Source: Cavenderia fasciculata
Taxonomy: Eukaryota > Evosea > Eumycetozoa > Acytosteliales > Cavenderiaceae
Direction: 5' to 3'
Assembly (NCBI RefSeq): GCF_000203815.1
Contig: NW_004457695.1
Location: 1,178,001 to 1,242,000 of the forward strand
Length of the DNA stretch: 64,000 bases
Both the position numbers and the translations under genes were made by a program. The notes under the pieces were generated by a model. It did no database searches, was not told the DNA's origin, and worked only from the letters and a program-made list of their open reading frames with translations. Positions 1-64,000 of this stretch are shown here, piece by piece. Position 1 is the first letter of the stretch, and every line of letters starts with the position of its first letter.

Positions 1-2751
1 GGACTTGCACACTTACAAATGCAACCACAAATAGAACAACATTCACTCGGTCGACAAGATATGTGTCCCATTCACCAATACAACTACGATATGGGTTACC
101 GACCACCACCCAATCTTTATATAAGAAATTCAAGAAATGATAACCCCAATATTAGCATACATGTCGATATTGATAAACGATGGAAGCGACAGTCATTGGC
201 ACTGGTATCAAAAAGAGTATTTGAATTGGTATCGACCACTCTCTTTACCGACGGTGTTCATTTTTGGAGCCGACCAGAGACACGTACAATCACATCAAAA
301 AGAAATACTGTGTCATCAAGAATCCAACCACTCTTTACTTGGTCAAACCCTTTCATTATTCATATCACAAACCATTTTATGTTGACAATGAAGCATTGAA
401 ACAAGTAAGAAAGGTACACATCCGGGGGGAGATCCCATCTGAGCCCAGACAATTGCCAATTGACATTATGACGATGCTATCGGAAGCAATGCCCAAGCTC
501 AGGAGTATTGTTCTGTATGACCACGTTAAAGTGGTTCTCGTTAGAGCAATACCATACGCTTCCTTTAACAAACTCAGATCAATCAATTTTCTCAATGCCA
601 TTCCAACAAACTGCGTTTTCAAGCACATTGGGAAAACATTACTTGTACCTGGTACTCGTATCACCAAGATTCTACTTCCCTTCTTCTTTGACTGGAATAC
701 CTTGGATGGGACTGTCAAACGAAAACTAAGAGTCATATCATTGTTTTCCAGTTTTATGCAAATCAAACAAGATGATTTTCCAAAACTAAAGCATATACAT
801 TTTGGTGGACGTTGGACAGATACAATATCATTGGTACCTGCAAGTGTCGATAAACTTACTTTTGACAACTTCCCTCTATACAGGAGTTTACCCAATTATT
901 TTCCACACATCAGAATAGTCAGATTTAAACGTTATAGAACCGATCCTAAACACCAATTTACAGTTACTAGTTGTTATAATGGTTTCAATTTTAATCTAAC
1001 CAACATCAACAAAATTATTATACATTCACCATATGATATTTTACAAAGTTATGTTGATCTGTACAACAAAATAGGATATCAATTTATCGGTTCTTCAACA
1101 ATGATAGATAATAATAATAATAATTGTAAAAAATTTATATTTAAAAAATTGGAAAATATTAATAATAATAATTATAATAATATAGATAATAGTAATAGTA
1201 TTTCAACAACAAATAATAATCAACCATTTGAAAAAAGATTACCAAATTATGTTATGCGTAATATTATATCGATGGTTTGGAATCTAAGAGATAGATGTAC
1301 ATGTATTTATGAAGAGAGTTTTATGAAAAGATTGGAACAACCTGGATTGGAATTTTTAAACGATAAGGAATTTGTTCAACACTATCACTCTATCAAAAAT
1401 GAATGTGCTGTTCATTTTTCAACAACTAAACTATTTACACCTCAACACCATACAATAGCAGAATCAACAAGATCAAAACTACAACTAGCACTCATATCTA
1501 AAGATATTTTCAGATTTGTATCTAATCATTTATTCAACAATATTATCTTTCTCAACAACAACGATTTTTATTTTCTTGATTATAATAATAGGTATCGTAT
1601 GCATCGAAACAATCCAAATTGTGTATTTAAAACCATTCGATCACTTGTCATTCACACCCCTAAAATTAATTATGGTTTTGAATATAGTGAAGAGGATTAT
1701 CAAACAATTACAACAATCAAGTATCAAAGGATATCAATGATACCACCATCTCTTGAATTGTTCTCATGTTTGACCAAATTAGATATTAGAGATTGTCCGA
1801 TTCAATACGATGCCCTCATGTTTCTTGATCTAGCAGAAACATTAACAGGAAAATCGATCACCAAACTCTACTTTCCATCAAGATGCGTCAGTGCCTATTC
1901 GATACTCTCTCAAGATATCAAGCTCTCTCTACGATGCATCGTAACCAATCTCACACAAGATGTCAACTTGGACGAGTTTCCAAATTTGGTTGCATTGGTT
2001 GTACTCGATTGTAGCTCAACTACTATTGGTCAAACATTAAAACTACCACCTAAAATCAAAAAGATTACAACAGATAAAAAAGCAATATTAATTCTCAATC
2101 TAACAACAATATCCACACTCAAGATATTATACAACAAATGGGATTGTCTTGAAATTCTACCTATATTAAACCAATTATCAACTGCCAACCAAATCACAAA
2201 AGTTATCATTCAAATCAAATCGATTCAACCATTATTGGATATTTCCCAAACTAGTTTCCAACTCGATGGTAGTGTCTCCAAACAAATATGTTCAGAGGGC
2301 AATGTTAAACAAGCCAATAATCTAATCTATCGTAGAAAACCATTGTTGCAAGCATATATCGATATTGTTGTGGTTCCCTCCCAACAACAACAAAAAGAAC
2401 AACAACAACATATCCCTTTATCAACACCAAAGTCAAATGAGGAAATTGTTAAACAACAAACCCAGACCATTAATAATAATAATATCAACCAACAATCAAG
2501 TGATAATAATAATGTCACAGATAATAATAATAATGGATGTTTAAATCGACCTAGACGACAACAACATCAACATCTACTACCACCGCCACCACCACCACCA
2601 CCACCTACAATTATTCAGCGACCAAAAGTGCCACTTAAACAACAACAGGTCATGACAGTTTTACCTCAATCAAATAATCAACTACCTAACCAGCCAAGTT
2701 TTAAAACCAAGCAACAACAACAAAAAAACAAACATTACAACCTTTTAATAA

Positions 2752-2782
<31 letters not shown>

Positions 2783-3733
2783 GCCATTTCACGACAATCG
2801 CAACCAAATAATCAACAACTTGTACACACTCCAAATCAATACCAACAACAATTTTACTTGCCTCAACAAAGCAGATCACAACATCAACAACTTGTACATG
2901 CTCCAAACAGCCAACCCTTTTTAGTTTATCCTCAATCACAACAATATCAACATCAGCAACAACCAATGACTGGGCCTTCGATCATTCAACCAAATCAACA
3001 AAGCATAAAACAACAACAGCAACAACAATCCCAATATCAAAGCATAGTACAACCTCTACCATTACAACCACAACTTGTACACGCTCCAAATGGCCAAACT
3101 TTTTTAGTTTATCCACAACAACAAGAACAAGCAACGATGATTTTACCCTATTATCAACAACAACAATTTGGCACACCCCAACAAAGCATAGTACAACCTC
3201 AACAACACCAATCGTTACCCTTAAGTGATCAAATCTCAGGTCAACTCCATCAACAACAGCTGCAACAACAACAACAAACCCTAATTGGAGGAATTGGTCA
3301 ACCTCACCAGCAACAAATGATCGATTTACCGACAACAAATTATCAATACCAACATACAAATCAGCAACCCGTATGGTTAAACAACGCCGGTATTGTAATG
3401 GGTCAGCAACAAGAACATTATCAATATCAACAACAACAAGTGCATCAAAACCAGCAATCAAACTATAACAACTATGAAATTCAAAATACCTCATTTACAA
3501 ATAATAATAATAATAATTACAATTATTCCAATGACAATCAATTTGTATCAACCATACCTACCACCACCACCACAACTACTTTAAACAACGCGAATAACTA
3601 TATTGTAAACGACCACAACATAACAGGAAATACATATACAACAACAACAACTGCACAACAACATCCTCAAATGATGTTACAACAACAACAACCATTCATT
3701 TGGGTCGAATCTTACAATCTAAATAATCAATAA
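1..3733 (+). pseudogene. F-box-like/leucine-rich two-module protein, copy A, with Gln-rich tail; frame interrupted
   Basis: This is a dictyostelid-type F-box/leucine-rich family member that starts before the window. Position 1 is already in frame and matches copy B at about 4471. The first module contains an F-box-like segment (LALVSKRVFELVSTTLF) followed by leucine-rich strands. A second module starts near 1228 (LPNYVMRNIISMVWNLRDR, then LALISKDIFRFVSNHLF near 1490) with its own leucine-rich strands to about 2340. The tail is rich in Gln, Asn and Pro. Two breaks are visible. Near 259-266 two extra T shift frame 1 to frame 3 relative to copy B. At the A7 run 2724-2730 one base is missing relative to a frame that reads Asn-rich then Gln-rich protein to 3733. 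The longest open piece is 264-2924, which has no ATG at its start. F-box proteins usually recruit substrates to SCF ubiquitin ligases; that role is inferred. It is a probable pseudogene, or intact if the breaks are sequence errors. Confidence 0.65.
2560..3733 (+). repeat. Low-complexity Gln/Asn/Pro tail with LVHAPN-type repeats
   Basis: This is the coding 3' part of copy A. It holds a polyproline stretch (about 2578-2606), AAT runs and CAA runs. In the frame ending at 3733 the unit QLVHAPN plus FLVYPQ occurs twice (near 2890 and 3070). A weaker copy, LVHTPNQ, lies near 2820, in a frame reached only after the A-run shift. The units suggest local tandem duplication inside the tail. No folded domain is recognisable. 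Confidence 0.6.
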
Positions 3734-4071
3734 CCAATATTCCAGTCACCTCCGATATCTTCTAATAATTATTAATGTACCTCGACGAGGATACCTTTCA
3801 AATCACAATTTAATCGCATTCTTTCAAGCTCTAAAAAAAATGGTTCATTAATAATCATTGACAGTTCAGTACTACCACAACAATTGTGTGCCAGTATTCA
3901 ATTTGGAAATGGAATACTATGATTTTGAAACTTTTATCGATGGACTAGCTCGTCGTTATTGTTAGAATCAAAGAATAAATTATTAAATAAAAACTTTTTT
4001 TTACTCTAGAGTACGAATTTCGTCATATTTTACTAACATAACGTGATACTTGTGATAGAAACAATAATGAA
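3734..4071. other. Intergenic region between the F-box-like copies
   Basis: This AT-rich spacer contains an odd-centred 11-bp palindrome (CCTCGACGAGG, 3780-3790) and T/A-rich sequence before the copy B start. No gene is seen. Confidence 0.5.
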
Positions 4072-5636
4072 ATGAAAAGAAAAGAAAGAGAGGACGAGGT
4101 GGATGATAATATTATCACCCTTGATGAAGAAGAAGAATATACAGAGGAAGAGTTAAAGACAATTTATCGAAAAGATATATGTTATCATCGATCTACAAAT
4201 AAACAACAACATCTTACAACAAACAATAATAATGATAATAATAATAATGATATAACATTAAAATATTATCATCATAGATATTTAGATGATTCAAGTGTTG
4301 GTGGTGTTGGTGGTACAGTGCTACCATGGTTTATCATCGAGAGGATATTGACATTGGCATCATACAATGCAAATATTTGTACGTGTGTACACAATGATGC
4401 TCTACGAGATGTTATGGAGTTATTGGAAAGCAAACAATACGCACTAAATACTATGAATACGAAAGGACTAGCTCAATTACAAATGCAACCAATAATAGAA
4501 CAATCACTCTGTCGACAAGATATGTGTCCCATTCACCAATACAACTACGATATGGGTCACCGATCACGACCCAACCTTTATTTAAGAAATTCAAATAATA
4601 ATATCATTGGCAGGCGTCTCGATGATGGTAAATGATGGAAACGACAGTCATTGGCACTGGTATCAAAAAGAGTATTTGAATTGGTATCGACCACTCTCTT
4701 TACCAAAGATGGTGTTCATTTGGAACCGACCAAAGACACGTACAATCACATCCAAAACAAACATTGTGTTATCAAGAATCCAACCACTCTTTACTTGGTC
4801 AGACCCTTTCATGACTCATTTCACAAACCATTTTATGTTGACAATGAAGCATTGAAACGAGTAAGAAAGGTACACATCCAAGGTGCAGTCCCAACTAAAC
4901 AACAACCTTTGGTAAAAGGTATTCTGACGATGCTATCGGATGCAATGCCCAAACTCAGGAGTATTGTTCAGTATGAGAGAATCGACGTGGCTCTTCTCAG
5001 AGCAATACCAAACGCTCCCTTTACCAATCTCAGGTCGATCAATTTTCTCAATGCCACTCCCACAGAAATGGCTTTCAATCACATTGATAAATTACTTGTA
5101 CCTGGTACTCGTATCACCAAGATACTACTTCCCTTTTTTTTTGACTGGAATGACTTGGATAGGACGGTCAAACAAAAACTAAGAGTTATCTCTCTTTGCA
5201 AACAAGCTTCAATCGAATAGGCAAACCAAACAAGAAGATCTCCCAAAACTCAAGCATATATATTTTGTTGGTGGGCATTGGCAAAATCCAACAGCAGTAC
5301 TGGTACCAACAAGTGTCGATAAACTTTCATTTGACACGAGACCAGGGAACGCAAAAGTACTCAATAACTTTCCAAATGTCACAATAGTCAGATTTAAACA
5401 TATTGGATACGATCCTCAATCCCATTATACAGTTAATGGTTGTTACAATGGTGTCAATTTTAAACAAACCAATATTAAAAAAATTATTATTCATTCACCT
5501 TTTGATATTTTAAAAGGTGATGTTTCTCGATACAAAGAAATAGGTTACCAATTTATCGATTCAACATTGATAAATAATTTTAAAAAATTTATATTTAAAA
5601 AATTAGAGAATATTAATAATAATAATAATAATATAG

Positions 5637-5672
<36 letters not shown>

Positions 5673-6920
5673 TAGATAATATAGATCATTCAACTACCAC
5701 AACAACAAATAATTTAATAACTAATAACAATAATTTTGAAAAAAGATTACCAAATTATATTATGCGTAATATTATATCGATGGTTTGGAATCTAAGAGAT
5801 AGATGTACATGTATATTTGAACAAAGTTTTATGAAAAGATTGGAACAACCTGGATTGGAATTTTTAAAAGATAAGGAATTGATTCAACAATACTACTCTA
5901 TCAAAAATGAATGTGCTGTTCATTTTTCAACAACAATAAGATTATTTATACCTCAACACCATACAATTAGAGAATCAACAAGATCAAAACTACAACTAGC
6001 ACTAATATCTAAAGATATTTTCAGATTTGTATCTAATCATTTATTCAACAATATTATATTACCCAATAATAATAATAATAATTATAATAATCAAAATATT
6101 ATTAATAATAATAACTATCTTGCTCATCGAAACAATCTAAATTGTGTATTTAAAACCATTCGATCAGTTGTCTGTTACAACGCTAATAATAATGGTTTTA
6201 AATTTAATGAACAAGATTATCAAACAATTGCATCAATCAAGTACCTAAAAGCAACGGAAATACCACCATTGTTTCCAAACTTGACCAAATTGGATATTAG
6301 AGATTGCTCGATTCCATACGATGCTCTAATATTTCCTAAACTAGCAGAGGCATTAAAAGGAAAATCGATCACCAAACTCTACTTTCCATCAAACTGCATC
6401 AGTGCCTATTCGATACTATCTGAAGATATCAAGCTCTCTCTACGATGCATTGTAACCAATCTCTCACAAGATGTTAACTTGAACGAGTTTCCAAATTTGG
6501 TTGCATTGGTTGTAATGAATATTAGCTCAACTACAATTGATCAAACATTAAAACTACCACCTAAAATCAAAAAGATTACAACAAATCAAGAAGGAATAAT
6601 AAGAATCAATCCTACGGTTCCCACACTCAAGATATTATACAACGAGATGGAATATCATCAAATTCAACCTATGTTGAACAAATTATCATCTTTCAGCCAA
6701 ATCTCAAAAGTTATCATTCAAATCAAATCGTATTGTGATCTTTACAACACACCTTCCGAGTCTTGTTTCCAACTCGATGGTAGTCTGTCCAAACAAATTT
6801 ATTCACAACAGGGTAATACTTCCCAAGTCAACAATGTAATCTATCGAAGAAAACAAAATATCAATATTGTCCATCTCAACAATCAATAGATAATAATATA
6901 AATAAATTAAATCAACCTCC

Positions 6921-6954
<34 letters not shown>

Positions 6955-8366
6955 ATCCCCTTACCACCAACACCAAAACCAACTCAGAAAAGAAATGCCA
7001 AAACCAAACGACAACAACCTCAACAACATCAACACCTACTACCTACAATTATTCAACAACAACAACCAGTTCAACAAGTCCACAATAATAATAATAATAA
7101 TAATAGTGCGTTCCCAAATCAACCTCAGCAACCATCACCAATATATTCTAAAAATGGATCATCGAAAGTGATTTGTCGATTTGTAAATCTAAATTTTAGA
7201 TGGGATTCAAAAGTTTTAAACATCCCCATTCCAGATCAAGCAACTTTGGAGATGGCTAAAATGATGTTTTATATCAAATTTGACCTTAAAAACTCACCAG
7301 AATACACCGAGAGTGAATACCAACACTTTAAGTTTTACTATAATGACCAACCAATCCAATCCCATTCCAAGTTTATCTATGAATTCGATCTCCAAGATGG
7401 ACACTTTATTCGAGCAGAGTGGGAATCAAAGTGGAAAACGGTGCAAGTGCAAGGTTTTGAAATGGAGATACTCTCTATGAGAATCCAAGACGACACTCTG
7501 CTCGAAGACATTGTCAAAGCCTATTTCCAGGGTTGCCCCCCACCATATGAATACAAAAACTTGCGCGTAGAATACAACGGGGTTCGATTGGATCTTACTG
7601 GTGACGTTGGTAGCAGCCAAATCAAAAAAAACTCGTTCCTCAAAATTGTATCATCCTCTGACATTATCCATGTGCATGTTATACCATCGTGGAACATTGG
7701 GGAAAAAGAAATCTATGCACTTCACAAACAGACCACAGTCCTTTCGAAATTGGTAGACTCTTTTCTCAAAAAGCACCAACTCCATCCCAGACAAATCAAC
7801 TTTACAAGTGCCTCGACCGGTGCTGTGATCGATCCAAACAAACCATCACTCGACCAAGGTCTTGAAATGGACTCTGTCATCCATGCCAATCTTATACTCT
7901 CAAGAATAGATGTAACCTACCAACCCCATACAGTACCATACTTGCTCAGCACCAATACTTGCTTTGAGTCTTTGATACAACGATTCTGCGAGAGACTCAA
8001 TATCAATAGATCCACTGTGCAATTTGTTTATGACAATAAGAAATTGGTGCCAGAAGAAACACCAGAGCATATCAAGATGGGTCCACAGGCAAACATACAG
8101 GTTACATCAAACGGTACTACTGTTCAGCAATAGTTGAAGTAAGACTGATTGGAAAAGATGCAGGAAGCTATATCAAGATGCACACTCACAACCCTTTTCC
8201 ACTCGAAATTCTCATGGACACCTTTTGTGATCAACACAAACTCAACAAACATGATATCCTCTTTACTTTTAATGGCATTAAAATACAACCAAACGATACA
8301 ATAGTAAGCATTGGCCTACGGGACTCTGATATTATTGAAGCGAGAACAATCCAACACATTCATTAA
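4072..8366 (+). pseudogene. F-box-like/leucine-rich protein, copy B, fused to tandem SUMO-like domains; frame interrupted
   Basis: This paralogue of copy A retains the N terminus: an acidic/basic leader with an Asn tract from the ATG at 4072, then LPWFIIERILTLASYNAN, then the F-box-like LALVSKRVFELVSTTLF near 4651. The second module (LPNYIMRNIISMVWNLRDR) starts near 5744, and leucine-rich strands run to about 6860. Gln-rich linker and five SUMO-like repeats follow. Four interruptions are seen: an in-frame TGA at 4633-4635 where copy A has CGA (Arg); a frameshift around 5190-5215; another around 6850-6885; and a one-base shift around 8110-8130. The protein sense continues across each break, and GT-AG introns do not explain them. 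An F-box joined to ubiquitin-like folds would fit ubiquitin or SUMO signalling; this is inferred. It is a decaying gene or carries local sequence errors. Confidence 0.65.
6890..8366 (+). CDS. C-terminal part of copy B: poly-Gln linker and five tandem SUMO/Rad60-like beta-grasp domains
   Basis: Frame 1 is open from about 6850 through the poly-CAA linker to the stop at 8131-8133, so this is the tail of copy B and not clearly a separate gene. Four beta-grasp units are visible. They start near 7168 (CRFVNLNFRW), 7441 (QVQGFEMEIL), 7668 (IHVHVIPSW) and 7900 (RIDVTYQ). The fourth has the SUMO-like signature FVYDNKKLVPEETPEHIKMG. After a one-base shift, a fifth unit starts near 8133 (VEVRLIGKDAG) and ends with LFTFNGIKIQPNDTIVSIGL and DSDIIEA, the SUMO pattern before the processing site. 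No terminal Gly-Gly is seen, so conjugation is unlikely. Similarity is judged by eye. An internal ATG near 7168 could start an independent product. Confidence 0.6.
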
Positions 8367-8438
8367 CAATAAATGTAAACAGACGGTTGGGTGATTATAA
8401 TGTTTAAAACTATAGGAGATATATTGATCATTGATTTA

Positions 8439-11095
8439 TTATTTTCTTTGATTCTTTACCTTGAAACCACCAGAGAAACCACCAGTATTAACATTCTTGC
8501 CCCATTTTTCACGATGTTGTTGTTGATGCTTTTGCATTGCATTACCATTGCCATTATTACGATTTGAAAACATGACTTTATCAATATTCTTTGGATCAAA
8601 TCTATTTTCATAAGAACCTTTACCATGAACCGATTCATATTCCATCTTTGATCTAAGATTATTTGATTTCATTTCGAAATGGTTGACATCAGAGACATCA
8701 ATCTTTCTCTTTACCTTTTTAACTCTTCCCTTGTCCATTTCTTCGTCGTAATCATCTTTTTGTCTTTGAACGAGTTTGAGAGATGGATCCATAAGTAGTT
8801 CATTTTGAGCCTTGACATTTTCATCTTGTTCTTCAATATCATCCCACTTGGCAACATTTGAAATACCTCCAAACTGATTTGGTGATTGTCTTTGTGATTG
8901 TTTGGCCAACATTTTTCCAACATTTAATTGTCTATTTGCATTTGAGGCAGCCTTGGCATCAATCATTGATTGAATTTCAGATGTTGAAACCTTGTCTTCC
9001 CAATTTCTAACATTAACTGTAGAAGCATTTGGTTGATTCAACTTTTGTTTCTTTTTAATTTCTTCTTGTTCTTCTAGTTGTTGAATATCTTCCAATTCTT
9101 TTCTTTTTAATACAGTTGTTGGTTTTTCAGTTGGAACAACCTTTGTATTGCTAGTGACAGTAGTAACTGTTGAACTAGAACTACTAGTAGTTGTAGTAGA
9201 AGTAAAAGAGACACTACTCTTTATAAAGGTAGATGGTGAATTGACACGTCTAGAGTAGAAAAGAATATAGGCACGTTGACCTAGAGCCGTTGGTTGATTG
9301 ACCGATGACACAAAATTATCATTCATATTGTGCCATAAATTAGTGGATCCCTTTACATAACAATAATAATGTCCACTATTAGTACTGCCTCCTGAATGAA
9401 CCAATACTCCATATAAATCATAAACTGCATCTTTCTAAAAATAAAAAAAGAAATAAATAAATAATTAATTAATTAAATATTAAATATTATTATTTTTCCT
9501 TTTTCTTTTCTGCTTACAGTAGAATTTGACATATAGGGAGATAAATCCAAAGTTGATTCATATTGAATTTGACGATTACTTTTTGAACCATTATAATTGA
9601 AACGTTTGAGTTGAATGGTAAGGATGGAAGGAGCAACATGAACAGTCATTCTTTTACTGGCACGAACCAATTTTTTACATTTGCAACATTTGTATTTGTT
9701 GGCACCGTCCAAATACTCGGCCTTTACAAATTGTTGCATTGCCTTTGTTATACTATCCGATGTGTGAATATCAACTGAAAGATCCATAAATGGATCAAAT
9801 GTGTTGGATTCGTACGAACATTGAGTACATTTGACTTGACTCTGTAGATAGCCACCAAATATAGATCCAATGACAGTAGTCATAGAGTCACGTGGAGTAA
9901 CAGATCCCTTGGCATATTTGGACAAGCAAACCTTTTGACAACCTTCCAAGATGAAACGGATAAACTCGTGAGAATCCTCTTGACGACCTAATCTAAATCC
10001 TGGTGCAAACTTTTTAAGATTGATAGCAATTTCCTTGGGAGTGATGGCACGACCAACACCAGATGGTTCATGTGAACGAACAATATGACGTTCAAGTGAG
10101 CAGAATATACAAAATCCTTGTGTCTTGCAAGTCTTGGTATGTTCATGTGACACCATATAGTTGTAGAGTGGTGGTGTATAGGTAAGACACTGAAGAACAG
10201 CGTTCATGAAACAAGTATTACCCAAATTCTCAAGACCAGGTCCAATCTTTTTAACACCTTTCCATTCCATCAATGATGGTAACTTTTCAACATTGAATAA
10301 TACTTTTTTGGGTGGATGTAAGATATTATCGTCAAGTGGCTCTGGTTTTTTGACCATCTGTGTTTTAGTGGTTAATGAAGAGGATGATGAAGAAGAAGAT
10401 GAAGTTGTAGTAGTTGTAGTTGTTGTTGTTGTAGTGGTTGAAATCATAGTCTTGTTGGCAAATGGATTTGGCAAAGTTGGAGTTGAGACTTGTTTGTTGA
10501 TAGGTTGATACTTTTTCTTGAGCGCAGCATTTGGATCTACTTGTGTTGCCGATTCTCTAAATACAATGGCACGATGTAATAATGGTTTTCCACTATGTTG
10601 GAGTGTTGTTTCCAGTTTGTTCTTTTTCTCCAACATTAATTGTTTACTCATTTGACCAAGTTGTTTTGTTTTGGCTTCTTGTTCTTTTTTCGCTTTCAAA
10701 TCCATTGCAGATGTTTCCTTTTCCTCCTCTTCCTCGGTCTTTTCTTTTGTGTATCTATCTTCCTCTTCTTCATCATCATCATCAACTTGCATTTTACCAC
10801 TAATCTTATTATCATAATGAGTGATAACAGCAATTTCTTTTGTTTGTTGAGATTTAATATTATTGATATTATCTTGTAATCTCTTTTTAATTTGTAATGT
10901 CTCTTTACTAATAGGTAATAGTTGTTGTTGATGTTGTTTAAATGATGATTTCTTTTGTCTTGCTATCTTTCTATTTTTCATCATTGCCACTGCTTTGTTT
11001 GGAGATGGAGAAGATAAAGATGAAGATATAGTCAAGTTCTTCTTTCCACCTGTCAACACAGGTGAAGTAGGAGGACTATCTATTGCTACAGGCAT
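8439..11095 (-). CDS. Ubiquitin carboxyl-terminal hydrolase, USP36/USP42 type
   Basis: This is a deubiquitinating cysteine protease of the USP (C19) family. The exons are 11095-9518 and 9434-8439, joined in phase 0 (donor GTAAGC, acceptor TTTTTAG), giving 857 aa. The catalytic core follows a disordered basic/Ser-rich N terminus. The Cys box LGNTCFMNAVLQCL lies near residue 290 and the Asp-containing GRQEDSHEF near 375. Two CxxC zinc pairs (CTQC and CKCKK region) follow. The His box GGSTNSGHYYCYVKG lies near 540, with its catalytic His in exon 2. The tail is Lys/Arg-rich, with WDDIEEQDE and a Gly-rich end, resembling nucleolar USP36, which acts in ribosome biogenesis. The nucleolar role is inferred from this resemblance. 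All catalytic elements are present, so the enzyme should be active. Confidence 0.92.
9435..9517 (-). other. Intron of the USP gene
   Basis: On the minus strand the donor GTAAGC lies at 9517 and the acceptor TTTTTAG ends at 9435. Removing it joins ...MSNST to KDAVYDLYG in frame and brings the His box into the protease domain. Without splicing, the frame stops at 9473 before the catalytic His. Confidence 0.85.
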
Positions 11096-11555
11096 AATAA
11101 TAATAATATTATATATATAATAATATAGGTGAACTTATTTATCTCCCAACTTCGACACAAAGTTAGTGAATGTTTGGTAAAACAACCAACAACAACTTGC
11201 AAAATTAACCGAACGACGAAAAAAAAAAAAAAAAAACAAAGAAATGACTTGGATAAAGTTAAAGTGGGTGGATCGATAATAATTGTGAGAGACCGTCACA
11301 AGAATTCATAACAATACCAGTAGTACGACCATAGAAAGGTGTGAATGAATAAACAATTCATTCACTGCCCAATTTGACTAAACCAAGGACATTTAAATAA
11401 ATCTAAAGCATGAATCTTTGGCAAAGATGATTATTCGTTTTTTTTTTTTAATTTTTGTTTTTTTTTTTTATGTAATGAAGACTCTAAAGACGAAAGATCA
11501 CCTTTTCATTTTAGTAAAGAGCTCTTTTAACATATCTTACAACATATCTTCAAGA
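11096..11555. promoter_or_regulatory. Divergent promoter region between USP (-) and GNAT (+) genes
   Basis: It is AT-rich with long A and T homopolymers (A run near 11219-11236, T runs near 11440 and 11460), as is usual in dictyostelid promoters. An in-frame ATG at 11427 would add a hydrophobic leader to the GNAT protein, encoded largely by the T runs. It is more likely 5' untranslated sequence. Confidence 0.45.
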
Positions 11556-11903
11556 ATGCAGTTCAATACAACAACAACAACAACAACAAAAGAGAGTAGT
11601 TCATTTGTAATTCGACCAATGAACGAATTTGACGTTAAAACTATATTTGATATACAAAAGGAAATGTTCCCAAGTGATGACTTTTTCGAAGAGTATCAAG
11701 TATTTTATACAAAGTTTTCATTGTTTCCACAAGGATGTTGGGTGGTCGATCGTATAGAAGAAAGAAATGATGTAGAAATTTCAACCATGATTGCTCACAT
11801 TTTCGTTCATCCATGGAGAAAAGATGAATTCCCACCTTTAAATAGTTTTGAAAAACTTAAAAAAGGTTATCAACCAATTAAAGATTTATTAATTCAAAAT
11901 AAC

Positions 11904-11981
<78 letters not shown>

Positions 11982-12382
11982 TTTGAAAAAGATAATTTAG
12001 TATTTTATTTAAATGAATTGGGTGTAAGACCTATGGCTCGTGGTTATAATATTGGTTCTTTATTGGTTGAACATACTTTAAATTATGTTTGCAATTATCT
12101 CTCAATTCCTTTAGTGTATGTATAGAAATAATCAAACTATCATTGGTGGATATTAATATTAATATCTTTATTTATTTTAGAACATTGGTATCAGTTCAAG
12201 GATCATCAAAATTTTGGGAATCATTACAATTCCAAATTGTACAATTAAACACTGAAAGAAGGGAATATCTAACCACCAATTACGGCAAAGATGCCAAGTT
12301 TATGAACCGCACCTTTATCCTATCACCGTACAACCAAAAACCATCACAAATTAAAAAAAAATTACTCTTGTCAAAGCTTTAA
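11556..12382 (+). CDS. GNAT-family N-acetyltransferase with poly-Asn insertion
   Basis: The exons are 11556-12115 and 12181-12382. The split codon GT|A gives Val across the GTATGT donor and TTTTAG acceptor. The product is 253 aa from the ATG at 11556 (MQFNTTTTTT). The fold starts at FVIRPMNEFDVKTIF, typical of GNAT beta1-alpha1. The acetyl-CoA-binding motif A reads LNELGVRPMARGYNIGSLL, with RGYNIG as the pyrophosphate loop. After the intron, VSVQGSSKFWESLQFQIV matches the C-terminal Fxxxx(G/L)F region. An AAT-encoded run of nearly 30 Asn (about 11900-11982) sits between the N-terminal half and motif A, in a surface loop. The substrate is unknown. A longer start at 11427 is possible but would be a homopolymer-coded leader. 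Confidence 0.8.
11899..11982 (+). repeat. AAT trinucleotide run encoding poly-Asn
   Basis: Near-perfect AAT/AAC repeats inside the GNAT coding region encode an almost uninterrupted Asn tract. Such tracts are common in dictyostelid proteins and are usually length-polymorphic. Confidence 0.9.
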
Positions 12383-12625
12383 AAAAAGAACCTATCAAAT
12401 CAAATCACCCATACTTTAAACACACCTAAACACATGCATGTTGCAACTTGGCAAGACGAAAAGAGAATTTAGTCTCTCTTTTTCCAAATTTATTTATTTA
12501 TTTTTGTTTTTTTTGTTTCCCCTCAACTAATGGTACAGAAACATTTAAATAGTTTAAATTCTCAATCAAACCATTTCATTATCAATTAATTATCTATCTA
12601 TCTATTTTCCATCATCATCATCATC

Positions 12626-14233
12626 ATGTTTAAATCTAAACCTATTTGTATTTTATTTATTTGTATTGTAGTGGTGGCTATAAATGCCTACAAAATCCAA
12701 ACCAAATCACTCTTGACATTATTATCAGTTGATGAAATATCAAATCATCTATCACAAGAAATCATCAATCAATTAGCCAATGAATTTGATATTTCCAAAT
12801 CATTCAATTCCACCTCACCTCTTGAAAATCTTGATCATTTTGGTTTTATCGTTTCATCCTCTATCATTAATAATCCAACTCATGTTGATCAATTAATTAA
12901 ACAAAAGAAACCAATTATCTTTATGTATGTAAAGAAAAGAAAAAGAAAAAGAAAAGATAATATATATTCATTCCCTCTAATTAATTATTTCTTTTTTTTC
13001 TTTTTCTTTTTTTTTTCTATATTTAAAGTAATTTAAATATTAAAGATAAAGAATATTTTTGTACAAAAATAATGGGATGTAGTTTAAATCAAGGTGATAG
13101 AATCTTGGCATATATTCCAAAAAAGTTCCAAGGTAGAAATTCCTATTGTTTGTTGTCATGGCCAGAAGATGAACAACAAGAAACCAACAATCAAATGATC
13201 GAGTCTGCCGTAACCGATCATTTAATGGGTAAATTATTGGTTGGTGATTCACCCATCTCTAATCTCATCCCTCCATTAAATGACAGTATTCCATTTGGTT
13301 ATTTTGAATTCTCAATCGTTGGCCAATTCACTCCTGCCCCAGTCTCTGGTGTCAATGTCCAATGGAATACATTATCTTTCCGTATTGATAATCATTTCTA
13401 TATGTATAAAGATAATGTTTATGAAAATAATTATTTAGTATTATTACAAAGTATGTAATTATAAATCAAAAAAAAAAACAAAATAATAATAATATATAAT
13501 TAAACAATTTATTTTTCTATTTTCTATTTATTTAGATGGATATGTATCACCATCAACAATGGCAGTGAATGATCTTTCAAAGGCATTGGGATTTTATCAA
13601 TCATCATTCCAATTGACCAATGAAATCTTTTACAAGAATCAAACGTTGCCTTTGGATGGTACTTTTGGATTGGAATCGACTTCGCCAGCAACCGTCGATC
13701 AAAATCAACAAGTCACCAAATCAGCTACTACCACTACTCAAATTCATGTTGGTGTCACTGCAACTGGTTCGGGTGGTGATGGAAGTGCTAGTGTCACTCA
13801 GACCTTTGAAGCATCGACTGTCACTGTTCAAGACATTACCGACTATGGTATCGATGAATTGACTGATCCAGTTAGTATGAATACTGGTTGGGTGTGGCAC
13901 CAACAATTCCCATACGATGTCTATTCATTGGGATGGGAGAATTTTGGTGAATGGTGGAAACAAGCTTATGATCCAACCAACAGTAACAACATTATGCCAG
14001 TCCCACCCCTCTCTACCGAGACACTTCAATTCACATCGTCGTCTGTATGGCGTGCCGACTCTTCTCTCATCGATGAAAATGATGAACTCTTGGTAGAGTT
14101 TGATTTCAATATCCAACATGTTGCCTCCCTCATTGCCATGCCCCACTTTTATGATAGTCATCATAAATTATTCTATCTTGACTATAACCCAGTCTATGGT
14201 GCTATCATCAATGCCAATTTTAATTTAGATTAA
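12626..14233 (+). CDS. Orphan secreted protein, three exons
   Basis: The exons are 12626-12924, 13029-13450 and 13536-14233, giving 472 aa with all splice phases consistent (GTATGT donors; AAAG and TTTAG acceptors). The N terminus MFKSKPICILFICIVVVAINA is a clear signal peptide, so the product enters the secretory pathway. No other membrane segment is seen. The middle has a Thr/Ser/Gly-rich stretch with alternating polar and nonpolar residues (QIHVGVTATGSGGDGSASV), the look of an amphipathic beta hairpin. It is followed by Trp/Tyr-rich sequence (TGWVWHQQFPYDV, GWENFGEWW). I do not recognise the family and assign no function. Two strong intron pairs make the gene model reliable even though the product is unknown. 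Confidence 0.75.
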
Positions 14234-14655
14234 ATAATAATAAACATATAATTTATTATAAATTATCATCAATCCCAAACAAACTAATTCATTCACTCTT
14301 CTTTGAGTTTAACTAACTACTAACTAAACTATTAATTGATTTCAACCGAACTGATAAAAAATAGATCACAGTATTATAATAACTATAAAGGTTTTTGAAT
14401 TGGTAGGTAGATGTACATATCCCCATCTCGATCCCTACAAACATTGCACTTTCAAGCATGCTAAACCTCTCCCTTCCAAAATTAGCCAATAAAAATCTTT
14501 GAAAAAAAAACAAAAACCAAACCCAACCCAACTTTTCAAACCCAACTCTATTTAATTTTTACCTTTTTTTTCTGAACCGACTACTATTTAAAGTTCATCC
14601 TGCAGGATATTCTATTCAATATATTTAAATAATATAATAAATAATAATTTCAATC
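14234..14655. promoter_or_regulatory. Upstream region of the actin gene
   Basis: This is the 422 bp between the secreted-protein gene and actin. Just before the actin start it holds a T-rich block (about 14558-14573) and an AT-rich TATTTAAA element near 14587, followed by an AT-rich leader. This is the usual dictyostelid TATA plus oligo-T arrangement. Promoter function is inferred. Confidence 0.4.
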
Positions 14656-15874
<1,219 letters not shown>

Positions 15875-16193
15875 ACTTTTTATTTATTCTCTCTTTTAAA
15901 AATATTGTTGTAAATTAATAAATCCCTTAAAATCAATCCCAATAATCTGAACGAGTAGATTTTATCCTCGTTTAGTATGGGTTGTATATACACAAACTAA
16001 AAAAAATATAATATAATAATAGTTTTTTTCTTTGACTATAAATCTCTTTATCTGGTGTATAGATATTTCAAGTTTTGTGATTTACAAAACTACCAATGTA
16101 CAAAGATTTATATTAACAAAGAAACAAATGACTGTTATTATTTAATCTTTCCCAATAAATTATTATTGTTTTGTTATATATGTAAAGGTCTTT
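15875..16193. terminator. Convergent 3' regions of actin and the Arp11 gene
   Basis: This is a 319-bp spacer between two converging genes. It has AATAAA-type sequences after the actin stop (for example near 15917) and on the opposite strand near the Arp11 end. No gene is seen. Confidence 0.4.
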
Positions 16194-17724
16194 TTATTTT
16201 CCAGTAGATGGTACAGGACTACTACTACTAGTTGTAACTATAGTTGATGGACTTGAAATTAATGTATTATTATTATTACTATTATTATTATTTAATCTTT
16301 CCCATTCAGGAACCTTTCTACCATTTTTAATGTATTGATCCAAAGTTAATTTTGTTGGAATAGTATCAAGAGAACCAATCATGGAAGCACCCAACCACAT
16401 TAATGAATTTGGTTGGAATGAATGTTTAATAAATTCAAAGTGGTTCAATAAACCTTTTAACTCTTCTTGTCCTCTTGGTTCTTGTTCCACTGTTGTACAA
16501 CGCTTATTTAATTCTTGAATTAATCTAGTTTTAAATCCTGCAATCATTGTAGTACCACCAATTAAAACAATATTATGACATAAACTTTTTCTAATATCAA
16601 TATCACACTAAAAAAATGAAGAAAGAGATATTAATCTACAATACTCATTATTTTTTGGATTTCTATTTCTATTTCTATTTTTACATACATCTAATAAAGA
16701 ATTAAGTATAATAGTAATGATATCATCATTTTCATTCATTTCATCTTCAATTGTAAAATTAAAGATTGATTTGGCAATATCTAGTCTTTGTTGAGCATCA
16801 AGTTGAATTGATATATTACCTTTTAATTGATAGGTGATTGGTGATACCTTTTCAATTGGATAATCCAATGGTGCCATAACAGTACATCTAACAATAATAT
16901 CTTCTACCAATTGATCGGTCAATAAAGAATGGTGAATCGTTTGTAATTGGTCTTGTTGAGTGATGATTGTATTATTGATAGTATTTTTAAATTGACATTT
17001 CAATTGTAATTCTTTCAACATCCATTGTTTCAAACTATTAAATCCTCTATTTGTTGTTTTCATTGCTTTTAATATTCCAACTCCTTCATATACCTAAATA
17101 AATTGTAAAAGTTAATCACATATGTTATTTGTTTGTTTGTTTGTTTATATGTTTACATACAGGTAAAACTCTAGTTTCATTTAAACCACAATCAATAATA
17201 AAACCAGTAGTTCTAATAAGAGGTAAAAGACAAACCAATGGATTGACAAATGATATACATGGTACATTGAATTGTTCAAACAACACTGATACCAATGCTT
17301 GTCTAAATAATCTAGGTACAAATATATTTTCAACAAGTATTATTTTTCTTTCTCCAGGGTCACATAATAAATATCTTTAAAAAAAAAAGATAAAGAAAAA
17401 GAGATTAGTAATTGTTGTCACAACCAAGATCTATCTATTCTATGTTTTGTTTGTTTCATACTTGAAAAAGATTTGATTTAAAAATATATATAATGATTCT
17501 TTTAATTGTTTTTGTAATGGTTGTTTAAATCTATCTTTATCTTTATCTTGTTGTTGTTCTTCGTTGTTATTTGTAAAAGATATTTCAGTACCACTTGATA
17601 AGAATGTTGATATATTTAAAGGTGATAGATCAGTATTGATGATGAATCTAGGTGTAGCTTCTTGAGTGTATCCACATTTTGTATATGCTCCTCCAATCTC
17701 TAATACAATTGATGATTTATCCAT
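16194..17724 (-). CDS. Actin-related protein Arp11/ACTR10 (dynactin pointed-end complex)
   Basis: There are four exons, 17724-17462, 17374-17161, 17093-16689 and 16607-16194, with consistent phases, giving 431 aa (human ACTR10 is about 417). The N-terminal phosphate loop is degenerate: IVLEIGGAYTKCGYTQEATPR. It continues YLLCDPGERKIILVEN, then DCGLNETRVLPVYEGVGILKA as the phosphate-2 region. Exon 4 carries IRKSLCHNIVLIGGTTMIAGF and, near the end, the GRKVPEWERLNN element that is diagnostic for the Arp10/Arp11 group. The order and spacing match ACTR10 throughout. The protein caps the Arp1 minifilament of dynactin with p62, p25 and p27, for dynein cargo attachment. The Ser/Thr/Asn tail after residue 395 is species-specific. 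Confidence 0.9.
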
Positions 17725-18033
17725 ATTTGATTTCTATTCTTCGTGCAAGTACAAAGTAAATAAAGATACCTAAGTTTCAATGAAATTCATTGGGCTTTGT
17801 GATCATCAAGACTTTTTTTTTTTTTGATTTGATTTTTTACAATTTTTTTTTTAAATATATTTATTTATTATTATTATTATTAATTAATATAATAAATCCC
17901 TTTTTTGTTTTGTTGTTATTATTATTATTGTTATTAATTTAACATTGATTTAAATCAATCATTGGCGAGAGGTGGAGGAAAAAAAAAATAATCACATTTC
18001 TATCTTATCTATCTATTATAATATTTGTACATT
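17725..18033. other. Intergenic spacer, AT-rich
   Basis: This region upstream of the Arp11 gene and downstream of the Vps32 gene is made of T-runs and TTA repeats (about 17810-17945). No gene is seen. Confidence 0.5.
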
Positions 18034-18827
18034 TTACATTGCTAAACTTTCTTCTAAAGCTCTATATTCTTCCTCTTCCTTTGAGAGTTCAGGTCTGACG
18101 GTAGAGGCAGTAGGGAATTTGATTTGTGGTTCTTTGGTTGGTGGTGCCTTGATGTTGAGGAGTTGAGAGTCTAGTGATTCCTGTTCCAATTCCTCGAGTT
18201 CACGCAACAAATCGTCTTCGTCGTCCAATTGAGTGCCAAGTGGTTGAGAGATGGCACGTGAAATCTCTTCGTGTACTTCCATTTGTGTTTGAATCTCTTC
18301 GATCGTGTCGTCGACCTTTTCCACCGTTAAATTGTTTTGTAATTCCTTCAAGTGGTGTGCTCCACTTCTCATTGAATCCATAATCTCCATATTCATCTTT
18401 GCATTTTCTAATGCAAATATCTAAATTGAAAAAGAAAAAGATATATTGATTAATATTTTGACTATTATTATTGTTATTGTTGTTACATACTTGAGTTGAA
18501 AGTGTATCGAATGTTCCTTGTAATTTATTAACTTCATTTTGATATGTATTTCTTTGTTTAAGACATAATAGAGCCTCTGTATGGATAGATATGATTAGAC
18601 AGATTAGTAAATCATGATATACTAATATATTATATAGGTTTTTGTGTTTCAAGAAACCTACCTCTTTTCTTTTTCTTTGCAACAAACATCTTTGCTTCTT
18701 CTTCCTTTCTATCGGCCTTTTCTTGTAAGAACTTTTGTCTCTTTTCCAACATCTCTATAGTTTGTCTCAATCTTGCGATTGTCTCCTGTGTATTTGGAGC
18801 TGATTTAGTTCTACCAAACAATTTCAT
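18034..18827 (-). CDS. vps32: ESCRT-III subunit Vps32/Snf7 (CHMP4)
   Basis: The exons are 18827-18662, 18576-18491 and 18420-18034, giving 212 aa. Joining them restores KKKREALLCLKQRNTYQNEV, the Snf7 core helix. The basic N terminus MKLFGRTKSAP is followed by long alpha-helical coiled-coil sequence (ETIARLRQTIEMLEKRQKFLQEKAD). The C-terminal half is acidic (MEVHEEISRAI, LDDEDDLLRELEELEQE) and autoinhibitory in this family. The end, RALEESLAM, matches the helix bound by ALIX in CHMP4 proteins. It is the main polymer-forming subunit that constricts membranes in multivesicular-body sorting, cytokinesis and membrane repair. Family membership is clear. Assignment to CHMP4 rather than other Snf7 members rests on length, the helix 2 sequence and the tail. 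Confidence 0.92.
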
Positions 18828-19547
18828 TTTTCTCTATATTTATATCTCTCTAAAAAGGGATTATATGTGTAATGTTATTTCTTATTTCTTTATAGTTTTG
18901 AAGAAAAAAAAGTATAAGTTTACAATGTTCTCTTCTCTACTCTATTGATCTATCGCCTCTTCTATTCTATTCCCTTTAAACATACACAAAAATTGATAAA
19001 AGATTATAATCAAATCAACCAATTATATTTGTAATGAGGTGTAGTAGTAATCGTTATCTTTCAAAAAAGGTTGACTACTCTATAATGATATATAATACTG
19101 CTGCAACTATAATATTAATGTATGTTGCTGCTGCTATTGTTATTGTACTTGTACTTTAGACAAACAAACTAATATGAAAAAAAGGGTAGACAGAGTTAAA
19201 TGAAATTAATAATAAACAAAAATATACAAAACTAGTTTGAGGGGTCAAAAAATAAAGTTATGAAAATTGAAAAAAAAAGGTTGCCCTTGAAAGTTGGGAA
19301 TAGGGTTTTTTGATAATTAAGGTGATCCAAGGAAAGATTCTCTCTCTCTTTTTGAATTCTCATTTCTGATTGAATTTTTATGAAATCTTATTTTTTATAT
19401 ATTTTAAATTATATAATTTAATAAATAATTATTAGTATTTCGTATAGTTTATTTTTAGTTTTAGTTTTCTTTTTTTTTTTTTTTTGTTTTTTTGTTTATA
19501 GTTTTTTATAATCTTTGAAATTAATTTTATAACCTCCGGAAAATTTC
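18828..19547. other. Intergenic region, no gene seen
   Basis: These 720 bp lie between the Vps32 start and the ArfGAP stop. They contain A and T homopolymers (T run near 19470-19495) and interspersed ACT/GCT repeats. There is no convincing reading frame. They hold the Vps32 promoter and the ArfGAP 3' untranslated region. Confidence 0.5.
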
Positions 19548-21030
19548 TTATCTACCGTGAGCAGACGATAAATGGGCTGGCATGTCTAAATATTAATAGA
19601 AAAAGAAAGAAGAAAATTGTTAATACCAAAAAAGAAAATATTGGAAACAATAGGATTTTTTTTTTTTTTTTAGATAGAGTAGAAATAGAATAAAGAGTAG
19701 AAAGAATAGGGAGTTTCAGTTTCAATTTCAATTTTCATACCTCTACCCAAATAAATTATACCACATACACCACAAGTATATTTTTTGGATTGACAAATAT
19801 CATGATGGTCTTGGTATTGTAGGTACTGGACAACGTTGTTACAGAGTGGACATTTTACATTTCTAAATAAACAATCCCTATTTTTGTGTTGAGGCAATTG
19901 ATCATGGAAAAGTTTCACTCCACACAAATCACAATCCATTAATTTTCGTATTGGTATAGGTTGAGGTTGTTGTTGCTGCGTTTCGGCTTGATATTGAACC
20001 ATGCCTCTATTATTATTATTTGTTTGATTATTATAGTTGATATCACGGTGGTTAGCATTAAAGTTTGAATGATTATTATTAATATTAATATCCTGTTTTC
20101 GTTGAGTTGGTGGTTGAGATTGGTTAGAAGATGTGAAATGATTATTATGGGTAGAATGATAGGAAGAATATGGAGTATTTTGAAATTTATCTATATAAAT
20201 AATATATGGTAATATATGGGATAGAAAGAGAGAAAGAGAGAAAGAGAGAGTTTGGAGTAATTTAATTAATATTTACTTATGCTTTTATGGTGACGGTGTT
20301 TACCGCTGCCACGGATATTGTCGTTATATTGGGGGGTCTGATAACCTTCATAATTCTGGTTGTCATTGTACCCACCAAAACATTGATATCTACCTATGGC
20401 CGGATGGAAAGCTTCTCCAGATGATGTATTTGAATCTCTTGTGCTTGGTTGACGACTTGATGATTGTCTTGATGGATCATAATTATTATTATTGTTGCTA
20501 TACAAATCTTCATAGTTGTAATTGGCTCTATAATCATTGTCTGTTGATGATGAACGATTTCTATTACCATTGTTACCATTATTACTATTACTTCTACCAC
20601 CAGTACTATTACTATTGGGTTGAGAATTGTAATCCAAATTGGTTCTTCTTGGAGGTGGTTCAGTTCTACTACGGGCTCTAGTTTCAGCAGATGCTTGGTT
20701 TTCCTTGTTTTGCAACTCGATTGCCAAATCATGATCTTGGAGGTATTGACGTTTCTTTTCTTCAATATCTCTCCATGCCTTGTTTTGTTCATCATCAAAA
20801 TTATTTAAACTATTTCCACTTTCAAATGAAACTCCATTTGATGATTCTGGGAAAACAGCTTCTCCTCCTACCTTTTGATTATCATCATTTGTTGTTGTTG
20901 TAGTTGTTGTTGATTGATGGAAAAATAATATTGGTTGTTGATGTTGATTATGATAAACTTGTTGATTTGCATATGGATTTTGGTGATATTGTTGTTGTGC
21001 TTGTTGTTGTAACATCATTTGTTGTTGTGC

Positions 21031-21077
<47 letters not shown>

Positions 21078-22577
21078 GCAACATCATTTGTTGTTGTTGT
21101 TGTGCTTGTTGTTGTTGAGGTAATAAATCACTAAATAATGATTGACCACTTGATAAAAGTTGTTGATTATTATTCATTTGATTTGGTGCAGGTAAAGCCA
21201 ACATTGGTTGTTGTTGTTGTTGTTGTGATTGATTAAAGAAACCATTATTACTATTATTCATTCCTCCATTACCATTCATACTATTATTCGTCATTCCATT
21301 ATTATTCATGGCTTGTTGTTGTAAATGATATTGTTGTTGTTGTAATTGTAATTGTTGTTGTTGAATTTGTTGTTGTTGTAATAAAAGTTGATCCATCTTT
21401 TCAGTTCCTTGTTGTTGGTTCTTTTTGTCATGGATACTGGTTGGAGGAGATCTTGGTGTGGGTTGTTGAAGTGTAACCTTTTGATAGAATGAAGATTTCT
21501 CTTTGAGATAATGGTGTTGATCAAATGGTTCCTTTGAGAATGGTGGGAATGATTCCTTTGTATTGGCAGAAGCTGGTTTATCATTGAAATAAGCATTCTC
21601 TTCTCTAAATGGATTAAATGGTTTACCACCATCAGATGAAGATGAAGATGAAGAATTTGAACTATTAATCTTTGATGGTGTGGATGCAGATGAAGTATCA
21701 ATTCTTGTTGTTGAATCATTATTATTATTGTTGTTTGACAAGACTGATAAACTTTCAAATTCTCTTGAGAGGGATTGTCTAGAATCAACATTTGTCTTTC
21801 TCTCTGATGATGAGTTGTTGACAGACAATGATTTTGGAGTCATGTGAGCAACATTTGATGATGATGGTGTGTTGGATGACATGGTCTTGGGAGAATTAGA
21901 GATACTGACAGCTTTGGGAGTTGTATTGGCCGATGCTCTCATTGGTGACTTTAACATGTCGGCCGATACACTCTTGTCCAACCATTTCTTGTCAATGTAT
22001 TTCATCTTTATAAACTCTCTAACACGTTTCTCATCCGATGGCAATGGAATTGAAAACTGCTTATCAGTCCATGAATGCATCCATACCTCCTTTGCCTTTT
22101 CATTACCAGTACTCTTTAACTTTTCAACCTCTTCATCTGAAAACTTATCAGATGACAATGTCTTTACTCTAAATCCTAATTCTCGACTAAACAAACAAAC
22201 AAACAAACAAATCAATATTAGATTACTTAAGTACATCCATCATTAATCATCATCATCATCATCATCATCATCTTTATCTCTACTTACTGAATAGCACCAC
22301 AAACTGAACAAACAAAAGTTCCAAAAGTTGTATTTAAGTATCTTGGAAACTAAAATTAAAATAAAAGATTATTTGAATAAAAATTAAAATATTAGTTTTC
22401 TTTTTCTTTTTTGCTCTCTCCTCTTGTGCGCTCTCTCTTTCTATTTTGTGATTATTTATTTATTTATTTATTTCTACTTACACTATCTGTACAATCTGCA
22501 CATTTACTATTTACATCCAATTCTCTTAGATCCCACAATAGGGTCTCGTTTTTACTCTTTTCCATCATCATGGTCAT
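19548..22577 (-). CDS. ArfGAP-domain protein with Gln/Asn-rich middle and C-terminal TRAF-like zinc fingers
   Basis: There are five exons, 22577-22482, 22349-22288, 22186-20277, 20190-19741 and 19585-19548, all in phase, giving 851 aa. The first three together build a canonical ArfGAP zinc finger: CADC, 16 residues, CSVC, then GAIHRELGFRVKTL with the arginine finger region. This domain stimulates GTP hydrolysis by Arf GTPases in vesicle traffic. The middle is Ser-, Gln- and Asn-rich, with an NPF motif (FNPFREE) that may bind EH domains. Exon 4 encodes a Cys/His array (CDLCGVKLFHDQLPQHKNRDC, CPLC...HHDIC, CGVCG), and the 38-bp last exon completes the third finger with MPAHLSSAH. These resemble TRAF or XAF1 fingers. 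Joining both zinc modules in one protein is unusual. Domain calls are strong; the combined role is unknown. Confidence 0.85.
21027..21078 (-). repeat. CAA run encoding poly-Gln in the ArfGAP protein
   Basis: The TTG repeats on the plus strand read as CAA codons on the minus strand. They sit in a larger Gln-rich block (about 20920-21420) interrupted by MMLQ and AQQQ units. Confidence 0.85.
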
Positions 22578-23252
22578 TTCAAATAATAAATAATATAAAT
22601 AATATAAAAGAGGAAGAAGGTCTGATTTTGTTGTTGTAACTAACTTCTATAATAATAATATCTCTCTTCTCTGTGTGTGTGTGATATGTGTGTTGGTTGA
22701 GTGTCTTTTTTAAATTTATAAAAGGAAATAAATAAATAAATAGAATAGAATAATATTAAATTTTAAGACCACAAAATAATAATAATAATAATAAAGACAG
22801 TACTAGAGGACACTTCTTTCTACTATAGTAAAAAAAATACTTCCAATTGGAATGTTTAAAGTAATAATTATCATAACATGCCAAGAAGAGAAACAACAAC
22901 ATACATACATATAAAAATAGATGGTGGTAGTGTGTAGGAGGAGGTAGGGGGTGGGTATTCTTTTAATTCTAGTTTTTTATATTAAAAACGTCACCTATCC
23001 TTTTTTGTAAAATTCATTATTCATCATTCTAATGAAATTTTTTTTTCCAACCAACACCAAAAAAAGTAATCCAATTTCAACTCTTTGTCTACTTTCACAG
23101 AATCGTATATACGTAATACTTTTTGAAACTAAAAAGAAAACTAATTAAAATTTTTTAAATCTTTCATTTTTAGAGGGTAATATTATTATTATTATTATTA
23201 TTATAAGTTATTTTTTATTTGTTATTATTTTTGTTATTTAATGTTTGTTGTG
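22578..23252. other. Intergenic region between ArfGAP and membrane-protein genes
   Basis: These 675 bp hold short GTGTGT repeats near 22670, an AAT run near 22776, a GT/GGAGG-rich patch near 22925-22955 and a TTA run near 23180. No gene is seen. Confidence 0.5.
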
Positions 23253-24829
23253 TTACAAATGAACATCATTTGGATGAGATGCTACAATACTTGAAGAACG
23301 TTTGTTTTTTTCTTCAACGATGACTTGTTTGCCGAGGAGAGAGAGGAAAAAGTTGGAAACACGAATGTTTAGACGGAAATGATAGAATACAAAATAAAAG
23401 CCGGCAAATGAAATCCAACCGATGATGAGGAGGATGAGAGGGACGAATCGGGCCACATTGTCAGACATGGCAATCCAAGAGGTGACAGTGGCAATGATAC
23501 AAAACGTAAAGAATGCCGTACGCATTCTATTGACCCACGATACAATACATGGTTCCAACCACACATTGATCACTAAAAATACAACATTGACAACGCTGAC
23601 TGCCACCAAATAGACGGCAACATAGGATGTGGCAAACACTGTCATGGCGGCCAATATAACCTTGCCCTGTACAAATATAAATACTACACGTGGCTTAAAC
23701 TTGATATCACTAATATTTTGTGTCTGTGATTGTGCAAACGATGCCGCTGGATAATACATAATCAATGCTACCAATGAACATACAATAAATGGTATATGTA
23801 CTTTTCTTAAACAATCAATTGATGTATTTGAATCTAATGTTGCCATATCATCCTTAAACTAATATATATAAGGTATAAATAATTAATTAAAATGATATAT
23901 ATATATTTAATTTATCTTCAAGTTACTTACAGTACAATCAATACCACCAAACATTGTAGAAATGACAGGTAAATACATTGTATTGACTAAAAACCATAAA
24001 ATGGAATAAATCTTTTGTTGATACTTTGTTACAAATCCTGCTGTATATGCTTCTCCACTAAATTAAAAGGATTAAATATAAATATTTTGATTTGATTTGA
24101 TTTGTTTTGTTTTGTTTTCTATAACCTACAATCTTCTTGTAAAGAAATGTAATAATAATCTAACAGATACAACGAAAATATAGGGAGAGAAAGCAATACC
24201 AAATAAAATCCAATACATGACATTAAAGACACTACCAGATGCATAGGGAACAGCCAAATAATTTGAATTTCTCAATGCCTCACTACCTGTATACTCTGCA
24301 CCTTCATTCCAACTAAAACTACAAAGTTGAACAAATTCTATCACTATACCAATAATTGCTGTTACATTTGAGAAATTTAAACTTAATTCATTTCCTTCTG
24401 GATCCTATATAAAAATAAATAAATAAATTAATAATTAATATTTAAGAGAATATATTATATATATATATTATTTGGTTTAAGTTTGTTTTGTTTTACCTCC
24501 CAAGCATGTTGTTCACCACCAAGATAATATATACACCATAGACAAATAAAGAGACAAATTAAAAAGGTTGCAAAGAGTATACGAAAGAGTACACCGTTTG
24601 CATAGAGTTCGATCTTGTCAATGATACCAGATGGAATGGTGATGGTGAGAATGGCGACAATGATCGATGCTACCAAAAACCCAATACCAATACGTTTGAA
24701 TGGGATGGCTGATCGCTTGGCATCGCCTGCCGCAACATCATCCTCAATATCAATGTCGGGGTCATCTTCAAGTCGGTTATCAAAACTCTGCGTACTCGTT
24801 GTTCTTGCTGTCGATGATTGTCCTGTCAT
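23253..24829 (-). CDS. Multipass membrane protein, dictyostelid type, function unknown
   Basis: There are four exons, 24829-24497, 24404-24130, 24057-23931 and 23858-23253, with consistent phases, giving 446 aa. The cytosolic-looking N terminus is Ser/Thr- and Asp-rich (residues 1-45). About nine to ten hydrophobic segments follow, for example IGIGFLVASIIVAILTIT, VMYWILFGIAFSPYIFVVSV, ILAAMTVFATSYVAVYLVAV and FVPLILLIIGWISFAGFYFV. A loop contains SQTQNISDIKFKPRVVFIF. The tail (EEKNKRSSSIVASHPNDVHL) is hydrophilic. The spliced frame joins GGIDCT to FKDDMATL and RRF to GEAYTAGFV. I recognise no transporter or receptor signature. It is an integral membrane protein; nothing more can be said from sequence. 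Confidence 0.75.
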
Positions 24830-26244
24830 GATGATTGATTACAAATAAATAAATATTATCGATCCTTCTAAACGATCGTTTTGTCTTTTTTTTAAAATAA
24901 AAAACAAGGTTAGTTAAACATATAGATAAATAACTCTCTCTCTCTCTCTTTAACCAACACAGTATCATTGTTTATAGAACATACGAAATATAGTTTAGAA
25001 CTGTCTGTCTGTCTGTCTCTCAACTACAACAACAACTACTACTATTCTTGTGTAATAATACAATATGATCAAATACTACTTCTGCTTGTCTAGTCTAAGT
25101 GTTTTTGATCAATCAACAATCAATGATGGATTGGATGGTGAAGAACTATAGCTGTAGCTGTTGGGATACTACTGCTATTACTACTACTGTTGTTGTTATT
25201 GTCTACTAGTACAAAGAAAAAATGATGAAAGAAAGTGTGGACAGACTCTCTTTGGTTATAAATAGACCAATGGGGTGGGGATGGGCGATGTTTAAAATCA
25301 ACCGAGAGGGAAAAATAAATCAAAATAATTTTTTGCTGCAGAAACAGATAAAAAACCGTTTGAATCATGAGGAGGAGAACTGATTCGTTTTTTTTTTGTC
25401 TCAGAGTTAAGAGTACATATGTATGTATGTATTTATTTACATGTAAATACACCATACATTTAATATTAATACTAAATATTAAATATTATTAAATGTTTGA
25501 GATGGTATTTTTTATTGTATTTGGTCATTGAGTGAGAAAGATATTGGTATTCATATTGATATTGATGGTCCGGTTGATCAACCGGAGATAAAGGAAGGAA
25601 GGCTCATCTGTGTCCCGATATCACTCACAGTTGCCCTGTGAATGTGGGACACAGTTGAACCTTCAGTGATCCCATACAGACTTTGAGAATATTCTCTTTC
25701 GTGATGGGGATTGAAGGGTAACCAAAAAAGAAGATGGATGACCTAATACTGCCATCAATATTTATTCAACTGATAGATCTAGCACAATAAAGCTAGCAAA
25801 AAACTCTTACCTTTTGTTGTTGTTGTGAAAAGTGGTAATATTAGTTAAAGATTATTATTATTATTATTAATCAATTTGGTCACCCACATATGATGTGCAA
25901 AGGATATGATCTATCATATGACCCGACCTGGTATTCAAATATCTATACTTGGATTGTGTCGCCGGCTTTGAAAAAGGAGAGATTAAATTTCGTATCCGAG
26001 ACCAGGCAACTTCATCATAGAGGAGGGAATCTGATGAGATTCTTGGGTACCGACCATTGTCCCTTTTCACGCGTCTTGGATATTTTCTTTTACACATTTT
26101 AAAATATTTAAATTTTCGGGATGTTTTGACAAGCCAACGAGAGTCTCAAGCCCTCCTGTGGGTTTCAACAACAGTTGAGTCTTAATTGTTGATCAACTAC
26201 ACCCCTTTATATTATTTATTATATTCAAATAGATAAAAAGTAAA
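24830..26244. other. Gene-poor region with clustered hairpins
   Basis: These 1.4 kb between divergent genes contain no convincing reading frame. They hold a palindrome AAACGATCGTTT (24870-24881), CTCT and CTGT microsatellites near 24930-25020, and T-rich sequence. From 25570 onward there are several strong hairpins, described separately. The last 80 bp form the promoter of the small secreted-protein gene. Confidence 0.5.
25567..25725. ncRNA. Candidate structured RNA, strand unknown
   Basis: Consecutive complementary segments are visible: the perfect palindrome CCGGTTGATCAACCGG (25570-25585); CTGTGTCCC (25608-25616) with GGGACACAG (25646-25654), enclosing CACAG (25626-25630) with CTGTG (25636-25640); and CCTTCA plus ATCCC (25660-25673) with GGGAT plus TGAAGG (25707-25717), enclosing GAGAATATTCTC (25685-25696). 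The nested stems suggest a folded transcript. No known RNA family signature is recognised, and DNA-level function is possible. Confidence 0.35.
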
Positions 26245-26572
26245 ATGAAATCTGTATTAGTTATTTTAGTTTGTATTTTGTTGGCATCAGCTTTTGCTAT
26301 CCCAACCACCATTGTTACCGATGTAACCAAACCTTCAATGTGTCCAGGCATCAAGTCTAAAATGATGTGCGTCATTGCTGGTCAAGTATGTACTAGATAT
26401 CTAGAGATAGAGCCTCTATAAATATATATAAATAAATGTTAAGATGATAATCAATATTTCAATATTTAACACTTTCACCTTTTTTTTTTTTTTTTTTGAT
26501 ATTTTAGGTTTGGTAGGAGTAAAAAGAAAAAGAAAAAAAAAGTAACTATTACTAATATTATTATTATATTTT

Positions 26573-26618
<46 letters not shown>

Positions 26619-26824
26619 GTATTTGGGAGCATGGAAAGTGTATCGCTAATCCATTCACTTACGAACAACAAGTTGAAGAACCAACCACCCAAGATGTTGA
26701 AGAGGACCTTATTGGTAACAATGACTGGGCTTGTAACACCTTGAACACACAATTAAAGTGTGATACTCTCGGAGTACTCGGCGGTCATTGTTTCTGGTAC
26801 GATGGTAAATGCAGAACCCTCTAA
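26245..26824 (+). CDS. Small secreted cysteine-rich protein with a 5-nt microexon
   Basis: The exons are 26245-26385, 26508-26512 and 26620-26824, giving 116 aa. MKSVLVILVCILLASAFA is a signal peptide. The mature protein has two related Cys units: MCVIAGQVCIWEHGKC and LKCDTLGVLGGHCFWYDGKC, both fitting C-x(n)-G-x-C-x-W-x2-G-K-C. The microexon GTTTG, between a TTTTAG acceptor and a GTAGGA donor, supplies the second Cys of the first unit (Q-V-C-I-W). Skipping it puts exon 3 out of frame. An acidic linker (EEPTTQDVEEDL) separates the units. Paired cysteines suggest disulfide-bonded secreted domains. The function is unknown. The alternative is that exon 1 runs on to the stop at 26421, giving a truncated product. 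Confidence 0.7.
26574..26614. repeat. CT dinucleotide microsatellite in intron 2 of the small secreted-protein gene
   Basis: An almost pure TC repeat directly precedes the ATTAG acceptor at 26619, acting as an extreme polypyrimidine tract. It is preceded by a T17-type run before the first acceptor (about 26480-26497). Confidence 0.85.
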
Positions 26825-27185
26825 ATAGTTTTGGATCATCAATTCAACCAATAAATAATCTATAGGATACATTACATTTGTAAAACTATAGTTATTTATC
26901 CAAAAGTTTCCCCATCACAAGATAATTATTGATTCCAAAAAAAAAGGGGTAATCTCAATAACAAAATATGTTTACGATTCGCATTATTAATTGAACACAA
27001 AATACAAATACAATGCATATTATATAATATAATTAACTAGACTGCGGGCTGCAGCGAGATGTCCATAAATACCTTAGAGGTTGAAACAACACGCAAAAAA
27101 TCACCATAAATAAACAACAACTACAACAATAAGATCAATATTGATTTGATTAAACAATTCTAGTTTATTATTATCCAGAGTTAAT
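26825..27185. other. Convergent 3' region of small secreted protein and RPL22
   Basis: It contains copy 1 of a perfect 95-bp direct repeat (27010-27104) that duplicates the exon 2/intron 2 boundary of RPL22. Otherwise it is AT-rich, without a gene. Confidence 0.6.
27010..27104. repeat. 95-bp direct repeat, copy 1 (duplicate of an RPL22 exon-intron junction)
   Basis: It is base-for-base identical to 27326-27420, 316 bp away. On the minus strand it contains the last 32 bases of RPL22 exon 2, the donor GTATTT and 63 bp of intron, but lies downstream of the RPL22 stop. It is a relic of a partial duplication or an assembly duplication. Confidence 0.9.
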
Positions 27186-28059
27186 TTAAGCGGTTTCTTC
27201 TTCCATGGCAGCTTCAGCAGTGGCGAAGTACTTCAAGGTGTAGACGTTCTAAAAAAGAGATAAAGATAAATTATTAGTTATTTGTATGAATATATAGTTA
27301 TAAAATATAATAGAATGTATAGAACACAATGCATATTATATAATATAATTAACTAGACTGCGGGCTGCAGCGAGATGTCCATAAATACCTTAGAGGTTGA
27401 AACAACACGCAAAAAATCACGAATTTGCTTCTTCTTTAAGTACTTCTTGGTCAAGTACTTCATGTAACGCTTGGACATTGGAACAACTGATTGGACAACG
27501 ATTCTGTTCTTATCACGGGTGATGGTGACAGAGGTACCGAGGTTACCAGCCTTACCGTCGACCTTGATACGATCGTGGAGGAACTTTTCAAAGACGGCGA
27601 CGTCAAGGATCTTACCACCTGGAGCGTTACAGTCAATGGTGAACTTGGACTTCTTCTTGAGACCGGTCTTGTTGGACTTGTTGTTTCTCTAAATGAAATA
27701 AGTAAAAGAGGTAAGGTAACATTAATATTTTTTGTTCATATGTAATGGATAGGGGGTAGGGATAACTGATAGTGGTTTTGGGTAAACAGTAGATAGGTAT
27801 AGTCAATTTTAAAACTGTACACGAGTGGACAATTAGAAAAGACATTGAGCCCTATAAACTGATACTTTGAATACTACGTCATCACTGGAGAGTAGGTGGT
27901 AGACAAACAAAGTTTGTTATTGTCATTGTAGAGATTCAATAGATGCAAGCATATGATATGAATCTCAAAGTACTTTGTGCAATAAATAACCTGTTTGATG
28001 CTAAAACTACTGCTACTACTACTACTACTAACTCTAACACATACTGGAACAGATGGCAT
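27186..28059 (-). CDS. rpl22: 60S ribosomal protein L22 (eL22)
   Basis: The exons are 28059-28045, 27688-27389 and 27248-27186, giving 125 aa. The first exon encodes only MPSVP. Exon 2 carries [39 protein letters not shown] and [19 protein letters not shown], which align directly with eL22. Exon 3 gives [20 protein letters not shown], with the usual acidic end. It is a structural component of the large ribosomal subunit. Intron 1 is long (356 bp) for this genome. Read-through of intron 2 would give a short alternative end ([10 protein letters not shown]). The gene lies head to head with AFG2, a ribosome-assembly factor, across a 252-bp spacer. Codon use is biased, as in highly expressed genes. 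Confidence 0.94.
27326..27420. repeat. 95-bp direct repeat, copy 2 (in place in RPL22)
   Basis: This is the functional copy. It covers the end of RPL22 exon 2 and the start of intron 2 on the minus strand and is identical to 27010-27104. Confidence 0.9.
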
Positions 28060-28311
28060 TCTGGAACGAGTTGAACTAACTTTGGTATGTACTACTAACT
28101 AGATGCCAAGCGCGGCTCTATATGTGTATCCAAACGAAGAGAGCGACAGACACCACACAGCGACACACACGGCGCAACGAAAAACCGAAAACAAAAATTA
28201 AAAAAAAAAAAACATTCTAAATGACATTTTAATGATTGCCCCACTTTAACAAATCAGATGATCATCTCTTCTCAACATACACTACTATTACAATAGAAAT
28301 AGATACAAAGG
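28060..28311. promoter_or_regulatory. Bidirectional promoter region of RPL22 and AFG2
   Basis: A 252-bp spacer separates the two start codons. It is unusually GC-containing in its middle (CACACAGCGACACACACGGCGCAACG region, about 28150-28180), with an A run near 28198-28212. A shared promoter for two ribosome-related genes is inferred from geometry only. Confidence 0.45.
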
Positions 28312-30723
28312 ATGATAAAGTTAATAGTACAAGATGTAAATCAATCACAAGCATCTTCATCTTCATCTAATGGTAGTTCATCACAAAGAAGAGGAGTAGC
28401 ATACCTTTGTTATAAACAAATGCAAACTCTTTCATTATCAATTGGTGATTTGGTTTTAATTCAAAGTATCGATAGTAGTGATAGTAGTATTGATGATAGT
28501 AATGAAAATAATGGATGTTTATTGACATGTTGGCCAGTTAAAAAGTTATCTTTAAATTGTATGTAAAGATGAGTATATATTTATATTGTATTGATACATT
28601 CTCTAACCATCTCTCATCTTTCTTTCTTCTATTTAGATATATTAATTGATAATTTTATAAGAGATAATATTAAAGTCAATATTGGAGATTCAATTCAATT
28701 GACAAAAATCATTTCCTCATCATCTGATATAATATTATTAAATGCATCAACAGTTTATATTGAATGTTTAAACGTTTCATATTCAAGTTATATTGAACAA
28801 TTAAATCAACATGGATTACTGTCAACATTGGTATCATCACAATTATCTGGTTATTATTTTACACATGGAAATACTTTTAATTGTTGTTTAAATGGTAGAC
28901 AAACAAAATTTAAAATTAATTCTATCGATAATAACAGTAAACAACAAAATATATTTTCAAAAATATTAGATCAAACAAAATTTAAACTAAACAATAATCA
29001 AAATAATAATCAAGTTAATAATAATGTTTCACCTGTTTCAATGATTGGAGGATTATCAAATCAAATGAAAGAAATTAAAGAGATACTTTCATTGGCATTT
29101 GAAAAGAGAGAAATGTTGAATCGATTTGGTATTAAACCACCAAGAGGTGTTTTATTGTATGGACCACCTGGAACTGGAAAGACAATGTTGGCAAGAACTG
29201 TGGCTAGTGAAAGTGGATGTACATTGTTTACAATGAATGGAGCTGATATTTTGGACAAGTATTATGGTGTAACGGAAAAGGCAATTCAATCTATATTTAG
29301 AGATGCTGCACAAAGAGCACCATCTATTATATTTATCGATGAGCTCGATGCACTCTGTCCCAAACGTGATCAAGCTACCACTGAAATTGAAAAACGTCTT
29401 GTTGGATGTCTACTGACTCTGCTGGATGGTATCAATTCAGATGAGCGAGTAGTTGTGATTGGATGTACTAATCGACCAGATGCATTGGATGGTTCACTTA
29501 GACGACCTGGTCGTCTAGACAGAGAAATTGAAATTGGTATACCAAATGCAATCAATCGACAAGATATCCTTGGTATAATATGTTCTCGTATACCTAATCA
29601 ATTGACACCCGCAGATATTGGATTAGTAGCTAGTAAAACACATGGTTATGTTGGTGCAGATTTGGAATCACTCGTCAAAGAATCATGTTTAATTAAATTT
29701 CATAAATTAATTAAAAATGGTGAAATTCTAAATGATAAAGAAGAAGATAAAGATGCATCGTCTCAATTCTCTGTTGACCTCTCAGACATGATGATTGCAA
29801 TGGAAAAGATTAGACCATCATCAATGAGAGAGGTGATTGTAGAAGTACCAAAGGTAAAATGGGAGGATATTGGTGGACAAGATGACATTAAAGAAAAATT
29901 AAAAGAGGCTATTGAATGGCCACTCAAACATCCAGCCGCTTTTGAACGAATGGGTATCCGTCCACCAAAAGGAATTTTATTGTATGGACCACCAGGTTGC
30001 TCAAAAACACTGCTTGCCAAGGCGTTGGCAACAGAATCTGGACTCAACTTTATTGCCGTCAAGGGTCCAGAACTCATTAGCAAATGGGTCGGAGAGTCGG
30101 AACGTGCAGTCAGAGATATATTCAAAAAGGCTCGTCAAAACTCTCCATCTATTCTCTTTTTCGATGAAATGGATGGCTTGGCAACCGAACGTTCCGGTCA
30201 AGGTAGTGGTGCCATTGAACGTGTCGTATCTCAACTATTGACAGAAATGGATGGTATACAACCATTGACCAATGTAACCATTGTAGCTGCAACCAATCGT
30301 CCAGATATCATTGACAAGGCTATCCTTAGAGCCGGTAGAATCGATAGAATCCTCTACATTTCACCACCAGACCAAAAAGCAAGAAAAGAAATTTTTAAAA
30401 TCCATCTTTTAAAAGTTCCTCATTCAAATGATATTGATATTGATTTATTATCAAATATTGTAAGAAAAAAAAAGAAGATTTATTTAAATAATCATTAAAC
30501 TTACATTTTTTTTTCTTTTTAGACTGATGGATATAGTGGAGCAGAAGTAACATCAATTTGTAAAGAAGCATCTGTTTGTGCAATGAAAGAAGATTTAAAT
30601 ATTGAAAAGGTTGAAATGAGGCATTTCCAAAGTGCCATTGGTTTGGTTAAAAAGGGTATTACAAAGGAAATGATTGAATTTTATGATAATTATCAAAAAC
30701 AATCTAAATTACAAAAACTATAA
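28312..30723 (+). CDS. AAA ATPase AFG2/SPATA5
   Basis: The exons are 28312-28558, 28637-30459 and 30523-30723, giving 756 aa. It is a CDC48-related type II AAA ATPase. The N domain (residues 1-200, Ser/Asn tracts) is followed by D1 with Walker A GPPGTGKT near 254 and Walker [11 protein letters not shown] near 314. D2 has Walker A GPPGCSKT near 531 and Walker [11 protein letters not shown] near 588, plus the NRPDIID and RAGRIDR sensor/arginine-finger elements. GPPGCSKT in D2 is characteristic of AFG2/SPATA5 as opposed to Cdc48/p97. The last exon provides the small helical domain ([16 protein letters not shown]). In other eukaryotes it releases Rlp24 from pre-60S ribosomes. The gene is divergent from ribosomal protein L22. 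Confidence 0.92.
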
Positions 30724-31474
30724 AATAAAAAGAAAGGAGTTTAGTAATGAAGTTTCTAGAAATTATATTTACCTGATTTTTTTTTTGTAAGTAGTTTTAA
30801 ACAAAATGAAAGAAATATATAAAGTTTAGTTTCCATAAATTTTTTATCCCATCCAAAAGAGAGAGAGAAAACAAAGAGTGATATACCAAAAACCACAACC
30901 AAATTAATTTTACTATGAATTGAATTGATCTCATTTTTTCATATTAGTTTCCATCCATTGATAATCCACATTTTTTTTCTTTTTGTTTCCAAATGGACCA
31001 AACCACCACCACCAACATTGTCAACTATGAATTTATTACCCTCACTCATACAATATGGATTCTTCTATTCTATTCTATTCTTATTCTATTCATTTCCTAT
31101 TCTTTTTTTTTTTTATAAACACGACGACCACAATGTCCACTACCACAAACCACCACATTCAATTTGACCAAATTTGATAGCCATGTTATTTCATTAGCCA
31201 TATATTTCCAAATAAAACATTTTATGATTCCAATACTATTGACCATATTCAGTTTTTTTCTTTTTTTTTTTTTAAAAACAAGTTTTTGATTTTATGATTT
31301 GATTAATATTGATAAGTTGATTACAATTTGATTTAGGTTGACATGTTGATGGACTATATAAATTTTTTTCATTTTTTGAAAAATATCTCCTAAACAAGAT
31401 CAAAAAAATGGTTAATAACAATCTCCAAACTATTAATTATTATTATTACTATTGGTTTCTTACCAAATCTAAAT
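30724..31474. other. Convergent 3' intergenic region
   Basis: These 751 bp lie between AFG2 and the SR-type gene. They are T-rich with CAC/ACC patches near 31005-31020 and 31125-31160 and TTCTA repeats near 31055-31100. No reading frame with protein-like character is seen. Confidence 0.5.
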
Positions 31475-32792
31475 TTATGGTGAATTTTTTGGGGAATCTC
31501 CACCACGTGGTGGACTACGTTCTCTTTCTTCACGACGGTATTCTCTGCTGTCATCATCGCCGCCACGGTAACGATCCTCACCGCCTCCTCCACGTGGTGG
31601 AGAGACTGGACCATTATTGTTGTAAGAGTCACCGCCATTACCATTAGAGATACGTGGTGGACTACGTTCTCTGTCGTCACGACGGTATTCTCTGTCATCG
31701 TCACGTCTGTCATCACCGCCATTACGATCGTCGTTTACACGTCTATCATCATCACCACGTCTCTCATCACTGGAAGCACCGCCACCACGTCTGAAACGAT
31801 CGTTATCACCTCCATATGGATGATATCTAGTATTTAATGTACCTCTTGTATCTGAATACATTGGGTTTCTTGGTCTATAGATAAACAAAAATGAAAAAGA
31901 GTGAAAAAAATATGTATCAGTTGATGATTTGTTTCTATTTCTTCTATTGCTTCTCTATTTCTTTTTCTTTCTTACCTATCGGGACAATCACGAGCAAAAT
32001 GACCAACACGACGACAATTGTAACAAGCAGAGTCACGCATAGCATTTCTTGGGGGTGAACGACCACGACCACGGTCACCGCCACGGTCATTGTAACGATC
32101 GCCACCACGATCGCCACCACGATCACCACCACGATCATTGTAACGGTCACCACCACGATCATTGTATCTGTCATTACCACCACGATCATTGTAACGGTCA
32201 CCGCCACGATCATTGTAACGATCGCCACCACGGTCATTGTAACGGTCACCACCACGTGGGTATCTGTCTCCACCACGATCATTGTATCTGTCATTACCAC
32301 CACGGTCATTGTATCTGTCTCTGCCACCGTCATATGATCTGCCACCATCACGTGGATCGCCTCCTCTTTCGCCTCTTGGACGCTCTTCCTTGGCACGCTC
32401 GAAAAAGACATGACGAGTATCAATGACACCTTCTCTTGCTCGGATGACTTCCTCTGCATCTTGTTCGTACTTCATCTCTACAAAGGCATAGTCACTAAAC
32501 CCAGTAACAACGTCTTGAACTGGTCCAAACTTTTTGAAAAAGTCTTCTATTACTCTTTTATCTGTTCTATCAGTGATACCTAAAAAAAATATTTAAAAGT
32601 AAAGATAGATAAGATAGAAAAGATAGAAAAGATAGAAAGATAGATATATATATTATATATATGATAGAATAAGATATTAATATCTTTTATTTTTTTTTCT
32701 CTTTGTCTCTCTTTTTTTAAATCGTGTGATTCCTTTATACCTTTGACGTAAATCTTCATTTTATTCTTATTCTCTGTATCATGTGATTCCAT
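31475..32792 (-). CDS. RRM / CCHC zinc-knuckle / Arg-Ser-rich RNA-binding protein (SR-type splicing factor)
   Basis: The exons are 32792-32741, 32579-31976 and 31874-31475, giving 351 aa. The RRM begins in exon 1 (RNP2 KIYVKGI across the splice) and continues VIEDFFKKFGPVQDVVTGFS, with RNP1-like DYAFVEM. Then comes a tandem array of GGDRYNDR units (about 32085-32335) and one zinc knuckle CYNCRRVGHFARDC. The C-terminal region is rich in Arg-Asp and Arg-Ser-Pro-Pro-Arg dipeptides (ERSPPR, several copies), the typical substrate of SR kinases. The order RRM, knuckle, RS resembles RSZ-type SR proteins and SRSF7. The likely role is pre-mRNA splicing or export in the nucleus. The start at 32792 is the first ATG in frame that precedes RNP2. 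Confidence 0.85.
32085..32340 (-). repeat. Coding minisatellite of about 24-bp units (GGDRYNDR) in the SR-type gene
   Basis: Around ten near-identical units read GGDRYNDR with occasional N or GGDRG variants. Nucleotide identity between units is high, which suggests recent expansion by slippage or unequal exchange. Confidence 0.8.
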
Positions 32793-33203
32793 CTTGATTG
32801 CTTTGTTTGTAGTATGAGGGGTGTGAGAACCTACTCTCTTTCGAAAATTAAAAAACAAAAAAAAAAAACTTGAAAAAAAAAGAGAATGAGAATATCTTTT
32901 GAGATTTATCTCTCTATATAGGGAGCTGAAAGATATAATATAATAATAAATTAAATTAAATTAAATATATATAAGATTAAAAAAAAAAAAAGATTAATAA
33001 AATTTTATAAATTATTTAGTGGTTGTTGAAAAAACTACAATGTTTAAATTTAGTAAAGGCGGGAACATCACCCAACTTTATAAATATTTTAATTCGAGTT
33101 GCAAGCAAAAAAAAAAAAAAAAAAAGATCAGAATATATATCGCAATCTTTATCAATCTATCTATATATATACATATATCTTTTGTAATAATAATATATAA
33201 AAG
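32793..33203. promoter_or_regulatory. Divergent promoter region, SR-type gene (-) and membrane-protein gene (+)
   Basis: This 411-bp AT-rich spacer has A runs near 32860-32880, 32979-32990 and 33107-33125. No gene is seen. Confidence 0.45.
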
Positions 33204-34687
33204 ATGAATAACTCTAAAGAAGGATTGTTTACTCTTCAGAGTGAACAACAACAACAACATCAACCATCATCAGTATTGAAAAAAAGAGTATCTTTATATA
33301 CTCCACCGACACCATCAAACATGTTTACTAGTAGAAGATCATCTGTTCAACCTACACCATCTTCATCAGTATCATCTTTAACCTCTTCTTCATCAACATC
33401 CTCCTCTTCTTTTTCACATATACCAATCTATCAAAAACTAAATGCAAACTTGAATACTATACAATCTCAATCAACTACACCAACCAACAATAACAATAAT
33501 AATAATATAATGAATCAATTAAATTCTATACCTATTACACCAATATCAAAAAATCCAATGAATAACAACAAAAGTATTGGTACCAATACTGGTACAATTA
33601 AAGAAGAGACAATAACACCAATATCAATGCCAAAATCAATTAGAAAGTCTGTTACAATGTCTGCAGTAAAGACTATTCATTCTTATCCAAAATCACCATC
33701 TATTGCATCGGCTGAAAAGACACCACTCTATGATGATGATGATGCAGATGATAGTGCCCACAATCTATCATCTGCATCATTCCTAAACTATAGTACCAAT
33801 GAACGAATGAATGGTATGGACGAAGACATGAATAATGTTTCAGCTGAATCAATCTACTACTCCAACTCTACCGCATCTACACCTGCTAGAATAAGACAAA
33901 AGAGTCCATTTAGAAAAATTAAAGATACAATTTCTTATCCAATTGATAAATACTTTGAATTACATCAAGAATTTATTTTATTTACAAATTCCCCTTTATT
34001 TAAATTAATAATGTATGTAAAAAAAAAAAAAGAAAAAAGAAGAAAAAGAAGCAATCAAAATACTAATATTATTATCTATTACTTTCCTTTTCTCCTTTTT
34101 AGTTTTGGATTTTGTGGATTTTTAAATTTCTTATTATTATTGGTATCATTAGACTTTTTAAGTAAAATGATTTGTGGTACCTTGTTGTTATTGGTTAGTG
34201 TAATCAATTGTTTGTTTTTCACATATTCAACAAAAACAGTTCAATTATTCCGTTATAAAGGTGTAAGTATATATATATATATATATAAATGCATAATATT
34301 CGTTTAATTAGTATTAATTATTTTATTTTCTAGAAAATTGATAATCCAAATATGTATGTTGATTCAATAACAACACCATATGGATCAACAGATAATATTG
34401 TTTTGATTGATGTTTGGAATCCACATTTTGTGAGTTCAACCATTGTCACTTATTTTTCACCTCTACAAGTTTTGATTATGATCATGTCTGGTCAAGAATT
34501 GGATAAATTCATCGTACTTTTGTTAATATCGATTCTATTGATATTTGGTATTCACTTTATACTCAAAATGTATGACCAAAAACTAAAAGATGAAAAGGTT
34601 GTCTTTTCTCAAGTATGTTCAGAATATAATCATTTTTACAAACCAACTCCTGTAACAAGATCAATTGGTGTTCAAGCTCCCTATTAA
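33204..34687 (+). CDS. Ser/Thr/Asn-rich membrane protein, possibly Nur1-like nuclear rim protein
   Basis: The exons are 33204-34012, 34103-34262 and 34334-34687, giving 440 aa. The first 245 residues are low-complexity Ser/Thr/Pro with many SP/TP sites. The FELHQEFILFTNSPLFKLI segment leads into hydrophobic helices (FGFCGFLNFLLLLVSLDFL, MICGTLLLLVSVINCLFF). A C-terminal module follows: VLIDVWNPHFVSSTIVTYFSPLQVLI, helix FIVLLLISILLIFGIHFIL, then YDQKLKDEKVVFSQVCSEYN. The WNP-FSP-helix-EYN order resembles the fungal Nur1/Mug154 nuclear-envelope family. I am only moderately sure, from memory of that pattern. If correct, it would anchor chromatin at the inner nuclear membrane. Otherwise it is an unassigned multipass protein. 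Confidence 0.6.
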
Positions 34688-35005
34688 AAAAACAAAACAA
34701 AAAATAACAAACAAACAAATCATAAATAATAACAAATAAATATACTTTTTTCAAAGTTTAATTACAATGAACCTCTCACTGCAACTCGACTCGGTCTTTT
34801 TGTCATTGAAATTTTTGCCCGTTTTCAAATGAATTTTCATTTTTTTGAATTTTTTTTTTCAATTTTCTCATTCCTCACTATCCCATCGCGGTGCAGTTCC
34901 ACCACCACCACAGCAGCTCTCTCTCGCTCACTCGCTCGACTTATCACTGTTTGTAGATAAGAAATAGAACTCTAATCATTCACCTCTGATTAATCACATT
35001 CTATC
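34688..35005. promoter_or_regulatory. Promoter region of the RPS20 gene
   Basis: T-rich blocks near 34840-34860 are followed by a pyrimidine-rich, unusually GC-containing leader (CCACCACCACAGCAG and CTCGCTCACTCGCTCG, about 34895-34940). Ribosomal-protein genes often have such pyrimidine-rich leaders. Function is inferred. Confidence 0.4.
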
Positions 35006-35478
35006 ATGTCGATGTTTCCACCAAAGAAAGTAGCTGGCGATAAGGTCGAAGCCCCAAAGACCACCAAGATCACTGTCACCCTCACCTCCACCAACTCCAA
35101 GTCTTTGGAAAAGGTTTGTGCCAACATCATCGATCTTACCAAGAAGCACAAGGTCAAGTCTAAGGGTCCAATCCGTCTCCCAAACAAGACTTTGCGTCTT
35201 ACCACCCGTAAGTCTCCATGTGGTGAAGGTACCAACACCTGGGATCGTTTCGAAATGAGAATTCACAAGCGTGTCATCCACATTTCCTCCCCACAAGAGT
35301 TCATTGCTCAAATGGTAAGATTATAAAAAAATAGAAGAAATAGAAGAAATAGATCAGTTTAAACTTACTCTTTTTATTACACTTTTAGAACAACATTGAT
35401 ATCGAAATGGGTGTTGATGTTGAAGTCATCATGGCCAAGAAGGAAGAGAAGGCTGCTCCAGCTACCACCACTGCTTAA
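35006..35478 (+). CDS. rps20: 40S ribosomal protein S20 (uS10)
   Basis: The exons are 35006-35314 and 35389-35478, joined in phase 0, giving 132 aa. It has KITVTLTSTNSKSLEKVCAN, KVKSKGPIRLPNKTLRLTTR, KSPCGEGTNTWDRFEMRIHK and VIHISSPQEFIAQM, all diagnostic for uS10. Exon 2 gives NNIDIEMGVDVEVIMAKKEE with a short Ala/Thr-rich end. It is a component of the small subunit head. Codons are strongly biased to C at the third position. The ATG at 35006 is the first in frame; the Met two codons later could also initiate. Confidence 0.95.
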
Positions 35479-35623
35479 ATAAACCTTTGAGTAGTTAACT
35501 TTTTTTTCCCGAAAAACTCTTTCTTTTTTGAAGTATTACTTTTTATTTGATTTATTATTATTTACATATGGAAAAGGATTTGTTGTTGTTATTTATGTAC
35601 AAAAATATTAATTATTTAAATAT

Positions 35624-35874
35624 TTATGAATCTTGAGAAAATGGTACTTCTTCATCATCCATTTGTCCTTGGTCATCTTCATCTGGATCATTATAAAGGT
35701 CTTGAGCCAATGTTCTTGTTGCTGATTTTCTACTTGTTTGACTTTCATTCATTTGGTAAATCATTTGATTTTGTTGTGCTTGTTGTTGAAGGATAATTTG
35801 TTGTTGTTGTTGTTGATATAGATTTGGTTGTTGATGTTGATTTGGTGGTTGATATTGATTTTGTTGTTGTTGGA

Positions 35875-35929
<55 letters not shown>

Positions 35930-36136
35930 GTAATTGTCGCCAGATTGTTGTTGTTGCTGTGGAGTACCATTTTGTCTTTGGTCATATTGATCATAATTTC
36001 CAATATCATAAACACCATCATTTCCAAACTCTGATCTTTGTGAAGGTGTTCCTCTATGTGGACTTGATTGATAATTATTATTATTATTATTATTATAGGG
36101 TGGTGAAGATCTAAATTGTTGTTGAGAAGGTTGTCT

Positions 36137-36188
<52 letters not shown>

Positions 36189-37370
36189 GAAGGTTGTCTT
36201 TGTTGATAATTATTATTATTATTATTTGCAATAACCATTTGGTTTTGTGGAGAATATTGTTGTTGTTGCTGCTGTTGCTGTTGTTGATACATTTGTTGTT
36301 GTTGTTGTTGTTGATGCATTTGTTGTTGTTGATATTGTTGTTGAGGATAGGCAGTATGATCAACAGTAGTGTCGGCAGCAAAATAAATAGTAATAAAACA
36401 AGTATTACCAACACGTGATTGCAATGTCAAACTGTATTCCTCGCCAAGTGAGATTTGTGAAGGAGTGCTGTCATTTGGTAGTGCTGCAAGATAGGTTGAA
36501 ATAGTTTTCAAATCCTTTAGTTGGAAAACAGCTCGCAATGGTAAATCAAATTGATTATCATATTTATCCAATTCATTCAAATCAACTCCAATCTCTGTAT
36601 GTAATATCTTTTTCTTGTCTTGAATATCGGCTAAATTAAATAAAAAAGATGAAACAATTAGTATATAACAGATTAAACGATCATAATATATTAAATATTT
36701 ATATATATATTACATACAATCACTTGGAGTAGGAGTTTTAAAGAAAATTCTTTCTTTACCAAGACCAAGAATGACTTCAGTAGTATGAGCAGAGAAATGA
36801 GAAATCAGCTCAGATAGTAGTTTTGGTTTAATTGACATTCGAGCTTGTAGTTTTGATGGGTCGCTTTGAGGTGTTCTTATTTCAGTCTTTGATTCAAATG
36901 CAGTTCGGTACGACTTGCTTATATGATCGTTGAATCGTTGATGAAACTGCACCTTGCCTTCACCAATATTGACTTCGATAATAAATTGTAATACATTTTG
37001 AGCTTGAAAGAATGAATAGCATGATCTTGCTTTTATACCAATACACACTCTGTTTTGTGGCATCTGATAGATCCCAAAGAACTCTTTACTCAATTCCATT
37101 CTAAAATGTAAGTTTAATGATGATGGTGTCAATGCAAATATACACTAAAACATAAATAAATAAATATTAGTTCCATATTACTACTACTACTACTATCAAT
37201 ATATTCTAATCTATTCCTAATCATACCTTGTTTGGAGTAAACTCCATTTCAATTTCATCACCAAGTTTACCCATACATTGCATACTCTTTGCAAACAATT
37301 TAAAATGTTTAGAAGGTATTTCTAATACTATTGGTTCTTGATCTGATTGATTCGATGATGGATAACTCAT
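35624..37370 (-). CDS. rad9: Rad9, PCNA-like subunit of the 9-1-1 checkpoint clamp
   Basis: The exons are 37370-37227, 37144-36718 and 36630-35624, giving 525 aa with consistent phases. The first ~300 residues form a PCNA-like clamp half: LEIPSKHFKLFAKSMQCMGKLGDEIEMEF, then IKARSCYSFFQAQNVLQFII, LSELISHFSAHTTEVILGLG and PLRAVFQLKDLKTISTYLAAL. These match Rad9 rather than PCNA in spacing. The C-terminal tail is disordered, with large poly-Gln and poly-Asn tracts. It ends in an acidic DPDEDDQGQMDDEEVPFSQDS, consistent with kinase and TopBP1 contact sites of Rad9 tails. Rad9 acts with Rad1 and Hus1 in DNA-damage signalling at chromatin. Assignment rests on pattern similarity by eye. Confidence 0.8.
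35875..36345 (-). repeat. Poly-Asn and poly-Gln coding tracts in the Rad9 tail
   Basis: ATT/TTA repeats (about 35875-35931) encode a run of Asn and TTG repeats (about 36137-36187) a run of Gln. Further mixed Q/N blocks extend to about 36345. These are simple-sequence expansions typical of dictyostelids. Confidence 0.85.
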
Positions 37371-37565
37371 TCTTATCTATCTTAATATATATCAGTATAT
37401 CTATATCTATCTCTATGTTGTGTGTTTCTAATTGGATACTTTAATTTACTTTTTTCTAATTTTTTGAGCATCATATGCTAAAATTCAAAAATTCGAGGAA
37501 AACTACAGTTTTTTTCTGGCGCTTTTTTTTTTTTTGAAGTTGTAACTATGCGACTTTATTGTACT

Positions 37566-40106
37566 TTACAAAATTAAACATTTTAATTTATCATTTTCAT
37601 CATCAACAATTCTTTTCAATCTTTTATGTTGATATAGAAACTCGATGATATTGGATGGTCCTGAACATCTTGGGGTGCAACCTTCACTACGATTGAAATG
37701 TAGGAATGAAACAACTTCAAAGTGTTTGTTGGAACATGCCAAATCAATAGCCAACGGTGAGCAACCCTCTGTACGATTCAGATGTAAAAATGAGACAATA
37801 TCTAGTCTTCCAATGCTAGCTGATTGGTCCATTGCAACTCTACTACATCCTTCTTGACGATATTTATGTAAAAAGGTAACTATATCAAAATATCCTTGTG
37901 ATGCTGCCTATATAAATATACATGTATATGATACGAATGGATGGAAGAGTAAATATAAATGGATCTGGATTGGAGTTATATATGTATGTATATATATGTA
38001 TATTTTTGAATCAGTCTTACCGAATCCATTGCATTGTATGAACAACCTTCAGTTCGATTTTGATGAAGAAAATCAACTATTGATAAAAAACCACATTCTG
38101 CTGCCTTGTCCATCGTTGCTTTGGAACAACCATTGGAACAGAGTGAACAATTGGAATGAATATATTTAACTATATCCAAATGACCGCTGGTTACTGCTCT
38201 ATCAAATAATTCAGATGGATGACAATTACCACCATGATGTTGATGAAGTAGTTTGAGGATTTCTAAATGACCAAATTCCGCAGCCATTAGAATAGCATCT
38301 TTAAGAGCTGGTTGTTCACGACGAGTTTCTAAAATTAATTCTACTACTTTAAAATGACCATATCGAGTTGCCGATACCAATGAATCAGATGAACACCTCT
38401 CAGAGGTATTATCATAAATGAATTTAATGGCTTCAAAACTACCTTGAACAGCTGCCAAATCCAATGAATAGTTGGGTGATCCTGCTCCTACTCCTGCTCC
38501 TACCCCTTCTCCAGTTAGATTCATATTAACAAATAAGAATTCTAAAATATCTAATCTATTTCTATAAGTTGCAGTTGAGAGAGCTCCAATTGATTTAGTT
38601 TCAGGTCTGTTATAGTGTAGATACTCTACAACTTCAAGAAACCCGTTTAGAGATGCACCTTCCATTGCAGCATAGGTAGCACCTTCTAGACGATTTTGAT
38701 CCAGGTACTTTACAATGTCAATAAAGCCATTGCGAGCGGCATAGTTCATTGCAGCCACTGTACATCCTTGACTTGTATTTTGGTGAAGGAATTCAACTAT
38801 ACTGAGAAACCCATTTTCAGCTGCCTTGTCCATCGCTGCTTTACTACATCCTTCAGTTCGATGTTTATGTAAATACTCTACAATCTCTAAATACCCATTT
38901 TCAGATGCCTTGTCCATCGCTGCTTTACTACATCCTTCTGTTCTATTAGTGTCCAAGAATTGAACCATATCTAAATATCCATTCATTGCAGCCTTTAACA
39001 AAAAGATAAATAAATATATACATTGTTAGTTTCAAATGGGATCAATTATAAATATATTATATTATATTATATTTCAAATGAATTCATACAGTATCCATTG
39101 TATTACTAGAGAATGCTTTTAATTGGTTATTATGAATAAATTGAATGATACCCAAATGACCATGAATCGAAGCTTCACAACCTATATCAACAAATGCTTC
39201 TTTTGCCAATTGAAAATAAGAGGATGTGGTGGAGGTAGAAGTAGTGTCATCATTATCATTGTCATTATCAATAGACAATATAGTTTCATAACAATATTCG
39301 ATGATATTTAGATGACCGTGTCGAGCAGCCTTTCTTAATGCAGAGACTAGCCACCGACCGACTGGAATACCAGTTCTACCACTACCCAACGCTTGATTGT
39401 GTTGAATGAGTAATTTGAGAATATCCAAGTGACCATGATCGGCACATGCCTCATATGTTGACAATCCATAGCCTTCGGTACGATTGGCAATCAAAAAGTC
39501 GATGATATGTCGGTGTCCACTTGTTACGGCATTTGAAGCAGCCTTTACAGTACACCGCATCTTTGGATACCGACGATGTAGTAGTTTGAGTATATCAATA
39601 TTACCATGATCACATACTGCATCCAATACAACATCGTCTAGAGGTTGATAGTCGGGTGACCATTCGAGTAGATGCAGTAGTGTTTCAATGTCTGCGTTGG
39701 GATGACAGCAGTACATATTGATGGCGTGTGATCGTAGCAATACATCACCACCATTCTTTCTATTTGGTGGAAGATAATGTTTGATAAATCCCCATGGCAG
39801 TGCATATTGTTGAATCAAACAAGTCAATGGTAATGATCTTGCAATCAACTCTTTTCCTTTCAAATAACCATAGTATTTTCTATATACTCCAATACCAACG
39901 CTTTGTTTACTTGATGACGATGATGATGAAGATGATGGAGGTAGACTTGACATTTGTTTAAATACAGTATTTCTAATATGCAATGATTTAAAGATATGAT
40001 TAAAAGACGTAGTAGCATTATTATTATTATTATTATTATATAATACACGGTCGACCGTTGAAGAAGATGATGTTACAACATTTATATTATTATTGTTTGG
40101 AGACAT
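37566..40106 (-). CDS. Ankyrin-repeat protein with NRTEGC-type repeats
   Basis: The exons are 40106-39090, 38992-38021 and 37907-37566, all phase 0, giving 776 aa. The N terminus has Asn/Ser tracts, then FNHIFKSLHIRNTVFKQM, a motif that recurs in the second ankyrin gene nearby. About sixteen ankyrin-like repeats of ~33 residues follow, with consensus A-x2-G-(H/Y/F)-L-(D/E)-I-V-x-(F/Y)-L-H-x-N-R-T-E-G-C. The TEGCSKAAMDKA hairpin form is typical of large dictyostelid families. Both introns fall at the same repeat position, right after MDT or MDS and before AAxxG. Repeats likely mediate protein binding; partner and role are unknown. The C terminus is basic. Confidence 0.82.
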
Positions 40107-40389
40107 ATCTTCTTCTTCTTCTTTGTTGTATGTACTAGAAGAGTAAAAAGAAGTGCAATGAATAAGTTAAGTTGATTAGTTTTTTCACCAAACAAAACAA
40201 ACATGATGACTCTTTTAAAGTACCTCTTTCAATCAAATCATTCAAACCACTTTTGTTCTTTATACCATCTGATGGTGGATGGAGTGATTGTCATCATCTT
40301 CCACCCAATTATTATTTATTATAATTAATAATAGTTTTAATTTTTGAATTATTATTATCGCAATTATTTATTATTACTTGTTACTTTTG
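40107..40389. other. Short intergenic region upstream of ankyrin gene 1
   Basis: It is AT-rich, holding the promoter of the ankyrin gene and the 3' end of the BolA gene. No gene is seen. Confidence 0.5.
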
Positions 40390-40946
40390 TTACTTTTGTT
40401 CCATTTGTTCTTTTTCCTTTTCCTTTTTACTACCACCCATACAATTAGGAGATGGAGTGATTGTTTTGTTCTTTTCCCAAGATTCTGGAGTAGCAGTTTT
40501 AATACTTAGTGCGTGTACACCACCCTTTAATTCTTCTGATAATAGTTCATTCACCATTCTGTGTTGTTGAATCATTGATTTACCTTTGAATAATTCAGAG
40601 ACTACAATTACCTGTTACATGTGTGATCGATCGATCGATCGATCGATAATATAATATCAGTTGGTCTCATTCATTCAGATTGATTGTTGTTTGTTTGCCA
40701 GACTTGACTTACTTTAAAATGAGTTTCACTTCCTTTTGGAACACTGTGCATATAACTTTCATTGTTTACTTCAAGATGAATGGGATTGAATTCTGTATTC
40801 AATTTACCTTCGATAGTTGATTGTTTTGGTCCTTTGCTAGTCATATTGTTTGTCGTTGAGAAATATCTAAATGATGATGATGATGACAAAGAAGAAGAAG
40901 AAGAAGAAGAAGATGATGATGATCTTAATACCCTATAAAGAAACAT
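40390..40946 (-). CDS. BolA-family protein, probably mitochondrial
   Basis: The exons are 40946-40713 and 40611-40390, phase 0, giving 151 aa. The first ~35 residues ([10 protein letters not shown], poly-Ser, FRYFSTTNN) look like a mitochondrial targeting sequence. The BolA fold follows: [23 protein letters not shown], then across the intron [20 protein letters not shown] and [19 protein letters not shown]. The conserved histidine of the helix-turn-helix-like loop (GGVHALSI) is present. BolA proteins pair with monothiol glutaredoxins and help place iron-sulfur clusters. It is closest to BOLA1 by the [13 protein letters not shown] end. A charged [12 protein letters not shown] tail is added. 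Confidence 0.9.
40623..40646. repeat. GATC tetranucleotide repeat in the BolA intron
   Basis: Several tandem GATC units, which are self-complementary, lie close to the acceptor side of the BolA intron. Confidence 0.8.
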
Positions 40947-41855
40947 CTAATCTATCTATCTATCTATCTGTCTATCTATTCTATTGGTTAATAATATCAT
41001 TAAAAATAACATCTATCTACTTTTTCACAGTGATGGACACCTGACAAATTAAAAAAAAGTATTATTATGTTCTTGTTGATTGTTTAGTTGCTGTATTGTT
41101 GTAATTAATATTAATATTGGAATTGAAAAGGAAATGATAGAAAGAGTAATGGAGGAATAGAAGCTATCAATGATTTAGTTACCACAAATGGATGAATTGT
41201 CTAGAAGAAAATAGATGTGCACTTATCTTTACTTTCAATAGTATACTCAATCTGTTCATCACAAGTCCGAATGAAGAGGTAATGAGGCCCTTCTTGTTAA
41301 AGAGATAAAGAGATACAAACACAAATAATATTACCTATACATTCAATTCAGTAACACACAAATCACAACCGATATAGAGAAAGGCATTAAACGATGGATA
41401 GAGAATAATGGTAAGCATCTACTCATACCGTATTATATTGACACTTTACAATGGATATAGTGTATATATTTAAAATGAATATGTCAATGTATACTATGTA
41501 CCTTTGACGGTCGTGAAGCAAGTGGCAAGATCAGAAAGTCGATGTAACGTGTTGACCCACACAGGTTTCAGATCAGATGTTACGACTATACGTTTCATCG
41601 ACTTTCTGATCAGCCAAACAACGTTAATAATTAATCCATCACTTTGTTGTTCTATAGAGGTATTCCATCTCATGAAGAAATTAAACAAAGGTAAATATAA
41701 ACATTAAAAAAAAAGACATAATAAATAAAATAAAGACTTTTTGAAAAAAGGAAACAAATGAGAGTAGAGAGACTGAGTATTTTAATTTAAGATGACGTAG
41801 TATAATTATATATAAATATTATATTATATTATAGTTATTAGATAAAGCTATTAGA
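40947..41855. other. Intergenic region with an inverted repeat
   Basis: These 909 bp lie between divergent genes. A 16-bp inverted repeat, GATCAGAAAGTCGATG at 41529-41544 and its complement at 41596-41611, encloses a 51-bp loop. The rest is AT-rich, with CTAT repeats near 40950-40980. No gene is seen. Confidence 0.55.
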
Positions 41856-44216
41856 ATGAATATTGATGAATCATTTAAATCAATATTGACAAATAAATAT
41901 ATTAGAAAAAGAATCATTCAATATGTACAAACAATCAACAAGTTGTATAATCATGGAATATCAATACCCTACAATACAGTAGATACATTTGAATGGTTGG
42001 TAGACCAATACTTTAATAAGAAAGCAAGTGCATCGTTGTTGGTATACAAGATTCAAAAGAATATAGGGCATATTCGATTACCAACCTTTGTAGGCTTTCA
42101 AATGATGGTTAATCTTGACCTATGTCTATACAAACAGATATACCTACACTTTCAAGATAGACTGTTGGAATACCCTTATCTGATGGATTCAGCTGCCAAT
42201 AAAGGTCGATCAGATATAGTGGACTTTCTAATCGACAAACGTGCACCGTTTACAAGTCATGCTATCGAGAATGCATGTTGTAATGGGTATATTGGTATTG
42301 CTGATAAATTGTTAAATTGTGATTATATCAAACCAGAGTGGATGCCATCAACTCGTGGATACGATGGTGCTGCGCAGAACGGTCATTTGGATGTACTCAA
42401 ATACTTGGATCACTCGAGTCGTATTGTACAACCCATCGAGACAACCACTCAATGCATTGATCAAGCATGCAAGAACAATAGAGAAGATGTGGTACGATAC
42501 TTGATGGAGACTCGGACAGAGGGTTTCACAAGACATGCTATCATTCGAACGGTCGAGTGTGGCAATCTGCCATTGTACCATCATCTACGTCAGAATATGG
42601 CGTCACTGTCCCACAACCACTTTGACTCAAGTGAGATTCTCGGTGCTGTTATCATAGCAGCCGAGAATGGACACGTAGAGATGGTCAAACATATGTTTGG
42701 TACGATCGTTCAACAAAAGGATCTCGAGTACCCCATCGACACACACAAGCTTAGACAGGCGGTAGTACGTGCTAGTCCCGACCCACGAATACTACTCGAA
42801 TACATGATCAAGAATGGGGTATTGACCGAATACTCATTGGTAGAAGACGATGATCTTATTGCAGTTGCCTCCAAATACTGTGGATTGGGTATGGTCAAAT
42901 ACCTTGTCAATATCAATAGAAACCGTCGTATTCGTCAAAACATACTGATTCAAGTGTGTGACCAACAACCATGTGCACTCGACGTCATCGAATATTTGTT
43001 TCAAGAGTGTCAAGAGCCACGTCGTAATCCAGAGAATAGCTATCGCACCGTGATAATGAGTGTCATTCGATATGACAATATTGAATTGTTTCAATTGATG
43101 CAGAGGTATCCACCGATGCTTGACGTTGCCACCAATGTGACAGATGACTATACGATGCAGACAGCAATCAGTGGCAAATACCGTATTGTCGAGCTCTTGC
43201 TAGACCACTTTAAAAACGATGAAATCAGATTCAACGCGATTGTCAGCAAGATGGCATACTCACCCGTCACAGAGTTGGCCAAGAGGATGGTCACTGATCA
43301 TCGACTCAAACCAAGCTTGATAGCGTTGCGTACAGCTGTCATCAAAAATAATACTGAACTGCTTCAGTTTTACATTGACACGATGCAGAACAACCCCGAG
43401 TCCCATGAAAAGATCGACAACTATATAGTCTCAACACTGCTCTGTGATGCAGCTGAGAGAGATCGTGTGGCGGTGGTCAAGCTTTTACACGAAAAGTTTG
43501 GTATACGCCAATTGAAACCCGTCGCCTTGGACGGTATTGCGTATCGCGGACGTGTCGATCTCATGGACTTTTTGTTGAGTAACACCAAACAAGACGCTGT
43601 CAAGGTGACATCGTCCACCCTCTTGGAGGCGGTGAAGAGTAGCCGGTTGGATATGGTAAAATGTATTCTTAGACATCGCAAGGGGACAACGCCTAACCCA
43701 GACAGTCTCCAGGTGGCCATTGACAAAAACAATCTCCAAATGTTCCAGTTTCTCTGGACCAAGTTCTTCCAAAATGCAAAGGGTCGGTCGACAGTACCAA
43801 AGAACTATTTCGGAGGAGCTGCCTCTCAAGGCAACCTAGGTATTATCAGACAACTCCAACACCTTGTTCCCGACATTCAAGAATATGACAGCTTTTTAAT
43901 CACATCGTTGTTGGTGGCCAAAACCGATGTACCAATGCTCACCCTCTTCCAAAATAATATAAACTATACCGATGTCTTGAGACAATGTTGTAAACACGAG
44001 AACCTAACATTCCTCAAAACCTATCTCCTCGACAAACCAGAATTCAATCACAGAGCAATCCTACTCGAAGCCATCCAGACAAAAAACCTCGATATCGTTA
44101 AAACCATCGTTGCAGCAGTTCCACCTAGATCCATTCTTGCAGTTCATGAACAAAGATCAAAATGGGAAACTCCAACAATTGAAAAATACCTCTCATTACA
44201 TAAAAGTGCTAAATAA
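41856..44216 (+). CDS. Ankyrin-repeat protein, single exon
   Basis: This is a 786-aa intronless reading frame. The N terminus (FKSILTNKYIRKRIIQYV) matches the F-x-x-I-x(4)-IR-x(2) pattern of ankyrin gene 1, followed by a TFEWLVDQYF region. Ankyrin-like repeats of about 33 residues begin near residue 110 (MDSAANKGRSDIVDFLIDKR) and continue to the end (LLEAIQTKNLDIVKTIVAA). They are more divergent than in ankyrin gene 1, with few perfect consensus units. One unit retains ETRTEGFTRHAI. Codon use is richer in GC than in neighbours. It is probably a protein-interaction scaffold. No catalytic domain is seen. The gene shares a divergent intergenic region with the BolA gene. Confidence 0.82.
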   Translation: MNIDESFKSILTNKYIRKRIIQYVQTINKLYNHGISIPYNTVDTFEWLVDQYFNKKASASLLVYKIQKNIGHIRLPTFVGFQMMVNLDLCLYKQIYLHFQDRLLEYPYLMDSAANKGRSDIVDFLIDKRAPFTSHAIENACCNGYIGIADKLLNCDYIKPEWMPSTRGYDGAAQNGHLDVLKYLDHSSRIVQPIETTTQCIDQACKNNREDVVRYLMETRTEGFTRHAIIRTVECGNLPLYHHLRQNMASLSHNHFDSSEILGAVIIAAENGHVEMVKHMFGTIVQQKDLEYPIDTHKLRQAVVRASPDPRILLEYMIKNGVLTEYSLVEDDDLIAVASKYCGLGMVKYLVNINRNRRIRQNILIQVCDQQPCALDVIEYLFQECQEPRRNPENSYRTVIMSVIRYDNIELFQLMQRYPPMLDVATNVTDDYTMQTAISGKYRIVELLLDHFKNDEIRFNAIVSKMAYSPVTELAKRMVTDHRLKPSLIALRTAVIKNNTELLQFYIDTMQNNPESHEKIDNYIVSTLLCDAAERDRVAVVKLLHEKFGIRQLKPVALDGIAYRGRVDLMDFLLSNTKQDAVKVTSSTLLEAVKSSRLDMVKCILRHRKGTTPNPDSLQVAIDKNNLQMFQFLWTKFFQNAKGRSTVPKNYFGGAASQGNLGIIRQLQHLVPDIQEYDSFLITSLLVAKTDVPMLTLFQNNINYTDVLRQCCKHENLTFLKTYLLDKPEFNHRAILLEAIQTKNLDIVKTIVAAVPPRSILAVHEQRSKWETPTIEKYLSLHKSAK

Positions 44217-45620
44217 AGAAATACTATTATTTATTAATAAATATTGTGAGTGGAAATATATTTTATATTGAAGATAGAAGTTAACCATGACTTTTAAATA
44301 TCTTTAAGAACTCTCCCGTCAAAAAATATTGATTAAAAATAATAAATAGTATTTTTATTTTTATTTGTTGGTGTATCTAGTATTGCACAACTTTCGGGAT
44401 TACTGCAAAGATTGCCCATTTGTCCAGAGGTACATGTGGAGTCGCGGAACAAAAAAGAAAGATATCAACTTGCCCGAATTTAATGGGTAGATTTTTAACA
44501 TTATTGGGGATGCGACCTTTTTTAATCCATTATTATTTATTTATTTATTTATTTATTCCGAATCACCTCCATCGAACTTGAACTTGAGTTGTTGCTCTTG
44601 TGACAAAAATAGATAGAATAGAATAATATAAATAACTTTAAAAAGAGATAAAAAAAAAAAAAAGAGATAATTTTTTTTATTTTTGGAACCTGATCTACTT
44701 GGTATCTCAATCCAACAAATTACGAAACAACAACCTTTCTTCTTCTTTTTAACCACCACATCGGTCAAGAATAGATAGAAGATGAATGATGAATGATGGA
44801 TGGGCTATGAACTCTTTAACCCAGCCCGACAAATAAGCCAAGCATAGATACACATCACTCACATAAACAAACACAACCCATATTTGTTTTATAACATTGC
44901 AATGGATATATCTATGTGTGTGTATCTTTAATTAACCCAACATCTTTACGATGGGTTAGCAGGATCGATGATCATCTAGTAGTAAGTACCGATGGTGATG
45001 ACTACACAATCACAACCAAGATTGAAGGGTAGAAAAGCCATCATAAAGATCACCAGCCGTATCACATCACATCACATCAATCAAGTGATCTTTTAAAAAA
45101 ATATTTTTAAATTTGGTGGCACCTAACGAAGAAGCGAGTTACAACAAAAAAAACCAAAAGGTTTCGATCATCAACAGAAACCCTCCCTTACCACTCCATT
45201 CGCCTAATCACGTGATTAGCTGTTTCCTTGCTCTGTTGGCAAGCACCGATAGCCCCCTCATTGGCCATCATGCCCTGTGCAAAACTTAACTTTCTAAATT
45301 CCCCTCCATTTCGTATTTACGAATTTAATCTTCTATTCTTTGCTTGGTGACGTTCTCTCTCTCTCGACCTCCAAACAAACCCTGTTGCTACTGCTTGCTG
45401 ATTGTTCATTTCATCTTTATAATTATTTTTCCTTTCAAATAATACTAGTCTTCTCTTTTCTTTTTCCTTTTATCTATTTTATTTATTTAGATCGGGTCTA
45501 AACAAAACCCATCAACCCTTATTTATTTTGTACCACTACTACTATATATTACATTACACACTATTAGAGAGAGAAAGAAAGAAAGAAAGATTAAATAAAC
45601 ACACACACACACACAAAAAG
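44217..45620. other. Long intergenic region upstream of the first sib gene
   Basis: These 1.4 kb contain no convincing gene. They hold imperfect hairpins (AACCCAACATC with GATGGGTT, about 44935-44957), a CACAT repeat near 45062-45078 and the 16-bp perfect palindrome CTAATCACGTGATTAG (45204-45219). TATTTATTTAG-like AT-rich sequence and AC repeats (45600-45614) precede the sib start. Confidence 0.5.
45204..45219. promoter_or_regulatory. 16-bp palindrome with CACGTG core
   Basis: CTAATCACGTGATTAG is perfectly self-complementary, with a CACGTG E-box core, about 400 bp upstream of the first sib start codon. It has the shape of a homodimer binding site (bHLH or similar). Function is inferred. Confidence 0.4.
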
Positions 45621-48600
45621 ATGTTCTTTAAAAACAATAAGAGTAATATAATACTCTTATTAGTATGTCTTTTAACATTAAGTTTTTATGCTGATTATGC
45701 TGAAGGTAAGTTCACACCACACACACAACAACACCATTGCAACACGATTGATAGATCAAACACACACACAATTCACACCAATTATTCATTGTTGTAAAAT
45801 TCAAAACGACAACTTTTTTCTTTTTTTTTTTTTTTCTCGCGCTGGTTTCTGATCACTTGCATGATCAGGTGATCCATCTACTATGATACGATAAATATAG
45901 TTTTCCAAATATTAATTAATATATTTTAATTTCCCATTCGATTCTATTCTATTCTGGTTTATAGCATCACATTTTAGATACAGTACATTGTCATGGCAAT
46001 ACCTTTCACCCAATACATTCCGTGTTACTGTCAAAGTAGCCTTTAGATACAAATATTTTGTTGAATGGCTTGGATCTTCTCCATACCAAGGTTTCACGTA
46101 TGTAAACAAACTAGCATTTACATAGCATAGTCAGGCAGGCAGGAGTCATATGCATGCAATCATTAGCTAACTCTACTCGACTCGACTTGACTGCTTATAT
46201 ATTTATATTTTTGCTTTATTTTTTTAAATTTTTTAGATTTTTCAATTATGATTTAATTTTGGAATATTCCAAGAGAAATTGGTTGAATCAATTGGTAACA
46301 TCTACCACAACCTATTCAAACATTGTATTTACAACAGAGTATGCTGATCCAATTGCCGATTGGATCACTGCTAGCAGTGTGGTTGATGTGACGTTCCCAT
46401 CGGAAGCCGTGACATCTATGGGTGGTCGTATCACATACTATGGTACCAACCGTATTGCCAACCTCCAAAACAACGCCGAGTTGCCATGGAATGTGACATC
46501 GACCGTTCCATTGACCGGTCTCACCACTGCCAACTCATCGCCAGTCTCTGGTATGTTGCCCATTGTACCAGCCTACAATGGCCAAGCCAACTCGATCCCA
46601 GTGTTGGCATCGCACCAAGAGAACCCAAATGCCAACCTCAAGTTCTCGCTCTCTAAATGGACCGGTATGACTCAACCTGGTGGCATGACAATCGACGCCA
46701 ACACCGGTGTCATCACCTACACACCAACTGCCGTCGGATTGTGGTGCGCCCAAGTTGTCGTCACCGAAACCAACGGTCTCCAATCGAGCATTTCCGTCGA
46801 TTTCATCGTCAATGTCACTGCCAAGCCAGTCACCCAGGACCTGCCACCATACTTCCAGGTGCCACCTACCCCCGCCCAAGGCTCGTACGAAGACTTTGTT
46901 GTCAACACGGCCAAGTCGTTCCCCCTCAGAGGTGTGTCGCCCCAGTCTGGCTCGAAAGTCACCATCTCCAACTCCAACTTGCCCGCCGGCATGAACTACA
47001 CCACGCAGACCGCATCCAACCCCAACACAGTCACCTTTTCGTGGGCTCCTACCATGTCCCAGGTCGGTGTGTACATTTTCTCTGCCGGTCTCGTCGACAA
47101 CAAGGGCAATGAGATGGTTGGCGGTGTGCACTCGTTCTTCTTGCGTGTGTCGGCTGCTGCCTGCGGCAACGGACACGCCGAAGTCAACGGCTCGTGCACG
47201 TGTAACAACAACTGGACCGGAACCAAGTGCGACCAATGCAAGCCAGGTTTCTACGGTGCTCTCTGTCTCCCATTGCCACCATGCCAAAACGGCCAATCCA
47301 ACGGCGGCACAGATGGTGACGGCAAGTGTATCTGCGACCCCGGGTACCAAGGTCCCGCCTGTAACGTCAGTATCGTCAAGTACTGCTCGCCATCCGACCC
47401 CAATGCCATCATCCAACAGTCTCAAATCGACTCGCTCTCTGCCGTCAAGCCAGACTTTGTCCAAGTGTCGTTGACCCCAACCGGATCGCAACTCCAAATC
47501 CCACTCCAACTCACCGGCAAGAATATCATTACTGCCGAGATCTTTATCCTCCTCGACACATCTGTCACTGCCGCCAACACTGCCCGTTACAAGCAGTTCA
47601 TCACCCAACACAACTTGTTTAGAGCTACCTTTGCTGCCAACAGAGACGCCATTCTCTACGGTCTCGGTACATTCTCTGATTCGGCCAACCAACCAAACAG
47701 CTTCCAACTCAATGCCAACCCAATGACTGATATCACCACCACCCTCAACTCTGTCGCCTTGTTGACTGGTAGCCCATCGGCCAACATCCCATACTCTGTA
47801 TTAATCGATGCCATCCCAAAGATTGGGTTCTCCAACTCTGGTACCATGAAGATTATCTATCTCGTCACCGACAATAACATTGCTCCAACCGACAACACCC
47901 TTGTTTCTAAACTTGTCAAAGCTTTGGATACCCGTAATATCTTACTTGGTGTGTTTGCACTTGATTCAGTGTCGTCGTATGCTCCATTGTTCTCGGCTGC
48001 CGGCGCTGGGTATTCGTACGCATGGCCATCAACCACCTCTGACTCGTGGTTCAGCTTGTTCATCACCAACATCTACACTCCAATGATCAACAATATTGTC
48101 GTCAAGGTTGTCTCGGATGAATACAGTATTGTCGCCACCCCTCCACCCACCACCTCGACCACCACCTGGTACACTGGTCTCTTGCTCCCAACCCCCGCCC
48201 CCACCGCCCTCACTCCAGTGGTCAAGCTCAATGTAGTCGGTTTTGACAAGCAAACCATCGCCGTCGCCATCAACCACGCCCCCACCACCAGCTCGGTCGC
48301 CATCACCACCGACGAAGACCAGTCCACCACCTTTTCCATCGTCGGCTCGGACATCGACCTCAACCTGTTGAATGTCGCACTCACCCAGCTTCCATCCAAG
48401 GGATCGATCAAGATTAACGGTGTCGTGATGGTTCTCGGACAGTCATACGCTCTCCCAGCATCCACATCCAATGCCTTTACCTTTGTCCCAACCCTCGACC
48501 AAAACGGTGCCGACGTTGCCAAGTTTACCGTGTCTGACGGTTGTTTGTCTGCCGCTGCCACCATCTCCATCCAAATCAATCCAGTCAATGACCCACCAAC

Positions 48601-51600
48601 CTGTCAACCACTCGTCGTCTCAACCGACCAGTATGGCGCCAAGACATTCGTACTCAACGTTGCCGATGTCGATTCACCCGCCTTGACTGTCGAGTTCCAG
48701 GCCAGCGCATCGACCCTCCAATCACTTGGCTCGTTCAAGGATGCTACCACTGCCAACGTCGTCGACGGCACCAAGTACCCATCGACCACCCAATTCACAT
48801 TCACCCCATACTCTTCTGCCAACGGGTCGGCCGCCTTCACCTATGTTGTTCGTGACCAAGCCCTCTCCTCCCAATGCACAGCACTTATCCAAGTCGTCCG
48901 TGTCAACGTAGCACCAACCCTGTCCGTTCAAACACCCGTCAACATGATTCCAGATTCCACCAAGGTCATTCCATTCACCGTCAGAGATACTGATAATGGC
49001 GAGACCCTCACCGTCACCATCGTCTCTGCCGCCCCTGTCGGTGGAGAGTTTTTCGGTCCACAAGGTCAATCACTTGCATCCGTTGCCTTCCCATTGACTA
49101 TTGGCACCTTTGATGTATCATCAACCCACGAACAAACCAGTCAAATCTCTTACAAGTCACCAAACAGTCAACCAACTGGTGTATCCATCACACTCAAGGT
49201 AACAGACACAAGTGGTGTTAGCGAGACAAAGGTAGTACAAATCTCAATCACTGGTACCCGTGTCAACTATGCTCCAACCGCCACTCCAGCCGGTCCCATC
49301 ACACTCGACCAAGATACACTCTCTCCAAGCTTTGTTCTCAACGGTACTGACCCAGACCAATCCAGAGGATACGACAATATCCTCGACATTGTCATCTCGT
49401 CCTATCCCAAGAACGGTCAACTCCAAACCCCAGTCACTGGCACTCCACTCGCCAACCCACTCAAGACCGCCCTCTCTGTAGTCTATGCCCCCAAGCCAGG
49501 CTACTTTGGCAGCGACCAACTCACATTCTACGTCGTCGACAGTCTTGGCAACGCCTCTCTCCCAGTCACCGTCCAAATCGTCGTCAACCACGTCAACCAC
49601 GCTCCAGCCATCTCTGCATCGGACATTTTCGTCACTGGACGTCAAAACCAATGGCCAAACACCCCCATCACCATCGCTGCATCTGATGTCGACCAAGGAG
49701 ACGTCCTCACCGTCTCTGTCACCCTTGTCCCAGTCGTTGGAACGATCCTCAAGTCTGACGGCTCTGCCATTTCAACTGTGCCAACTGTCATCTCCAACTT
49801 GTCCATCTCATACGCTCCATCAGCCACCACCTTTTACAGTCTTGTTCAACCATACACTGTAAAGGTATGTGATAATGCCGTACCATCACTCTGCTCGTCT
49901 GCATCTGCCAATATCCACTACACCTATGTCAACTCTGCTCCAACTGGTGAAGCTGTTAGCAAGTCTGGACTACAAGACCAATCACTCCCATTCAACCTCA
50001 AGGGAAGCGATTTTGAAGATGGATCCAACGTTGTATTCTATTTGACTACCTTGCCATCGTACGGTCAATTGTTTAGTGCTGGTAACTTGGTTACCTCGAC
50101 CAGCCAACAATTGTTGGTCACCGGACTCACCTATGTGCCCAACGCAGGTGTCTCCAACGACGATACACCGGGTAAACTCGGACCTGTTGAATCATTGTTC
50201 TACGTCGTCTCGGACAAGAACAACACCAAGTCTACCAACTACCCCATTACACTCTTTATCGAGCCTGTCAAGCCACCCATCTACACTGGCGAGTCCAACT
50301 TTACAACTCTTGAAGACACCAAGTTGTCGATTGCTTTGAATGCCATTTCCCAAACTGGCGCCACCTCTTTTGAGATTGACTTTACCAGCTACACCAATAA
50401 CGGTAAGATCTACTTTGTATCGTGTACTGCTAATGACCCAAGCTGTCTCACTGAGATTGACCCATCCCAAGACAGAACATTTGCTGGTCCACCATTCAAT
50501 CTTGTCTACATCCCACCCGCCGACGCATTTGGAGATGATATGGATCGTTTGACCTTTGTCCTAAAGGAGAAGCATACATCCATTGAATACGCCATCAATA
50601 TTAATGTCGTGCCTGTGAATGACCCACCTGTGTTTATGCCACTCACCTACACTGGCTTCCTCGACCAAGTACGTGCCATGTCGCCCGTCGTCACCATCAC
50701 CGTCAACTCGACCTCTCTCCTCACTTGGAATGCCACCGACATCGACTCGCCATACACTGGTCTCGTGTCAAGTCTCCAGTCCAATATCAAGTCTGGCAAG
50801 TTCCTCACCTACGAGGGCGAACCCACCCCATCCAACACGAGCCGTGTCCTCGCCAAGGGCGACCTCATCCCACGTTCGGCCGACGGTCTCTGGCGCGCAT
50901 TCTATATCCCAACACCCGGCCGTTTCGGAAAGGGTCATGAAATCATCGCCGTCAACATTATCGATAGTTCCGAGCTCTCCTCGGCACTCTACACCATGCG
51001 TGTCGATGTCAACCCCATCAACCGTCCTCCAGTCGTCACTGTCAACCAGTCATACTGGGAAGTTAACCCCAAGACCTCTGCCACTATCCTCGGTGTATCG
51101 GTGGACGACCCCGACTCGAACCAAAATGACATCTCCCTCACTTTGACCCTCACACCAGCCGATGGATTGATCGAATTACCACTCTCTAAAAACTCGTCGT
51201 CCTGTCACTACAATGGTACCAATGTCATCACTTGCAAGGCTCCCAAGACTTCCCTCAACCAATTCCTCACACTCATCAAACTCAATTTCACTCAGACCGA
51301 GAATGCCAACTACAGTTTGACCGTATTTGTCAGTGACCTTGGATTCGTCGGAGGCAATGTCTTGACTGACCAAAAGAACGTAGATGTCAAGATCCTCTCT
51401 TCACCCGTCAGCAAGCCAAACAACACCACCATTCTCTCTGTCGCCATTGCAGCAGCTGCTGCCGGTGCCGCTGCCATCGCGATCGGTGTCTGGAGACTCA
51501 TGAAGGCTAGAATGCCCCCAACAGACGCCTTCTTTGGTGATGCTCCATTTGCCGATGCAAACATCAACAGTAATCCATTATACCAAGATTCTAATCGTAA

Positions 51601-51634
51601 TCAAATGAATCCATTATATGAAAATGCTGCTTAA
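45621..51634 (+). CDS. Sib-family (integrin-beta-like) adhesion receptor, first tandem copy
   Basis: The exons are 45621-45705, 45965-46097 and 46237-51634, giving 1871 aa. A signal peptide (IILLLVCLLTLSFYADYAEA) leads into SHFRYSTLSWQYLS, the conserved N-terminal motif of Sib proteins. EGF-like repeats lie at about residues 381-452 (CTCNNNWTGTKCDQCKPGFYG, CICDPGYQGPACN). A von Willebrand A-like domain follows from about 505 (EIFILLDTSVTAAN, a degenerate MIDAS). Many cadherin-like beta repeats come next (EDQSTTFSIVGSDID, FVPTLDQNGADVAKFTVSDG). The transmembrane segment near 1806-1828 is Ala-rich, with GxxxG-like spacing. The short tail has two NPLY motifs (NPLYQDS, NPLYENA), the talin-binding NPxY type. 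Sib proteins mediate phagocytic adhesion. Which sib letter this is cannot be told. Confidence 0.92.
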
Positions 51635-52660
51635 AAAAAAAAAAACATTAACAAAAAACAAGTAATAATAATAATAATAATAATAATATTTATCTCTTCT
51701 CTCTCTTTTTTAAATAATTTTCAATAAATAAAATATAGATAGAATATATACACCTTATAATATATTTTTTCATCAATGTAATAACTAACACAATTGTGGA
51801 GGATCCTCTGTCCAACCAATCGTGAGAAAAAAAGGAAGGGGGGCGAGGGAATGGAAGGCCAATGTTGATTTTATTCAACCAATCAAAAGTATAATGGGCA
51901 AACGGGAATAAAAGTTGAGTTTGAATTGTGATAATAGAAGGGATGGGATTGAGCCCAGTGAGCGACAAACAATTGTAGTGTAATTGCGAGATGAATCTGC
52001 AATGCAGCCATGCAAGTTAGTTGTAAGGTTCTACTTTAGATTCCATCAATCCGCTTCCTTTGCGGTATTTCATTGGGGTGTGTATTTAAATAAGCGAGAG
52101 AAGGAAGTGATCACAGTATGATTGTTGTGTGTTTAATTGATGGCATTGGGGCCGCCGATATTTGACAATCGCAAGGTTTTTACAAAAATGGAGTGCTCTA
52201 ATCGCATGCTAGGTGGGGTGTAAGATGAGTAAAAAATAAAAGGTTGGAGGTGGATATTTTTAGAGGGTTGAAGTTTTTGGGCACCATTAATGGGAGGGTT
52301 GTTGTCAACAGACCAGATAGCAATTAGGGATCAATGCATATTTATCTTCGGATAAACCTACTATCCCGAACAAGTATTTGTTTCAGGAGGGAGACTCCTG
52401 TGTGTTTGAAAAGATGCGAATTGCCTGAGAGGAGGAAGGCAATACACAACTGAATCCATCCATCCGTCGGCAAGATATACTATAATCAAATTAAATTTAA
52501 ATAATTAAATAAAATACTCATTCCCCTGTTCTGTCCATTATCATAATAGAACACCTCACAACACATTCTATTCTATTTTTATATATTATCCTATCCTATC
52601 TTATCTGTACATTTATTATTTATTTATTTTATTTTTTTTAAAAACCTTTAATTCTTAAAA
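51635..52660. other. Intergenic region between the sib genes, with hairpin cluster
   Basis: These 1.0 kb include an AAT run near 51665-51689 and several compact hairpins between 52327 and 52443, described separately. No gene is seen. The last 150 bp are T-rich promoter sequence. Confidence 0.5.
52327..52443. ncRNA. Candidate structured RNA or hairpin cluster
   Basis: A stem TTTATC-TTCG-GATAAA with a UUCG tetraloop (52341-52356) is enclosed by GGGAT (52327-52331) with ATCCC (52363-52367). It is followed by CAGGAG-loop-CTCCTG (52384-52400) and ATTGCC-loop-GGCAAT (52420-52443), then ACACAAC. The stem-pocket-stem form with a terminal ACA recalls H/ACA guide RNAs, but the later hairpins are short. 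Transcription is not shown. Confidence 0.3.
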
Positions 52661-55600
52661 ATGGTTATTTTTAATAATAACCTTTTTTTGAAAGGAGTAT
52701 TATTATCAATTGTATTATTATTTACTTTTTCAGATGGTGTGTACCATACCAACAACAAGATGTCGATATGCATTGCATAAACCCCTTTTGATCATTTTTC
52801 AAAATCTAACTAACCTATTCTCTTTTTTCATCTTTTTTTTTTGTTTGATCAATAATAATAATAATTATTTATAGCAACACATTTTAGATATGGTACTATT
52901 CAATGGACCAATGGGGCTAATTCATGGGCATTTACCATTCGTGCCAATATTGCATTTAGATACTCATACTTTAAACAAGTATATGGAGTCAACCCTGTAG
53001 TTGGTGACACTTTTACCTATGACACTTTATTAGTAGGATACACCTATGATGATTGGTTATTTGGTGATTCTTATTATGAAGTATGTATACTACCCCTCTC
53101 ACCATATATATACATACATACATACATATATATACATACATATACATATTCTAATGAATTTCATTTTCTTTATTGTGTGTTTGTAGGAAAAATATTATGC
53201 TGATTTTACAATTGATCATATTGATCCAGGAGCAGATTGGTTAACAGCCTATTTATTCGAAACATATACTTATCCATCTGATTGTATTCCATCGTATGGA
53301 TCAAAGATTGGATATTATGGAGGTGATCGTTTGGTCAATCTCAATAACAATGCAGAGGGTATGTGGTTGGTTTGGATGTCGGTTCCATTTGGACTTTCAA
53401 CCACCAAGTATTCATCTTCACCAGTCTCTGGTATGTTGCCTATTGTGCCAGCCTACTTTGGTAAAGTTAACTCGATCCCAGTGTTGGCATCGCACAACCA
53501 ATCGCCCACCAAGCTAAAGTACACCATGTCGACCTGGTCTGGCATGACCCAACCCCCTCAAATGTCGGTCGATGCCAACTCTGGTATCATCACATACAAT
53601 CCAACCGCACTCGGTCTCTGGAGCACCCAAATTGTCGTCTGTGAGACACTCGGTGTCATTTCATGCACGACCATTGATTTCTTGATCAATGTGACCAAGC
53701 CCATCGTCACACCCGACCTCCCACCCTACTTTGTCACGCCCCCAACCCCTGCCGTCAACTCGTACGTCGACTTTACCACCGGTATCGCCTCGTCGTTCCA
53801 ACTCAAGGGTGTGTCGCCCCAGGCCACCTCCACCGTCTCCATCTCCACCGCTGCCTTCCCCATGGGTATGACCATGTCGGCACAGACCGTGTCCAACCCC
53901 AACACCCAAACCTTCTCGTGGAAGCCAACCACCGACCAGGTCGGCATTTACGTCTTTTCAGCCGGTCTCAAAGATTCCAAGGGTTTGCAACTCGCCGGCG
54001 GTGTCTACAACTTCTTCCTGCGTGTCACAACATCGGTCTGTGGAAATGGACAACAACTACCCGATGGAACATGTATTTGTGATGCTGGATGGGTCGGTAC
54101 CCAATGCAACCAATGTGCTCCCGGCAACTACGGTCCAACCTGTCTGCCATTACCCCCATGCGTCAACGGCCAATCAAATGGCGGTCCATACGGAGACGGC
54201 AAATGTGTGTGTAGTCCAGGCTGGCAAGGAGCAGCTTGCAACATTAGTTCAAGCGCCCGTTGTTCCGACACTGCCCCAAGTGCCATCATCACCCAGACAT
54301 CGTCGGGATCGAGCTCCGTCTCTCCAGACTATGTCCAAGCATCGCTGGCCGTCTCTGCCACTGCACTCCAAGTGCCACTTGCCCTACTCAACAAGTTCAC
54401 CATCCCCGCCGAGGTATTCATCATCTATGATCTCTCTACGACCGCTGCCAACAATGCCCGTTACAAGCAGTTTATCAGTTCGTTTACCAACTTTAAATCA
54501 TACTTTGCAACCAAGCGTGAGACTGTTAATTTTGGTCTCGGAACATTCTCTGATTCCGCCACTCAATCCAACACCTTCCAATTGGCTGCCAACTTTATGC
54601 CAGATATTGGTCCCACCCTCAATTCCCTCACTTTGTTGACTGGTAACCCATCAGCCAACATCCCATACAACGTGTTGATTGATGCCATCCCAAAGATTGG
54701 GTTCTCCAACTCTGGTACTATGAAAATGATCTATCTCGTCACCGACAATAACATTGCCCCAACCGACAACACTCTTATCACCAACCTTGTCAATGCATTA
54801 AACAATCGTAACATCTTACTTGGTGTGTTTGCACTCGACTCTGTCTCGTCCTATGCTCCATTGTTTGCTGCTGCCGGCGCTGGTTCTGCTTACGCATGGC
54901 CAGCAACCTCTGCCACTCCATGGTTCAACTTGTTCATTGACAATATCTACACTCCAATGATTACCAATATCGTAGTAAAGGTCCGTTCAGATCTCACTGG
55001 ACTCGTGTCGATCCCACCTCCAAGTCCATCAACTACTACCACCTGGTACACTACTCTCTTGTTGCCAACTCCAGCCCCCACCACCCTCTCTCCACAAGTC
55101 CAAATCAATGTTGTTGGTTTTGACAGACAAACCATTGCCGTTGCCATCAACCATGCTCCCACCACCGCATCGGTCCAATTTACAAACACTGAAGACACTT
55201 CCTATCCATTTGCCATTGTAGGTGCCGATATTGACCAAAATCCACTCACCATTGCCTTGACCCAACTCCCAGCACTCGGATCGATCCAAATCAACGGTGT
55301 CACCATGGTTCTCAACACCCAATACACTCTCCCATCATCATCGACCAATGCATTCAAGTTTGTTCCCAATGCCAATGCCAACGGAAATGATGTCGCCTTG
55401 TTTGCAGTATCCGACGGTTGTTTGGCTGCCAATGGACAGATCACCATCCAAATCACTCCATCCAACGATCCACCAACCTGTCAAGCCGCTTTGGTATCAA
55501 CCGACCAAAACACAGCCAAGCCATTCACCCTTGCCGTCACCGACGTTGACTCTACCGGCTTGACTGTTGAATTCTCGTCGAGCTCGGTCATTCAAACTCT

Positions 55601-58487
55601 TGGATCCATCACTACTGGTGGCTCTGCCATTGTCGACGGTACCAAGTACCCATCTGGCAGTTCATTCACCTTTACTCCATTCCTCAGTGCCAATGGATCG
55701 GCCACCTTCCCATTTGTCGTTCGTGATGAACTCATGTCCTCGCAATGCTCAGTGACCGTCCAAGTTGTCCGTGTCAACGTGGCACCAACCCTCTCTGTCC
55801 AGTCTCCCATCAATATGATTCCAGACTCCACCCAATACATCCCATTCACGGTGACTGACCCCGACAACTATGAGACGTTGACTGTCACAATCACAGCTGC
55901 CAACCCAGTCGGTGGTGCATTCTTTGGACCCCAAGGAGAAGCCCTTACTGGACCATTCCCAATGGTTATCGGTGCCTATGATGTCTCCTTGACCCATTCT
56001 GCCATGAACAACCTCTCGTATCACTCTGCCAACAACCAAGATACCGGTGTATCCATTACTATCAGTGTCTCTGATACTAGTAATGCCGTCGATGCTGAGA
56101 CTGTCTTGATCCTCATCACTGGAAACAGAACCAACTCTGCTCCATCTGCCACTCCAGTCGGACCCATCGTACTCGACCAAGATACACTCTCCTCTACATT
56201 CCTCTTGAATGGTACTGATCCAGATCAAACCAAGTATGATAATATCTTGGATATTGTCATCTCATCGTACCCATCCAAGGGTGTATTGGAAACACCAACA
56301 GGCACTGCCCTTGTCACTCCACTCAAGACTGCCCTCTCTGTAGTGTATGCCCCCAATCCCGGATGGTTTGGTGATGACCAACTTACATTCTATGTAGTCG
56401 ATAGTCTTGGTGTTGCATCTTCTCCACAAACCGTTCTCATCACTGTCAACCACGTCAATCATGCTCCAGTCATCTCTGCATCCGATGTGTTTGCAACTGG
56501 TCAACAAGGTCAATGGTTGGATGCCCCCATCACCATCTCTGCCTCTGATATTGATAATGATGTCCTCACTGTCTCGGTCACTGCCCTTCCATCATCTGGC
56601 TCCATTAAAAATTCAGATGGTCTTGTTATTTCAACCGTTCCAACTGCCATTTCCAACTTGTCCATCACATATTCTCCATCGAGTACTGTGTACTACAACT
56701 TTATCCAACAATATACCGTTCAAGTATGTGATGATGACACTCCATCACTCTGCTCGTCTGCATCGGCCAACATCCACTACACCTACACCAACTCTGCTCC
56801 CACTGGTGAGGATAACAAGGTGACCACCTCACAAGACGTCCCAGTCAACTTTACATTGGCCGGCACCGACTTTGAAGACGGATCCAATGTCCTCTTTACC
56901 ATTGTCTTGCTCCCATCGGATGGTCGACTCTACACCCAAGACGGTCTATTGATTGACTCTACCACACAAACCTTTACCAACCCCAACCTCCACTATGTCC
57001 CAGCTGAAGGTGTATCCAACATGGACACTCCAGGCCAACAAGGACCAGTCGAGTCATTCTACTACTCTGTCATTGACCAAAATGGAACTCTCTCATTAAA
57101 CTACAACATCCAAGTGTTTATCATCCCATTCCGTCCACCCACCTACCACGGAGACACCAACTTTACCACGCTTGAAGACAACTCGCTCAGTATCAGTCTC
57201 AATGCCATCTCTCAATACGGTGACCCCAAGTTCTTTATCGAGTTTATGAGTGCTACAGCTGTCGGCAACCTCACCTACACTAGTTGTCCAAATGACGGTA
57301 CCTGCTCACAGGCTCCACTTGTTCAAGGTGTCCGTTTCATCGGCCCACCATTCACCGTCGACTATAGTCCAGCTGCCGATGCCTTTGGTCCACAATTGGC
57401 CACCTTTTCGTTTAGATTTATTGACTCCAACACGTCCGAGGTGATCACTGCAACCGTCGATGTTGTCCCAGTCAACGATCCACCCTACATTCAACCAATC
57501 ACCATTTCAACCGACCTTGGAACCATCCAAATGGGCAGTCTCTTGTCCATGCCAATGAACAGTACTGCCTTGTTGGTGTTTAACGCCTCGGATATTGATT
57601 CGCCATACTCGTCACTCTTGGCTCGTCTCCGTACCCAAGCCAAGGGTTCAATGCTCAGCTACGACGGTCAACCAACCCCAACCAACAACAGCGTCGTCAT
57701 TAACAAGGGAGACATCATCCCAAGATCAGCCGATGGATTGTGGAGAATGTTCTATCAACCAACACCAGGCCGTAACGGTATTGGTTACGACGCCATCTCG
57801 TTTGCCGTCTATGATGACAAGGAGTTGATCTCACCATCCTACTCGTTGCGTGTCAATGTCAACCCCATCAACCTTGCTCCAGTCGTCTCGGTCAACCAAA
57901 CCCACTGGAACCTCAATGCCAAGACCACCAGCACCAACATTATCGGTATCACTGTCGACGACCCCGACTCGCTCTACAACAACATCTCCTTTACCCTTGC
58001 CCTCGCTCCAGAAGGATCGATCGAGTTGCCATACTCCAAGAACTCGCCCAACTGTGATTTCAGCACACCCTCCAATGTCACTTGTACCGCTCCAAAGGGT
58101 ACCCTCAACACCTTCTTGACCATGATCCGTCTCAATTTCACTCTGACCGAGGATGCCAACTACACACTGACCGTCACAGTCAGCGATCTTGGGTACATGG
58201 GTGGCAATGTCTTGACCGACCAAAAGACAGTAGACGTCTCTATTCTCCCATCGGCCATTTCCAAGACCAAGAATAATACAGTCGTATTGGCAGCATCCAT
58301 TTCGGCAGCAGCTGTTGCAGCAGCCCTCATTGCACTTGGTGTCTGGAGATTGATCAAATCAAAGGCTCCACCAACAGACGCATTCTTTGGTGACTCTCCA
58401 TTTGCCGATTCAAATGTATCATCTAATCCTCTCTACCAAGATAGTGGTAGATCTGGTGTTAATCCATTATATCAAGATATTAATTAA
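52661..58487 (+). CDS. Sib-family (integrin-beta-like) adhesion receptor, second tandem copy
   Basis: The exons are 52661-52736, 52875-53080 and 53187-58487, giving 1860 aa. Signal peptide: GVLLSIVLLFTFSDGA. The mature N terminus THFRYGTIQWTNGANSWAFT is the Sib signature. EGF-like repeats (CICDAGWVGTQCNQCAPGNYG) lie near residues 378-448, the VWA-like domain starts near 503 (EVFIIYDLSTTAANN), cadherin-like repeats follow, and the transmembrane helix lies near 1794-1814. NPLYQDS and NPLYQDIN form the cytoplasmic tail. Domain order, intron 1 position and tail match the first copy, so the pair arose by tandem duplication. The N-terminal domain of this copy is longer, through a larger exon 2. Predicted role: talin-linked adhesion receptor at the plasma membrane. 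Confidence 0.92.
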
Positions 58488-59046
58488 TCAACATATTAAT
58501 TAACATATTAATCCAACCCAATCATTTATTTATTTTAATCCCTTTGTCCGAACCATTTAAATTAATCAATCCCCCCATCTCTCCTCTATACTATACACAT
58601 TCAATGACTAAATAGTCTTTATCTCTCTCATTTTTTATAATAATAAATCTTATCATATTAATAGTTTTGTAAATAAATAATTCATTATCATATTTATTTT
58701 CAATCTAAATAATATCAATCAAACCCTTTGTAAATACAAGAATATTAAATTATTATTATTAATGATCTTTCGAAAAAAATATGTATATTATTTAAATTCA
58801 ATTCTATTCATTGTTATTTATATAGTTATATAGTTTGTCAAAAAAAGCAATGGGTTATGATGATTGGATGATTAACAATTTAAAATAATCCAATCAAATC
58901 GATATTTAATGATGGATTACCCACACACCCTCCCTCCCTTCTTCCCACTCATCAACGATACATAGAGTCTATCTAATTGTTACATACTCTTTAATATATT
59001 ACTATTAGAGATAGATAATATTAAACATTAAATTTAATTAATAGAG
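58488..59046. other. Intergenic region upstream of the epimerase gene
   Basis: This 559-bp AT-rich spacer has a CT-rich patch near 58570 and 58930-58945. No gene is seen. Confidence 0.5.
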
Positions 59047-60150
59047 ATGGAAAGAAATCAAGAATCAGTTGTTATTACTGGAGGACAAGGATTTATAGGT
59101 AGTTGGGTAGCTAAATTATTGTTGGAACAAACCAATCAAGGTTGTAATAGTTACAATGTGATCATTGTAGATGTTAAACCAGATGATCGTATTCTTAGAC
59201 AAGTATTGTCACCTTCTCAACTATCAATGTTGACTCGTGTCTATTTGGACATTGCCAACGGACAGGCTGTCACCGACATGGTTAGAAAATACACTCCATC
59301 TTTTATCATTCATTTGGCTGGTTTGCAAATACCAACATGTCGTGCCAATCCCATCCTAGGTTGTCAAGTTAATGTTATCGGTACTATTAATGTATTTGAA
59401 GCTGTTAAACAATTGGTAAAGAGGAAAATAGGAAAAGAATATATAATATACAATAGATCATTGATTAACCTTTTTGTTATTTGTTTGTAGGAAAAAACAT
59501 GTCCAATTATTTATGCATCAAGTGCAGCTGTATCTGGACCATCAGAGGATTATGATGGACCAATTAATGATAATGCTTCACACACTCCTTTGACACACTA
59601 TGGTGTCTATAAACAGGCGAATGAAGGATCGGCAAGAGTCTATTGGATGGATAACAAGATACCAAGTGTTGCATTGCGACCATTTACAGTGTATGGAGTG
59701 GGTCGAGAGATTGGAATGACAAGCTCGCCGACAAAGTTGATAAAGGCCATTGTCAGTACCAAAACAGAGTATACTATCCCATTTAGTGGTGATATATGTG
59801 TAAACTATGTCGAGGATATAGCATCACTGTTTATTCAATTGGGTCAACTCAAAGACACCATCAAAGGAGCTCATGTATGTAATATCACTGGTGATGTCGT
59901 AAGTGTCCAACAATGGGTCGATCTAGTCAAACAAGTAGCTGAAAAGGAAATGAACAAATCTATCAATGTCAAGATTGAAGGATCACCACTTCCCTATCCA
60001 ACCCATTTCAAAGAAGATACACTTGCCAAACTACTCAATTGTCAATCCAATCAAGTTAAAACAACTCCTCCTATCATCGCCATCACCAAAACTCTCAAAA
60101 TATTTAAATCTCTCTCTGATCAATCAATTTTAGAATTTAATGACCTATAA
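59047..60150 (+). CDS. NAD-dependent epimerase/dehydratase (extended SDR)
   Basis: The exons are 59047-59415 and 59491-60150, phase 0, giving 342 aa. The Rossmann start reads VVITGGQGFIGSWVAKLLLE, with the GxxGxxG dinucleotide-binding motif. An acidic residue after beta2 (VIIVDVK) favours NAD(H). HLAGLQIPTCRANP and NVIGTINVFEAVKQL match the family. The splice gives CPIIYASSAAVSG (catalytic Ser region), and the catalytic pair is in YGVYKQANE (Y-x3-K). RPFTVYGVGR is the substrate-binding turn. It resembles UDP-sugar epimerases and related bacterial-type enzymes. The substrate cannot be named. All catalytic residues are present. The intron has a GTAAAG donor and a TTTGTAG acceptor. Confidence 0.88.
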
Positions 60151-60328
60151 ACGGAAATATATTAATAATAATTTTATTAAAATAGTAAAAAGAAAGAATA
60201 ATAAAAAATGGAAATATTAAAACACAAATATATATATATATATATAAAACAGTTATATAGATAGGATTGTTGTTTTGGGTATAAAAAATGTATATATTAT
60301 TTGTTATTTGTTATTTGTTTTTAAATTT

Positions 60329-61946
60329 TTAGTTGGCAGATTCATTAACCAAAAGTGGAGCAGATTCAGATGAAGCAGCATTCAAGAGTTTAGTGTTCTC
60401 CTTCATTGTGGCGGATGGAATATTGATACGACGGTTCTTGATATCGACGAGGATGAGGACGATACAGAGTGCACAACCGACGGCGGCAAAACAGGTAAAG
60501 ATGGCAGAGGTGATGTGATAGTTTTTGTTGGTGTCTTGGAGGATGGCGTTGATGGCGAGGGTTGAGAGAGCGACGGCGGCGTTTTGGAAGGCAAAAGCGA
60601 GACCGTAGGCGGTACCGAGACGACTGGATGGGATGAGGGCTGGGATAGTTGGCCAGATAGAGGCGGCCATGGTGGCATAAGAGACACCGAGCATGATCAT
60701 ACCAATGTATGGGTTGGCGCTGGTAAATCCGAGTACAATGTGAGCGGCAGTCATGAGGGCGGTGGCACCGGCCATGAAACTGAGGTTATGACCAACACGA
60801 TCAATCAAGAAACCAATGAGTGGTGATGGTGCAGCAGTGTAGTATGGGATGGATGTGAGGATGGCAGTGTCGCAGCCTGGGAACTTGCTAGCAAGCATGT
60901 TGTTGGCAATGGTGATAAAGACAAAGAGTGGGACGTAGAAAAAGACGACGACGAAAAAGATGAGCCATACCGACCCGGGGAACTTGGCAATATCCTTGAG
61001 TGATACGGCGTCGTTCTTGGAGGCTTCTTTGTCCTTGTCCTTTTTACCACGGATCAAGTCGAGACCGAGCAAAATAATACAAGAGATGAATGAAACACCA
61101 CAGGTAATAGCACCAAACCACACGGCAAAGGGGATAGAGTGTGACTTGATCAATTCCGGTGTGACTTGGAAGTTGACAGCACTACCAATACGCGAGAAAC
61201 CAAGTGTAATGGCAAAGGCAAAGTTAATGTCTGAACGTCCGTTGAACCATGTTGCGCAAAATGTCGATTGAGCCACCGACAATGATTCACCACCAAGACC
61301 AAACACCAAACGACCGACCAAAGCCAACCAATAGAGCTTATAAGAGGCAGAGAGTGAGAAAATGATTTGTCCGGCCATAACCAAAACGCAAAAGACCATT
61401 GCTCCCTTTTTCAAACCAAATACTGTATCGATGAGGTATCCACCAAAGAATACAATGACCATATTGGGGAAGTTATAAACTGAATAAAGAATACCATATT
61501 GTGTATCTCCAATATCATAATACTAAAAAAATAAAATAAGATAAAGAAAGAAAGAAAAGAGTCAATAAATAATAATAAATATGATTGAGTTGAATGTGAT
61601 GTGATGATTTGATTTGATTCAACTTACGATTTCAAGTTCTGAAATAGTTCCATTTGGATCAGCACTAGTTGGATGTGGTACTGATGGGAAAGCACCTGGA
61701 ATATCCTATATTGATGATGAATGATTAATGATGATTAATGATTAATGATGATATTAGTATACTCGTTTGTTTCGTTTGTTTCATTTCATTCGTTTCATTC
61801 GTTTGTTCTGATCTGATCTGATCTGATTGTTGTTAACATACATAAATATAATAACTTCCAAATGTAATTAAACAAATAAACAAGAGACCCAAATATCTGA
61901 ACAAATGTTCAGACATTGGAATCTTCTTTTCTGAATCGGCTGACAT
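60329..61946 (-). CDS. Major facilitator superfamily transporter, MFSD1-like
   Basis: The exons are 61946-61842, 61705-61628 and 61522-60329, all phase 0, giving 458 aa. The N terminus MSADSEKKIPMSEHLFRYLG leads to TM1, then a luminal loop with NGTISE (possible N-glycosylation). Exon 3 has YDIGDTQYGILYSVYNFPNMVIVFFGGYLIDTVFG, the MFS motif A region, and RLVFGLGGESLSVAQSTFCATWF. It ends with AMAASIWPTIPALIPSSRLGTAYGLAFAFQN. These align closely with MFSD1, a lysosomal dipeptide exporter in mammals. About twelve TM helices are predicted. The tail KLLNAASSESAPLLVNESAN contains a dileucine-like PLL signal consistent with endolysosomal sorting. Assignment is strong; the substrate is inferred. Confidence 0.9.
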
Positions 61947-62562
61947 TCTTGTATATGATGATTGATATTATTACGATAGATAGATAGACAGACAGAGATA
62001 GAATGACTAGTATAGGTATAGCAAATATAAATACTAATCGTCGTTGTCGCGGTATCGGTGTGAATACTAACTACAGATAAATACAAAGTAATAAATACTA
62101 AACTAATAACATTTGTTAGCTTAAATAGAGGTGGTTAGGGAGACCTCGATAGACAATTCTCACACCCATGTTTTTTTAAAAAACAACCAACAAACGATCG
62201 TTTTGCTTTTTAGAGTTCCCTGCACCCCTCAAAGTGTGAGAGAGTAGGACGGATTGATTCAATCATACCCTCTTACTTTGATGATGTATTACATCTCCTA
62301 GGAGAGAACACCCAATGGCATCAATTCCATTGACCCAAAGATATTTGTTAATACAAACGGAAAATTAATATCTCCCATCAAAAAAGGGGGCGAATCGAAG
62401 CAAAGAACGAGTCTTCAGAATGCGAATAACACATTTAATATAAACCTCTTTTTCTCACAAAAGGTAGGTAATAGATAAACATTAAATATATCGGATGGGA
62501 TGGTTTCGAGAATATATATATTCATCCTCCCTCTTTTATTTATTCTTTTTAAATTGATTAAT
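61947..62562. other. Divergent intergenic region with palindromes
   Basis: It contains AAACGATCGTTT (62192-62203, the same palindrome as 24870-24881), GATTGATTCAATC (62252-62264), TCTCCTAGGAGA (62294-62305) and CAATGG with CCATTG (62313-62332). The promoter of the transporter (-) and dCTP deaminase (+) genes must lie here. No gene is seen. Confidence 0.5.
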
Positions 62563-63149
62563 ATGACAGTTCTATCAAGAGATGAGGTACTTAAATGTAT
62601 AGAATCAGGGTAGGTATTGATCAACAGATAAGAGACAGCAGCAGCAGCAGCAGATTAGTAATACCAACATCTTCTGTAGTGAAATATCAATTAGTCCATT
62701 TGATCCAGATGCACTTGGCGGTGCCACATTGGATCTAACATTGTCAAATGAATTTAGAGTGTTTTCAAAAGAATCTGAAACCATTCTTGTCACTGATGAA
62801 ACCAACTATAGAGATTATACCAAACATTTTGTACTAGGCGAAGGAGAGACTTTCATTTTAGAGCCAAGATCATTGGTTTTGGCCATCACCAAAGAGACGG
62901 TCTTCGCTCTCTCCCAACTATTGTGGTCTACTAGAAGGCAGATCTCGTTTTGCAAGAATGGGACTCTTTGTTCACTTGTCTACAGGTTTCATGCAACCAT
63001 CCACCTCTAGTCCAACGGTTCTCGAAATATTCAATGCATCCAACAATCGTTTGGAACTAAAACCTGGATCTAAAATGTGTCAACTTATTTTTATGAAAAT
63101 GGAAGGACAAGCTTCTTATACTGGTAGATTTAGAGATAATCATTTGTAA
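62563..63149 (+). pseudogene. dcd: dCTP deaminase / dUTPase-fold protein of bacterial type, frame interrupted
   Basis: Exon 1 is 62563-62609 (MTVLSRDEVLKCIESG) and exon 2 starts at 62659 after an ATTAG acceptor. The protein then reads ISISPFDPDALGGATLDLTL, NEFRVF and FVLGEGETFILEPRSLVLAI, the Dcd order. The frame of TKETV is lost near 62906-62912 (CT repeat) and again near 62922. The original frame stops at 63010. In the third frame the family resumes with GLLEGRSRFARMGLFVHL, VLEIFNASNNRLELKPG (catalytic Glu in VLEIFN), CQLIF and YTGRFRDNHL. Dcd deaminates dCTP to dUTP for thymidylate synthesis. The breaks fall exactly between conserved motifs, and no GT-AG intron fits. It is either a decaying gene or carries sequence errors. 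Confidence 0.7.
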
Positions 63150-63551
63150 CAAAATAATAATAATAATAATAATAAAACAAACAGATAATAATAATAATAA
63201 TAATAATAAACATATGTTACTACTGCTATTAAACAATCACCTGATCAATATGGTGCGAGCTTGTGGAACAAAAACATTTTTAGCAGCCTGGTTTGTTGGT
63301 TATGAGATTAGATTATTCTCTCATTTCACAATTGTAGTATACTACTATTATGTGTATCATTCTGATCTATAGATCTGTCTTGGGTTGATTGCAAGAGGAC
63401 AATGAAAAAATCACAAGAAGCAAAAAAAATAAAATAAAAAAAACATTTTTTTTTCCGTGTTTTGTTGCAGCTGTGATCATTATGCGTCTGAGAAGCAAAA
63501 CTTGTTATTATTATTACATTAGACACAAGAAGAGTAATAGAGCATTAAAAG
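63150..63551. other. Intergenic region
   Basis: Two AAT runs (about 63157-63173 and 63186-63209) and T/A-rich sequence precede the last gene. No gene is seen. Confidence 0.5.
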
Positions 63552-63687
63552 ATGTCAAAGTGGATTAAATACGTAAAGGAAATCTTCACTCCAGGTCACT
63601 CTATGGAGTTCTTCCACAAGCCAGGAAATTCGCTCATCGAACGTGCTGAATTGAACGCCTCTCGTAAGGCCCTCCAAGACAAGAGAT
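63552..63687 (+). CDS. First exon of an unidentified gene, cut by the window end
   Basis: Exon 1 encodes about 45 residues, MSKWIKYVKEIFTPGHSMEF, then FHKPGNSLIERAELNASRKA and LQDKR. It ends in phase 1 at a GTAAGT donor (63688). Codon use is C-ending and biased (TCGCTCATCGAACGTGCT), which suggests a well-expressed housekeeping gene. No acceptor followed by coding sequence is evident before 64000, so the intron is long or the next exon lies beyond. I do not recognise the family. Confidence 0.6.
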
Positions 63688-64000
63688 GTAAGTACCTACT
63701 ATATATATATTCATTCAGCATTATATTTAAGTCATAGTAGTAGTAGCTAGCATTAGTATAGTCGAAGATAAAGAAGATCAACAAAATGGAATGAATACTG
63801 ATGTGATGATGAGATGAAAGAAAAGAACAATCAACAAAAGAAAAGAATGAATGATGATGATCAACATATATGCAAACAAACAGATTTACAAAACAAGAGA
63901 GAAATTTTCATTGTAAATCTCTTTTATATATATATGTATCAATCATTCTTGATTGATGATTTGTTAGAAGATGAAGATCATCATCATTATCATCCCTCCC

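Follow-up and report, generated by a model that had tools for sequence, protein, structure and literature searches.

The locus at 4072-8366 of the window, by which we mean the whole 64,000-nt stretch of the Cavenderia fasciculata genome analyzed here (C14:1178001-1242000, in a genome of 31.0 Mb in 21 contigs), is very probably a chimeric pseudogene: the tail of a CHD1-like gene copied behind the relic of an F-box-like gene, and decayed since then. A working protein that couples an F-box to a poly-SUMO chain, as an earlier note on the bare sequence had proposed, does not emerge from this analysis, as the frame is broken, no F-box is detectable, and the array of SUMO-like units is a near copy of the CHD1-like tail.

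Interrupted reading frames at the locus

Three-frame translation of 4072-8366 revealed three frame changes and stops at 4633, 5218, 6887, and 8131, with coding signal in mod 1 from 4072 to 5217, mod 2 from about 5222 to 6886, mod 1 again from about 6890 to 8130, and mod 0 from about 8135 to 8363. All parts lie on the forward strand. The first part of F-box-like/LRR-like unit 1 (4072-4632; no Pfam match) ends at a TGA (4633-4635) and its continuation in the same frame (4636-5217) at a TAG (5218-5220); the end of unit 1 together with unit 2 (5222-6886) occupies the second frame up to a TAG at 6887. A Gln/Asn/Pro-rich tail (6890-7132) follows, in the first frame again, and then the copied segment (7133-8351), which holds a further TAG (8131-8133). 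The poly-Gln linker described in the earlier note is real, whereas the single reading frame that was to join F-box, linker, and SUMO-like parts is contradicted by the stops and the three frame changes.

The breaks were compared with two related copies. At 4633, the window locus has TGA where its upstream paralog has CGA, and the segment 5187-5217 carries a net +10 nt relative to the same paralog. Aligned over 1232 columns with the copy in the CHD1-like gene (CHD copy), the array shows a 10-nt deletion at 8131, the site of the TAG, and otherwise only two in-frame 3-nt gaps; owing to this 10-nt gap, unit 5 no longer shares the frame of units 1-4. The third frame change falls in a low-complexity stretch (6855-6930) and is less clear than the others.

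We also considered introns as bridges of the four breaks. Enumeration of GT..AG candidates of 46-250 nt, within the ranges searched around each break, gave 53 (15 at 4633, 12 at 5218, 15 at 6887, and 11 at 8131), all of them 55-70% AT. Our yardstick for a native intron was one intron of the CHD1-like gene, which is 98 nt long, 80% AT, reads GTATGT...TTTTAG, and restores the frame of that gene. None of the candidates looked native and intron bridging was rejected, save for a marginal case at 6813-6889 (77 nt, 70% AT) that would rejoin the second and third frames. The locus thus has neither a single open frame nor a set of frame-restoring introns, and a marginal candidate is left for just one break.

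The SUMO-like tail is a near copy of the last exon of a CHD1-like gene

The DNA of the copied segment (7133-8351) is identical in 1078 of 1232 columns (87.5%) to G000:C14:82874-84102, where a CHD1-like gene (about 77,000-84,120) has its 3' end, 1.1 Mb away on the same contig. The exons of this parent gene carry, in order, Chromo, SNF2, Helicase_C, HTH_CHD1_Hrp3, a polyQ linker, and Rad60-SLD; the SUMO-like array forms the last exon, in which the five units are all in frame and SSFGN precedes the stop. Pfam matches were obtained for a single detected chromodomain (E 1.7e-10), for an SNF2 ATPase (E 5.6e-38 and 1.8e-32) with its Helicase_C (E 3e-24), and for Rad60-SLD (E 5.7e-25, four stretches). 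The HTH_CHD1_Hrp3 match (E 2.1e-5) reached 24.9 bits, below the cut-off of 27; in the genome scan it reached 26.9 bits, or 27.1 with its neighbours, at the same cut-off. A SLIDE match (E 0.0096) fell below its cut-off. We call the parent CHD1-like because of its chromodomain and the near-cut-off CHD1 HTH match. Against solved structures, its ATPase was closest to a CHD1 chain (1.9e-92), followed by ISW1 (6.4e-91) and CHD4 (7.8e-91), a small margin that speaks against the label.

CHD1-type HTH matches occur at six places in the genome (E<=0.1), of which two stay under the cut-off. Rad60-SLD matches accompany just the place at C14:82249, and by eye, no Rad60-SLD match lies within 100 kb of the other five. 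Since the strongest HTH match by far is elsewhere (C14:1422072; E 3.1e-20), the SLD-bearing gene is, judged by these domain matches, a divergent CHD paralog and not the most canonical CHD1 of the genome. We infer that the parent exons encode one protein, in which a remodeller would carry a SUMO-like chain. Three CHD proteins have been reported in D. discoideum (PMC5378177), and their domains are not discussed there; the word starts 'SUMO', 'ubiquitin', and 'domain' are absent from that paper, which is therefore silent on CHD domain layout. In a limited literature search, which included portions of PMC549199, PMC5378177, PMC5282741, and PMC4683709, we found no description of a CHD protein with SUMO-like domains.

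When units 1-4 were searched against the genome, seven places came up, the window itself included. The CHD copy (C14:82915-83871) is 81% identical in this search and lies on an open frame of 701 codons. A second copy, on contig C21 (C21:509154-510119), is 52% identical and carries four units within a 662-codon open frame; it is the older copy, it sits on a different N-terminus, and Pfam gives it only ubiquitin-like matches at E<=0.1. Beside it, at C21:511834-512780, four further places that overlap or adjoin each other appear to be a single broken copy. Between the CHD and C21 copies, omega is 0.49 (0.35-0.70). One may ask whether the array is a cassette of four to five SUMO-like domains that, within this one genome, became attached by copying to three or more unrelated N-termini (the CHD1-like remodeller, the C21 gene family, and the F-box-like gene) as a permanent, uncleavable mimic of a SUMO chain, with the window copy as a recent failed or failing fusion. 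We put this forward tentatively, as a conjecture somewhat more doubtful than not; if true, the CHD1-like protein would have a 'SUMO chain' built into the remodeller itself.

For the chimeric pseudogene itself, we propose the following course of events. A duplicate of the 3' end of the CHD1-like gene, with its five-unit SUMO-like tail, would have landed behind the Q-rich end of an F-box-like/LRR-like family member, the fusion possibly being in frame at birth, and the composite would have decayed afterwards. The source would be the CHD1-like gene on C14, where the array remains intact. Both the direction of copying and the lost fusion are inferred. By the earlier note's own account, transcripts that make 7168-8366 a separate gene would count against its reading; a separate origin of this part is indeed indicated, by way of the CHD1-like copy and not by transcripts.

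Evidence for the individual SUMO-like units

By Pfam Rad60-SLD matches, the window array spans 7156-8363, with E 1.8e-18 over 7156-8130 (three stretches) and E 7.3e-9 over 8175-8363. Unit by unit, we used a Rad60-SLD scan of the whole genome with the curated cut-off. Unit 4 (7900-8112; E 4.2e-6) and unit 5 (8136-8363; E 5.5e-8), the latter in the third frame and with its first residues missing, score above this cut-off; unit 2 (7432-7656; E 0.022) and unit 3 (7657-7902; E 0.067) score below it, and the weak unit 1 (7177-7422) was not matched in the scan. The corresponding units 2-5 of the CHD copy behaved similarly, with E values of 0.017, 0.005, 9.5e-7, and 5.9e-7. In a profile-profile comparison of the window units, the pairs 4-5 and 3-5 reached 93.8% and 72.8%, the pair 1-5 a weak 15.3%, and the remaining seven of the ten pairs 0.06-1.4%, which is at or near the level of shuffled controls (maximum 3.3% over all unit pairings). 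The units have diverged strongly from one another, with 11-29% identity of the other units to unit 5.

When a profile of units 1-4 was compared with the PDB, SUMO sequences were matched via unit 4 (best 5e-10). AlphaFold gave a mean pLDDT of 34 for units 1-4 as a single sequence, too low to be of use, and the putative beta-grasp fold of window units 2-5 has the support of sequence profile matches. Based on the unit-wise Pfam and profile-profile results, units 4 and 5 are, as far as sequence can tell, certain to be SUMO-like, units 2 and 3 are likely to be so, and unit 1 possibly is. Of the five tandem SUMO-like domains previously proposed, the array as such is thus real and four units have profile evidence, while the first is weak and unmatched by Pfam. 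The proposed absence of a terminal Gly-Gly is confirmed at the end of unit 5, which reads IQHIH, and likewise in the CHD copy with its terminal SSFGN, so that SUMO-like units in tandem without a conjugation end are supported at both places. A search for relatives of the SUMO-like profile in viral contigs yielded 82 pattern matches, none of which was confirmed.

Hints of constraint on the copied array and a possible four-unit product

Some observations count against a reading of plain decay. In pairwise comparison with the CHD copy, omega is 0.51 (0.34-0.79) for units 1-4 and 0.31 (0.14-0.66) for unit 5, although unit 5 is now out of frame. Units 1-4 stay open over 325 codons, whereas simulated neutral decay (2000 runs each) stayed free of stops in 6% of the runs with 60 substitutions and in 2% of those with 80. 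Among the codon changes observed, amino-acid changes stand to silent ones in a ratio of 2.24, close to the neutral 5% points of 2.06 (60) and 2.24 (80). The omega values indicate that the array may have been constrained until recently, or may partly still be. This is a hint and not proof, because the C21 outgroup spreads the changes about equally (window branch, 17 amino-acid and 8 silent changes; CHD branch, 15 and 4; unplaced, 30 and 16), and the CHD branch accounts for some of the constraint. Taken together, the data hint at constraint on the array after duplication, followed by a recent loss.

The main rival to the chimeric pseudogene follows from these values: units 1-4 (~6820-8130) could still be a working gene or 3' exon encoding a truncated SUMO-like chain, alone or spliced to F-box-like unit 2, and yielding a short-lived or still expressed four-unit product. 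The open frame of 438 codons, the omega values of the array, and the scarcity of stop-free runs under neutrality would fit such a product; the 77-nt intron candidate (6813-6889) has the right phase, and the older C21 copy likewise has four units on an open frame. However, the first in-frame ATG (7252) lies inside unit 1, the 5' part of the candidate intron codes in the paralog, and its donor, GTAATA, and 70% AT content are unlike those of the yardstick intron. Moreover, breaks at 4633 and 5187-5217 interrupt the F-box-like portion, which shows an omega of 0.75, and the changes placed by the C21 copy are alike on the window and CHD branches. We therefore regard a four-unit product as improbable, though it deserves to be kept in mind. 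Far less probable is an assembly artefact, with sequencing errors or a misjoin feigning the chimera: the D. fasciculatum genome was built from dideoxy and 454 reads (PMC5282741), so some frame shifts could be sequencing errors, but of the four breaks, one is a substitution and two are net differences of 10 nt, unlike the slips by one base that occur in homopolymers. Besides, with 12.5% divergence from the CHD copy, the array is no misplaced second copy of it, and an F-box-like paralog lies directly upstream.

The F-box-like half belongs to a family without a detectable F-box

This paralog, F-box-like/LRR-like as well, occupies positions 1-2924 on the forward strand, starts before the window, and is frame-shifted near 261; no SUMO-like tail was found on it. 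The window locus is identical to it in 2357 of 3010 aligned columns, with 72% protein identity between 5762-6886 and 1254-2345. Both window copies of the family are broken in unit 1. Over 5240-6853, omega relative to the upstream copy is 0.75 (95% 0.59-1.02), and there is therefore little constraint on the F-box-like half. Genome-wide, unit 2 of this half matches at least 42 places, several of which belong to one gene. By eye, the family genes consist of two repeated units, each with LPxxII, CTC, C-x2-H, and SKxxF motifs, in which ~50-110 residues, conserved Cys/His among them, separate the LPxxII and SKxxF halves.

The F-box itself was undetectable by Pfam in window pieces, in relatives' frames, and at the family's places. 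The three window pieces scanned (4072-4632, 4930-5217, and 5762-6886) matched no family at E<=1. An F-box was found in none of eight long open frames of relatives, chosen from 11, several of them cut at a locus end. Across the genome, PF12937 scores at 87 places and PF00646 at 63 (E<=0.1); by eye, the 42 places of the family have none of these within 10 kb, the nearest being 13 kb away. Against solved structures, 13 family sequences combined in a profile yielded LRR matches that were all weak, among them the LRR of FBXL17 at E 0.011, ranked below designed LRR proteins; an LRR character of this half is thus weakly supported. A search for literature on a Dictyostelium fasciculatum F-box gene family found none.

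Behind this half, the tail after 6890 has motifs such as IPL-TPK and RQQ-QHQHLLP, which the upstream paralog also carries in its tail, there in the paralog's own frame. In the window, the frame of the Q-rich tail is also that of the SUMO-like array, and therefore an in-frame fusion may once have existed, although chance alone would place the two in frame with a probability of one third. A functional F-box protein with five SUMO-like domains would draw on this shared frame and on the reality of the SUMO-like units; the several breaks, which contradict it at the DNA level as one frame, and the want of Pfam F-box matches at the family's places and in the relatives' frames make it the least credible of the readings, with next to no likelihood left.

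Comparison with known systems

The window feature alone is most likely a decayed chimera; the CHD1-like remodeller with its SUMO-like chain is a real lead and of more interest than the window fusion. F-box/LRR (FBXL) proteins resemble the window family in the LPxxII...SKxxF motifs seen by eye and in the weak FBXL17 LRR match, and differ from it in that the family has no Pfam F-box and its motif halves stand far apart with Cys/His between them. The parent gene, for its part, is like CHD1-type remodellers in its chromodomain, SNF2/Helicase_C, near-cut-off CHD1-type HTH match, and best solved relative (CHD1), but only one chromodomain was detected and the gene ends in polyQ and a SUMO-like array.

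SUMO chains normally recruit partners reversibly. The resemblance to poly-SUMO lies in unit 4, the part of the array profile that matches PDB SUMO sequences, whereas the array is genetically fused, its units are strongly diverged, and neither the window nor the CHD copy has the C-terminal Gly-Gly of a SUMO modifier. The parent's chain could accordingly not be conjugated and would act as a permanent mimic of a SUMO chain, binding partners with SUMO-interacting motifs and holding them on the remodeller. With the signal part of its own chain, such a remodeller would be a natural setting in which to test if SUMO-like units, once fused, can replace SUMOylation in the recruitment of chromatin partners.

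The closest parallel is the RENi family (Rad60, Esc2, NIP45), described as fusions to SUMO that may imitate it and have the same partners, and proposed to be stable SUMO mimics, with members known in mycetozoans (PMC549199). A separate candidate RENi homologue lies at C5:3215970-3216571 of the present genome. By analogy with this family, SUMO mimicry is the most likely role of the parent's chain. RENi proteins bear C-terminal SUMO-like domains without Gly-Gly in chromatin-linked proteins, and the array is alike in its C-terminal Rad60-SLD units and their missing Gly-Gly; they differ in typically having two units after a polar low-complexity N-terminus, a layout absent here, where four to five units sit on a remodeller and, in the window, on a broken chimera.

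SUMO-like arrays in the C. fasciculata genome

The CHD1-like remodeller gene on contig C14 (G000:C14, about 77,000–84,120; locus L058 together with 2042–4120 of locus L059) encodes a C-terminal end in which polyglutamine is followed by five SUMO-like units, all in frame. Among the six places in the genome that match HTH_CHD1_Hrp3, this gene is the only one with nearby matches to Rad60-SLD, the Pfam SUMO-like domain model. SUMO-like arrays are also seen on tandem genes of contig C21 (L060, G000:C21:505000–514900, minus strand), whose repeated N-terminal unit was recognised by eye: one gene carries an open four-unit array and its neighbour a broken one. In the window, a putative ubiquitin-specific-protease-like reading frame (9473–11095, minus strand; signature GLENLGNTCFMNAVLQCL, recognised by eye) lies close to the SUMO-like array.

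Relatives of the F-box-like half

Outside the window, proteins of the LRR-like family, to which the window's F-box-like half is related, are built of two units (for example, loci L019, L032 and L036), with LPxxII, CTC, C-x2-H and SKxxF as conserved motifs. Pfam comparison gave nothing meaningful in the eight frames tested; the family may represent an F-box interrupted by a Cys/His insert.

Comparison with RENi proteins

A locus on contig C5 with two Rad60-SLD matches (L053, G000:C5:3215970–3216571), distinct from the CHD1-like SUMO-like array, is probably, as judged by eye, a homologue of the RENi (Rad60-Esc2-NIP45) proteins, which carry C-terminal SUMO-like domains without Gly-Gly.
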